IMG/VR virus record: IMGVR_UViG_3300033977_000196
Coordinates: 1 to 37,505 of that record
DNA length: 37,505 bases
Strand: one strand, 5' to 3'
From: a virus
This document shows positions 1 to 37,505 of the stretch, one piece after another (position 1 is the stretch's first letter; each line of letters begins with the position of its first letter). The notes below the pieces were generated by a model. That model was not told where the DNA came from. It saw only the letters and a list, made by a program, of their open reading frames with translations, and ran no database searches. The position numbers and the translations under genes were made by a program.

Positions 1-247
1 CTTACCGCCTAAGGAGATCTCTGAACGGCAGGCGGCGTTCGCGAGAGCCGCGGCCGCAGCCACCAAGGCGCGGTACATCAACCTGCAGATCGGCTTCCTG
101 GAGAAGGCATCGAACCCGGCCGGGCCGAAGGCCGGCTTCAAATTCGATCCCAAGACCAAGGACCAACTGCGAAAGCTCACGGTGCGGTTTATGCAGAAGC
201 AACTGGACCGCGAAATCACGAACACCGACTACCAAGCAATGATTCAG
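1..247. repeat. Terminal redundancy, left copy
   Basis: The first 247 bases are repeated at 37259-37505, offset by 37,258, with one difference: C at 120 and T at 37378. The repeat lies inside a continuous reading frame that closes across the ends, so the window is one full turn of a circular or circularly permuted genome plus overlap. The mismatch changes an Ala codon (GCC) to Val (GTC) in that frame. Confidence 0.95.
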
Positions 248-448
248 GGCGTAAACGCTTTGGAGCGGATTCTGGAGAGCACAGAGATAGAGGACCGATT
301 GAATGAGCTCGAGCAGCTTGCGTACGCAACGACAAAAGTTATCGAGCGCGTTGAGAACGTGGCAGGGCCTGAACGCGAGGGCGGAGAAGCTCCGCAACTT
401 ACCGCCCCGCGACCCCGTAAAATGGGCGAAGGACCTCAGAGTCCTTAA
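2..448 (+). CDS. Candidate terminase small subunit (3' part; gene crosses the contig ends)
   Basis: This is the C-terminal 148 residues of a gene whose start is at 37170 on the right end. Joined across the junction it encodes 178 aa: a Lys/Arg-rich N terminus, a Pro-rich stretch from a C-tract, then a mostly helical charged region. It lies directly upstream of the large terminase and overlaps it by about 146 bp, the usual place for a terminase small subunit. I see no diagnostic helix-turn-helix, so the role is inferred from position, length and helical content. A generic hypothetical protein is the alternative. Confidence 0.55.
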   Translation, partial: LPPKEISERQAAFARAAAAATKARYINLQIGFLEKASNPAGPKAGFKFDPKTKDQLRKLTVRFMQKQLDREITNTDYQAMIQGVNALERILESTEIEDRLNELEQLAYATTKVIERVENVAGPEREGGEAPQLTAPRPRKMGEGPQSP

Positions 449-1907
449 AGGGCAAAGCTTCTCCTTCGAGGACCGCTCGTACCTTTTGCCGATCTACCGA
501 GACCATCATCCGCGGGTTCTCGTAGTCAAGGCCCGGCAGTTGGAGATGACGGAATGGATTGTGAACTGGCTGCTGCATAACCTGCTCACATACCCGTTCA
601 CCACGGCTATTTACACGGCGCCCAGGATGGACCAGGTTAGCCGCTTCTCTCGAGACCGGTTTCGCCGCGCCATCATCGACGCCCCGGGACTACGAGGGAA
701 CATAAGCCAAATCCGCGAGCTTGAAGACGAGGTCCCCGCCATAAGCCGGATGCCCTTCGCGAACGGGTCCTTATGTTACATGCTCTCGGCGTGGGGAGAT
801 TTCAGCGCGATCAGAAACATCCCCGCCGACTTCGTAGCCGTAGACGAGATGCAGGATATTCAAAGCGAAGCGTTGCCCGTCGTTGAGGAAGCCATGTCCC
901 ACTCAAAGCATAGGCGGATGGTGCTAGTTGGGACGGCCAGCGATTTCGGGTCGCAGTTCGAACGGCTCTGGCAGCAAAGCGATCAGAAGGAATGGGACGG
1001 AGACGCCTGGGTCCCGCAGAAACCGGAGAACCGCTTCTACTCCGGCTACCACATGGATCAAAGGATGGCGTCCTGGATCCTCGAGCTCCCAGAGGGCCAT
1101 CCGGACTCGATCGAAGGTAAGAGGCGTCGATATCCGGAACGCCGCTTCATAAACGAAGTGTTGGGGTTATTCTACCGCGGCCTCGCAAAACCCCTCCTCC
1201 CCGAAGACCTGCTCGCGTGCAGGGACCTAACTCTCGGGTTTATGGAAAGCCTGGCGCCGCCCACACCCTCATACGCCGGCGTCGATTGGGGAGGCGGCCA
1301 GTTCGCGTTCACCGTAATCTGGATCCTCCTCCACCAACCGGACGAACGATACCGGACCATTTACGTTCACAAATTCGACGAACGCGACCCCATGAAGCAA
1401 GTGGCCACGATCGCCAACCTGGTCACTCTCTTCAACGTAAAGCAGCTGGTCGCCGATATTGGGTATGGGGCCGTGCAGGTTTCCGAGCTACAGAAAAAGT
1501 TCGCCTCTCGAGTGGTGGGCTGCCAATACGTCCGCCGCCCGGAGATCCCGCTTGAAGTGAAAACACACGACGAGCACGGCCAACGGATCGCGCAGATGAT
1601 GGTTCTAGCGGACCGATCGTTCTGGATTGAAACCGCCATCGACGATATCAAACATAAGGACGCAAACGGCGCCCTGGCCCCGCGCTTCATCCTACCCTGG
1701 AAGGAGCCTCTGGAGGTAGAGTGGATCCTGGACCATTTCACCTGCTGGGAGATGGAGGAACAGGAAACCGTCTCCGGGAAACGGTACCATCACTACACGC
1801 ACCCGGAAGGGCAACCGGACGACGCCGGCCACGCCTACATCTACGCACGCATAGCTTCGGAGCTCGAGAGAATCCACGGACCCGCAGTCATCCAGGACCT
1901 ATTCTAG
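303..1907 (+). CDS. terL: Terminase large subunit
   Basis: This 534-aa protein is the DNA-packaging motor ATPase and headful or site nuclease that docks on the portal. The ATPase domain shows a deviant P-loop KARQLEMTE at residues 76-84, with lysine at its front as in lambda gpA rather than in GKT. A Walker B VAVDE (D181, E182) and a coupling motif VGTAS (209-213) follow. The RNase H-like nuclease domain has VDWGGG (D328), VADIGYG (D385) and PDDAGHA (D506/D507). Reading back from the conserved region supports a start before about residue 30, so ATG 303 is used. It overlaps the upstream gene in another frame. Confidence 0.93.
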   Translation: MSSSSLRTQRQKLSSALRTWQGLNARAEKLRNLPPRDPVKWAKDLRVLKGQSFSFEDRSYLLPIYRDHHPRVLVVKARQLEMTEWIVNWLLHNLLTYPFTTAIYTAPRMDQVSRFSRDRFRRAIIDAPGLRGNISQIRELEDEVPAISRMPFANGSLCYMLSAWGDFSAIRNIPADFVAVDEMQDIQSEALPVVEEAMSHSKHRRMVLVGTASDFGSQFERLWQQSDQKEWDGDAWVPQKPENRFYSGYHMDQRMASWILELPEGHPDSIEGKRRRYPERRFINEVLGLFYRGLAKPLLPEDLLACRDLTLGFMESLAPPTPSYAGVDWGGGQFAFTVIWILLHQPDERYRTIYVHKFDERDPMKQVATIANLVTLFNVKQLVADIGYGAVQVSELQKKFASRVVGCQYVRRPEIPLEVKTHDEHGQRIAQMMVLADRSFWIETAIDDIKHKDANGALAPRFILPWKEPLEVEWILDHFTCWEMEEQETVSGKRYHHYTHPEGQPDDAGHAYIYARIASELERIHGPAVIQDLF

Positions 1908-2156
1908 TGTGTGTGTGAGTGTGTGTGTGAGAGAGAAATGTTTCGGAACTATCGTCAACATCGTCAATATCGTCGGGAACCTGGCCTTGAGCGTTCCAGG
2001 AACGGAACGGGGATGTTGAGCATAGATGTTAAACATCGCTGCGCCCCCTTCCCATACGGGCCGAGGGCCTGGTTAATGCAAGCCGAGCACGTTTCCTCGA
2101 TTCACCTCCTATTCGGCCGCCTTAGAAGACCAGAATAATCGGCCCCCAAAACCCCG
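1908..2156. other. Repeat-rich spacer; possible origin, pac or regulatory region
   Basis: No convincing gene lies here. The stretch opens with a GT/GA dinucleotide run (about 1908-1936). Three tandem copies of ATCGTC follow at a 9-nt period (1951, 1960, 1969). Next come an 11-bp palindrome GTTCCAGGAAC (1993-2003) and a 13-bp palindrome GATGTTAAACATC (2025-2037). Iteron-like repeats plus palindromes next to the terminase gene suit a replication origin, packaging site or regulator-binding site. Function is inferred only. Confidence 0.5.
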
Positions 2157-2792
2157 ATGATCAAGATGGCCAGGTGGCTTTGGAACGAGAACAGGAAGGA
2201 GCGGCCGTTCTTCAAACCGCCGCGGCGCCCAATAACTCTCACCAGGAACCTTGAGACGTACGGCGCCCCATGGATTCATCCCGTGGGGTTGGATGCGACC
2301 TGCGGCTTCAGGCGTATGTGGCGAGGTCGCGATATGCGCGGTTGGGTGTTTGTGGATTGGCGGCCGCGGGTTCGGCCGGATGTTGTTTGCAGCAACGAAT
2401 ATCTTCCCTTCCGGCCGCAGGTGTTCCAGGAGATCTTGTTCGATCCGCCAAGCCTACTCGCGGGCGGCGGCTACTTCATGCATTCACACATGGCGCAGCT
2501 CTACAGCGCCTGGCCGGGAAAGAAACGGTTCCGCGAGAACCTTGACTTAGTGAACGAAGAGTTTCTCAGGATCCTGAGGCCCGCGGGGCAGCTGAATTTG
2601 AAGTACACGGAGTCGAAAGCGTGCGCTCTCCACTTCCGCGAGGTGATTGGGCGCCTTACGAACTTCAACCTTCAAGCCGACCAGACGCGTCCCTCGAGAA
2701 CCGGCAACAAAGCAAGCCTCGTACACATGGCGAAACTAGCTCCGAAACCCTGCCTCCCAACCCTCGAAACAGGCAAAGTCGACCGAAATTAG
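2157..2792 (+). CDS. SAM-dependent methyltransferase, probably DNA-modifying
   Basis: This 211-aa protein has a class I methyltransferase pattern. GLDATCGF (residues 44-51) resembles the SAM-binding motif I, and FDPPSL (95-100) is a DPPY-like catalytic motif IV of amino-methyltransferases. The predicted order is motif I, then an acidic strand end VFVDW, then DPPS. The third catalytic position is Ser rather than Tyr, so base specificity is uncertain. Its TAG stop (2790-2792) forms the first bases of a TAGTATACTA palindrome. An anti-restriction role is plausible. ATG 2166 is an alternative start. Confidence 0.6.
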   Translation: MIKMARWLWNENRKERPFFKPPRRPITLTRNLETYGAPWIHPVGLDATCGFRRMWRGRDMRGWVFVDWRPRVRPDVVCSNEYLPFRPQVFQEILFDPPSLLAGGGYFMHSHMAQLYSAWPGKKRFRENLDLVNEEFLRILRPAGQLNLKYTESKACALHFREVIGRLTNFNLQADQTRPSRTGNKASLVHMAKLAPKPCLPTLETGKVDRN

Positions 2793-2799
2793 TATACTA
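2790..2799. promoter_or_regulatory. TAGTATACTA palindrome (pair A, upstream)
   Basis: A perfect 10-bp palindrome that overlaps the stop codon of the methyltransferase gene and lies 53 bp before a second copy. Its TATA core could act as an archaeal TATA box for the zinc-ribbon gene that follows. Exact recurrence at other gene starts makes an operator likely. Confidence 0.6.
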
Positions 2800-2842
2800 C
2801 CATCGATCGGCGAGGCAATCCTTATGGACCCCTTAGCCTGGA

Positions 2843-2852
2843 TAGTATACTT
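2843..2852. promoter_or_regulatory. TAGTATACTT palindrome variant (pair A, downstream)
   Basis: A nine-of-ten match to TAGTATACTA preceded by GCCTGGA, the degenerate form of the TCCTGGA element seen before other copies. It lies just before the GAGGTGG ribosome-binding site and ATG 2869. Confidence 0.55.
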
Positions 2853-2868
2853 TGAGGTGGAAGTGTCC

Positions 2869-3033
2869 ATGGATACGGAACGAAGCGCTCGTAAGTGTCC
2901 GCGCTGCGGCCTGGAAACTCTCACCGACTACGTGGACGAAGACTCCGACGTCCGCCATGGGGCCCGATGCATGGAATGCGGCTTCCGAGGCTTCTACGTG
3001 AACGGTGAACTCCGCGAGCTTGTCTACGCTTAA
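2869..3033 (+). CDS. Small zinc-ribbon protein
   Basis: This 54-aa protein carries two CxxC knuckles, CPRC and CMEC, about 23 residues apart, a typical one-zinc ribbon. The start is set at ATG 2869 because GAGGTGG sits 9-15 bases upstream. ATG 2824, upstream of the palindrome, is in frame and would add 15 residues that do not look like part of the ribbon. It begins a run of short zinc proteins and overlaps the next gene. Function is unknown; nucleic-acid binding or transcription interference is a common role for virus zinc ribbons. Confidence 0.7.
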   Translation: MDTERSARKCPRCGLETLTDYVDEDSDVRHGARCMECGFRGFYVNGELRELVYA

Positions 3034-3196
3034 CGCCCGCGTCGGCGACTGGCTAGAATTCTGCCCCCTCTGCCACACCCTAAACCTGGTAACCCGGCAA
3101 GGTGAGAAGCTGTTCTGCTACTACTGCGACCGAAAACAACGCCTAAGAGAAGGCTTAACTGTACGGCGGCCGACCAGGCGCCCACGCCGGTGCTGA
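3005..3196 (+). CDS. Small zinc-ribbon protein with basic tail
   Basis: A 63-aa protein with CPLC and CYYC pairs followed by an Arg-rich tail. GTG 3005 overlaps the previous gene by 28 bp; TTG 3020 in the same frame would shorten the overlap. The basic tail suggests binding to DNA or RNA, but no specific family is recognised. Confidence 0.65.
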   Translation: MNSASLSTLNARVGDWLEFCPLCHTLNLVTRQGEKLFCYYCDRKQRLREGLTVRRPTRRPRRC

Positions 3197-3204
3197 ATCC
3201 CAAG

Positions 3205-3212
3205 TTTTTTAT
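3205..3212 (+). promoter_or_regulatory. Archaeal TATA-like box (TTTTTTAT)
   Basis: TTTTTTATCCC lies about 31 bp before ATG 3239. In archaea transcription starts about 25 bp after the box, so the start would fall on the TAGTATACTA palindrome that runs into the start codon. This would give an almost leaderless mRNA. Confidence 0.6.
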
Positions 3213-3229
3213 CCCAACCTCCTGGACGC

Positions 3230-3239
3230 TAGTATACTA
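3230..3239. promoter_or_regulatory. TAGTATACTA palindrome overlapping a start codon
   Basis: A perfect copy preceded by TCCTGGA and a 3-bp gap. Its last A is the first base of ATG 3239. It sits where transcription should begin given the TATA-like box at 3205, so a bound protein would block initiation. Confidence 0.65.
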
Positions 3240-3490
3240 TGGAACCAAGAATAACCGCGGGCAAGCCGCGGCCGGTGGAGCTGCGGCCGAGGCCGGCGAT
3301 CCTAATGCCCGACGGAACGTTGATCACGGCGCCGTCGGCGTTGAAGATGCTCGAATGCCAACAAGAAAAATGCCGAATGATGGCTACGCAGATCTGGTCG
3401 CTCGAGGGACGGTTGGCCGAGGTTAGGCTCTGCGGGTACGATTGGATGCGGATGCTGAAGAAGCTGGCGCCGTTACCATGGCAGGATTAG
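3239..3490 (+). CDS. Hypothetical protein
   Basis: This 83-aa protein has no recognised family. It is basic and Pro-rich at the N terminus (ELRPRPAILMPDG), then helical with two Cys (ECQQEKC). The start is well supported: ATG 3239 directly follows the palindrome and lies 31 bp after a TATA-like box. The N-terminal reading, RPxxxLMPDGTLITAP, resembles a small beta hairpin. It overlaps the next gene by 13 bp. Confidence 0.6.
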   Translation: MEPRITAGKPRPVELRPRPAILMPDGTLITAPSALKMLECQQEKCRMMATQIWSLEGRLAEVRLCGYDWMRMLKKLAPLPWQD

Positions 3491-3849
3491 TTAGGATCTT
3501 CGGCGGCGTTCGTACCGTTGCGCTGGCCGGCGAACGAGACTATCTTCCGGAGATCTTGGACCGATCGATAAGCGCGATCGTTGAGTCCGGCCAGGCCGTA
3601 AGCTATGCCCTCCTGAAGCGCACTCTCTACAAGCGTTTGAAGCTCGACATCGTGACTGCCGTCCATTACGTGAGCCCCTATGGTGACGCCATCGCTGGCC
3701 GCGAAAGCCTCGCATATTCCACAAGTCAAGGCGCCTTATTCGTTCAAGCCAACACTAGGAAACGCCACTGCAAGCCGGGCACAATCTTCCTATTCCGGAA
3801 CTGGCGTTGCCAAAAACCAGTCGCCATAATCGAGTTGCCGCGGAGGTGA
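3478..3849 (+). CDS. Hypothetical protein
   Basis: A 123-aa protein of unknown family with a helix-rich N-terminal half (LPEILDRSISAIVESG) and a basic beta-rich C-terminal half. ATG 3478 overlaps the upstream stop by 13 bp, suggesting coupled translation. Upstream in-frame starts such as 3442 add an acidic stretch that reads like the shadow of the preceding gene. Confidence 0.6.
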   Translation: MAGLVRIFGGVRTVALAGERDYLPEILDRSISAIVESGQAVSYALLKRTLYKRLKLDIVTAVHYVSPYGDAIAGRESLAYSTSQGALFVQANTRKRHCKPGTIFLFRNWRCQKPVAIIELPRR

Positions 3850-3853
3850 GCGT

Positions 3854-4060
3854 ATGCCAAGAGTTTCCCTTCTAACCCGGAAAATGGTTAAGGTGGACGA
3901 CGTGCTCTCCCAGCTGCTGGGCGTCCCGAAAGACGAGCTTGTTAGCTACACGGAACTAACCAAAGGCCTGCACGAGTACATCAAAAACCACGGCCTCAAA
4001 CAGCGGCCGGAATCCGAGCCGGCCGTAGCCGCGCCTCCAGTCGGAGCGGTCCCTCAATGA
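3854..4060 (+). CDS. SWIB/MDM2-like small protein
   Basis: This 68-aa protein resembles the C-terminal core of SWIB/MDM2 domains. It has the pattern LxxLLG, then SYTELTKGLHEYIKNHGL at residues 34-51, where EYIK..GL matches the conserved W/EYIKxxxLQ helix of SWIB. SWIB domains are best known in chromatin remodelling and bacterial or chlamydial topoisomerase fusions. A strong GGAGGTGA at 3842-3849 precedes ATG 3854. The C terminus is Ala/Pro-rich. The next start overlaps its stop as ATGA. Confidence 0.55.
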   Translation: MPRVSLLTRKMVKVDDVLSQLLGVPKDELVSYTELTKGLHEYIKNHGLKQRPESEPAVAAPPVGAVPQ

Positions 4061-4293
4061 AGATCCGCTTCGAATGGTCGGTCGGGCCGGGCAACGTTCT
4101 GGCCAAAGACGCGAAAGTAACCATCAGCGACGACGCCTCCGTATACCTCAACGACTCCAAGAAAGTGGTCGGCCGGATTCTATCCGCAAAAGTGGTGGCC
4201 GCCGGCATAGAGTTTGAAGCCGAAATCACTGACAAGGAGATGCAAGAGCGCATACGGGAACGCATGCGGAACGGGCTGGGGCTCATGCCATGA
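4057..4293 (+). CDS. Hypothetical protein
   Basis: A 78-aa protein of unknown function. The N-terminal two thirds alternate as beta strands (KIRFEWSV, AKVTISDDA, VVGRILSAKV, IEFEAEIT), followed by a basic helix. The shape fits a small beta-barrel or OB-like protein, but no family is recognised. It starts in an ATGA overlap and ends in another, so it is part of a coupled chain. Confidence 0.65.
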   Translation: MKIRFEWSVGPGNVLAKDAKVTISDDASVYLNDSKKVVGRILSAKVVAAGIEFEAEITDKEMQERIRERMRNGLGLMP

Positions 4294-4526
4294 AACCAAT
4301 GCCTGCCCTCTATTGTCCGCGTTGCGGAACGAAAGGCCACGTGGTCATGCGCAAGGAGCAGGTCGGCGTGGGGCGAGAGGAGAACTTGGACTTACACTTA
4401 TATTTGTGCGAAGACTGCGGCAACAAATGGTACGACGCCGCCGATGTAATCGCGCTGGTGGTTAGCTACGGAACTCTCGTAGCGAAACCCACAACGGCGG
4501 GAGGTGAAACGAACGTCAAAACATGA
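4290..4526 (+). CDS. Zinc-ribbon protein
   Basis: A 78-aa protein with CPRCGTKG and CEDCGNKWYD, a TFIIS/TFB-like ribbon spacing of about 30 residues. The C-terminal tail is hydrophobic then polar. It starts at an ATGA overlap. The ribbon resembles archaeal transcription-factor ribbons, but the rest of those proteins is missing, so a role in transcription is only a guess. Confidence 0.7.
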   Translation: MKPMPALYCPRCGTKGHVVMRKEQVGVGREENLDLHLYLCEDCGNKWYDAADVIALVVSYGTLVAKPTTAGGETNVKT

Positions 4527-4833
4527 AGAAATAGACGAGGACCGCGAGCCAGATGAGGACGAGGCTGATTCAGCTGCACCACGGCGAACCCAGCTCGGAG
4601 AGCTTCGGGACGAAGTAGCGCGTCTCGAGAAGACGAGCAATATTATTCGGGATCGAGTTCGAACGCTTGTAGACGGCAATGTTCCACAAACAGGCCCCGC
4701 CAGCGTTGAACTCAAGCAGCTTCGCGCAGTTTCAGCGTCACCCATTCGCGCCCTGACGATACGAGTGCGAAACGTACGGCTGCGGCTTGAGAGCCAGGTC
4801 CTGGAACGGCTCTCGCGGCTTGGCAGCGAGTAA
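4504..4833 (+). CDS. Coiled-coil protein
   Basis: A 109-aa protein with a very acidic N terminus (residues 8-22) and then long amphipathic helices, e.g. LGELRDEVARLEKT, which read as coiled coil. The GTG start at 4504 lies within a GGGAGGTGAAAC context and overlaps the previous gene by 23 bp. Function is unknown. Confidence 0.6.
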   Translation: MKRTSKHEEIDEDREPDEDEADSAAPRRTQLGELRDEVARLEKTSNIIRDRVRTLVDGNVPQTGPASVELKQLRAVSASPIRALTIRVRNVRLRLESQVLERLSRLGSE

Positions 4834-4851
4834 CCGTTGAAGTCTTGAGCG

Positions 4852-5136
4852 ATGGCGAAACGTGGAAAAGGCGTTGTCTGGCCGGATTGCATCGTTGAAG
4901 AGCGGCATGGTCTTACGCCTTGGCCTCGGCTCTGCGATGTGTGCATGCGTGTTCGTTGCCAGAACTTCCGCGAGATGTTCAAGCATTGGAAGAGGGATCA
5001 TCCGGAGATCTGGCTGAAAGGTCAGGAGCCGCGAGTTCAAATCAGCGATGCCTTTGACTGGATGGGGGCATGGATTCGAAACATGAAAGAGTATGGGATG
5101 ACGCAGGCTGGTAGGCATCGGATCGTTCCGCTTTGA
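4852..5136 (+). CDS. Zinc-finger protein (C2H2-like)
   Basis: This 94-aa protein has the spacing CDVC...C...FKHWKRDHPE. Two Cys, then His-x3-Asp/His in a helix, are reminiscent of a C2H2 finger. A basic, aromatic region surrounds it. It is the last gene before the portal gene. DNA binding is a reasonable inference, but no known family is claimed. Confidence 0.65.
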   Translation: MAKRGKGVVWPDCIVEERHGLTPWPRLCDVCMRVRCQNFREMFKHWKRDHPEIWLKGQEPRVQISDAFDWMGAWIRNMKEYGMTQAGRHRIVPL

Positions 5137-5198
5137 GATAGAGGCTTAACCGATAACCTGATAACGCCTTTTCAGATGAGGTTCTTACCCAGAGAATC

Positions 5199-8100
5199 TT
5201 GCCGTCTGCAATTCAAATCTTCGGCGAACGGAAAAGCGGCGATCGAGCGAAAACCTTCGACGAGTACAACATACCGGCCGTGGTTCAAGCCAAGGGCGTC
5301 ATGGATACCATCTACCCGTGGTGGTTTGATGAGCGCGAGTTTCCCAGACGCGCCGTCCTGACGGAGTGGTTCTACAACCCGCTCAAAGGGCAACCGCGCT
5401 ACATAGACGTATACCGTTTCCGGGCGCTGGCCGCCAGCGAATGGGTGTGGATGTGTACCTCCACCCTGATCGAGGAGGTGGCGCAAGTGCCGTGGGAAAT
5501 CGTGCCGAAGGATCCTGCGCTCGAGGAGGCGCCGCCGGAAGATATTCTAGACGAGATCCAAACCGTCCAGGACTTTTTGAATAACCCGAACCCGAACAAG
5601 GGGGAGACGATCAACACCCTGTTTCGCGCCCTGATCCGCGACAGCCTGGAGCTCGACGCCTTGGGCATGGTGAAAGGGTTTAGCGCGAACAGCTACGTTC
5701 AACATCCGGCCGGCGGCTGGGAGTTGAAGCCGCGCGGCGAAAGGAACCTGGTTGAGCTGTTCGGCCGCGACGGCGGCTCGTTCCTGAAGGAAGTAGACGT
5801 GGATGGGATCGAGTACCGGTATTGGCAATATAGTTACCTACATCCGGCGGTGGCTCCGATCGAGTTCGACGTTGACGAGATCTGTTACATGATGCGGTAC
5901 CCGCGAACATACTCCGCTTATGGTTGGGCTGAGACGCAGAGCATGGAAACCATCCTCAACCTCCTCATCAACTCGGCGTTTACGGATGCGACCATGTTCC
6001 AGGAATACAGCGTGCCCTCTGGCGTCGTCTCATTCACCGGCTCGCCGGAAGACGAAGACCGCCTACGCGAATACTTCCGAACCGAGATTAAGGGCCGATT
6101 CCACAAAGTCGCCGTTCTGAACAAGGATGCGAAGTTCGTTCCCCTCGCGTACACGAATCGGGACCTCGAGTTCCTGGAGGGCCAGAAATGGTTTGGGAAA
6201 TTGGTGTGGGCGATCTACAAGCTGACGCCAACCGAGCTTGGATTCCAGGACGAGATCCGGGAGACCGGGAAAGCCATGAACGCTCAAGGCGTGATCCAGA
6301 AGCGCAAGGGCGTCAGCCCGGTCCTGGCCGCGCTCGAGCAAATGATGAACAATCAAATCGTCAACGAGTTCTCGCCGCTCCAACGAATCAAATTCAGGTT
6401 CAAGGCAACGGACCGACAGGAGGAGATGGCTGAGGACGAGCTGTACGCGGAGCTGGGCAAACTGGGCTTCGTTCTACCGGACGAATGGAGGAAGAAACGG
6501 AAGTGGGGCGGCCCAACCGAATGGGGCGGCATGCCCATTGACATCGCCAAAGCGCTGATCACGGCCGGCGCCAAATCTCCCGCCCAAGCACCAACTCCAC
6601 AGCAAACAACCCAGGTCGAAGCGCAACCAACCGGCGAAATGGAACGCATCCCCCATCAACCGCTCAGCGCCGAAGAGAAAGCTATCTGGGAGACCTTGAA
6701 AGCCTGGGGCGCCAACCCGAATATGTCCTGGGATTTCGCGGACAAATCAGACCGCGCAACCCCAATCTTCGTACGAACCCAGGACGGCCGATTCGTTCAA
6801 GTCGCCGAACCATCCCCCCGCCGGCTGCCACCTAAAGAAGTGGCGCGATGGCGCCGAAAATTCTACGATGGCTCCGACATCGCCGTCGGAGCTCGAGGCC
6901 ACGCAGCAATAATGCCGCAGGACCGCGTCTTCCAAGCGATCAAAACCAAATTCCCAGGAATCAGCGATCGGGAACTCCTCGTGAAAGTGAACGAGGTTAT
7001 CGTGAAGCAGTACGGGGATCCGAACAAGAGTCGGCCAACCCCGCGGAGAATCGGCCCGTATGCTGGCCACGGCCGCGCGATGCCTTACCCTATGGGCGCG
7101 ATGGGCAACCGGCCGGATGAACCGATCCGCCGCGGAGAGCTTCTTCCAGGAGAGAACCCGGAGGAAATACAGAGAGCCCGCGAAGCAGGAAGCGTTCTCG
7201 AGGCCGGCGGCCTTGGCGAAGAACAAGTGGAAAGCCCAGAGGAACAGGGCGACGTCACACGTCGAGATCCCAGAAAGCCACCCATCGGTCCGCCCGCGAA
7301 GAGCGGCCTCAACGCGAAACGATGGGAGATGGATCATACGCATGGGCATGGAAACGTGGGAACCATGCACTCTCGCGTCGACCAGTCCATCAAAGATAAC
7401 ATTGGCCCCAGACGGCAACCAACCGACCCCGTTCACGACGTAAACACCGAGTCCCAATTCTATCCGATCTCCGAACATCGGGCTGATGGGGGTTCAAATC
7501 CCAGGCGTCCCACGCCAACAATCCCCGCCGGCCCAAAGAACCCGCACGACGTGCCCCCCGTCCACGACAATACCGGGGCGGTTGGCGCCGGCAGCCCAAC
7601 CGGACCGGCCAAAAAGAAACCGCAGCGCCACCTCGGCCTAATGGGCGCGTCGAACCCTCAAGGCCCAACCAGGACGCCGGGCACCGGCCCTGAGCATCAG
7701 GAAACGCTTGGGTATCTCGAGCGCCGAGCCCTCCGCACCGACCCGAGAACCGCGGCCATGTGGGAGAAGGAACGAAAGGAGCACCCCGACTTCAGCGACC
7801 AAGACATCGACATGATCGTTCAGGATCATCTACGCGAGAAAGGGCTACTGCAGGGCGAAGGAGATAAGGGCCAAAGCTACGCTTTCGACCTTCAGGGTCG
7901 CGAGAAATATGCGGAGATTTACAAGCAGGCCGGCTACGTTGAACGGCCGGAGTTCGCGGACGCAACGGCGGAACAGCTGAAGGTTGGCCACTGGTGCGCC
8001 ACCTGCCCGTACATGAAACAGACCGGCGCATCTCCAACCGGCTACTTCTGCACAGAGATCAAAGCCCCAGACCGGCCATACGGCTGCTGCGATCACTGGC

Positions 8101-8432
8101 AGGGACCCTTGAAGACCACGGCTAAAGGCCTAGTTCACGGCCATGGTCCCTTCAAGAACGTGGTTCAGCTCGAGAGAGGCCTCGCGAGCAAGTTCATGCA
8201 GATCGCCAAAAGCCTGAAAGCCGGCAAGATCTCCCGCGATAACGCCCTCACGTTAGGCCAAGAGCTCGTCGACAAGAAGTACACGCAACTGAAAGAGTAT
8301 GGTTTGAATCATGTAAGCCGCAAAACCGGCGTCCAACTCAAGGAGCTCTCTCCGGAACAATCCCAGCGTCTGGACGAATGGAGAACCAAGACGCTCGCGG
8401 ACTTTCAGCAAGTTATAGATGATGTTCAATGA
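5199..8432 (+). CDS. Portal protein with long C-terminal extension
   Basis: This 1077-aa protein forms the dodecameric vertex ring through which DNA is packaged. Residues 1 to about 430 read as a HK97/SPP1-type portal, including the conserved RKGVSPVLAALEQMMNNQIV near residue 369. Portals are normally 400-550 aa, so more than half of this chain is extra. The middle is Pro/Gly-rich and disordered-looking, with a His-rich patch DHTHGHG. A metal-ligand cluster follows (C933, C936, C951, C963, C964, H966). The last 50 residues are helical and resemble the N-terminal part of MuF proteins. The TTG start at 5199 lies after a spacer with repeated GATAAC. A MuF-like gene follows in an ATGA overlap. 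Confidence 0.85.
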   Translation: MPSAIQIFGERKSGDRAKTFDEYNIPAVVQAKGVMDTIYPWWFDEREFPRRAVLTEWFYNPLKGQPRYIDVYRFRALAASEWVWMCTSTLIEEVAQVPWEIVPKDPALEEAPPEDILDEIQTVQDFLNNPNPNKGETINTLFRALIRDSLELDALGMVKGFSANSYVQHPAGGWELKPRGERNLVELFGRDGGSFLKEVDVDGIEYRYWQYSYLHPAVAPIEFDVDEICYMMRYPRTYSAYGWAETQSMETILNLLINSAFTDATMFQEYSVPSGVVSFTGSPEDEDRLREYFRTEIKGRFHKVAVLNKDAKFVPLAYTNRDLEFLEGQKWFGKLVWAIYKLTPTELGFQDEIRETGKAMNAQGVIQKRKGVSPVLAALEQMMNNQIVNEFSPLQRIKFRFKATDRQEEMAEDELYAELGKLGFVLPDEWRKKRKWGGPTEWGGMPIDIAKALITAGAKSPAQAPTPQQTTQVEAQPTGEMERIPHQPLSAEEKAIWETLKAWGANPNMSWDFADKSDRATPIFVRTQDGRFVQVAEPSPRRLPPKEVARWRRKFYDGSDIAVGARGHAAIMPQDRVFQAIKTKFPGISDRELLVKVNEVIVKQYGDPNKSRPTPRRIGPYAGHGRAMPYPMGAMGNRPDEPIRRGELLPGENPEEIQRAREAGSVLEAGGLGEEQVESPEEQGDVTRRDPRKPPIGPPAKSGLNAKRWEMDHTHGHGNVGTMHSRVDQSIKDNIGPRRQPTDPVHDVNTESQFYPISEHRADGGSNPRRPTPTIPAGPKNPHDVPPVHDNTGAVGAGSPTGPAKKKPQRHLGLMGASNPQGPTRTPGTGPEHQETLGYLERRALRTDPRTAAMWEKERKEHPDFSDQDIDMIVQDHLREKGLLQGEGDKGQSYAFDLQGREKYAEIYKQAGYVERPEFADATAEQLKVGHWCATCPYMKQTGASPTGYFCTEIKAPDRPYGCCDHWQGPLKTTAKGLVHGHGPFKNVVQLERGLASKFMQIAKSLKAGKISRDNALTLGQELVDKKYTQLKEYGLNHVSRKTGVQLKELSPEQSQRLDEWRTKTLADFQQVIDDVQ

Positions 8433-8755
8433 GCAGCCGGCCGCCCTCCCCCGGCCTCGTCGACTTCTGGAAGACCTGGAAAGGAATCCAAACCCGCCTC
8501 GCCGACATCGCCCATAACTTCACCTGGGGCACATTCAACGCCGCAACGCAACAGCAGCTCCTCGTTCTCGAAGCCGACGAAGCCGTGCCGCCGGAGGATA
8601 AAGGGAACACCCTGAGCTGGGCGACCATGGAAGACGACAAGGTCTGCACACTCTGCCAGGAGAACGCCGGCGACTACGACCCGGCCGCCCCGTTCCTACC
8701 AACTATGCCGGCGCACATCGACTGCCGTTGCTGGTGGGATGTGATCGCGCCATGA
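8429..8755 (+). CDS. MuF-like minor head protein, short form
   Basis: This 108-aa protein ends in the hallmark of the phage Mu gpF / SPP1 gp7 family: DDKVCTLCQENAG, then PTMPAHIDCRCWWDVI. This is the CxxC, PaHxxCRC zinc-like site that closes MuF domains. Family members are usually 250 aa or more; the N-terminal helices seem to reside in the C terminus of the portal gene, which overlaps it by ATGA. It probably binds the portal inside the head and may be ejected with DNA. Confidence 0.75.
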   Translation: MSSRPPSPGLVDFWKTWKGIQTRLADIAHNFTWGTFNAATQQQLLVLEADEAVPPEDKGNTLSWATMEDDKVCTLCQENAGDYDPAAPFLPTMPAHIDCRCWWDVIAP

Positions 8756-8874
8756 AGCCTCTTTTCATCGAAATCAAAAGCCCGGCTTGGAGTATGGGCT
8801 CCCACTTGAGCTTCGAGGATTACATGAGCTGTCCTCTCTGCGCGATCTGGAACCATGGAGACCTGATTACATGA
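8752..8874 (+). CDS. Very small CxxC protein
   Basis: A 40-aa reading frame between two genes, in ATGA overlaps at both ends (8752 and 8871). It has one CPLC pair plus a His (AIWNHG), half of a zinc ribbon. The double overlap and composition support it as a real gene. Confidence 0.55.
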   Translation: MKPLFIEIKSPAWSMGSHLSFEDYMSCPLCAIWNHGDLIT

Positions 8875-9044
8875 GCAAACGCCGCGACCTGGAGGACTCT
8901 GTAGAAACTATTATCCAGGAGAAGAAACGTGCCCTGGAGCCAAGGTGCGTGTTCTGTGATCGGCCCAGGGATGAATTCAATTCGCCGGGCAAGTCTTTAC
9001 GCGGCCGGTGGTGCTGCCCTGATTGTCGAGCTCTGATCGCTTAG
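8871..9044 (+). CDS. Small zinc-ribbon protein
   Basis: A 57-aa protein with a charged N-terminal helix, then CVFC and CCPDC knuckles. ATG 8871 overlaps the previous stop by 4 bp. An in-frame start at 8787 would add residues antiparallel to the reading of the preceding gene and is less likely. Confidence 0.65.
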   Translation: MSKRRDLEDSVETIIQEKKRALEPRCVFCDRPRDEFNSPGKSLRGRWCCPDCRALIA

Positions 9045-9049
9045 CTATT

Positions 9050-9505
9050 ATGGATCTTAAGTCGGTGATGATGAACGACCGTCCAGGTGAAGCCCAGCCT
9101 ATCTGTTATCGTTGGGCCTGCTTTGGCTGCGAACACTTCCGGCGGAGCGTCGTCGGCGGCCTCGTTATTGACGGCCAACGGCAACGGACCTGGTGGTGCG
9201 CTCTCATCGACGAACGCCAGGAGCCATGCAAGATTCAGGATGAAGAAGGCCGGCAGCTCACGGCCAAATTCCTCCCGGATTGGGAAAGGAAGCATAGACC
9301 GCCGACGGAAACTTTCAACCCGCGACCTCTTAGCCCTGAAGCTCGCCAGCAAATCGTACAGCATCAACTACCTCAGCCGACTATTCCACCTCGGCCGAGA
9401 TTGGACGCGCCAAATAGTCAACGACCCAAACCTACGCTGCCCAATCTGCCGAGAGCAGCGCCCGTTCGCAAAGGGCGTCGTCCTCCAAGGAGAACAACGC
9501 CGTAA
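9050..9505 (+). CDS. Cys-rich protein with Pro-rich tail
   Basis: This 151-aa protein has a metal-binding N-terminal half with the spacing CYRWACFGCEHF, then WWCALIDE and PCKI. This resembles the cysteine cluster in the portal C terminus. The C-terminal 60 residues are rich in Pro and Arg and lie over the next gene in another frame, so their composition may be dictated by that gene. ATG 9050 is chosen over an in-frame start at 9023, which overlaps the preceding gene. Function is unknown. Confidence 0.55.
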   Translation: MDLKSVMMNDRPGEAQPICYRWACFGCEHFRRSVVGGLVIDGQRQRTWWCALIDERQEPCKIQDEEGRQLTAKFLPDWERKHRPPTETFNPRPLSPEARQQIVQHQLPQPTIPPRPRLDAPNSQRPKPTLPNLPRAAPVRKGRRPPRRTTP

Positions 9506-9584
9506 ACCCATCATGCTCTGGGTATGCGGCAAGTGCGCCGGCATCGAATGCGGCCTCATCGATCGCTTACAACGCTTACGGTAA
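9240..9584 (+). CDS. Helix-turn-helix / zinc-ribbon protein
   Basis: A 114-aa protein whose middle reads as a helix-turn-helix (LSTRDLLALKLASKSYS then INYLSRLFHLGRDWTRQIV). A CPIC...CGKC ribbon follows. Together they suggest a DNA-binding regulator. The conserved-looking part begins about residue 28; ATG 9240 is the best in-frame start and makes a 266-bp out-of-frame overlap with the preceding gene. An undetected frameshift joining the two is an alternative. Confidence 0.6.
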   Translation: MKKAGSSRPNSSRIGKGSIDRRRKLSTRDLLALKLASKSYSINYLSRLFHLGRDWTRQIVNDPNLRCPICREQRPFAKGVVLQGEQRRKPIMLWVCGKCAGIECGLIDRLQRLR

Positions 9585-9590
9585 GCGCCA

Positions 9591-9600
9591 TAGTATACTA
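9591..9600. promoter_or_regulatory. TAGTATACTA palindrome (pair B, upstream)
   Basis: A perfect copy just after the stop at 9584, followed by TTTTAA, so this site may serve as part of a TATA element. Its partner is 28 bp downstream. Confidence 0.6.
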
Positions 9601-9618
9601 TTTTAAGGATCCCAAAAT

Positions 9619-9628
9619 TAGTATACTA
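9619..9628. promoter_or_regulatory. TAGTATACTA palindrome (pair B, downstream)
   Basis: A perfect copy 9 bp before the TTG start at 9637, with GGATCC 8 bp upstream of it. It sits at the expected transcription start if the upstream copy or TTTTAA is the TATA element. Confidence 0.6.
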
Positions 9629-9636
9629 GACCCATT

Positions 9637-9828
9637 TTGCCCACAGTCGAAGGAAAACCAATCCACGACGTAATTCGCGTCAACGAGTTCCGATGCGGCA
9701 GCTGCCACAGTTACCGCCCCATCTCCGAGTTTCGGCATTGCACGGTCCCGAACTGCACCTGGCCCCCCCTATGCATCCCCTGCTATCGAATCCACATGGC
9801 CAACTTCCACGGCCAGATGGTCCTCTAG
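9637..9828 (+). CDS. Small multi-Cys zinc protein
   Basis: A 63-aa protein with six or more Cys in pairs (CGSC, C...C, CIPC) plus His residues, suggesting two bound zincs in a RING- or B-box-like arrangement. The TTG start at 9637 lies 9 bp after a TAGTATACTA palindrome. The next gene starts directly after its TAG stop. Confidence 0.6.
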   Translation: MPTVEGKPIHDVIRVNEFRCGSCHSYRPISEFRHCTVPNCTWPPLCIPCYRIHMANFHGQMVL

Positions 9829-10200
9829 TTGATCTGCCCTAACTGCGGCCAGCAAATGGTCTGCCGCAACTGCGAATACTCCGAACCCGACATCTGGATG
9901 AAGAGCCACCACGACTTCGAAACCGAAGTCGCCCTCGTCGACAACGTCCACGAATGGAACCCCAAGCTGCTCGCGGCGTTACGCAGCCAACCCGACGTGG
10001 TCGCCGGCGTCTACGTCTACAAGCTAACCAAACCAACCTCGAACGCACCGGCCGGCCGCGTCGTGCGAATCCTTGAGCCGATCTACCGCGCTCGAGGAAA
10101 CACTTTCAGACGTCCGAAGAACTACATGGAACGCCGCGACAGCGACAAGAAAAGCCTGGCCGCCTGGAAGAGCTCCCATCGAATCCAGGAGGCTCGTTAA
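9829..10200 (+). CDS. Zinc-ribbon N-terminus, hypothetical protein
   Basis: A 123-aa protein beginning CPNCGQQMVCRNC, a compact double CxxC knuckle, followed by an alpha/beta domain (LLAALRSQPDVVAGVYVYKL) and a basic tail. The TTG start immediately follows the stop of the previous gene. Unknown function; it could bind nucleic acid. Confidence 0.6.
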   Translation: MICPNCGQQMVCRNCEYSEPDIWMKSHHDFETEVALVDNVHEWNPKLLAALRSQPDVVAGVYVYKLTKPTSNAPAGRVVRILEPIYRARGNTFRRPKNYMERRDSDKKSLAAWKSSHRIQEAR

Positions 10201-10515
10201 ATGGAAACGGAGGACCTGCTTCGCGCTCTGCGGCGAGTCCACGCCGCGAACTGCCAAGGATTCAAGACCAAGCACGGCCGCCAGGCCGAGATCGCCGATC
10301 AACTCAAGAAGCACCTCGAGGAAATCGGGGAGTTCATCAAGGCCGTCGACAAGAAGAACCTCGAAGATCCCATGGACGAATACTGGGACTGTATCTTCTC
10401 CTTCATGGCCACAGCCATGAACCCGATAGGTATCTGGCATCCTACCGACGAACAGTTGCTCGACGGCCTCGATCGCTGCCTCTTCAAAATCATGCGCCGA
10501 GTGGGGGTGACTTAA
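10201..10515 (+). CDS. MazG-like nucleotide pyrophosphohydrolase
   Basis: A 104-aa all-alpha protein with the two metal-binding motifs of the MazG/dUTPase-like superfamily: EExxE at E40, E41 and E44 (LEEIGEF), and ExxD at E60 and D63 (DEYWDCIF). A C-terminal helix ends in KIMRR. Such enzymes hydrolyse NTPs or dNTPs to monophosphates and can clear modified nucleotides or lower ppGpp-like alarmones. ATG 10201 directly follows the upstream TAA. The next gene starts in a TAATG overlap. Confidence 0.72.
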   Translation: METEDLLRALRRVHAANCQGFKTKHGRQAEIADQLKKHLEEIGEFIKAVDKKNLEDPMDEYWDCIFSFMATAMNPIGIWHPTDEQLLDGLDRCLFKIMRRVGVT

Positions 10516-10751
10516 TGGCTCGTGGTGATAGGAAGACCTGCCCGAACTACTACCATCCCGGTCCTGGGCGCCGCCCTAAGAAGCCCTGCCGGAACTACTC
10601 CGGCATGAAGCGCCTCTACGAACGCCACGTGATACCGGGCAAGGGCCAACAGTTCGTGCCCGTCGGATGGCACTGCGAGAGCTGCGGCAAGACGCTGTAC
10701 GACGATAAGAGGACGCTCGAGAAACGCCTCTACCCAGGTGCCAGCGATTGA
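10515..10751 (+). CDS. Basic zinc-ribbon protein
   Basis: A 78-aa, Lys/Arg-rich protein with scattered Cys at the N terminus (TCPNYYHP, KKPCRNY) and a CESCGK knuckle at about 53-58. High charge and zinc ligands suggest nucleic-acid binding. Starts in a TAATG junction and ends in a TTGA overlap with the next gene. Confidence 0.6.
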   Translation: MARGDRKTCPNYYHPGPGRRPKKPCRNYSGMKRLYERHVIPGKGQQFVPVGWHCESCGKTLYDDKRTLEKRLYPGASD

Positions 10752-10978
10752 AAATCACCGAGAAAGAGTACCAAGCCATCATCCAAGAGTTTACTCGCCG
10801 CTTCCTCAACTCGGCCAGCGTATCCATTCCAGTGCGAGCTCATGAGATCATGCCGAAGAGCTACGTGGAAGGACAGCTCTCCACCACACGGCAGGATAGC
10901 ACAACCCTCAACTTTTCATTCACTGTCGTCCCCGGCGACTTCCGAGAGATCTTGGGCGGGATCCGGCGCCGCAAATGA
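10748..10978 (+). CDS. Hypothetical protein
   Basis: A 76-aa protein with an N-terminal helix and a C-terminal beta hairpin (STTLNFSFTVVPGDF). No family recognised. The TTG start overlaps the upstream TGA. Confidence 0.5.
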   Translation: MKITEKEYQAIIQEFTRRFLNSASVSIPVRAHEIMPKSYVEGQLSTTRQDSTTLNFSFTVVPGDFREILGGIRRRK

Positions 10979-10996
10979 CACAGGAAGAGGTCCTGA

Positions 10997-11167
10997 ATGA
11001 AGATGCCGCAAGTAACTGAGTTTCACTGCCCAATTTGTCGGGATTTCGAGCTACGAATCGCAGAGATAAGACGCCTCGCTAATAATCGATTGGCGCTGGA
11101 AGTCTACGAGGAAGCCTACGCTGAGCACCGTGAAAGGGATGCGAATTCGCGTCAGCTCAGCGGTTGA
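10997..11167 (+). CDS. Very small CxxC protein
   Basis: A 56-aa reading frame with FHCPICRDFE near its start and a charged helix after it. GAGG lies 8 bases before ATG 10997. It fills the gap before the protease gene. The single CxxC suggests zinc binding as a dimer. Confidence 0.5.
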   Translation: MKMPQVTEFHCPICRDFELRIAEIRRLANNRLALEVYEEAYAEHRERDANSRQLSG

Positions 11168-11214
11168 AATAGTCCACTAATACTGTGGGCGGGGCGATAT
11201 TTTGCAGAGTAGAC

Positions 11215-13515
11215 ATGCCGCTTCAGCCAATCAATCGGCCGCCGAAGGGCTGGTGGAATATGATGCGGCCGAAGGTGGAGCAGAATCCGAAGTATCGGAA
11301 GCGCTCGAAGGAAGATAAGGATGCGATAACGGCCGGCATATACCAGAACTATGATCAGGCGAAGAAGCGGCGCCTGCGTCAGGAGTACGCGGGCAAAGAG
11401 AAAGGCTTCATGAGCCTGAAGAGCTTCCTCCGTTTGCGCGGTTACTTCGCGGCCCTGGAACTCAAATCTGTGAAGGCGCTGCCAAGCCAGAGGGATGAGG
11501 CTGGCTGGCCCAAGTCCCCGCCTAAAGGTTATCCGGAGAACCGCGGCCAGTACGCGGATCCTCGCAACTTCAAGTACCCGCTAGACACCGAGGACCATGT
11601 ACGGGCCGCCTGGTCTTACATTCACATGCCGAAGAACCGCGCCAAATATCAGCCGCATGAGCTGGCCACGATGGAGGCCCGGATCCAGAAGGCCGGCAAG
11701 AAGTACAAGATCGACTTCTCGGACAAGGACTTTGGCGGTTGGACCTCGCATAATAGCGATTGGGAGCGCGGGTTCCGGGAGGGAGAGAGGAAGAGCGAAG
11801 ACCGGATGCGCGGAATTCATACGAGCCGCGACCGGGAGGCGCAGTTCCAGAAGAAGCAAGCCCAGCCTCTCACGTGGTCGACGAACGTGGACGATCCGGT
11901 TCGGGAGATGCAGAAAGCCGAACGTCAGGAGGCGTTACGGTATCGCGCTGGCAAAGGCAAGGAGCAGCATGAGGGAGTAGGGAAGGTACCGGCCGCGCCT
12001 GGGGGACCGACCAGGCCGCGGCCGGCGGCGTTCAAGCCGAAGCCTCCCAAGCCAAAGTTCTTCAGGTCGCAGCGCAGCGTCCTCTATCTACCTATCGCGT
12101 TGAAGGTTGCAACGAAGAGTTTCTCCGGCGTGCAGAAGGGCGATCTGGTGGTTGAGGGAATTGTTTCCATGCCGGTTAAGGATCTGCAGGGGGATGTTCT
12201 CGAGCTCCCAGCGTTGATCAAAGCGAAGAACGAGATGACGAAGCCGCCCTACAACCATGTGTGGCTTGATCACGAGTCGCCGTACGCGAAGCCTCAAACC
12301 AATCAGGAGACGGCTCCGATCGGAAACTTCGTGGCCGCCAAAATCATCCATCTAGCCGGATATCCGGCCCTGTGGGCTCGAATGGTTGTGAACAAGGCCC
12401 ACCCCCAGTTTGACGAGGTCGCGTACGAGCTGAAGAAGGGATACTACAACGCCTTCTCGATGGAATTCGTACCCATCGTTGAAGGTTTGAAGATGATTCG
12501 GGGCAAGATGGCGAACGCCATTAGCGACATCAAATACTTCGCCACGTCGCTAGTGCGCGCCCCAGCGAACGAGAAGGCGACCGTTCAGAAAGTGTACGTG
12601 AAAGCGTTCGCCAATTCCACACGGTTCTGCCCGGTCCAGGTCTCCGGACCCGGCTGGGTTGGACAAACCATACTATGCAAAAGCATAGGTGGAGAAGAAA
12701 ATTTGGGAAGAATCAAACGGACCATAACGGAAGAGAAGGAACTAGAGCCAGAGGATGAACCTGAACTCGAGCCCGAGGACGAGCCAGAGCTCGAGCCGGA
12801 AGATGAGCCCGAACCTGGAGACGACGGAACAGACGGCGATGGCAGCGGCGCACCTGGCCAAACCCCTACAGCAATGCGGGGCCTCAAAAAGCGCGATTAC
12901 GATCGAGAAACAGGCAATACCGCGGCTGAGCGTGTCTCGACGGGCATGGGCGAATGGGGAGATCCCGCACTGGATAAGAGGCGAGCCAAACGCGCCACCA
13001 TCAAGGACTACATTATGGATCACGACGAACGCCTCGGCACCATCGAGGCCGGCATGAAGGCCTTGATCAGAAACACGGCGCTGATTGGGAAAGCTGTGGG
13101 GCTTGACCTGAAAGGCGTCGACACAGGCGAAGCCAAGGATACGATTGATTGGGACGAGGACGAGGGCCCGGGGAGCGGAGACCTGGATGAACAGGTGCCG
13201 CCCGAAACGAAACCCGGCCGAATGAAACCCGCGAAGCAGCGTGTCACCAGCACGTTCGACGTAGGCGATGAGGATATCGAGGACGCGGACAGCGCAGAGG
13301 TTGGAGGCGAAGGCACGACCAGTAAGAAGTACGTCGTCACGGCAGCGCAACTTGACCGACTTGTTCGAAAGCACGTCCATGAAATGCGGCCACTACGCGT
13401 GGGAGGCTTCGGAAGGGAAGAAGCCGGCGTAATGTCCGAGCAAATGCGTCTGAAGCAGCTGATGGATTCAGACGACGGTTCAATCGAGAGCCAGTTGGCG
13501 ATCTGGGGGCTTTAG
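11215..13515 (+). CDS. Prohead protease (S78 type) fused to N-terminal and scaffold-like domains
   Basis: This 766-aa protein should cut scaffold and capsid precursors during maturation. An N-terminal basic region is followed, at about residues 105-165, by a DUF6582-like segment (KYPLDTEDHVRAAWSYI). The protease core spans roughly 285-445, with VVEGIVSMP, catalytic His353 in VWLDHES and Ser415 in NAFSMEFV, the caudovirus S78 arrangement. After it come three tandem acidic repeats (ELEPEDEP, about 506-531) and a charged helical tail that could be scaffold. Typical proteases are about 200 aa, so it is a multi-domain fusion. ATG 11215 is preferred over TTG-type upstream starts because it begins a sensible basic N terminus. 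Confidence 0.85.
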   Translation: MPLQPINRPPKGWWNMMRPKVEQNPKYRKRSKEDKDAITAGIYQNYDQAKKRRLRQEYAGKEKGFMSLKSFLRLRGYFAALELKSVKALPSQRDEAGWPKSPPKGYPENRGQYADPRNFKYPLDTEDHVRAAWSYIHMPKNRAKYQPHELATMEARIQKAGKKYKIDFSDKDFGGWTSHNSDWERGFREGERKSEDRMRGIHTSRDREAQFQKKQAQPLTWSTNVDDPVREMQKAERQEALRYRAGKGKEQHEGVGKVPAAPGGPTRPRPAAFKPKPPKPKFFRSQRSVLYLPIALKVATKSFSGVQKGDLVVEGIVSMPVKDLQGDVLELPALIKAKNEMTKPPYNHVWLDHESPYAKPQTNQETAPIGNFVAAKIIHLAGYPALWARMVVNKAHPQFDEVAYELKKGYYNAFSMEFVPIVEGLKMIRGKMANAISDIKYFATSLVRAPANEKATVQKVYVKAFANSTRFCPVQVSGPGWVGQTILCKSIGGEENLGRIKRTITEEKELEPEDEPELEPEDEPELEPEDEPEPGDDGTDGDGSGAPGQTPTAMRGLKKRDYDRETGNTAAERVSTGMGEWGDPALDKRRAKRATIKDYIMDHDERLGTIEAGMKALIRNTALIGKAVGLDLKGVDTGEAKDTIDWDEDEGPGSGDLDEQVPPETKPGRMKPAKQRVTSTFDVGDEDIEDADSAEVGGEGTTSKKYVVTAAQLDRLVRKHVHEMRPLRVGGFGREEAGVMSEQMRLKQLMDSDDGSIESQLAIWGL

Positions 13516-13521
13516 AGAAGC

Positions 13522-14748
13522 ATGGTGCAAGTAGCTATTCCCGGCTATCGATTCGGCGACGGAACTCCTGGGCTTTCGACGCCCGCGGAGATCCTTGCCG
13601 GCGCGATGGGTTTGGGAGTATTTCCTGAGGGTACCTGGTTAACTCGAGGCCTACAGGACGCCGACGCGAGCGGTCACGCGGAGCTTGGCCCCGACCGTAG
13701 AAATCAGTTCTACGGATGGGTTCGGGGGAAGTACCGCAGGTACGTTCTACGCACGAAACAGGTCCTAGACTCCACAAGCGCCATCCTGCACACGACCACA
13801 GACCAGGAAATCATCGACACGACCCGCCGAGAAACCCCGTGCCTGGAACTCGTACCGGTTGAAACAGCGAGAGGCAAGATCGCGAGCTACGACGTCCTAA
13901 CGGCTCGTGGATCCGCCAGCTTCCTAACGGAAGCCAACTCGCTCATCGCATCAAACCTAGCGCCAGTCCACGACACGTACGTTACCGCCACGAAAGCGCT
14001 GTGCATTGCTACAAGCCCAGGTGGCTGGGGCGACTTCGCACTCTCCGCGATGGCGAGTGCGTACCCGACCCGTGACGCCAGGGCGCTCGAGATACGAAAC
14101 AAGACCTGGAGCGGCAACGAACTATGGGAAAACGAACTCATCAACGGATCCACGCCCAACGGCGCGTCAGCCGCGGGCTTCGTTGGTATCCGCGGTGAGA
14201 TCTACACTTCAGCCGGCGCTTGGGGCTCAACGATTCCAAGCGGCAACGCCACAGGCCTAAACTACAATCTGAGCGGCGCAGCGGTCTCAGACGATGACAT
14301 CGACACGGCCATAACCGACGGGGCGCAGCTCAACGTCAAATATAACCTCGCCATTTGCGACCTCTCAACCTGGAAGAGAATCAAACAGCTGATGCAACAG
14401 CTCGTCAGGTACGTGAACCCCGAAACCGAGATCGCGTGGGGACTCAAAGCCTTGGCCTGGAACACGCCGTACGGCGTCATTCCAATCGTAGCATCGAAGT
14501 TCATGAACTACGGAGCGGGAGCTCACGAGATCCTGTTCCTGGACACGAAGTTCCTTGCCCAGCGCATGCTATTGGATTCCACGATGGAAATGTTCGCTAA
14601 GACGGCGCTGCAGCAAACCTTCGTGATCAAGAAGTTCGCGGGCTTCATCGACAAGACCCAGGCGTACACGCAGACGTACAACAACAACTCGTGGCCATCC
14701 ACCACGACGGGAACGTCGAAGATGGCCAGGATCTACGCAATAGCTTAG
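13522..14748 (+). CDS. Major capsid protein (HK97 fold)
   Basis: This 408-aa protein follows the protease directly, as capsid genes do. Length and pattern suit HK97-fold capsid proteins: an N-terminal arm, an E-loop-like region, and a C-terminal half with helical spine and beta strands (YGVIPIVASKFM, GAHEILFLDTKF) ending near residue 408. Identification comes from position, length and strand pattern; no single catalytic motif exists for this family. A weak GAGAAG precedes ATG 13522. Confidence 0.82.
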   Translation: MVQVAIPGYRFGDGTPGLSTPAEILAGAMGLGVFPEGTWLTRGLQDADASGHAELGPDRRNQFYGWVRGKYRRYVLRTKQVLDSTSAILHTTTDQEIIDTTRRETPCLELVPVETARGKIASYDVLTARGSASFLTEANSLIASNLAPVHDTYVTATKALCIATSPGGWGDFALSAMASAYPTRDARALEIRNKTWSGNELWENELINGSTPNGASAAGFVGIRGEIYTSAGAWGSTIPSGNATGLNYNLSGAAVSDDDIDTAITDGAQLNVKYNLAICDLSTWKRIKQLMQQLVRYVNPETEIAWGLKALAWNTPYGVIPIVASKFMNYGAGAHEILFLDTKFLAQRMLLDSTMEMFAKTALQQTFVIKKFAGFIDKTQAYTQTYNNNSWPSTTTGTSKMARIYAIA

Positions 14749-14760
14749 GAGTCGGCAAAG

Positions 14761-15090
14761 ATGGCGAACGCCTACTTTACCATCACCAAGCAGTATGTTC
14801 TCCGCGGCCATCCATACACTGAGATCGTCCAGGGAACGATGTCAGGCGGGACGGGCATGGGCGCCCACTTCCGCTCGAGACTCGTTCGGCCAGTGGCGGT
14901 CTCAATAGCAACCATGTCCGGAGGCTCCGGATCTGCTGGTGGCGTCGCAAAAGCGGCCGCACTAGTTACCTGGTCAGGTGGCACAGGAGCCGCCTCAGGC
15001 AACTCAACGCGAGACATATTCCTGTTCACGACCGACTCAACAAACCCTGCAATGAAACTGTCAATCGTCGTCCAAGGCGAGCAATTCTAG
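14761..15090 (+). CDS. Small beta-rich protein with SGG[TS]G motifs
   Basis: A 109-aa protein of unknown family right after the capsid gene, where decoration or head-fibre proteins often lie. It carries three copies of a short motif at residues 27-32, 52-57 and 71-76 (MSGGTG, MSGGSG, WSGGTG), each between predicted beta strands. The codons of the copies differ, so selection appears to be on the peptide. A decoration role is inferred from position. Confidence 0.6.
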   Translation: MANAYFTITKQYVLRGHPYTEIVQGTMSGGTGMGAHFRSRLVRPVAVSIATMSGGSGSAGGVAKAAALVTWSGGTGAASGNSTRDIFLFTTDSTNPAMKLSIVVQGEQF

Positions 15091-15145
15091 GGCTCTCTGA
15101 ATTTCCCCCTCTTTCGAATGACCCCTTTACGGGGACGAGTGAGCA

Positions 15146-15460
15146 ATGGAGAAAGACCAAGTTTGCACGATGGAGCTGGAAGTGGAACCGAACGGCCTAA
15201 TGTTTGGGACGTTCCAGGTACCGAAGGTTCTGCCCCCGAAGAATTGGGGCTGCATCTGCCACCCGGAGAAGAAGTTCCGGCGATGGCATTTAACCTGCCA
15301 TACGTTCTGTCGATTCAAGCGGGTTCTGAAAGGGAAGATGCCCGCGCGGATCCCCCTATCCATGTACACGCTCTTCATCCAACGCAACCGGAAGGGCTTA
15401 TGGTGGAAAGAGCCTCTCCTTCACGCCGTCGTAGTTATCGCGGAGTTGTTAGCTAATTGA
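15146..15460 (+). CDS. Zinc-finger-like head-region protein
   Basis: A 104-aa protein with an N-terminal acidic stretch, then CICHPEKKF...HLTCHTFCRF, a plausible three- or four-ligand zinc site. A basic C-terminal half ends in a hydrophobic helix (LLHAVVVIAELL). The frame 15118-15456 also reads open but looks like a shadow. The stop overlaps the next start as TTGA. Confidence 0.6.
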   Translation: MEKDQVCTMELEVEPNGLMFGTFQVPKVLPPKNWGCICHPEKKFRRWHLTCHTFCRFKRVLKGKMPARIPLSMYTLFIQRNRKGLWWKEPLLHAVVVIAELLAN

Positions 15461-15966
15461 GTGAACGACAACCCATCATGACCGTAACCGAATCCCAGGT
15501 TGGCGCCGGCAAAGCGTTCTCGGCTGAAGTTAACCGCGCCATGAGCGGAGGCACATCGAACACCTGGGCGCCGCTCCTCATCATGTTAAGCGGAGGCACC
15601 GGCGTAACCGTCCGCCTGACCCGGATCAAACTGGTCTGCAGCCAGGCGTACAGAATTCTCATCGTCCACAGCCCCCTACTTAGCGGGGGGACGGCCATGG
15701 CCAGCCCGGTTAACCGATTCATTGGGAAAGGTCAAACGGCCAAGTCCAGCGTGCTCATTGAAGCGACGGATAAGGCCGCGGTCTTTTCAGGAGGCTCGGG
15801 CGTCGTAGTCGACGACTTCTACATCGCCGCAAGCACAACCACGGCCCTTGATCGGAGCCAGGATCCGTACGTGCTGGTGGCCAAGAAAATCGGGATTTTC
15901 ATCAGTGGCGGTTCGGGCGCCAACCGCGCCACGGCATCGGGCGTCATAGAGTGGGATGAAACCTAG
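15457..15966 (+). CDS. Beta-rich protein with five SGG motifs
   Basis: A 169-aa protein carrying the same peptide motif as 14761-15090 five times (SGGTS, SGGTG, SGGTA, SGGSG, SGGSG) between strands such as RLTRIKLVC and YRILIVHS. The overall layout suggests a related head-surface or decoration protein. The motif is not a known active site. TTG 15457 overlaps the upstream TGA. Confidence 0.6.
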   Translation: MSERQPIMTVTESQVGAGKAFSAEVNRAMSGGTSNTWAPLLIMLSGGTGVTVRLTRIKLVCSQAYRILIVHSPLLSGGTAMASPVNRFIGKGQTAKSSVLIEATDKAAVFSGGSGVVVDDFYIAASTTTALDRSQDPYVLVAKKIGIFISGGSGANRATASGVIEWDET

Positions 15967-15979
15967 AGGGGGGAAAACG

Positions 15980-16162
15980 ATGTCGAAAGAGCTAGAGTCT
16001 TCGAAGCCCACACGGTTTCCCAAAGCCCGTAAACTCGAGGGGCCCAGCACTATCCCCAACCAGACGCCGGCGAACGTCTGCACGTTCTGCGGCGATACGG
16101 CGCTTGGCGGTAAGGTGTGGAGGGGTAAGTACATCTGCCCCACCTGCGTACAGAACATCTAG
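15980..16162 (+). CDS. Small zinc-ribbon protein
   Basis: A 60-aa protein with a basic N terminus and CTFC...CPTC knuckles about 18 residues apart. GAGGGGGG lies upstream of ATG 15980, which is favoured over in-frame ATG 15956 that overlaps the previous gene. Confidence 0.65.
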   Translation: MSKELESSKPTRFPKARKLEGPSTIPNQTPANVCTFCGDTALGGKVWRGKYICPTCVQNI

Positions 16163-16177
16163 GAAAGCGGGTGAGCC

Positions 16178-17608
16178 ATGAGTTTCGTCCTGCAGGATCC
16201 CACCGGGGCAGCCCTTCAGGACCTCAGGGTTGATACGCCCGATCTTTCAGCGTTCCGAAAGTTCCTCGTATACAACAATAACCTGGGCGCAGGGACCGGG
16301 TTAACTCTGCAGGTCCAAGAGACCGGTTTCAGCAGAACCGACCAATCCTACCTCACAAACCGCGCCGTAATCTCAGCCTCGTACGTTCACAGTGTTCGCG
16401 GCGCCGAAACCTCAAGTCTGGCCACCGGCCCCGTTTCAACCTTAACCCAGCTGCCCCTCGAGCTGAGCCTAACCATCCTGGATGGGCTGCTGCAGCTGTC
16501 GCCGGACACATTCAGCTGGGGCCCAACCCTCGCCCTGGCCACGTTGGCCGCGCAGAGCTCCATTCCTGCCTGGCTCCGCTACCTGATCCCCACCTTCCCA
16601 TTCACTACGCGGCTCACGTTGAAGAACATCGGATCGGCCACTTTCTCAAACATCAGCCTAACCCCGCCGGCCACCGACCAACTTAGCACGGACGGTCAAA
16701 CCTACCAGTCCGCCGGCGCGTCGATTAGCGTCGGAACCCTCCACGCCGGAGGATCCGTTACCTTCTGGCTGAGATCGATCAGCATCCAGAACCTGATCGC
16801 TGCGCAGCTTCAACTTATGAGCGGCGGCAGCGGCCTAAGCCAGATCCCAATCCAAGCGGCCGGAAGCCGCGCCTACTGCCTCGTGAAAGACGTTCGCGCT
16901 TTCCTCAAACGAATCGATATCGACGACGTTACCGACGACGAGGAGATCATGAATCTAATCACGACATCCGCCAAAGACATCGACCGAGCTACCCGCCGGC
17001 GGTTTGATGTTTGCACGGTCACCGAGCAGTACAACGGAAACGGCCAACAGATGCTCGTCCTGGACAATTACCCGCTACTCTCGGTTCAGGAGGTGCAAAT
17101 CAAGAACATGGCGAACCAGCTCGTGACCGATATTAGGAGCACGGACGCGAACTTCGCCCAGGAGTTGATCATCGACTTCGTTCGCGGCTACTTGACGCTG
17201 CCGCCGGCCGCGATGCCTTACAGCCTCTACCCCCCATATACCGGATGGTTCTGGCCAAGCAGCTCTTACGTGGGCGACATCTCCACACGCATGGCCTGGG
17301 ATTATTCAAGCCACTTCGGCGCCGGCGTACGAAACGTCGTCGTCACATACACGTACGGATTCCAGCAGCCTCCCGAACCCATACGGATGGCATGCATGAA
17401 GCTGACCATTATCGAACTGCTGAAGAAGAAAGGTTCGGCCGACAGCCAGGGTATGGCGACGGAGGGCATGGCCGGCGCCACGTTCCAGTATACCGCCCGC
17501 GGAATGTCCGGAGGCGCTGGGCCCTTCGGGCATATCATCGCGGAGCTGCAGCAAGACGTCGAAGCCGACCTTGAGAAGTACCGAAAGAGGAGTTGGAAGA
17601 CGGTTTGA
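16178..17608 (+). CDS. Head-tail adaptor (gp6-like) with extra N-terminal domain
   Basis: Residues about 230-476 of this 476-aa protein match head-tail connector proteins. They show the helical start CLVKDVRAFLKRIDIDD with ...SAKDIDRATRRRFD, then NYPLLSVQEVQI and VTYTYGFQQPPEPI, and end in a helix. Connectors are usually 100-200 aa. The first ~225 residues are beta-rich (Ig-like or jelly-roll) and include an SGGSG motif at the boundary; a second (SGGAG) lies near 444. GGTGAG precedes ATG 16178. Confidence 0.75.
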   Translation: MSFVLQDPTGAALQDLRVDTPDLSAFRKFLVYNNNLGAGTGLTLQVQETGFSRTDQSYLTNRAVISASYVHSVRGAETSSLATGPVSTLTQLPLELSLTILDGLLQLSPDTFSWGPTLALATLAAQSSIPAWLRYLIPTFPFTTRLTLKNIGSATFSNISLTPPATDQLSTDGQTYQSAGASISVGTLHAGGSVTFWLRSISIQNLIAAQLQLMSGGSGLSQIPIQAAGSRAYCLVKDVRAFLKRIDIDDVTDDEEIMNLITTSAKDIDRATRRRFDVCTVTEQYNGNGQQMLVLDNYPLLSVQEVQIKNMANQLVTDIRSTDANFAQELIIDFVRGYLTLPPAAMPYSLYPPYTGWFWPSSSYVGDISTRMAWDYSSHFGAGVRNVVVTYTYGFQQPPEPIRMACMKLTIIELLKKKGSADSQGMATEGMAGATFQYTARGMSGGAGPFGHIIAELQQDVEADLEKYRKRSWKTV

Positions 17609-18069
17609 GCCTTCGGATCCACAGCAACCCGCCCCAGATGGTGTACGACCTGCTCGCCCAGGATCCAACGATCATGAAGGAGCCTGGCGTCACAGTCGAC
17701 CTTATCCACCATCGTCAGGTAATCGCATCAACCGCGAAGGGCGGAATCGGGAACGTTCGAATCGACGTCTCGCAACGTCGAACGGGCAAGTTTCAATGGA
17801 ACGCGGGCGGCTTGGCAGGGCAACATAGCAAGACGGTGAGAATTGAGTTCTTCGCGCGAACGGTGAAGGAGGAGGGAGGAAGCCCGAACGCCCGCGACCT
17901 CATCGACGCTCTTAAACAGCATGTGGAGGAGGTGCTCTTCAGCCAGATCTGGCTCGGGTTAGGATGGCTTGGGGCCACTCAGACGGACGGCGGCTATCCA
18001 TCTACGCCCCTCGGCCGAGTGGCATATAACTATCTTCAGTACGACTTTCTCATGAGCATGGGGTATTGA
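17605..18069 (+). CDS. Probable tail terminator / head-closure protein
   Basis: A 154-aa protein in the usual place of a head-closure or tail-terminator gene. The fold pattern fits: strands RVDV-type, VRIEFFAR, then the helix ARDLIDALKQHVEEVLF, and a C-terminal strand NYLQYDFLM. TTG 17605 overlaps the upstream TGA; TTG 17593 is possible. The exact neck role is uncertain. Confidence 0.5.
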   Translation: MSLRIHSNPPQMVYDLLAQDPTIMKEPGVTVDLIHHRQVIASTAKGGIGNVRIDVSQRRTGKFQWNAGGLAGQHSKTVRIEFFARTVKEEGGSPNARDLIDALKQHVEEVLFSQIWLGLGWLGATQTDGGYPSTPLGRVAYNYLQYDFLMSMGY

Positions 18070-18076
18070 AAAGAAA

Positions 18077-18286
18077 ATGACCTTTAGTTTGAGCATCGCC
18101 GGAGATGCAACGAAAGAAGTCGAAGCGCAGATACTGGACGAACTCAGGAAACTGAAAACGAAGTACCCGCAGATCGCGTACGCCCGATTCCACGGAACCA
18201 ACACCGGCATCGTACATTTCGACGCATCCGGAGAGACACCGCAGAGCATGCTGGACGCAGCCCATTCGCAGCAAGCGAGGCGGTAG
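18077..18286 (+). CDS. Small hypothetical tail-region protein
   Basis: A 69-aa protein that starts FSLSIAGDA and then a charged helix, with a strand TGIVHFDASG. It resembles a small alpha/beta sandwich. It sits between the terminator and tube candidates. No family recognised. Confidence 0.55.
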   Translation: MTFSLSIAGDATKEVEAQILDELRKLKTKYPQIAYARFHGTNTGIVHFDASGETPQSMLDAAHSQQARR

Positions 18287-18316
18287 AGAAACTTGGTCGG
18301 CGCCGCCGGAAGAGAA

Positions 18317-18709
18317 ATGGTGGCCAGGCTGGCCACGTTGACCCTGAACGGGGTCCTGATGGCCGCCGGCAAAAACTGGAAGCTACAGTGGGGCCCGAAG
18401 GTGAACAAGGACGCAGTTTGCGGAACAGTGATCCAGCGATTAACCCACGGCAGCTTTGAAGGGAAAGGAACCTGCGAAGCAATCTATGTCAGCGACGACA
18501 ACTGGGGTGCGTTGAACGGACTCGCGAACCTGGACCAGATCTTCACGCTGACCAGTTTCGATTCCGACACGGAAGCCAGCCCTGACACGAAAATCTTGAG
18601 CGTCTCAGTGAAATGCGGGCCCTTCACTCGAGAGGGGCCAAGCAACGCGGACGGCGTAATCAAAGCCACCCTCGAAGTCGAATTCATGAGCTGGCCGACG
18701 GGAGCCTAA
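18317..18709 (+). CDS. Probable major tail tube protein
   Basis: A 130-aa protein with a beta-rich layout (ATLTLNGVLM, EAIYVSDDNW, ILSVSVKCGP, VIKATLEVEFMS) like short tail tube proteins, and located between the neck genes and the chaperone. TTG 18293 is an alternative start. No sheath gene is seen, which points to a non-contractile tail. Confidence 0.5.
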   Translation: MVARLATLTLNGVLMAAGKNWKLQWGPKVNKDAVCGTVIQRLTHGSFEGKGTCEAIYVSDDNWGALNGLANLDQIFTLTSFDSDTEASPDTKILSVSVKCGPFTREGPSNADGVIKATLEVEFMSWPTGA

Positions 18710-18722
18710 GGATCCTGGAATA

Positions 18723-18732
18723 TAGTATACTA
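18723..18732. promoter_or_regulatory. TAGTATACTA palindrome (pair C, upstream)
   Basis: A perfect copy 14 bp after the tube gene, preceded by GGATCCTGGA and a 3-bp gap. The second copy of the whole unit lies 35 bp downstream in the same orientation. Confidence 0.65.
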
Positions 18733-18757
18733 TGAAGGGCAAGGAGAGGATCCTGGA

Positions 18758-18767
18758 TAGTATACTA
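18758..18767. promoter_or_regulatory. TAGTATACTA palindrome (pair C, downstream)
   Basis: A perfect copy directly abutting GGATCCTGGA and ending 2 bp before ATG 18770. This is the clearest case of the bipartite site. Confidence 0.68.
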
Positions 18768-18769
18768 AC

Positions 18770-19258
18770 ATGGCCATGGCCAAGGAGGTTGACGATGTGA
18801 GCTGCGAGATCAACATAACCGTAACGGGGCTGGATGAGGCGATCGATTACTTCGACCGCGCCGCCTCAACCCTCGTAGAAAACGTCTCCCTGAAGCTGTC
18901 CGATGTCTGCCAGGATATCGTCGCGTACGCTAGGGCCACGGCCCCGGTCCGCACCGGCGAGTACCAGGCTTCGATCGGAATGCAGCAAACCGGTCCCTTA
19001 ACTTTCAGTATCTTCGCGGACGCAGCCCACGCGGCCTTCGTGGAGTTCGGCACCGCGCCCCACATCATTACGCCGAAGAACGTGAAGGCCTTACATTTCG
19101 ATGTTGAAGGGGAAGAGGTGTTCGCGTTGTACGTTCTCCATCCTGGAACGGCGCCGCAGATGATCATTCATAACGCGAAGAAGGCAAACATGGCCGCGAT
19201 CGTCGACGCCATAAGATCAGGCGTCGCGGAAGCATTGAGTGAGGGCGGTGGCAAGTGA
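18770..19258 (+). CDS. HK97 gp10-like tail completion protein
   Basis: This 162-aa protein has the family signature of the HK97 gp10-like neck/tail protein: ATAPVRTGEYQASI, then DAAHAAFVEFGTAPHII, and LHPGTAPQM. It helps join or complete the tail at the head. ATG 18770 lies right after a palindrome, but GTG 18797 has a better ribosome-binding site (AAGGAGG, 8-base spacing), so the true start is uncertain. The next gene starts in a GTGA overlap. Confidence 0.85.
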   Translation: MAMAKEVDDVSCEINITVTGLDEAIDYFDRAASTLVENVSLKLSDVCQDIVAYARATAPVRTGEYQASIGMQQTGPLTFSIFADAAHAAFVEFGTAPHIITPKNVKALHFDVEGEEVFALYVLHPGTAPQMIIHNAKKANMAAIVDAIRSGVAEALSEGGGK

Positions 19259-19791
19259 GCTCTGAAATAGACATTCACAACAAGGCCGAGCTGCGTAAGC
19301 TGCTCGGCGCCATGAACAAAGACGAACAGGACGAAATGATCTCTGTACTCGGGACGCTGGTTAGCTTCGCCGACCTCCCCATCCACGTACGGGTTCACAG
19401 CCCCGCGACGCCGGATAAGTTCGCGGAGATCAGAGGGCGACAGTTGAAAGATCATGAGATCATACGGTACATGGAGAAGCTGGGCGAGATCGATAAGGAG
19501 CTGCTAACTGCCAAGGACCCGAACGAGGTCCCGTTAACGCCCGACCAACTGCGAAAGCTGCACGAGCTCTTCGATGAATACATAACGCTCTCCACACGGA
19601 TCCCCAGGGAGTTCCTGACGGCCCTTGGAAATAATCGGACGCGATACCAGCTCTTCAAAGGAATCATGATCGGTTCGCAACCGTCGGAGGAACAGCGGGA
19701 GCAATCCAGCAAATTTCGTGAAAAGCAACCAGGGGTTCCGGCGGATGGAGATCTGCGAACTTCTGGGAATGAGGCCGCGGGATCTGGGTGA
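19255..19791 (+). CDS. Tail assembly chaperone (G-like)
   Basis: A 178-aa, highly charged helical protein between the gp10-like gene and the tape measure gene, the position of lambda gpG. Its last residues become low-complexity from about residue 140, where a second frame opens. A frameshifted G-T product is expected. Function: wraps the tape measure protein during tail assembly. Confidence 0.65.
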   Translation: MSSEIDIHNKAELRKLLGAMNKDEQDEMISVLGTLVSFADLPIHVRVHSPATPDKFAEIRGRQLKDHEIIRYMEKLGEIDKELLTAKDPNEVPLTPDQLRKLHELFDEYITLSTRIPREFLTALGNNRTRYQLFKGIMIGSQPSEEQREQSSKFREKQPGVPADGDLRTSGNEAAGSG

Positions 19792-19876
19792 GCTCTCACG
19801 GTTCGAGCTCCAAACCCTCTCGGATTTCGTAGACGAAAGGAATAGGAGATGGAACAAAGCCTTTGGCCGAAGCTAA
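19670..19876 (+). CDS. T-like extension of the tail chaperone, reached by frameshift
   Basis: An open frame one base ahead of the G frame, running from 19670 to TAA 19876. Its conserved-looking part reads GFRRMEICELLGMRPRDL, then a helix SRFELQTLSDFVDERNR, the style of the lambda T / GT domain that binds the tube or tape measure. ATG 19745 could start it alone (43 aa), but no ribosome-binding site is seen. The change from frame 1 to frame 2 needs +1 or -2 slippage; TTT-CGT at 19714-19719 and AGGGG at 19731-19735 are candidate sites. Confidence 0.55.
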   Translation, partial: SVRNRRRNSGSNPANFVKSNQGFRRMEICELLGMRPRDLGELSRFELQTLSDFVDERNRRWNKAFGRS

Positions 19877-20087
19877 GATAGAACGATGCTCGACATGTGG
19901 TGGCTGGATGCAACGCAAATATCTGCAGCAATACTCAGAAGATACAGTCGCGAAGAAACTCTGGAATAGCGTTTCGAAAATTCGAGGCGTGGAATCCGCA
20001 TACATCTTATTCTGTCCAAGATGCGACGGAACCAGCATCCTCAACGATCTACCGACTACAACAAGACTAGGTGATATCGACGGCTGA
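19863..20087 (+). CDS. Zinc-ribbon protein
   Basis: A 74-aa protein with CSTCGG and CPRCDG knuckles 42 residues apart. TTG 19863 overlaps the T-like frame by 14 bp; the 3' end overlaps the tape measure gene by 17 bp. A zinc protein in this place is unusual for a tail module. Confidence 0.6.
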   Translation: MAEAKIERCSTCGGWMQRKYLQQYSEDTVAKKLWNSVSKIRGVESAYILFCPRCDGTSILNDLPTTTRLGDIDG

Positions 20088-20682
20088 AGCTCCTGAAGAA
20101 GTCCTTGTGGATATTGAGGCGGACGACAATGCGACTCCTAACATTACAAGCGTCGGCCGGAGCCTCGCCGTAATCGGCTCCACTCTCGGAATTGTAGCCA
20201 GGGATCTGGGCATCCACAACGCAGCCGTAAACGAAGCCATCAAAGCCATTCAGTTGCTGGGCGCAGTGGTCAGATCTCTCGGCGCCGCCCAAAAACTCCT
20301 CGCGATCGCGCAGGATCTTGTGAACGTGAGCACGGTGGAGATGAGCGCGCAGGATGCAGCCGCCATCGCTTGGGGCATGGGTTTAACGGATACAACGGTG
20401 GCGCAGACTGCCGCGAACTATGAGCTCGCAACCAGCTTCGACGTCCTAAACGCTTCCATGGGTCCGATCGGCTGGCTCGCACTCGCGGGCGGATTAGTGG
20501 CCGCGGGGGTCGCCGGGTACGGGTTGGCCGGCGGCTTCGGAGGCGCCCCAACCGGACCAAGCCAGGAGTTCACAACTTTCTACATGGGAAACGTGCAGAT
20601 GACCACGAAAGCCCAAATCAACGACCAGGCCAATGCTATGGCTACTCTCTACCATCAAGCCAAGCGGCGATATGGAAGGTAG
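20071..20682 (+). CDS. Short tape measure-like protein
   Basis: A 203-aa protein right after the chaperone, where the tape measure gene belongs. It has long hydrophobic helices (SVGRSLAVIGSTLGIVARDL; AAQKLLAIAQDLV) and a Gly-rich membrane-like segment GPIGWLALAGGLVAAGVAGY at about 131-150, as seen in tape measure proteins. At about 1.5 angstrom per residue it would set a tail of only some 30 nm. The start is GTG 20071, because no ATG lies upstream in frame. Confidence 0.6.
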   Translation: MISTAEAPEEVLVDIEADDNATPNITSVGRSLAVIGSTLGIVARDLGIHNAAVNEAIKAIQLLGAVVRSLGAAQKLLAIAQDLVNVSTVEMSAQDAAAIAWGMGLTDTTVAQTAANYELATSFDVLNASMGPIGWLALAGGLVAAGVAGYGLAGGFGGAPTGPSQEFTTFYMGNVQMTTKAQINDQANAMATLYHQAKRRYGR

Positions 20683-20694
20683 GAAAGTAGGAAA

Positions 20695-21153
20695 ATGGGA
20701 ACTGCAACCTGGGTACTCCTGGACAACGAAACGAGTACGGGCGTCACTCTCCGGCTTGACGATTCCGGCGTCGACGCCTCGGGCGGCGATACTGACAGCC
20801 CCCCGCCAAACACGGATAACCGAACCTGGAAACGTGCGATCGTCATCCACGAGGTCCCGCAGGTCGACTACGACGTCGGCCAAGATATGGGGCTCTCAGC
20901 GTTGAAGCGGTCGATATCCGCGAAAGTTCAGAAGGGCATAAGAGATCAACTGGTGGCCTGGATGCAGGTTCCAGGGTACACGACCAACCATCCGGCCGGC
21001 CGATTCTCCATAACCTCAACCACTCGCGACGGGATCACAGATATGACGATGGCAAACGCCGTCCTGGAATCCCTCGTCGAAGGCCCAGCCGCTGGACAAT
21101 CGAAATGGTGGAAGATCACCCTAAGCGTCATCCAGACAAGCCCCAACCAGTGA
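20695..21153 (+). CDS. Tail protein, probable distal tail or baseplate component
   Basis: A 152-aa beta-rich protein (ATWVLLDN, GVTLRLDD, KRAIVIHEVP; ...WWKITLSVIQ) between tape measure and hub genes. Its composition suits a distal-tail or adaptor protein, but no signature is seen. A GGAAGG lies upstream of ATG 20695. Confidence 0.5.
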   Translation: MGTATWVLLDNETSTGVTLRLDDSGVDASGGDTDSPPPNTDNRTWKRAIVIHEVPQVDYDVGQDMGLSALKRSISAKVQKGIRDQLVAWMQVPGYTTNHPAGRFSITSTTRDGITDMTMANAVLESLVEGPAAGQSKWWKITLSVIQTSPNQ

Positions 21154-21159
21154 TGACCC

Positions 21160-22881
21160 CTGCCCGAAAAAGAAGAACAAGAGGAAACGACGCGGTACAA
21201 TCCGACGCAGAGCATCACCATCTCCGGGACGGACGTCAGCGGCGACGTTTTTGACCTCGACGTCACCGACTCCATAACCAACGCCGCCGGCCAATTCAAA
21301 ATCACTCTCGACGACCGCATGGGCCGATACCGGAGGGGCACGTATCTGGCGATCCAGAAGTTCGCCCCGCTCCTTGTTGAATTAGACCAGCAGCCCGTGT
21401 TCAAAGGCTTCATTGAGAAACGGGATCCAATCATCGATAAGACCCAGAACGCGTACATTTATAAGATCGAAGGCCGCGCCGACTTCGGCGCCCTCTTCGA
21501 CGTCGTAGCCAGCAAGCACGTGATCAACGAGGATGCGAACCTGATCGCCACTGAGATCATCAAACTCTACCAGACCATGATCTCGGGCAGCCAATACTCG
21601 AGTAACCCGGTTATCACGGTCGGCAAGATTGGAATTGCGACCGGCGCCGCCTCCTACTCTCGCCTCTGGAAACGGCAGGCAATCCAAGACATGCACATGG
21701 ATCTATCCAACTTCCTGGGATCCTCAACCACCTTCGGCGGATTGAACACGTACTATGATTTCTGGGTCGATCCGACAGATGCCTTCTACTTCGTTGAAGC
21801 CGGCTCTCTGAGCAGCGAAGTCGATCTGGGCGATATCGGGCAGCTGGAGATGAAGGAAACAGACTATACAATGGATGATGGCACGGTTAAGAACGACCTC
21901 TGGACTTGGGCGTCGAACACGGCGGCGAGCTCCGGCCTCGGCCGAATCCCCCTAACCATGCAGCCGGGTTACTCGAGCAGCGGTCTCCTGGACTCGTGGA
22001 CGGAGAACAACGCCTCGGATTACGGAAGCAGCCTCGCGAATTACGTGGTAATCTCGGACGATACGACCACGTACATCATCGGCAAAGCGAGCATCAAGAT
22101 CATCTACCAACCCGCGCAGACCGGTACGATTCCCTGGGGGCAGTACTGGTACATGGCGATGCCCTTCGGCTCCGGCGGATCCAAGTGGCCAGGGCAGCCG
22201 CCCTACACTCTCATGAACGCCTACAATGAAGCCGGCCCTGGACTCAACGAAACCGACGGCCAGATGAGCGCCCTCATCTTCCTAATGAAAGCACAGGACA
22301 CTTTGGGATCGTTCGGCTTCAACTTCAAAGTTGAAGTTGTGGATACTCTCGGCAACATCGCCGACAGCCCCAACGTCCCATACGTCCCAACCACCCAGAA
22401 CAATGGTTGGACGGTGATGCAGATTCCCTTCGGGCCGGAAGCAAACTACAGCTACGGCTCGGCTGGAATAAATTGGGCCGGCATCGCCCAGATCCGATAC
22501 ATTCCCACCGGACCGAGCGGCGCCGTAAACCCAACCGGCGCGCTCACGATCTGGTTCGATGGGTTCGCGATTGTGAAGCCTCTCGTCGTAGACAACAAGG
22601 ATCCGTCCGCTACGATGCTCAGAACCCAAACCCAGGTCCTTAGCGGACTGCTGAGTTGGGCGCAAGCGAAACTCTACGGCCAAGCCACATTGGAACAGCT
22701 GCTCGCCTCGCAGCAGTATTACACGATCAAGAACATTGGCCGCGCCGACATCCCCGCGGGATACACGTTTCAGCTCGAGGACGAAGGCGTTTCGAAAACC
22801 CTCGTGGCCAGAGAGGTGGAGTACAAGTTCAACAAGAAGGACGGCTGGGAGATAGACGTGAAAGGATTCGAGGCCACATGA
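21160..22881 (+). CDS. Tail hub / baseplate protein with inserted lectin-like domain, CTG start
   Basis: This 573-aa protein begins with a hub-like beta domain: QSITISGTDVSGDVFDLDV, then ITLDDRMGRY and QPVFKGFIEKRDPI, the pattern of gp27/gpD-type tail hubs. These residues precede ATG 21319, so translation must start upstream. After two stop codons the only usable start in frame is CTG 21160. Residues about 250-480 resemble an inserted jelly-roll sugar-binding domain ending IWFDGFAIV. The C terminus (YTIKNIGRADIPAGYTF, REVEYKFNKKDGWEIDV) returns to a hub-like fold. Confidence 0.65.
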   Translation: MPEKEEQEETTRYNPTQSITISGTDVSGDVFDLDVTDSITNAAGQFKITLDDRMGRYRRGTYLAIQKFAPLLVELDQQPVFKGFIEKRDPIIDKTQNAYIYKIEGRADFGALFDVVASKHVINEDANLIATEIIKLYQTMISGSQYSSNPVITVGKIGIATGAASYSRLWKRQAIQDMHMDLSNFLGSSTTFGGLNTYYDFWVDPTDAFYFVEAGSLSSEVDLGDIGQLEMKETDYTMDDGTVKNDLWTWASNTAASSGLGRIPLTMQPGYSSSGLLDSWTENNASDYGSSLANYVVISDDTTTYIIGKASIKIIYQPAQTGTIPWGQYWYMAMPFGSGGSKWPGQPPYTLMNAYNEAGPGLNETDGQMSALIFLMKAQDTLGSFGFNFKVEVVDTLGNIADSPNVPYVPTTQNNGWTVMQIPFGPEANYSYGSAGINWAGIAQIRYIPTGPSGAVNPTGALTIWFDGFAIVKPLVVDNKDPSATMLRTQTQVLSGLLSWAQAKLYGQATLEQLLASQQYYTIKNIGRADIPAGYTFQLEDEGVSKTLVAREVEYKFNKKDGWEIDVKGFEAT

Positions 22882-23837
22882 CACCGAAATTCCGCGCCAT
22901 CACCCCGCCGAACCAATGGCAGGACGCGAACCGCCTCCACCGCCGAATCGACGAAGTAGAGCGATTGATCCAAAGCCTGAGCCTACTCGGCGCCGGCGCT
23001 ACTGGGGGACTAGCCAGCGGCAGTTCCTCTCAGAACTGCGGCCTCACCTTCAACCCGGCCACGGTTAGCATCGCGATCCCCGCGGACACGACTGGAACCG
23101 CGAGCGCCAGCGTTCAAGTAACAAGCAGCATCGCGCAGACGGTCACGTTCACCGCGTCGTGGGCCGGAACCCCCGACCCATGCCTCGGCACGCCGACCGT
23201 CGTACCCTCAACAGTCACTTTCACGGCCGGCCAGACCGTTACGATCGTAATTCAGGTCCCATACTATGACTGCGGCCTCACCGTGAACGCGCAGCTCACG
23301 GTCGCCTACACGACGAATCAGGGCTGCAGCGGATACATGGGCGGCGGACCAGGACAGGCCGGAACCGCGAGCAGCAACAACGGCAACCAGGCCACCTTCG
23401 TTATCGACCCAGGCGCCTCAGAGAGCCCAAGCCCATTGCTTGGCTGCTGTGGCTGCGGCTCATGCCCCGACGTATGCGAATGCTGCGTTGGTGTATGGGA
23501 CGGATCGGTACCGCCTGCACTTACTCTTCGAAGCCTCAACGGATGGAGTGGAACAGTCGTAGTAACCTGCACCGCACCCAACTGCGTCCAAGCCCCGAAC
23601 ATCTATTACAACTGCGCCGGCTATCCACAAACGATCAGTCTCCCCGCCAACGGGACCGCTTCTTTAGACGCGCCCGGGGGCAGCTTTCCTTTCGGTGAGT
23701 TCACAATCGAAATTTTCGGAAACTGCAACGGACCGAACTCCACACTCTACACGGTGCAGGCCACCATTACGGCTACAGGCGGTGGCATAACCCGTAATGC
23801 CATCTTCATCTACGATGCAATGAGTGGTCACTGCTAA
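22878..23837 (+). CDS. Cys-rich tail fibre or spike protein
   Basis: A 319-aa protein. A short N-terminal helix (HRRIDEVERLIQSL) could anchor it to the hub. Two Ig-like beta domains follow (about 55-165 and 205-319), split by a dense Cys block, CCGCGSCPDVCECC. Abundant Cys pairs suggest disulphides or metal sites outside the cell. The start is in an ATGA overlap and the end in a TAATG overlap. Confidence 0.65.
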   Translation: MTPKFRAITPPNQWQDANRLHRRIDEVERLIQSLSLLGAGATGGLASGSSSQNCGLTFNPATVSIAIPADTTGTASASVQVTSSIAQTVTFTASWAGTPDPCLGTPTVVPSTVTFTAGQTVTIVIQVPYYDCGLTVNAQLTVAYTTNQGCSGYMGGGPGQAGTASSNNGNQATFVIDPGASESPSPLLGCCGCGSCPDVCECCVGVWDGSVPPALTLRSLNGWSGTVVVTCTAPNCVQAPNIYYNCAGYPQTISLPANGTASLDAPGGSFPFGEFTIEIFGNCNGPNSTLYTVQATITATGGGITRNAIFIYDAMSGHC

Positions 23838-24376
23838 TGCCCCCATGCCCAAATTGCGGAAAACATCGCGGCATCGCCCAAACTGCAACCGTCGTCGTGC
23901 TTCCCCATCCAAGACTCGAGCGCATCGTCCAACTTCTCGATCAAGCATTCATCTCTGAAGTTCAACCGGATCGTCGACAGGTCTGGATGCGCCTGAAAGC
24001 AATTATTCAAAGCCTGCAGAATCCGTACATCGTACCTCTCGAGACCGAACTGTCAAACCTGAAATATTCGGCCGGAATGGTCGGCGATGCGTTCGACTGC
24101 TGGAAATGCCGCAAACTCTACCATTGGCATGTCTGCATGAATGTGGAATGGCATCGGCGCCTGGCGGCCGGTGATCGTGGAGGCGCGATCCTTCTCTTCT
24201 TCGAGAAGACCGCTAAGGAGGTTTACTGGTTGCTTCGGGCAGCTCCGGTCCTCTTCCACAAGCACACTGAATTATCAGCGGCCGGAAACCAGCAACCACA
24301 ACTTGAACCTGATGAAGCCCAGGCGCCAGGCCTGCCGGATGAACAATCGCCTTCAGAAAGTTCTGGTCCGCGCTGA
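23837..24376 (+). CDS. Zinc-ribbon and helical protein, tail region
   Basis: A 179-aa protein that starts CPNCGK and has CWKCRKLYHWHVC near residue 93-105, likely a shared zinc site. The rest is helical (IVQLLDQAF; MRLKAIIQSLQN; EVYWLLRAAPVLF). The last ~35 residues are Gln/Pro/Ser-rich and lie over an antisense frame. Role unknown. Confidence 0.6.
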   Translation: MPPCPNCGKHRGIAQTATVVVLPHPRLERIVQLLDQAFISEVQPDRRQVWMRLKAIIQSLQNPYIVPLETELSNLKYSAGMVGDAFDCWKCRKLYHWHVCMNVEWHRRLAAGDRGGAILLFFEKTAKEVYWLLRAAPVLFHKHTELSAAGNQQPQLEPDEAQAPGLPDEQSPSESSGPR

Positions 24377-24503
24377 GATCTGTTCGCAGCTCCATCCCGT
24401 CAACCAGGATCGTGGGCCGATCTCTCATCGTAATTCCGGACAACTTCACGGCCAACGTGCCAGGATCATGCCAATCGTAGGATTCCAGATTCATCAGATT
24501 CAT
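24213..24503 (-). CDS. Antisense hypothetical protein in the tail region
   Basis: A 96-aa minus-strand frame with protein-like patterning: LAVKLSGITMRDRPTILVDG, then a helix LSADQNFLKAIVH and strand GLHQVQVVVAG. It overlaps the 3' end of 23837-24376 by 164 bp, tail to tail. A CCCTTTTACA element about 33 bp upstream may be its promoter. It is the only minus-strand candidate in the tail module. It may be real, or a lucky open antisense frame. Confidence 0.4.
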   Translation of the reverse strand: MNLMNLESYDWHDPGTLAVKLSGITMRDRPTILVDGMELRTDLSADQNFLKAIVHPAGLAPGLHQVQVVVAGFRPLIIQCACGRGPELPEATSKPP

Positions 24504-24600
24504 GCTTCCAGGAACGCCTGCCCGCGTGTAAAAGGGTATCTGGCAGTTACTGAAAAAAGTCCACAAATATCGACCGCGCCGCCCTATTCCCTGAGCAGTC
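24504..24600. promoter_or_regulatory. Divergent AT-rich spacer, probable promoters
   Basis: The spacer between the antisense frame and the fibre gene. It contains GAAAAAAGTCC and ACAAATATCG (24555-24580), about 35 bp before ATG 24601, a possible TATA element. On the other strand CCCTTTTACA faces the antisense gene. It is clearly more AT-rich than its surroundings. Confidence 0.4.
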
Positions 24601-25227
24601 ATGAGTTTCAACGACCGCATGAAGACCGTAGACGAGGCCTTCGTTCAAGCCTCCATCGATGCACGGGACAAGGTGACTTGGCATCCGACCTGGCGAATCG
24701 ACCGCTTCCAGGATTTCACCGGCGCGGTAGATCGCCTCATCAAGAGCCGCGGGCTTCAGATCCCAGGATTCGCACCGATCGGAGTACCGCTCAGTGAATT
24801 GAGGCGCCGACATCTAGGCTTCCAGGTCTACCGCGGAAATCTGCTTCTGAACGTCGGAATTAATGCGATCTGGGGCCTCATCACAAACCTGAACTCGCAG
24901 ACGGCCTACTCGAACGCGAACGCGTACATCGGCGTCGGAGATTCAACCACCGCAGCGTCGGCCACACAAACCGGCCTGCAAGCTCCAAGTAACGTGTTGT
25001 TCGTCGGCATGGCGACCGGATATCCGACTGCGGGAACCGGGCAGGCGGCCGTGTGGCAGAGCAGCTTCGGATCCTCGCAGGGAAATTGGGTTTGGAACGA
25101 GATCGGAGTCGCGAACGGCAACAATCCGCCCACAACCGGCATCCTCATGAACCGACTGGTTCAGAGCATGGGAACGAAAGCGTCTGGAGCTACGTGGGTG
25201 CCGACTTTAACAATTAGTTTGTCATAG
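24601..25227 (+). CDS. Tail fibre / receptor-binding protein
   Basis: A 208-aa protein with an N-terminal helical domain and a C-terminal domain typical of phage fibres: GNLLLNVGINAIWGLI, YIGVGDSTTAASATQTGL, WNEIGVANG, LMNRLVQSMGTKASGATW. This pattern recurs in fibre tips across tailed viruses and is likely to contact the receptor. Confidence 0.7.
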   Translation: MSFNDRMKTVDEAFVQASIDARDKVTWHPTWRIDRFQDFTGAVDRLIKSRGLQIPGFAPIGVPLSELRRRHLGFQVYRGNLLLNVGINAIWGLITNLNSQTAYSNANAYIGVGDSTTAASATQTGLQAPSNVLFVGMATGYPTAGTGQAAVWQSSFGSSQGNWVWNEIGVANGNNPPTTGILMNRLVQSMGTKASGATWVPTLTISLS

Positions 25228-25296
25228 GTCGTAATCATGTTCATCGGAGAAATGTCTGACGCAGACTTCTATCGATAGCCCAGATTCCAACAGACC

Positions 25297-26433
25297 ATGA
25301 CAACGCAAACAGACACTATCGGTGGAACTACGGATGCAAGTGGCCCAAGTGGAAGTCCATGCTGGTATCTCTGTCCTATCACCGCCTCGAAAAGTGGGAC
25401 GCTTGTTAGCATTGGCATAAACCTACGCGATGTTCCAAACGAGAATCTTAATTTCGTGATTTTTCCAGATAACGGTTCAGGTAGTCCTGATCTAAGTCAC
25501 CTACTTGATTACAGCGCCGAAACCTATCTCACTGAAAACGGATGGGTTGACCTCAACACGGTTCTGGGAGCGACCATTGTTCAAGGAACTCAATATTGGA
25601 TAGGAGCTGCCTACTCTGGTTTTTCGCCAGCATTTCGTTGCAGTGATGGAGGCCAACTTATTGTGGGAACAGGAGAGACAGTCGGGAATCCTCCAATAAA
25701 TTTCAGTAGCAGCGCAACGTTTAGCTTCACTGCCAACTCACGTATTACCTATACAACGATCTCAGTCACAGCGATCTCAGTCTCAGACTCCGGCCAGGGA
25801 ACGGAGACCGTATCCATCCATGAAATCATTCCCGTTGCCGTTTCAGATTCCGGCCACGGCTCCGATTCCGTCGGCTCCATCGGGGTCCTTCTGTGGGATT
25901 CAGGTCATGGCGCCGACAGCCTAACGATCAAAGTGACTCTCGGCCTGACGGACTCAGGGCAGGGCGCAGAGAAAAATCTAATCAAAATGTCCTACGCCGA
26001 TTCCGGCCACGGTTCGGATTCCGTTGGGCCCTTGAGGATTCTCGTGAATGATCGTGGCCGCGGGACAGATCTTACGGGCGTGGAAGTTAACTTCACCGTC
26101 ACAGACTCGGGTCACGGCCGCGATTTGAGCGGCGGAATTCAGGTCCAAGTAACAGACGCCGGCCATGGCCACGACGTCGCTACATGGAATGTATCGGTCC
26201 AGGTTTCGGATCGGGGCGTCGGCCTTGATTCAATCACGTCGAGCGCCAGCTTCTCCGTTCAGGATCAGGGGGTCGGCTTCGACGTAGCCACTCGAAACAT
26301 TCCCGGCCAAGCGTACCTGGTGAGCGTCCACGTCATTCAAGGGACGGTGCTGGTTTCCGTTGTTGGCGCCGGCGTCGATATCGTTATGACGCAGGGCCAA
26401 GTAATCGTACAGGTGGAGTCGAGTGACAGTTGA
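25297..26433 (+). CDS. Tail fibre with DSGHG repeats
   Basis: A 378-aa protein with two parts. Residues 1 to about 150 resemble a carbohydrate-binding sandwich (NLNFVIFPDNGSG, GTQYWIGAAY) and use more A/T-ending codons than the rest of the genome. Residues about 160-345 hold ten copies of a motif like DSGHGSDSV at about 17-25-residue spacing, each after a beta strand. The acidic Asp-Ser-Gly-His-Gly loops may bind calcium. The C terminus is a strand-rich cap. Probably a long side or tip fibre. Confidence 0.68.
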   Translation: MTTQTDTIGGTTDASGPSGSPCWYLCPITASKSGTLVSIGINLRDVPNENLNFVIFPDNGSGSPDLSHLLDYSAETYLTENGWVDLNTVLGATIVQGTQYWIGAAYSGFSPAFRCSDGGQLIVGTGETVGNPPINFSSSATFSFTANSRITYTTISVTAISVSDSGQGTETVSIHEIIPVAVSDSGHGSDSVGSIGVLLWDSGHGADSLTIKVTLGLTDSGQGAEKNLIKMSYADSGHGSDSVGPLRILVNDRGRGTDLTGVEVNFTVTDSGHGRDLSGGIQVQVTDAGHGHDVATWNVSVQVSDRGVGLDSITSSASFSVQDQGVGFDVATRNIPGQAYLVSVHVIQGTVLVSVVGAGVDIVMTQGQVIVQVESSDS

Positions 26434-26795
26434 CCTCCTGTCCTCCAACCGTTACCGTTCCGCCCCTCGCTTCTCTGGGGAACCCGGTGATTCGAGGCGC
26501 GGCCGCGCACATCATGCTCGTAAACTATCAGCCGGCAAGCGGCGGCGGAATAACCGACCCCGACTCAAGTTCCATAAGCATCTACTACGTGGCCCAGGAT
26601 CCTCCGGATAGTAAGGAGGGATCCCTGATCATTCAGGCTACGGTTACAAACCCGGTCCGGGATAGTTTAGGGAACTGGCACTACGACTACGTGGTCCCGA
26701 GCACGGCGCCCGTGGGCGTATGGTTGGCCAGGTGGACCGCTACGAAAAGCGGGGTTCCGTCGACGGGCGGCGCTTTCTTCGCCGTTTCCGCGTAG
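26430..26795 (+). CDS. Ig-like tail or adhesin protein
   Basis: A 121-aa beta protein with the Ig-like pattern SISIYYVAQDP, DSLGNWHYDYVVPSTAPVGVWLARWTA (spanning positions ~83-108) and a final FFAVSA strand, common in virion surface proteins. TTG 26430 overlaps the upstream TGA. It is the last plus-strand gene before the minus-strand operon. Confidence 0.62.
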   Translation: MTSCPPTVTVPPLASLGNPVIRGAAAHIMLVNYQPASGGGITDPDSSSISIYYVAQDPPDSKEGSLIIQATVTNPVRDSLGNWHYDYVVPSTAPVGVWLARWTATKSGVPSTGGAFFAVSA

Positions 26796-26987
26796 CTACT
26801 TGACCACTTCCCCAACCTTATGGTTACAGAAGACTTTGCCGGCGTTCGCGTTCCAGAACCGAACGCAATTCATCAGGTCGTACGCGTCGGGCATGGAGAT
26901 CTTGCCGGCCCGGAAAAGCTCCCGTACGGCCCTGGCCATTCGGTCCTGGTTGATGCGGAGCTCGCGGGTGCAGACTTTCCCGGTCAA
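26796..26987 (-). CDS. Hypothetical protein of the regulatory operon
   Basis: A 63-aa basic, helical protein (INQDRMARAVRELFRAG; ISMPDAYDLMNCV) ending in CNHKVGEVVK. The frame is open from 27078, and TTG 27026 gives a 76-aa version. TTG 26987 is chosen because it overlaps the stop of the small upstream gene as TTGA. It is third in the minus-strand unit. Function unknown. Confidence 0.55.
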   Translation of the reverse strand: MTGKVCTRELRINQDRMARAVRELFRAGKISMPDAYDLMNCVRFWNANAGKVFCNHKVGEVVK

Positions 26988-27100
26988 CGGCAGAGTAACG
27001 CTCCGCAGAGCATGAGGGGCATCCAAACCGGGGCTGTAAAATAGAGGTACTCGAGGCCCAGGATCGCCAGGGCCTCAACGAAACGGAGCAGGAAACGCAA
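26984..27100 (-). CDS. Tiny membrane protein
   Basis: A 38-aa frame that starts TTG 27100, six bases after the winged-helix stop, in the same frame. It is strongly hydrophobic (FVEALAILGLEYLYFTAPVW, MPLMLCGALLC), a single transmembrane helix or hairpin. The stop overlaps the next gene. Its small size makes it less certain. Confidence 0.45.
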   Translation of the reverse strand: MRFLLRFVEALAILGLEYLYFTAPVWMPLMLCGALLCR

Positions 27101-27106
27101 GGCGCT

Positions 27107-27379
27107 TCACGCTATGATGGCCAACTGATCGTCGGTCAGCTGGCTAGTTATCTCCACAGCCCTGTCCGTGCCCCGATCGGTTAGAACGTACCGGTTCTCC
27201 TTGCTGGTTGAGAACAGGAACCCATCCCGAAGCATCTCCGAAATCCTCGCCGAAACGGTACTTCGCCCGATCGGAAAACCCAACCGCGCCAACTTCACCT
27301 GAATCGCCGCCCGATCCGCAACGCCGAAAAATATGCAGAGGCTGATCAGGTCCGTGTGATTCAACTCCTTCAATTCCAT
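27107..27379 (-). CDS. Winged-helix transcriptional regulator
   Basis: A 90-aa protein with a clear winged helix: LNHTDLISLCIFFG, GRSTVSARISEMLRDGFL (recognition helix), and a wing RYVLTDRGTDRAVEI. GGTGA lies 6 bases before ATG 27379. On its strand, CTTTAA lies about 40 bp upstream (27413-27422). It opens a minus-strand operon divergent from a ribbon-helix-helix gene, an arrangement typical of a viral switch. It is a candidate reader of the TAGTATACTA sites. Confidence 0.78.
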   Translation of the reverse strand: MELKELNHTDLISLCIFFGVADRAAIQVKLARLGFPIGRSTVSARISEMLRDGFLFSTSKENRYVLTDRGTDRAVEITSQLTDDQLAIIA

Positions 27380-27537
27380 CTCAAATCACCAAGCCACCCT
27401 CCCCAACGAACACGGTTAAAGAGACCGCTCTATTCGCATAGAACGGGGCCGAGTTCTTGGCGAGCCCCGCACTTTTGCTCGCGCAACCGCTCGCGTTAAA
27501 TAGGTTCAGCGTGGACGCCGGTATACCGTGGTATGCC
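27380..27537. promoter_or_regulatory. Divergent promoter region between the two regulators
   Basis: The 158-bp spacer holds TTAAATA at 27496-27502, 36 bp before TTG 27538 on the plus strand, and CTTTAA facing the minus-strand gene. No TAGTATACTA copy is present here, so autoregulation through that site is not apparent. Confidence 0.55.
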
Positions 27538-27726
27538 TTGACTAAGACCATTAAGGTACGAAACGCGGTACACCAGGGCCTGAAGCAGATTCGTTTGCCT
27601 CGGGAAACGATGAATGAAACCATCGCTCGCCTGATCCTACTGTACCGCCAGAAATCCACCCAACTCCCCCCACCCAAGAGCCCTCGTAAGGTTCATGGCC
27701 TAAGCCAGCCGGGAGCTGAACCCTAG
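27538..27726 (+). CDS. Ribbon-helix-helix regulator (VapB-like)
   Basis: A 62-aa protein whose first 36 residues match RHH repressors and VapB antitoxins: TKTIKVRNAVHQGLKQI, then a helix ETMNETIARLILLYR. The RHH strand TIKVR contacts operators. TTG 27538 is used because a TATA-like box lies about 36 bp upstream; upstream TTG 27457 adds a poor N-terminal stretch. No VapC-like toxin follows. It is the other candidate repressor for the palindromes, since RHH dimers bind short palindromes. Confidence 0.7.
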   Translation: MTKTIKVRNAVHQGLKQIRLPRETMNETIARLILLYRQKSTQLPPPKSPRKVHGLSQPGAEP

Positions 27727-27968
27727 TGACCGAAAACGAGACGTCACAAAGTCCGGAAGCTCCTCTTAATTCTACCCGGAGCGTCGAAGAAACCGCAAAT
27801 CCGGATCGTGAACGAATAACTGAGGTCCTGTACGTCAAGATCTCGTTTACGGAAGGAAGCAAGGAATACATCAAACGTCGAATCCGGAGTATCGTCGGCG
27901 TGAGATACGTCGACGAAGTCAAGCCCGACGTAGTCGTGATGCCGGAAGGCAGGGGGCCCGTTGAATGA
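27726..27968 (+). CDS. Hypothetical protein
   Basis: An 80-aa protein with a disordered N-terminal 30 residues, then an alpha/beta unit (VLYVKISFTEGSKEYIKRRI, GVRYVDEVKPDVVVM) that may be a small ferredoxin-like fold. GTG 27726 overlaps the upstream stop. Unknown role. Confidence 0.6.
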   Translation: MTENETSQSPEAPLNSTRSVEETANPDRERITEVLYVKISFTEGSKEYIKRRIRSIVGVRYVDEVKPDVVVMPEGRGPVE

Positions 27969-28132
27969 GAATTGACGCCATAATCCGGGAGCTTCGCGTC
28001 GTACCCGATCATACGGGTAGCACGCGGTCCACTGAGATCTACCTAACTCTCGTTACGCAGGACGTGGCGGCAATAGACTTCGACAGCCGAGAGGTCGTCG
28101 AGGTTTCCATCAGGGGGGCGCCCCTGGGATGA
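27965..28132 (+). CDS. Very small hypothetical protein
   Basis: A 55-aa frame in ATGA overlaps at both ends, with strands RIDAIIRELRVV, TEIYLTLVT and REVVEVSIRG. It looks like an all-beta or beta-alpha peptide. The coupled context supports it. Confidence 0.55.
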   Translation: MRIDAIIRELRVVPDHTGSTRSTEIYLTLVTQDVAAIDFDSREVVEVSIRGAPLG

Positions 28133-28401
28133 ACGACGACGAGCTTGAAGGCGACGCTTCCCAATTTCCCTTCCTGCTGGGCCTCATGAACCTGGACGAC
28201 GCGATCGGCTCCCTCCTGCAGAACTGGCTCACGGCTAACTGCCCCGCCGGATACTGTCGCTTCTGCAGGAAGGCCGTGGACGCCCGGTTGAAGCCTGCCG
28301 TTCAATTCTGCAACAAGACGTGTAAGGAAAACTTTCAAATCGTCGCCAAAGCCCGCGCCGTAATCGGAGAGCGCGACCTCAGAAGGAGAGGCTTCGATTG
28401 A
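28129..28401 (+). CDS. Zinc-finger protein
   Basis: A 90-aa protein with an acidic helix and then CRFCRKAVDARLK...FCNKTCKENF. This CxxC...CxxxC spacing with a FCNxxCxxxF end resembles the zinc finger found near the ends of many archaeal and phage small proteins (DUF2116-like). It lies directly upstream of the HerA ATPase in an overlap. Confidence 0.65.
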   Translation: MNDDELEGDASQFPFLLGLMNLDDAIGSLLQNWLTANCPAGYCRFCRKAVDARLKPAVQFCNKTCKENFQIVAKARAVIGERDLRRRGFD

Positions 28402-29834
28402 CTGAGGGATTTCGCGTTTCGAAGAAGCTGACTCTGCCCCGCGACTCCGTAGCCTGGGTTATTTCATTCCTGGCCAAACGGGGTGCAGGGAAGACGTATA
28501 ACGCGGCGGTCCTCGCGGAAGAGATGCTCAAAGCCTTGATCCCCGTCATCGTAATTGATGGGATGGGAATCTGGTGGGGGCTGCGGGTTGGCCGTGATGG
28601 GCATGGGCCTGGGCTTCCGATCGTGATTTTCGGCGGCCGTCACGCCGACATACAACTGGACTCCGGGAAAGTCGCGGAGATGGCTGAGGCCATCGCCAGG
28701 ACGCATATCAGCGCGGTCCTAGACATAAGCCAGTTCAGGAAAGGGCAGGCGTTGCAGATCGTGACCACGTTCGTTGAAGAGATCTACCGCCTCGCTGAGC
28801 TCTACCCGGCGGAACGATGCCTCTTCGCCGAGGAGGTGGATTCGTGGGCTCCGCAGAAGCCGGGCAAGGAACAGCTCCGATGCCTCGGCGCTTTCGAAGA
28901 CCTCGTCCGACGCGGGGGCAACCGAAACTTGGGCTTCGTAGCCATAACCCAGCGCAGCGCCGTCTACAACAAGGACCTGCTAACCCAATCCGAGTGCCTC
29001 GTGATGGGCCGAACGGTGGCGCCGCAGGATAAGAAAGCGGTCGAAGAGTGGGTTAAGGAACGGACCGACGAGGATCCCAGGAAGCTGGACGAGTGGTTTG
29101 ATTCGTTGAAGCGGCTGAAGAACGGGGAAGTATACATGTGGAATCCAGAGGTATCCGGCCTCGAAAACGTGCGAGTGCAGTTCCGGGAGCGGGAGACATT
29201 CCACGCCACCAGGAAATTCATCCTAAGCGCCGCCGCCCAGAAAATTGAGCTCATGGACGTCGGAGAATTCATAGACAAATACAAGGGCGTATTCGAACCC
29301 AAGCCTCCAAAAGAAATCAAGCAGCTGGGAATGCAACAAATTTCTGCCGTAGCCGACTCAAGACTGTCACCTAGCGAAGCTCGCGTCGTTACCCCAACTC
29401 AAACGACGCGAATCGTAAACCTGGCCCCACCGAAGCTGGAGGAGCCATTGCTCCCGCCGCCCCTACTGAAAGCTCAGAACGACCTCGTCCACCAAGAAGC
29501 CGCGAAGATCCAACAAAGTTATCCAACTCTCGTCATCGAACGCCAGGTGGCCAACCTGGTCATACCGATGCAGCTGCAGCAACCAACCACCGCCTTGGGC
29601 CGCCTGGCCGTAGCCCTGGCCAGAAGTTCACCGCCCGGAGGGCGAGATAACAAGTGGACCAAGAAAGCGATCATCGACCGCGTCAAAGAACGCGCCTGGC
29701 CGGAAGACGGGGTAAATGAGGCCATTGATCAATTCCTTCGCTGGGAGATCTTTGAACCCTTAAGTGGATATTTGACTTTCCACCGCGAACGAATACAGGT
29801 CGTAGACGTTCCCGTGGAGGTACACCCGGAATGA
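28398..29834 (+). CDS. HerA/FtsK-like ATPase
   Basis: A 478-aa P-loop ATPase. Walker A is AKRGAGKT (residues 26-33), the Walker B is RCLFAEEVDSWAPQ with the acidic pair that marks the HerA/FtsK superfamily, and VAITQR is the sensor. After a linker of about 100 residues rich in Pro/Gln, the C terminus is a winged helix (KWTKKAIIDRVKERAWP; ...DQFLRWEIFE). HerA-type motors pump or process DNA. Because terminase is present, it may act in DNA processing or segregation. TTG 28398 overlaps the upstream TGA. Confidence 0.78.
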   Translation: MTEGFRVSKKLTLPRDSVAWVISFLAKRGAGKTYNAAVLAEEMLKALIPVIVIDGMGIWWGLRVGRDGHGPGLPIVIFGGRHADIQLDSGKVAEMAEAIARTHISAVLDISQFRKGQALQIVTTFVEEIYRLAELYPAERCLFAEEVDSWAPQKPGKEQLRCLGAFEDLVRRGGNRNLGFVAITQRSAVYNKDLLTQSECLVMGRTVAPQDKKAVEEWVKERTDEDPRKLDEWFDSLKRLKNGEVYMWNPEVSGLENVRVQFRERETFHATRKFILSAAAQKIELMDVGEFIDKYKGVFEPKPPKEIKQLGMQQISAVADSRLSPSEARVVTPTQTTRIVNLAPPKLEEPLLPPPLLKAQNDLVHQEAAKIQQSYPTLVIERQVANLVIPMQLQQPTTALGRLAVALARSSPPGGRDNKWTKKAIIDRVKERAWPEDGVNEAIDQFLRWEIFEPLSGYLTFHRERIQVVDVPVEVHPE

Positions 29835-29989
29835 CGCGCTGTCCTAAGTGCGGCGACCCTGAGGGACATATCGTTAGCGGCCGAAGCTTCGGTTGCGACG
29901 GCAACCACTACCTGGCCCGGCCCTCCCGATCGAAGCATAGTATACTAAAAGCAGGGCGCCGCGGGGATCCTGGAAGTAGTATACTATGA
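29831..29989 (+). CDS. Very small zinc-ribbon protein spanning two palindromes
   Basis: A 52-aa frame in an ATGA overlap with the HerA gene, and ending TGA inside the next gene's ATGA. It starts with CPKCGDPEGHIV and has CDGNHY later. Both TAGTATACTA copies of pair D fall inside its 3' part, where they encode Ser-Ile-Leu. The zinc part ends before them, so the C terminus may be regulatory DNA read as protein. Confidence 0.5.
   Translation: MTRCPKCGDPEGHIVSGRSFGCDGNHYLARPSRSKHSILKAGRRGDPGSSIL
29938..29947. promoter_or_regulatory. TAGTATACTA palindrome (pair D, upstream)
   Basis: A perfect copy 39 bp before its partner, within the 3' part of the small zinc gene. It could act as the TATA element for 29986. 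Confidence 0.6.
29977..29986. promoter_or_regulatory. TAGTATACTA palindrome (pair D, downstream) overlapping a start codon
   Basis: A perfect copy preceded by GGATCCTGGA and a 2-bp gap. Its last A is the first base of ATG 29986, the same geometry as at 3230. Confidence 0.65.
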
Positions 29990-30465
29990 GCTATTTTGAC
30001 CCGGAATATCCGGAGGACAAACGCTGTCAAGTCTGTCATCGGGCGGAAACTGAAAAGGAGAGGCTGATTCCGCGTGCTGCAATCGCGCCGGGAGTAGGGC
30101 CGCCGCCGGCCTGGGTCTGTCGGCAGTGCTTCGACCAAAGCGTACCGGAGAGAGAGGCGTGGTACTGGCATGGGTCACTCGGCATGATGTCGGGGGGCAC
30201 CGGCTTTATTCATCGAACGCCAGAAGAGCAGGCCAATCTTCGGCGAATGATACGACATTATCGATTGATGAAGATCCGCCACGGCCTTGGCATAGGCGTC
30301 TGGGTTGTGGGCGCCATCGTTTTCTTTCTATGGTTCAGCAATGCTTGGCTCATTTGGCCGGCAACTACACGCGAGTACGTTCTGGAGAACTACATCGTTC
30401 CAGCCCTCATTTGTTTCTTTATCGCCTTTCTCGTCACCAGGGCCGCTTTGAGGCGCTCTCAATGA
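29986..30465 (+). CDS. Zinc-ribbon membrane protein
   Basis: A 159-aa protein with an N-terminal CQVC...CRQC ribbon, an SGGTG motif near residue 69-73, and two C-terminal transmembrane helices (GLGIGVWVVGAIVFFLWF; IVPALICFFIAFLVTRAAL). Zinc domain and membrane anchor together suggest a sensor or a membrane-tethered assembly factor. The ATG is fused to a palindrome. Confidence 0.68.
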   Translation: MSYFDPEYPEDKRCQVCHRAETEKERLIPRAAIAPGVGPPPAWVCRQCFDQSVPEREAWYWHGSLGMMSGGTGFIHRTPEEQANLRRMIRHYRLMKIRHGLGIGVWVVGAIVFFLWFSNAWLIWPATTREYVLENYIVPALICFFIAFLVTRAALRRSQ

Positions 30466-30749
30466 CGCCCTGTCCCTGTTGCGGCGAGGAACTTGATCGT
30501 TCTCGGCTGCCGGATTTTGTGGAGGTGTTCGAACCGCCCCAGCTGGGCGACCTCACCGTATGCGTGTACTGCGAGGCCTGGCTGCAGTTTACGTCGATCG
30601 AACCATACGAGTTCCATGCGTTGACCACAGAAGAAAAAGCCAACCTGCTGGCAGAGGAGTATACGGCGATGGTGAGGACGCAACGGATAGCTCGCGAGAT
30701 TCGGCTACGAATGGAGGCGCGAAAGCGCGAGTGGGGGGTGAGAGCGTGA
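30462..30749 (+). CDS. Zinc-ribbon protein
   Basis: A 95-aa protein starting PCPCCGEELD, with CVYC at about residues 34-37 and a long charged helix to the end. ATG 30462 overlaps the previous stop by 4 bp. A longer frame from 30126 is an artefact of the neighbour. Confidence 0.65.
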   Translation: MTPCPCCGEELDRSRLPDFVEVFEPPQLGDLTVCVYCEAWLQFTSIEPYEFHALTTEEKANLLAEEYTAMVRTQRIAREIRLRMEARKREWGVRA

Positions 30750-30964
30750 AGTACGAGTACGAGACGCTGCGATGGTTCGGCTTGAAGCCGGAGGAATTGA
30801 AGAAGCGCCTGAACGAGTTCGGCGGCAAAGGCTTCGCCATTGTTTACATGAACGAGGCGATCTGCGTCCTGGGACGCCGAATCGCGGAGGAGGGCGACAT
30901 TCAACATGGGACCGCGACGATGGTCGTGGCCGTGCCGAACCCGGCCGGGGCCGCAATGAGTTGA
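30746..30964 (+). CDS. Small hypothetical protein (DUF4177-like)
   Basis: A 72-aa protein of the pattern MKYEYETLRWFGL, a helix LKKRLNEFGGKGF, and a strand AICVLGRRI. It resembles the DUF4177-type small fold (YEY... LNxxGxxGW/F...). GTG 30746 follows GGGGGGTGA by a few bases. Role unknown. Confidence 0.6.
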   Translation: MKYEYETLRWFGLKPEELKKRLNEFGGKGFAIVYMNEAICVLGRRIAEEGDIQHGTATMVVAVPNPAGAAMS

Positions 30965-31016
30965 TGTCGACTTTGGCATCTTCGAGGCCTGGAGACCTGG
31001 GGGAAATAGGGTAGAT

Positions 31017-31238
31017 ATGGCCACTCGCGCAACCTGGGGAACCGTAACGGATCCGCGGTGGGGTCGTTGGCGATGGTATGTGGACGTTCGCCGGTCGGCG
31101 AGCAGTTCGAAGATCTACCGCCGGCGAACCATTGTCTGGACTAATTTGGCTACGGGCCAGGTGATCGTTACGCTCGAGGGTGAGACGCCCTGGGGGTTGA
31201 GGGCGCAGATGCAGCTTAACCTGAACACGCCGCTCTGA
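31017..31238 (+). CDS. Hypothetical basic beta-rich protein
   Basis: A 73-aa protein with strands RWRWYVDVRR and GQVIVTLEGE, and many Arg and Trp. Looks like a small beta barrel. No family recognised. It ends before a non-coding stretch. Confidence 0.5.
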   Translation: MATRATWGTVTDPRWGRWRWYVDVRRSASSSKIYRRRTIVWTNLATGQVIVTLEGETPWGLRAQMQLNLNTPL

Positions 31239-31443
31239 CCCCCCTGCACTTCTTTCGTTCCACTGGAACCGGGATCCACGCCCACCTGCTTGATTTCAAT
31301 TAGAATTCACCCGTACGACCCCCCCGCCCCTCCATTTCGACTGTGGGGACCCCCCCTACCCGGTGGAAAAACGGGTGGATGGTGGATGGTGGATGGTATG
31401 ACGGTTTCAGCTGAACTTCTCCTGTTCATGGAGTGGATATGGA

Positions 31444-31465
31444 GGGGGGCGGGGGTGGGGCCGGG
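31444..31465 (+). other. Potential G-quadruplex
   Basis: Four G-runs of 6, 5, 4 and 3 bases separated by 1, 1 and 2 bases on the plus strand. It ends about 8 bp before the CTTTTAT box, so it could influence the promoter. Confidence 0.6.
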
Positions 31466-31473
31466 CAAAAGGG

Positions 31474-31480
31474 CTTTTAT
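31474..31480 (+). promoter_or_regulatory. Archaeal TATA-like box (CTTTTAT)
   Basis: GGGCTTTTATCC. The expected transcription start about 25 bp downstream falls at the palindrome TGAGAATATTCTCA. Confidence 0.6.
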
Positions 31481-31503
31481 CCTCCAGCAACTGCATTCCA
31501 CTC

Positions 31504-31517
31504 TGAGAATATTCTCA
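31504..31517. promoter_or_regulatory. 14-bp palindrome TGAGAATATTCTCA, candidate operator
   Basis: A perfect inverted repeat at the expected transcription start of the lysis-like module. It is distinct from TAGTATACTA. Confidence 0.55.
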
Positions 31518-31544
31518 AACCTTGCGGGGGTGAAAAGCCTGAGA

Positions 31545-31961
31545 GTGAAAATCAGAATCCTCGCAGCGGCCGCTGCTCTCATCTACTACGTCCTCGGTGT
31601 GGTGGGCGTTCCGGTTTACGCGCAGGGCACGGTGATCTCTCCGATCGATGCGACCCAGACCGTTATTTGGGTCGTGGTCGCGGTTTGTGTGGTTCTCATC
31701 ATCTTCGCGACCGGCGTTCTTCTAAGGTTCGGCGTGGGGGCACTCAGTGTTTGGAGCCAGAACTCCAGCGTCCAGCAAGCCATCAACATGTTCGACAATG
31801 TGATTAACGGATACTACGAACTCACGCAATCGGTTACTGAAGCTACAACCATCAACGCCGTAATTGACTCGGCGCTCGAGGCGCTTACGAGCACTAACCC
31901 TGTGGAGAGGGCTGCAGCTGCGAACCGGTTGAGGGCTTCCCTGGCCAAACGTAGGCATTGA
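31545..31961 (+). CDS. Secreted or membrane protein with signal peptide
   Basis: A 138-aa protein. KIRILAAAAALIYYVLGV is an N-terminal hydrophobic segment with VYAQG as a likely signal cleavage site near residue 26. A second transmembrane segment is VIWVVVAVCVVLIIFATGVL (about 42-62). The rest is soluble and helical. GTG 31545 is favoured; GTG 31530 after GGGGG is also possible. First gene of the module with a holin-like protein and protease; it may be a spanin- or pilin-like or membrane-disrupting component. Confidence 0.6.
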   Translation: MKIRILAAAAALIYYVLGVVGVPVYAQGTVISPIDATQTVIWVVVAVCVVLIIFATGVLLRFGVGALSVWSQNSSVQQAINMFDNVINGYYELTQSVTEATTINAVIDSALEALTSTNPVERAAAANRLRASLAKRRH

Positions 31962-32010
31962 ACCGGCGGACCGATGGATCCGCCGTCCCCATTTCTTCTA
32001 AGAAAAAGTC

Positions 32011-32017
32011 CTTTTAT
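32011..32017 (+). promoter_or_regulatory. Archaeal TATA-like box (CTTTTAT)
   Basis: GTCCTTTTATCC, centred 35 bp before ATG 32049. It predicts an mRNA with a leader of about 10 bases and supports that start over ATG 31974. Confidence 0.62.
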
Positions 32018-32048
32018 CCATCGTTCGCGCCCTACCTTCCTGATTCCT

Positions 32049-32324
32049 ATGGCATCTGCCAACGATATCTTCGCGGGAATCATGGGCTTGCTGATTACAA
32101 TCGCGTACATGGGCACCTTGGCCTGGCTCGCGTACGCGGCGCCTATGAGTCCGACCTATCAGGCCGACTTCACCACGTTTCTGAATTGGAGCGTGGTCCC
32201 CGGCGTCGTGTGGGGCTTCTACTTTGGACGGGCGGCCGGCGCCATGCTCGCTAGACGGCAAATAGAGGAGCTTGAGAGAAAGCTGAAGAGAGTGCGGACC
32301 AGGACGGGGAGGCTCGCGCGATGA
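32049..32324 (+). CDS. Holin-like membrane protein
   Basis: A 91-aa protein with two transmembrane helices (FAGIMGLLITIAYMGTLAWL and LNWSVVPGVVWGFYFGRAAG) and a basic helical tail (RRQIEELERKLKRVRTR), the layout of small phage holins. ATG 32049 is set by the TATA-like box. It overlaps the papain-like protease by ATGA, so the two are coupled. Confidence 0.65.
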   Translation: MASANDIFAGIMGLLITIAYMGTLAWLAYAAPMSPTYQADFTTFLNWSVVPGVVWGFYFGRAAGAMLARRQIEELERKLKRVRTRTGRLAR

Positions 32325-33445
32325 CGCGGTACTCGCGGTACTGCGCTGACTGCCATCGCTGGGTCGAGCCGGGCCATAAGAAACAGCCTGGCTTCGAGAA
32401 ACATCGCGCGTATGCGCTTGGGCGCCGGAAGAGCCGGATTCCAGCTCGCTATCACATCCTGCAGTTCCTCCGGCAGCTTAAGGCGGTGCCCACATCGTAC
32501 GATCTCAGAGTTTCAGGGACCGGGGGCGGAATCGGCATCGGCCCGATTCTTAACCAGGAGGATGAATCCGCCTGCGTAGCGTTCGCGACTACGAGCGTGA
32601 AGATGTGGAAGGTGGGCGCGGAAACCGGCAGCTTCCCGGACTTGAGCCCTCAATTCATCTACGACGTTGGCCGAAACGCAAACAACTCATGCCCAGATCC
32701 TGGCATGGATTCACTCTGGGGCGTCCAGGTCCTCGTTTCAAACGGCGTCTGCCCCTCAGCCGACTACCCGTTCACGGACTCGGATAATTGCGGGAACCCA
32801 ACCAACCAGGCCGTTCAAGACGCGGCCGAATACAAAGCAGAGAACTTCGCGGCAATAACCAGCGTCGCCGACATGAAACAAGCCATACTCACGTACGGAG
32901 CGATACAAATCGGAATTCCGGTTTATGAAGAGATAATGACCGTCGGACCAGACGGGATCATTCCGATGCCCGGAGAGGACGAGCAACCTGTGGGCGGCCA
33001 CGAACTCGCCGTCGTAGGCTGGGCCGTGATCAACGGAACCAGGTACCTGACCATCAAGAATAGTTGGGGCGCAAGTTGGGGTGAGCAGGGCTGCGGATAC
33101 CTGCCGGAAGATTACATGACCATGATGTTCCAGAACGGGGAGGCGGACAGCTACAGCACCGTGGACCAACCGACGCCGCCAACGCCGGCGCCCACAGACT
33201 GCTGGGGCACCTTCCTCTCGGCCATCCAAACGGCCGTTGAAAACAATGATCTTCTCGGCGTGATCACAGCGCTACAGCAACTCGTCGCCTGCCTCCAATC
33301 GCAACCGACGCCGAGTGGCCGTGAAGGTTCCAGCCTTGCGTGCTGGGCCACTTTCGTCGCGGACGTGTTAGGCGCCGCCGCCCAGTTCCGTGAATGCTAC
33401 GAGGCCGGCTCAAAGAGGAAGAGCAAGGGGTACGGCCATGTCTGA
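32321..33445 (+). CDS. Papain-like (C1A) cysteine protease
   Basis: A 374-aa protein with all landmarks of family C1A: oxyanion Gln79 and catalytic Cys85 in NQEDESACVAFA, His227 in GGHELAVVGW, and Asn247 in KNSWGASWGEQGCGY. An N-terminal C8/C11/H19 cluster (YCADCHRW) looks like a zinc site, and a C-terminal helical tail follows PTPPTPAP. No signal peptide is visible. Its coupling to a holin-like gene suggests it may degrade the host protein envelope (S-layer) for release or entry. A maturation protease is possible too. Confidence 0.85.
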   Translation: MTRYSRYCADCHRWVEPGHKKQPGFEKHRAYALGRRKSRIPARYHILQFLRQLKAVPTSYDLRVSGTGGGIGIGPILNQEDESACVAFATTSVKMWKVGAETGSFPDLSPQFIYDVGRNANNSCPDPGMDSLWGVQVLVSNGVCPSADYPFTDSDNCGNPTNQAVQDAAEYKAENFAAITSVADMKQAILTYGAIQIGIPVYEEIMTVGPDGIIPMPGEDEQPVGGHELAVVGWAVINGTRYLTIKNSWGASWGEQGCGYLPEDYMTMMFQNGEADSYSTVDQPTPPTPAPTDCWGTFLSAIQTAVENNDLLGVITALQQLVACLQSQPTPSGREGSSLACWATFVADVLGAAAQFRECYEAGSKRKSKGYGHV

Positions 33446-33989
33446 GCGAAAGCATAGACCAAGACCCGACCCGACGGATGGTTCCACGGCGTATTATTTC
33501 AGCCCGAACGGCGGCTGCGCTGCGGCCATCATCGCGGTTCTGAATGCGGCTCAATCCTCGGTCGATATCGCCATGTACTCGTTCACGAACGCCGAGATCG
33601 CGGCTGCAATCATGGCCGTTCAAAGCCGGAAGGTGCCCATTCGAATCGTCTTCGATCAATCCGAAACGCAGGGCACCCAGGCCACGTACCACGACCAGTT
33701 TGAGCAGGCCGGGATTCCAATCAAACTGTACTCGCCGCCCAACGGGATCCTTCACGACAAATACGCGATCGTCGACCTGGCCACGGTGATCAACGGGTCC
33801 TTTAACTGGACCGAGAAAGCGGAGCACGACAATTACGAGAACATACAGATCCATCAGGATCCAAACCTCGCCGGCGCGTACGAAGCCAACTATCAAGTAA
33901 TCTGGGGCCTCGCCCAGCTCGAGGTACCTCCCTCGGAACGAGCCCGAGTACGCGAGATAAGGTCCTTAGCTCCGAAGCCGGAATTCTAG
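33438..33989 (+). CDS. Phospholipase D-fold (single HKD) enzyme
   Basis: A 183-aa protein with one HKD motif: H106, K108, D113 (HDKYAIVD) and G120-S121 (NGSFNW), plus an N-terminal SVDIAMYSF strand, as in Nuc-type endonucleases and small phospholipases D. These act as dimers on phosphodiester bonds. PLD chemistry would work on archaeal ether lipids because the head group is cut; nuclease action is equally possible. ATG 33438 overlaps the protease gene by 8 bp. Confidence 0.8.
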   Translation: MSERKHRPRPDPTDGSTAYYFSPNGGCAAAIIAVLNAAQSSVDIAMYSFTNAEIAAAIMAVQSRKVPIRIVFDQSETQGTQATYHDQFEQAGIPIKLYSPPNGILHDKYAIVDLATVINGSFNWTEKAEHDNYENIQIHQDPNLAGAYEANYQVIWGLAQLEVPPSERARVREIRSLAPKPEF

Positions 33990-34229
33990 TTGGCGGAGCG
34001 AAACAACCACTTCTTTGAGCGATGCAAAGAAATCTTCAGTGAGATGTTTGTCTCTAAACAACAGCTGGGAGACTTCAAAGCGGAGTACGAGCGTCGACAT
34101 GGACAACTCGAGGGTAAGGTCGAACTAGCGTTGAAAGCGGCATCATGGAACCGCAACCTTCTCATAATGATCGCTGGCGGAATCGCCATAGAGATCATCC
34201 TGGAGATCGGTCATTACTTCTTCCATTGA
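33990..34229 (+). CDS. XhlA-like coiled-coil membrane protein
   Basis: A 79-aa protein with a charged coiled coil (KQQLGDFKAEYERRHGQLEG) and a C-terminal transmembrane helix (LLIMIAGGIAIEIILEIG). This is the layout of haemolysin XhlA / holin-partner proteins. TTG 33990 directly follows the upstream TAG. Confidence 0.6.
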   Translation: MAERNNHFFERCKEIFSEMFVSKQQLGDFKAEYERRHGQLEGKVELALKAASWNRNLLIMIAGGIAIEIILEIGHYFFH

Positions 34230-34251
34230 GGCATCCATGAAGTGAAGAAGT

Positions 34252-34347
34252 ATGTGGGATTGGTTTAGTTTCGGCGTTGGCGTAGTTGTGGGCTTCATAA
34301 TCGGATTCTTCGTTCTGCTGCTGCTTGAGAACATGATGCCAGATTAG
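34252..34347 (+). CDS. Tiny transmembrane peptide
   Basis: A 31-aa frame beginning MWDWFSF and then one hydrophobic helix (VGVVVGFIIGFFVLLLL). It resembles small phage membrane toxins or pinholins. It fits between two membrane-protein genes. Confidence 0.5.
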   Translation: MWDWFSFGVGVVVGFIIGFFVLLLLENMMPD

Positions 34348-34357
34348 AGCTGAGAAA

Positions 34358-34555
34358 TTGAGTGCGAATCCTTGGCCTTATCTTGTTGCCGAATTTGTCG
34401 GTTGGATAGTTCTCGGGGTGATTTGGGTAGCCGTGGCTGCGGTTGTTTGGTCGTGGGGTTTAGCTGGCGGAGCACTGCTTGTAGTTCTAGCAATCGTTTT
34501 CATTGTTATCGGCTTCCTCTGGGCTGGCTTCCTAGCGTTCGGTGAAGACCAATGA
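34358..34555 (+). CDS. Small membrane protein
   Basis: A 65-aa protein that is nearly all hydrophobic, with two transmembrane helices (VGWIVLGVIWVAVAAVVW; LLVVLAIVFIVIGFLWAGFL). TTG 34358 start; a good ribosome-binding site is lacking. Its stop overlaps the next start by ATGA. Confidence 0.6.
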   Translation: MSANPWPYLVAEFVGWIVLGVIWVAVAAVVWSWGLAGGALLVVLAIVFIVIGFLWAGFLAFGEDQ

Positions 34556-34770
34556 AACAAGGAAACATGCTTCTCATACCTCACTTACGTTTTTCATTGC
34601 ATTGCTTCATTTTCGGTCATGAAGTGCGATGGTGGGATTATTATGGTAACGGGAAAACCTTCGAGTATGGATACTGCCCATACTGTCAAGGTCTCTTTTT
34701 GATCCCGACCAACTTTGAATCTGCTAACTTGTACGGGTTCAAACATTGGTCAACGGAACCATTCAAGTGA
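34552..34770 (+). CDS. Small zinc protein (DUF1660-like)
   Basis: A 72-aa protein with LHCFIFGHEVRWW and YCPYCQGLF, resembling the DUF1660 pattern of a C..GH site plus a CxxC knuckle. Likely binds zinc. Coupled to the membrane protein upstream. Confidence 0.55.
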   Translation: MKQGNMLLIPHLRFSLHCFIFGHEVRWWDYYGNGKTFEYGYCPYCQGLFLIPTNFESANLYGFKHWSTEPFK

Positions 34771-34777
34771 GAATAGG

Positions 34778-35092
34778 ATGAAAGCTGTATATTGGCGCTT
34801 GGTGGCGCTTGCTATCGGCCTCCTCTGTATTGTTGGAGCGTACTATCTATTCGTATGGTGGGCTGGGACGCCGCAAGCCAACTGTCCGCCGAGCCAATGT
34901 AGTTCCGGGGCGGCCGACGTTGGCCTTTTGCCGGCGTTTGGGCTTCTCATGGTGACTCTCTACTGCTTCCTTTACGCTGCGTACGGGCCGGAAAGGTTGA
35001 ACACGGGAGGGCCGAGCAATAATCGAATATGTCGCAGTAGGGCTCCTAGTCGGCGCTATCATCTCAACCCTGGGATACCATCGCGAACGTAA
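34778..35092 (+). CDS. Two-helix membrane protein
   Basis: A 104-aa protein with two transmembrane helices (LVALAIGLLCIVGAYYLFVW; GLLPAFGLLMVTLYCFLYAA) flanking a short Cys-containing loop. The last ~30 residues are basic and overlap the next gene. ATG 34778 lies 21 codons into a longer frame. Confidence 0.6.
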   Translation: MKAVYWRLVALAIGLLCIVGAYYLFVWWAGTPQANCPPSQCSSGAADVGLLPAFGLLMVTLYCFLYAAYGPERLNTGGPSNNRICRSRAPSRRYHLNPGIPSRT

Positions 35093-35348
35093 GTGGGAGC
35101 CCTTCTATCTCCGTTCCTGGTTCAAGTCTACGCTCCTGGGCGGGGTCTTCGGCGCCGTGGCCATGCTTCCGGTTCCCCGGATCCTGCTGGTTATCGGGTT
35201 CGTGGTGATGGGCGAACGGCTGTTCTGCGAGGTCTATAAGACGTACATCAAGCCGGATTATCGGCCGCATCAGGTTTGTGCCCTCTGCCATTGCACGGTT
35301 CTGAAGGTGCACGGGAAATACTACCGGAAGGATCGGCCGCACCCATGA
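35019..35348 (+). CDS. Membrane protein with zinc knuckle, probable ATA start
   Basis: A 109-aa protein that reads IIEYVAVGLLVGAIISTLGY (a membrane helix), a second hydrophobic stretch (LLGGVFGAVAMLPVPRILLV) and CALCHC near the end. No ATG, GTG or TTG lies upstream of the first helix after the in-frame stop at 34998. ATA 35019 has GGGAGG 9 bases upstream. GTG 35157 would give only 63 aa and lose the first helix. Confidence 0.5.
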   Translation: MIEYVAVGLLVGAIISTLGYHRERKWEPFYLRSWFKSTLLGGVFGAVAMLPVPRILLVIGFVVMGERLFCEVYKTYIKPDYRPHQVCALCHCTVLKVHGKYYRKDRPHP

Positions 35349-35362
35349 GCGCCCTGACAAGG

Positions 35363-35369
35363 CTTTTAT
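35363..35369 (+). promoter_or_regulatory. Archaeal TATA-like box (CTTTTAT)
   Basis: AAGGCTTTTATCG, centred about 34 bp before TTG 35400, implying a nearly leaderless transcript for the metallopeptidase gene. Confidence 0.6.
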
Positions 35370-35399
35370 CGTCAGCCATGCCGGTTTGACCTAGTAAGG

Positions 35400-35885
35400 T
35401 TGGCTACTTTGGGTGAACATGAGGACGAGGGGTACTGGTTCGACGATGTGTTAACGGATAGCGTGGAGCAGCTTTTGAAATCCGGCCATTTCCCGGAAGC
35501 GCAGGACTGGAACATCAAGGCCTTAATCGCGAAGGGCAAGGCGCCTCGCGGGCGGGATGCCGCGGCCACCTGTCAGCTTCTCTCCCAAAAGATCCGCGTC
35601 GCCGTGGGCGGCGAAGTGGATTTCATCATAACCGTCTACGAGGACGACTGGAACAGAGCCAGAACTGCCCTGGAGCGCCAGCAGATCTTGATTCATGAGC
35701 TTCACCATGTGGATACGAACCGTAAGACCGGGAATCCGAGGATCCGCGACCACGACGACGACTTTTGCACGCGGCAGGCCCATGATAAGTACAGCCAGGA
35801 ACTCGCGAAACTAATCCCGCTTCCGGAGATGCTCGCCAAATCCACGGTCCAGAAGACTATGGCTTCGTTCTCCGGCCAGGGATAG
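35400..35885 (+). CDS. Putative metallopeptidase (phage type)
   Basis: A 161-aa protein with a zinc peptidase motif, HELHH (H99, E100, H103), and a third ligand H118 in IRDHDDDF. The layout ILIHELHHVD...HDxxDF is that of the phage putative metallopeptidase family (PhageMetallopep). It may process virion or host proteins. The TTG start fits a near leaderless mRNA. The TAG stop forms the first bases of a palindrome copy. Confidence 0.75.
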   Translation: MATLGEHEDEGYWFDDVLTDSVEQLLKSGHFPEAQDWNIKALIAKGKAPRGRDAAATCQLLSQKIRVAVGGEVDFIITVYEDDWNRARTALERQQILIHELHHVDTNRKTGNPRIRDHDDDFCTRQAHDKYSQELAKLIPLPEMLAKSTVQKTMASFSGQG

Positions 35886-35892
35886 TATACTG
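35883..35892. promoter_or_regulatory. TAGTATACTG palindrome variant
   Basis: Nine of ten bases match TAGTATACTA. It overlaps the metallopeptidase stop and lies before the ParB-methyltransferase gene. The last base breaks the ATG that the site would otherwise supply. Confidence 0.5.
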
Positions 35893-35952
35893 CCGTCTCG
35901 AGCGAGCCCGAAAACCGTCGCCGGCGTCAGGCCGTCGCCGAAGAACCCGAGG

Positions 35953-37173
35953 TTGATCAGCGACGAGCAGCTTGAGACCTTACGGCGGTCCATGGAGCGG
36001 TTTGGGGATCTTGGCGGCATCGTCTTCAACGTGCGGACCGGGCACCTGGTGGGCGGCCATCAAAGGATTAAGGAGTTGGATCCTGCCTGGCGAATCATGA
36101 AGCGGCCGCACCACGACAAAGTCGGGACTGTGTCGCTGGGGTATATTCGAACGCCCTTCGGCCTTTTCCAGTACAGGGAGGTGGATTGGGGGGAGGATAC
36201 GGAGCTCGCGGCTAACCTGGCTGCGAACAAGATCTCCGGCGAATGGGATAACGTGAAACTCGCGCCGATTCTCGAGGACCTCATGAAAAACCCGGATCTG
36301 TTCAACGTAACCGGGTTTACGGCGCAGGAAGCGAATTTGATCACCGAATCCATAAAGCAGGCTGAGAGGGACCTGTCGGAAGACGAGGCGCCCCCTCTCC
36401 CCGTGAAGCCTACAACGCGGCCCGGTCAACTCTGGCGTCTGGGACCGCACCGACTACTTTGTGGGGATGCAACGAAACCGGAGAGTTGGCTGAAACTGTT
36501 GGGGAAGGAGAAGGCGGCGTTGTGCATCACCGACTTTCCGTACGGCGAGAGCTACAACGTCCACAACAAGAGCGAGTACGATCGAATATTGAAGCGGCGG
36601 GTTCCTAACCGAGAGCGGGAAGACATCGTCGGCGACGAATCCACGCAGGTAGCGAAGAACGTGCTGCCGCTAATCTTCCAGCACCTCATCGACGACGGCG
36701 TGGCCTATTTCACATGCGGAACGGATCTGGCCGTGGACTTGATAGCTTGGCTTCGAGAGGCTCGAATCCACTACGGAACCCTGATGGTTTGGCATAAGCA
36801 CTTCCCGGTTGTTTCCTGGAACCGGTACCACGCGGAACATGAGCTCATCGTCTTCGCGGGTAAGGGCAGCCGGCCGGGAAAGTTCACGCGGTGGTTCGGG
36901 CCAAAGGACGAGTCAACGGTTTGGGATATCCCACTTGACGCGCATGGGGAACGCGTCCACCCGACCCAGAAGCCCGTAGCCCTGTACGAGAGGGCGATGG
37001 TGAACTCGAGCGCTCCGGGGGAGATGGTAGTGGATCCATGCGCCGGCTCCGGACCTTGCCTCGTAGCCGCCGAGAAGCACGGCCGCAAAGCGTATCTGAT
37101 GGAAATCAACCCCGGATACTGCGACGTGATCCTCCACCGCTACATCTCGTTTACAGGCCGGAAACCCACATGA
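35953..37173 (+). CDS. ParB-domain DNA methyltransferase
   Basis: A 406-aa protein (from TTG 35953) with an N-terminal ParB-like domain (VGGHQRIK at 33-40) and a beta-class amino-methyltransferase: catalytic ITDFPYGE (D194-Y197, DFPY in place of DPPY) precedes motif I, DPCAGSG (361-367). Such fusions act on adenine N6 or cytosine N4. The reading continues upstream of the TTG with SPKNPRLISDEQL, which is ParB-like, so the true start may lie near 35890 in the palindrome. Possible role: self-protection or regulation. Its stop overlaps the next ATG. Confidence 0.8.
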   Translation: MISDEQLETLRRSMERFGDLGGIVFNVRTGHLVGGHQRIKELDPAWRIMKRPHHDKVGTVSLGYIRTPFGLFQYREVDWGEDTELAANLAANKISGEWDNVKLAPILEDLMKNPDLFNVTGFTAQEANLITESIKQAERDLSEDEAPPLPVKPTTRPGQLWRLGPHRLLCGDATKPESWLKLLGKEKAALCITDFPYGESYNVHNKSEYDRILKRRVPNREREDIVGDESTQVAKNVLPLIFQHLIDDGVAYFTCGTDLAVDLIAWLREARIHYGTLMVWHKHFPVVSWNRYHAEHELIVFAGKGSRPGKFTRWFGPKDESTVWDIPLDAHGERVHPTQKPVALYERAMVNSSAPGEMVVDPCAGSGPCLVAAEKHGRKAYLMEINPGYCDVILHRYISFTGRKPT

Positions 37174-37505
37174 CCGCCAAGAAAAGAGCACGAAAACAAG
37201 CGAAACCAGCTAGAACACCACAAAAAGTCGGTGAAATCGGCCCCCCCACCCCCCCCACCTTACCGCCTAAGGAGATCTCTGAACGGCAGGCGGCGTTCGC
37301 GAGAGCCGCGGCCGCAGCCACCAAGGCGCGGTACATCAACCTGCAGATCGGCTTCCTGGAGAAGGCATCGAACCCGGTCGGGCCGAAGGCCGGCTTCAAA
37401 TTCGATCCCAAGACCAAGGACCAACTGCGAAAGCTCACGGTGCGGTTTATGCAGAAGCAACTGGACCGCGAAATCACGAACACCGACTACCAAGCAATGA
37501 TTCAG
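37170..37505 (+). CDS. Candidate terminase small subunit (5' part; continues at position 2)
   Basis: The first 112 codons of the gene that continues from the left end (2-448). ATG 37170 overlaps the methyltransferase stop as ATGA. The N terminus is Lys/Arg-rich, followed by a Pro-rich stretch encoded by C-tracts at 37241-37259. See the entry at the left end for the role. Confidence 0.6.
   Translation, partial: MTAKKRARKQAKPARTPQKVGEIGPPTPPTLPPKEISERQAAFARAAAAATKARYINLQIGFLEKASNPVGPKAGFKFDPKTKDQLRKLTVRFMQKQLDREITNTDYQAMIQ
37241..37259 (+). repeat. Poly-C tracts
   Basis: Runs of 7 and 8 C broken by A, in frame as Pro-Pro-Thr codons. The minus strand is G-rich. The contig is cut right after it, which suggests that reads or assembly stalled here. 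Confidence 0.7.
37259..37505. repeat. Terminal redundancy, right copy
   Basis: Second copy of bases 1-247, with T instead of C at 37378. Confidence 0.95.

Follow-up and report, generated by a model that had tools for sequence, protein, structure and literature searches.

Two overlapping reading frames in an IMG/VR virus record, G and T, very probably encode a two-part tail assembly chaperone, expressed by programmed +1 ribosomal frameshifting. The window (i.e. the whole stretch of DNA analysed) is the 37,505-base virus record IMGVR_UViG_3300033977_000196, and the comparison set comprised nine independent genomes: the window and eight IMG/VR relatives, which stem from several metagenomes. A programmed frameshift that joins G to a T-like domain had been suggested in an earlier note on this DNA, and the arrangement turned out to be conserved in all nine genomes.

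Gene neighbourhood of G and T

The window record encodes a terminase (phrog_675, E 1e-72), a portal, a head-tail adaptor and a SU10-type capsid protein (PF17236, E 1.4e-8). The features in and around the chaperone region are the following:

18293..18709, + strand: probable tail tube / major tail protein, 138 aa; tblastn matches in 6 loci, clade-conserved
18770..19258, + strand: HK97-gp10-like tail completion (Neck1) protein; PF04883 E 6.9e-8, phrog_5 E 6.7e-17
19255..19791, + strand: G, putative 0-frame tail assembly chaperone ORF, 178 aa; start GTG 19255, stop TGA 19789-19791
19711..19719, + strand: candidate slip site AAA_TTT_CGT; AAATTTC (19711-19717) invariant in 9/9 genomes
19718..19876, + strand: T, putative +1-frame extension, VKSNQGFRRMEICELLGMRP...FGRS; stop TAA 19874-19876; T homology and three-helix model
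19729..19731, + strand: CCA codon; the 0-frame stop of the 8 relatives at this place has been lost in the window
19255..19876, + strand: predicted G-T fusion, 206 aa; 19255-19716 plus 19718-19876, with TTTC translated in a single step
20071..20682, + strand: putative short tape measure protein, 203 aa; kept in 4 loci, Gly-rich hydrophobic segment

The gene order is tail tube, gp10, G, T and tape measure, in which the tail tube was named from its position, without a profile match, and the tape measure name is likewise putative (weak phrog_1293 tape measure match, E 0.66). The gp10/Neck1 gene lies immediately upstream of G (the GTG start of G overlaps the gp10 stop), and the position of G and T between tail tube and tape measure is the classic site of a frameshifted tail assembly chaperone. 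Across the clade the putative tape measure protein spans ~200-230 aa (window 20071-20682; L007, L008, L010 and L011), a size that, provided the usual length rule applies, would point to a very short tail.

Several other observations were made in this region and its surroundings. A zinc-ribbon-like small ORF (74 aa, weak PF13453, 19863-20087) is located between T and the tape measure gene; it found no convincing match among the clade relatives, and L008 carries a different insertion at its place. Repeated motifs around AGTATACTA and AGGATCCTGGA occupy the stretch between the tail tube and gp10 genes (18710-18770) and are possibly a promoter or the trace of a recent duplication. Late in the record (32321-33445), a papain-family cysteine protease is encoded (PF00112, E 1.4e-22). 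The gp10-like protein matches actinophage ORFs labelled as tail assembly chaperones (L121, Gordonia phage NHagos; L122, Mycobacterium phage Rinkes), hence some annotations of this kind may denote gp10/Neck1 proteins.

Relatives and conservation of the two frames

As G alone retrieved no match in viral contigs, genomes or phage records, the relatives were reached via the capsid and gp10 proteins. The capsid protein search returned 11 IMG/VR loci, 6 of which extend to the G-T region (the near-identical L004 and L005 were counted once), and the gp10 profile contributed L019, L022 and L025. Profile HMMs of G and T were built from six members, with L019, L022 and L025 left out of building; in these three they detected G (E 8e-28 to 9e-47) and T (E 7e-14 to 9e-26), once again in the +1 register. 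Further scans recovered the same clade and no new one, the gp10-only matches (L027-L098) contained no recognisable G-T pair, and a capsid profile search of genome contigs found no provirus. CCC_TAG gene ends in L034, L036 and L038, considered as a second +1 site, belong to a different gene and were set aside.

The T frame is open from 19670 to 19873, terminates at TAA 19874-19876 and is offset by +1 (equivalently -2) from G. Both the opening of a second frame at 19670 and a register of +1 or -2 (and not -1) had been read from the window alone in the earlier note; the same offset was found in all nine independent genomes, in which the G proteins of the relatives are 22-39% identical to that of the window. 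Queried by tblastn, the window T matched L008 (E 5e-13), L010, L007 and L011, and among the tblastn loci G was always one frame behind T wherever both were found. By both tblastn and HMMs the T frame is kept in relatives, and it is thus real coding sequence. The 24 codons of G that lie 3' of TTT are not conserved.

The window sequence itself was seen in a single copy, as it would be if the two frames were the product of a sequencing or assembly error, or of a decayed gene split by an indel. Nine divergent contigs that come from several metagenomes show one and the same +1 offset and identical seven bases, which refutes such an origin; we assign practically no weight to it.

Absence of a consistent T start

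A separate overlapping T gene, translationally coupled to G and initiated at its own GTG 19718 or ATG 19745, would draw on two features of the window: the GTG directly follows TTTC, and an AGGGG is found ~9 bases upstream of the ATG. ATG 19745, from which a separate product had been named as the outcome that would speak against frameshifting, occurs in none of the relatives (most of them have Gly codons aligned there), and T homology starts upstream of it, at the slip site. In L010 and L007 the T frame contains no ATG, GTG or TTG ahead of T residues 38 and 40, respectively, which are past the conserved core, and those T-frame start codons that do occur in other members differ in position. Since two relatives have no start before the core and ATG 19745 is restricted to the window, T is most plausibly made by frameshift. 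Separate initiation, which would also leave the invariance of AAATTTC unexplained, is largely refuted by L007 and L010 and we hold it to be very improbable.

The probable slip site

In the window, TTT_CGT occupies positions 19714-19719 of the G frame and follows an AAA codon (19711-19713). The junction reads AAA_TTT_C[G/A][T/C], with T in the +1 frame, in 9/9 genomes; TTT is followed by CGT or CGC in 7/9 (window included) and by CAT in the other two (L007 and L010). Of the two slip candidates named beforehand, TTT_CGT at 19714 gained good support, its AAA_TTT_C being kept in every genome of the set, the window included, whereas AGGGG at 19731 is present in the window, is not conserved in the relatives and was dropped. 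No run of seven bases other than AAATTTC is invariant in the junction alignment (150 columns, 63% mean column identity). TTT accounts for just 11-24% of the Phe codons in 8/9 loci (53% in the AT-rich L022) and is used at the site in 9/9; the probability of AAA and TTT in all nine, given codon usage and with the genomes treated as independent, is ~3.7e-10. Within genes, in-frame AAA_TTT_CRY is encountered once in 8/9 loci, at the slip site, and three times in L022.

These bases also bear on the direction of the shift. A -2 shift, as in Mu, leads to an identical final frame, and the record of the haloarchaeal virus HCTV-8 carries the wording 'putative programmed translational -2 frameshift'. At AAA_UUU_C, though, it would place tRNA-Phe on AAU, with poor pairing, while a +1 shift from UUU to UUC re-pairs perfectly; moreover, no selection for a C 3' of UUU would be expected. 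In the haloviruses the codon before UUU is AAG (HF1-like viruses) or UCC (HSTV-2), so only UUU_C is common to them and the window clade. Given the perfect re-pairing on UUC and the lack of a plausible -2 pairing at AAA_UUU, pairing rules favour +1, and we regard -2 as distinctly unlikely. The same pairing argument favours +1 for HCTV-8, annotated as -2, in line with the paper on the HF1 group.

The two short homopolymer runs in AAATTT could in principle support transcriptional, instead of ribosomal, slippage. Known polymerase slippage needs longer runs than three bases, and the C after TTT would be unneeded; we see next to no chance of this route.

RNAalifold detected no conserved RNA structure around the slip site in the junction alignment. 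Single-sequence structure z-scores scatter round zero (the 3' stem of the window, z -1.6, is not significant), and an upstream Shine-Dalgarno-like stimulator, sought by eye, had no consistent placement. As no stimulatory RNA structure was found, the efficiency of frameshifting may be low. The window uses CGT at ~6 and CGC at ~17 per 1000 codons (CGC is not rare in these genomes), thus a rare-codon pause would be a partial explanation at best.

A zero-frame stop at a fixed distance

A 0-frame stop is situated exactly four codons past TTT in 8/9 genomes, the exception being the window, in which G continues for 20 codons beyond the lost stop position. The stop is TGA in six genomes, TAG in L004 and TAA in L022, and is formed by the final T of a T-frame codon together with a following GA, AG or AA. 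By codon usage, the choice of a T-ending codon in all 8 stop-bearing genomes has a chance of ~3e-5, so the stop seems to be selected and its place kept. In the simplest view, the fixed stop gives G a short tail of constant length. A more speculative possibility, which we consider unlikely and which draws on the kept position, the changing identity (TGA, TAG, TAA) and the ~3e-5 chance, is that the stop forms part of the recoding signal and that its position tunes the shift (e.g., through ribosome pausing or queueing); in the window virus a different element, for instance the virus's own stem downstream, would then have taken over from it.

Probable chaperone role and proposed mechanism

We infer the chaperone role of G-T from synteny and architecture. 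No family was recognised for G in Pfam, PHROGs or NCBIfam, and the T of one member of the clade has a marginal match to a chaperone family (phrog_9001, E 0.064). The two proteins were modelled apart. The AlphaFold model of G (residues 1-154, pLDDT 86.9) consists of a hairpin plus helices; a PDB fold search with it gave nothing meaningful, and Foldseek against viral models produced weak matches (E above 0.01), whose names include tail assembly chaperone (ranks 8 and 11) and pre-tape measure frameshift protein G (rank 14). The small T model contains three helices (pLDDT 87.7), in agreement with the T-like helical domain that had been proposed from the translation.

We infer the following course of events. 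Most ribosomes would read G to its own stop. In a minority, the P-site tRNA-Phe (anticodon GAA) would move one base forward, from UUU to the better-paired UUC, and reading would resume at GUG in the T frame, to yield the join ...SSKF|VKSNQGF... By analogy with lambda, G would form a coat on the tape measure protein, and G-T, the less abundant product, would bring in subunits of the tail tube.

Host and significance

An archaeal host is likely for the clade, judging from its gene content. The tyrosine recombinase of L011 scores best with the NCBIfam model XerA_Arch and matches only three archaeal viruses in the phage collection; L010 encodes a proteasome-like protein nearest to an archaeal beta model, and the window a HerA-like ATPase. 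The best matches of the window terminase are mostly Bacillus phages. At L111:7582-8286, an IMG/VR contig of the clade carries a gene for a proteasome-like protein (PF00227 E 6.7e-9).

According to a 2021 review, the recoding demonstrated in archaea comprises only -1 frameshifting and stop-codon readthrough (PMC8211752); the sites of this clade, if its host is archaeal, would hence be ready-made test cases for +1. The seven-base motif could also be used for annotating such chaperones, which gene finders split or miss.

Comparison with known systems

A minority of tailed phages are known to use chaperone frameshifts of +1 or -2, and that of HSTV-2 has been described as very likely +1 (PMC5009743). 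With lambda G/GT, the clade shares the gene order, the overlapping pair and a C-terminal T extension reached only by frameshift (PMC5009743); lambda differs by a -1 shift on another slip sequence, and no sequence similarity was detected. The Listeria phages PSA, A118 and A500 likewise use a +1 shift in tailed-phage structural genes (PMC5009743), although at CCC-based sites in capsid and tail shaft genes, and not in a chaperone.

A parallel in motif is PA-X of influenza A (UCC_UUU_CGU), which has the UUU_C P-site slip, a CGU A site and no known 3' signal (PMC3498833, PMC8310308). It involves a eukaryotic ribosome, an unrelated gene and another preceding codon, so the comparison is one of motif only; its +1 shift, for which the same UUU to UUC pairing argument was used, was shown by mass spectrometry of the junction peptide (PMC3498833), whereas that of the window clade is predicted from sequence. 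The influenza case led Firth and colleagues to predict UUU_C +1 sites as a general class (PMC3498833), and the TTT-CGC of HF1-like haloviruses, together with its eukaryotic-virus parallel, has already been pointed out and +1 proposed (PMC7230728). Since UUU_CGN had been noted in both the HF1 group and influenza, neither motif nor mechanism is new; set against the open-access literature, what is new are this clade, the AAA_UUU_CRY form with CAU, and the fixed stop.

The haloarchaeal myoviruses of the HF1 group and HSTV-2 (Hafunaviridae) resemble the window clade in having the chaperone pair just before the tape measure gene, the +1 register and UUU_CGC. We read the site as UCC_UUU_CGC in HSTV-2 and AAG_UUU_CGC in HF1-like viruses, and UUU_CGC occurs in six more haloarchaeal virus records (five filed as Hafunaviridae, plus Hardygib1); in the haloarchaeal virus chaperone genes inspected (L100-L105 and L099:15482-15515) it always lies near the G stop. 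By tblastn, no protein similarity is detectable between these viruses and the window clade. The preceding codon, always AAA in the clade, is UCC (HSTV-2) or AAG (HF1-like) in the haloviruses; the stop after UUU, fixed at four codons in the clade, comes after two or eight in HF1-group/HSTV-2; and the A site, CGC in the latter, is CAU in two members of the clade, which suggests that it can hold CAU as well as CGN. The clade would thus represent a second case of UUU_C +1 frameshifting in prokaryotic viruses, with strong comparative support and without detectable protein similarity to the HF1 group.
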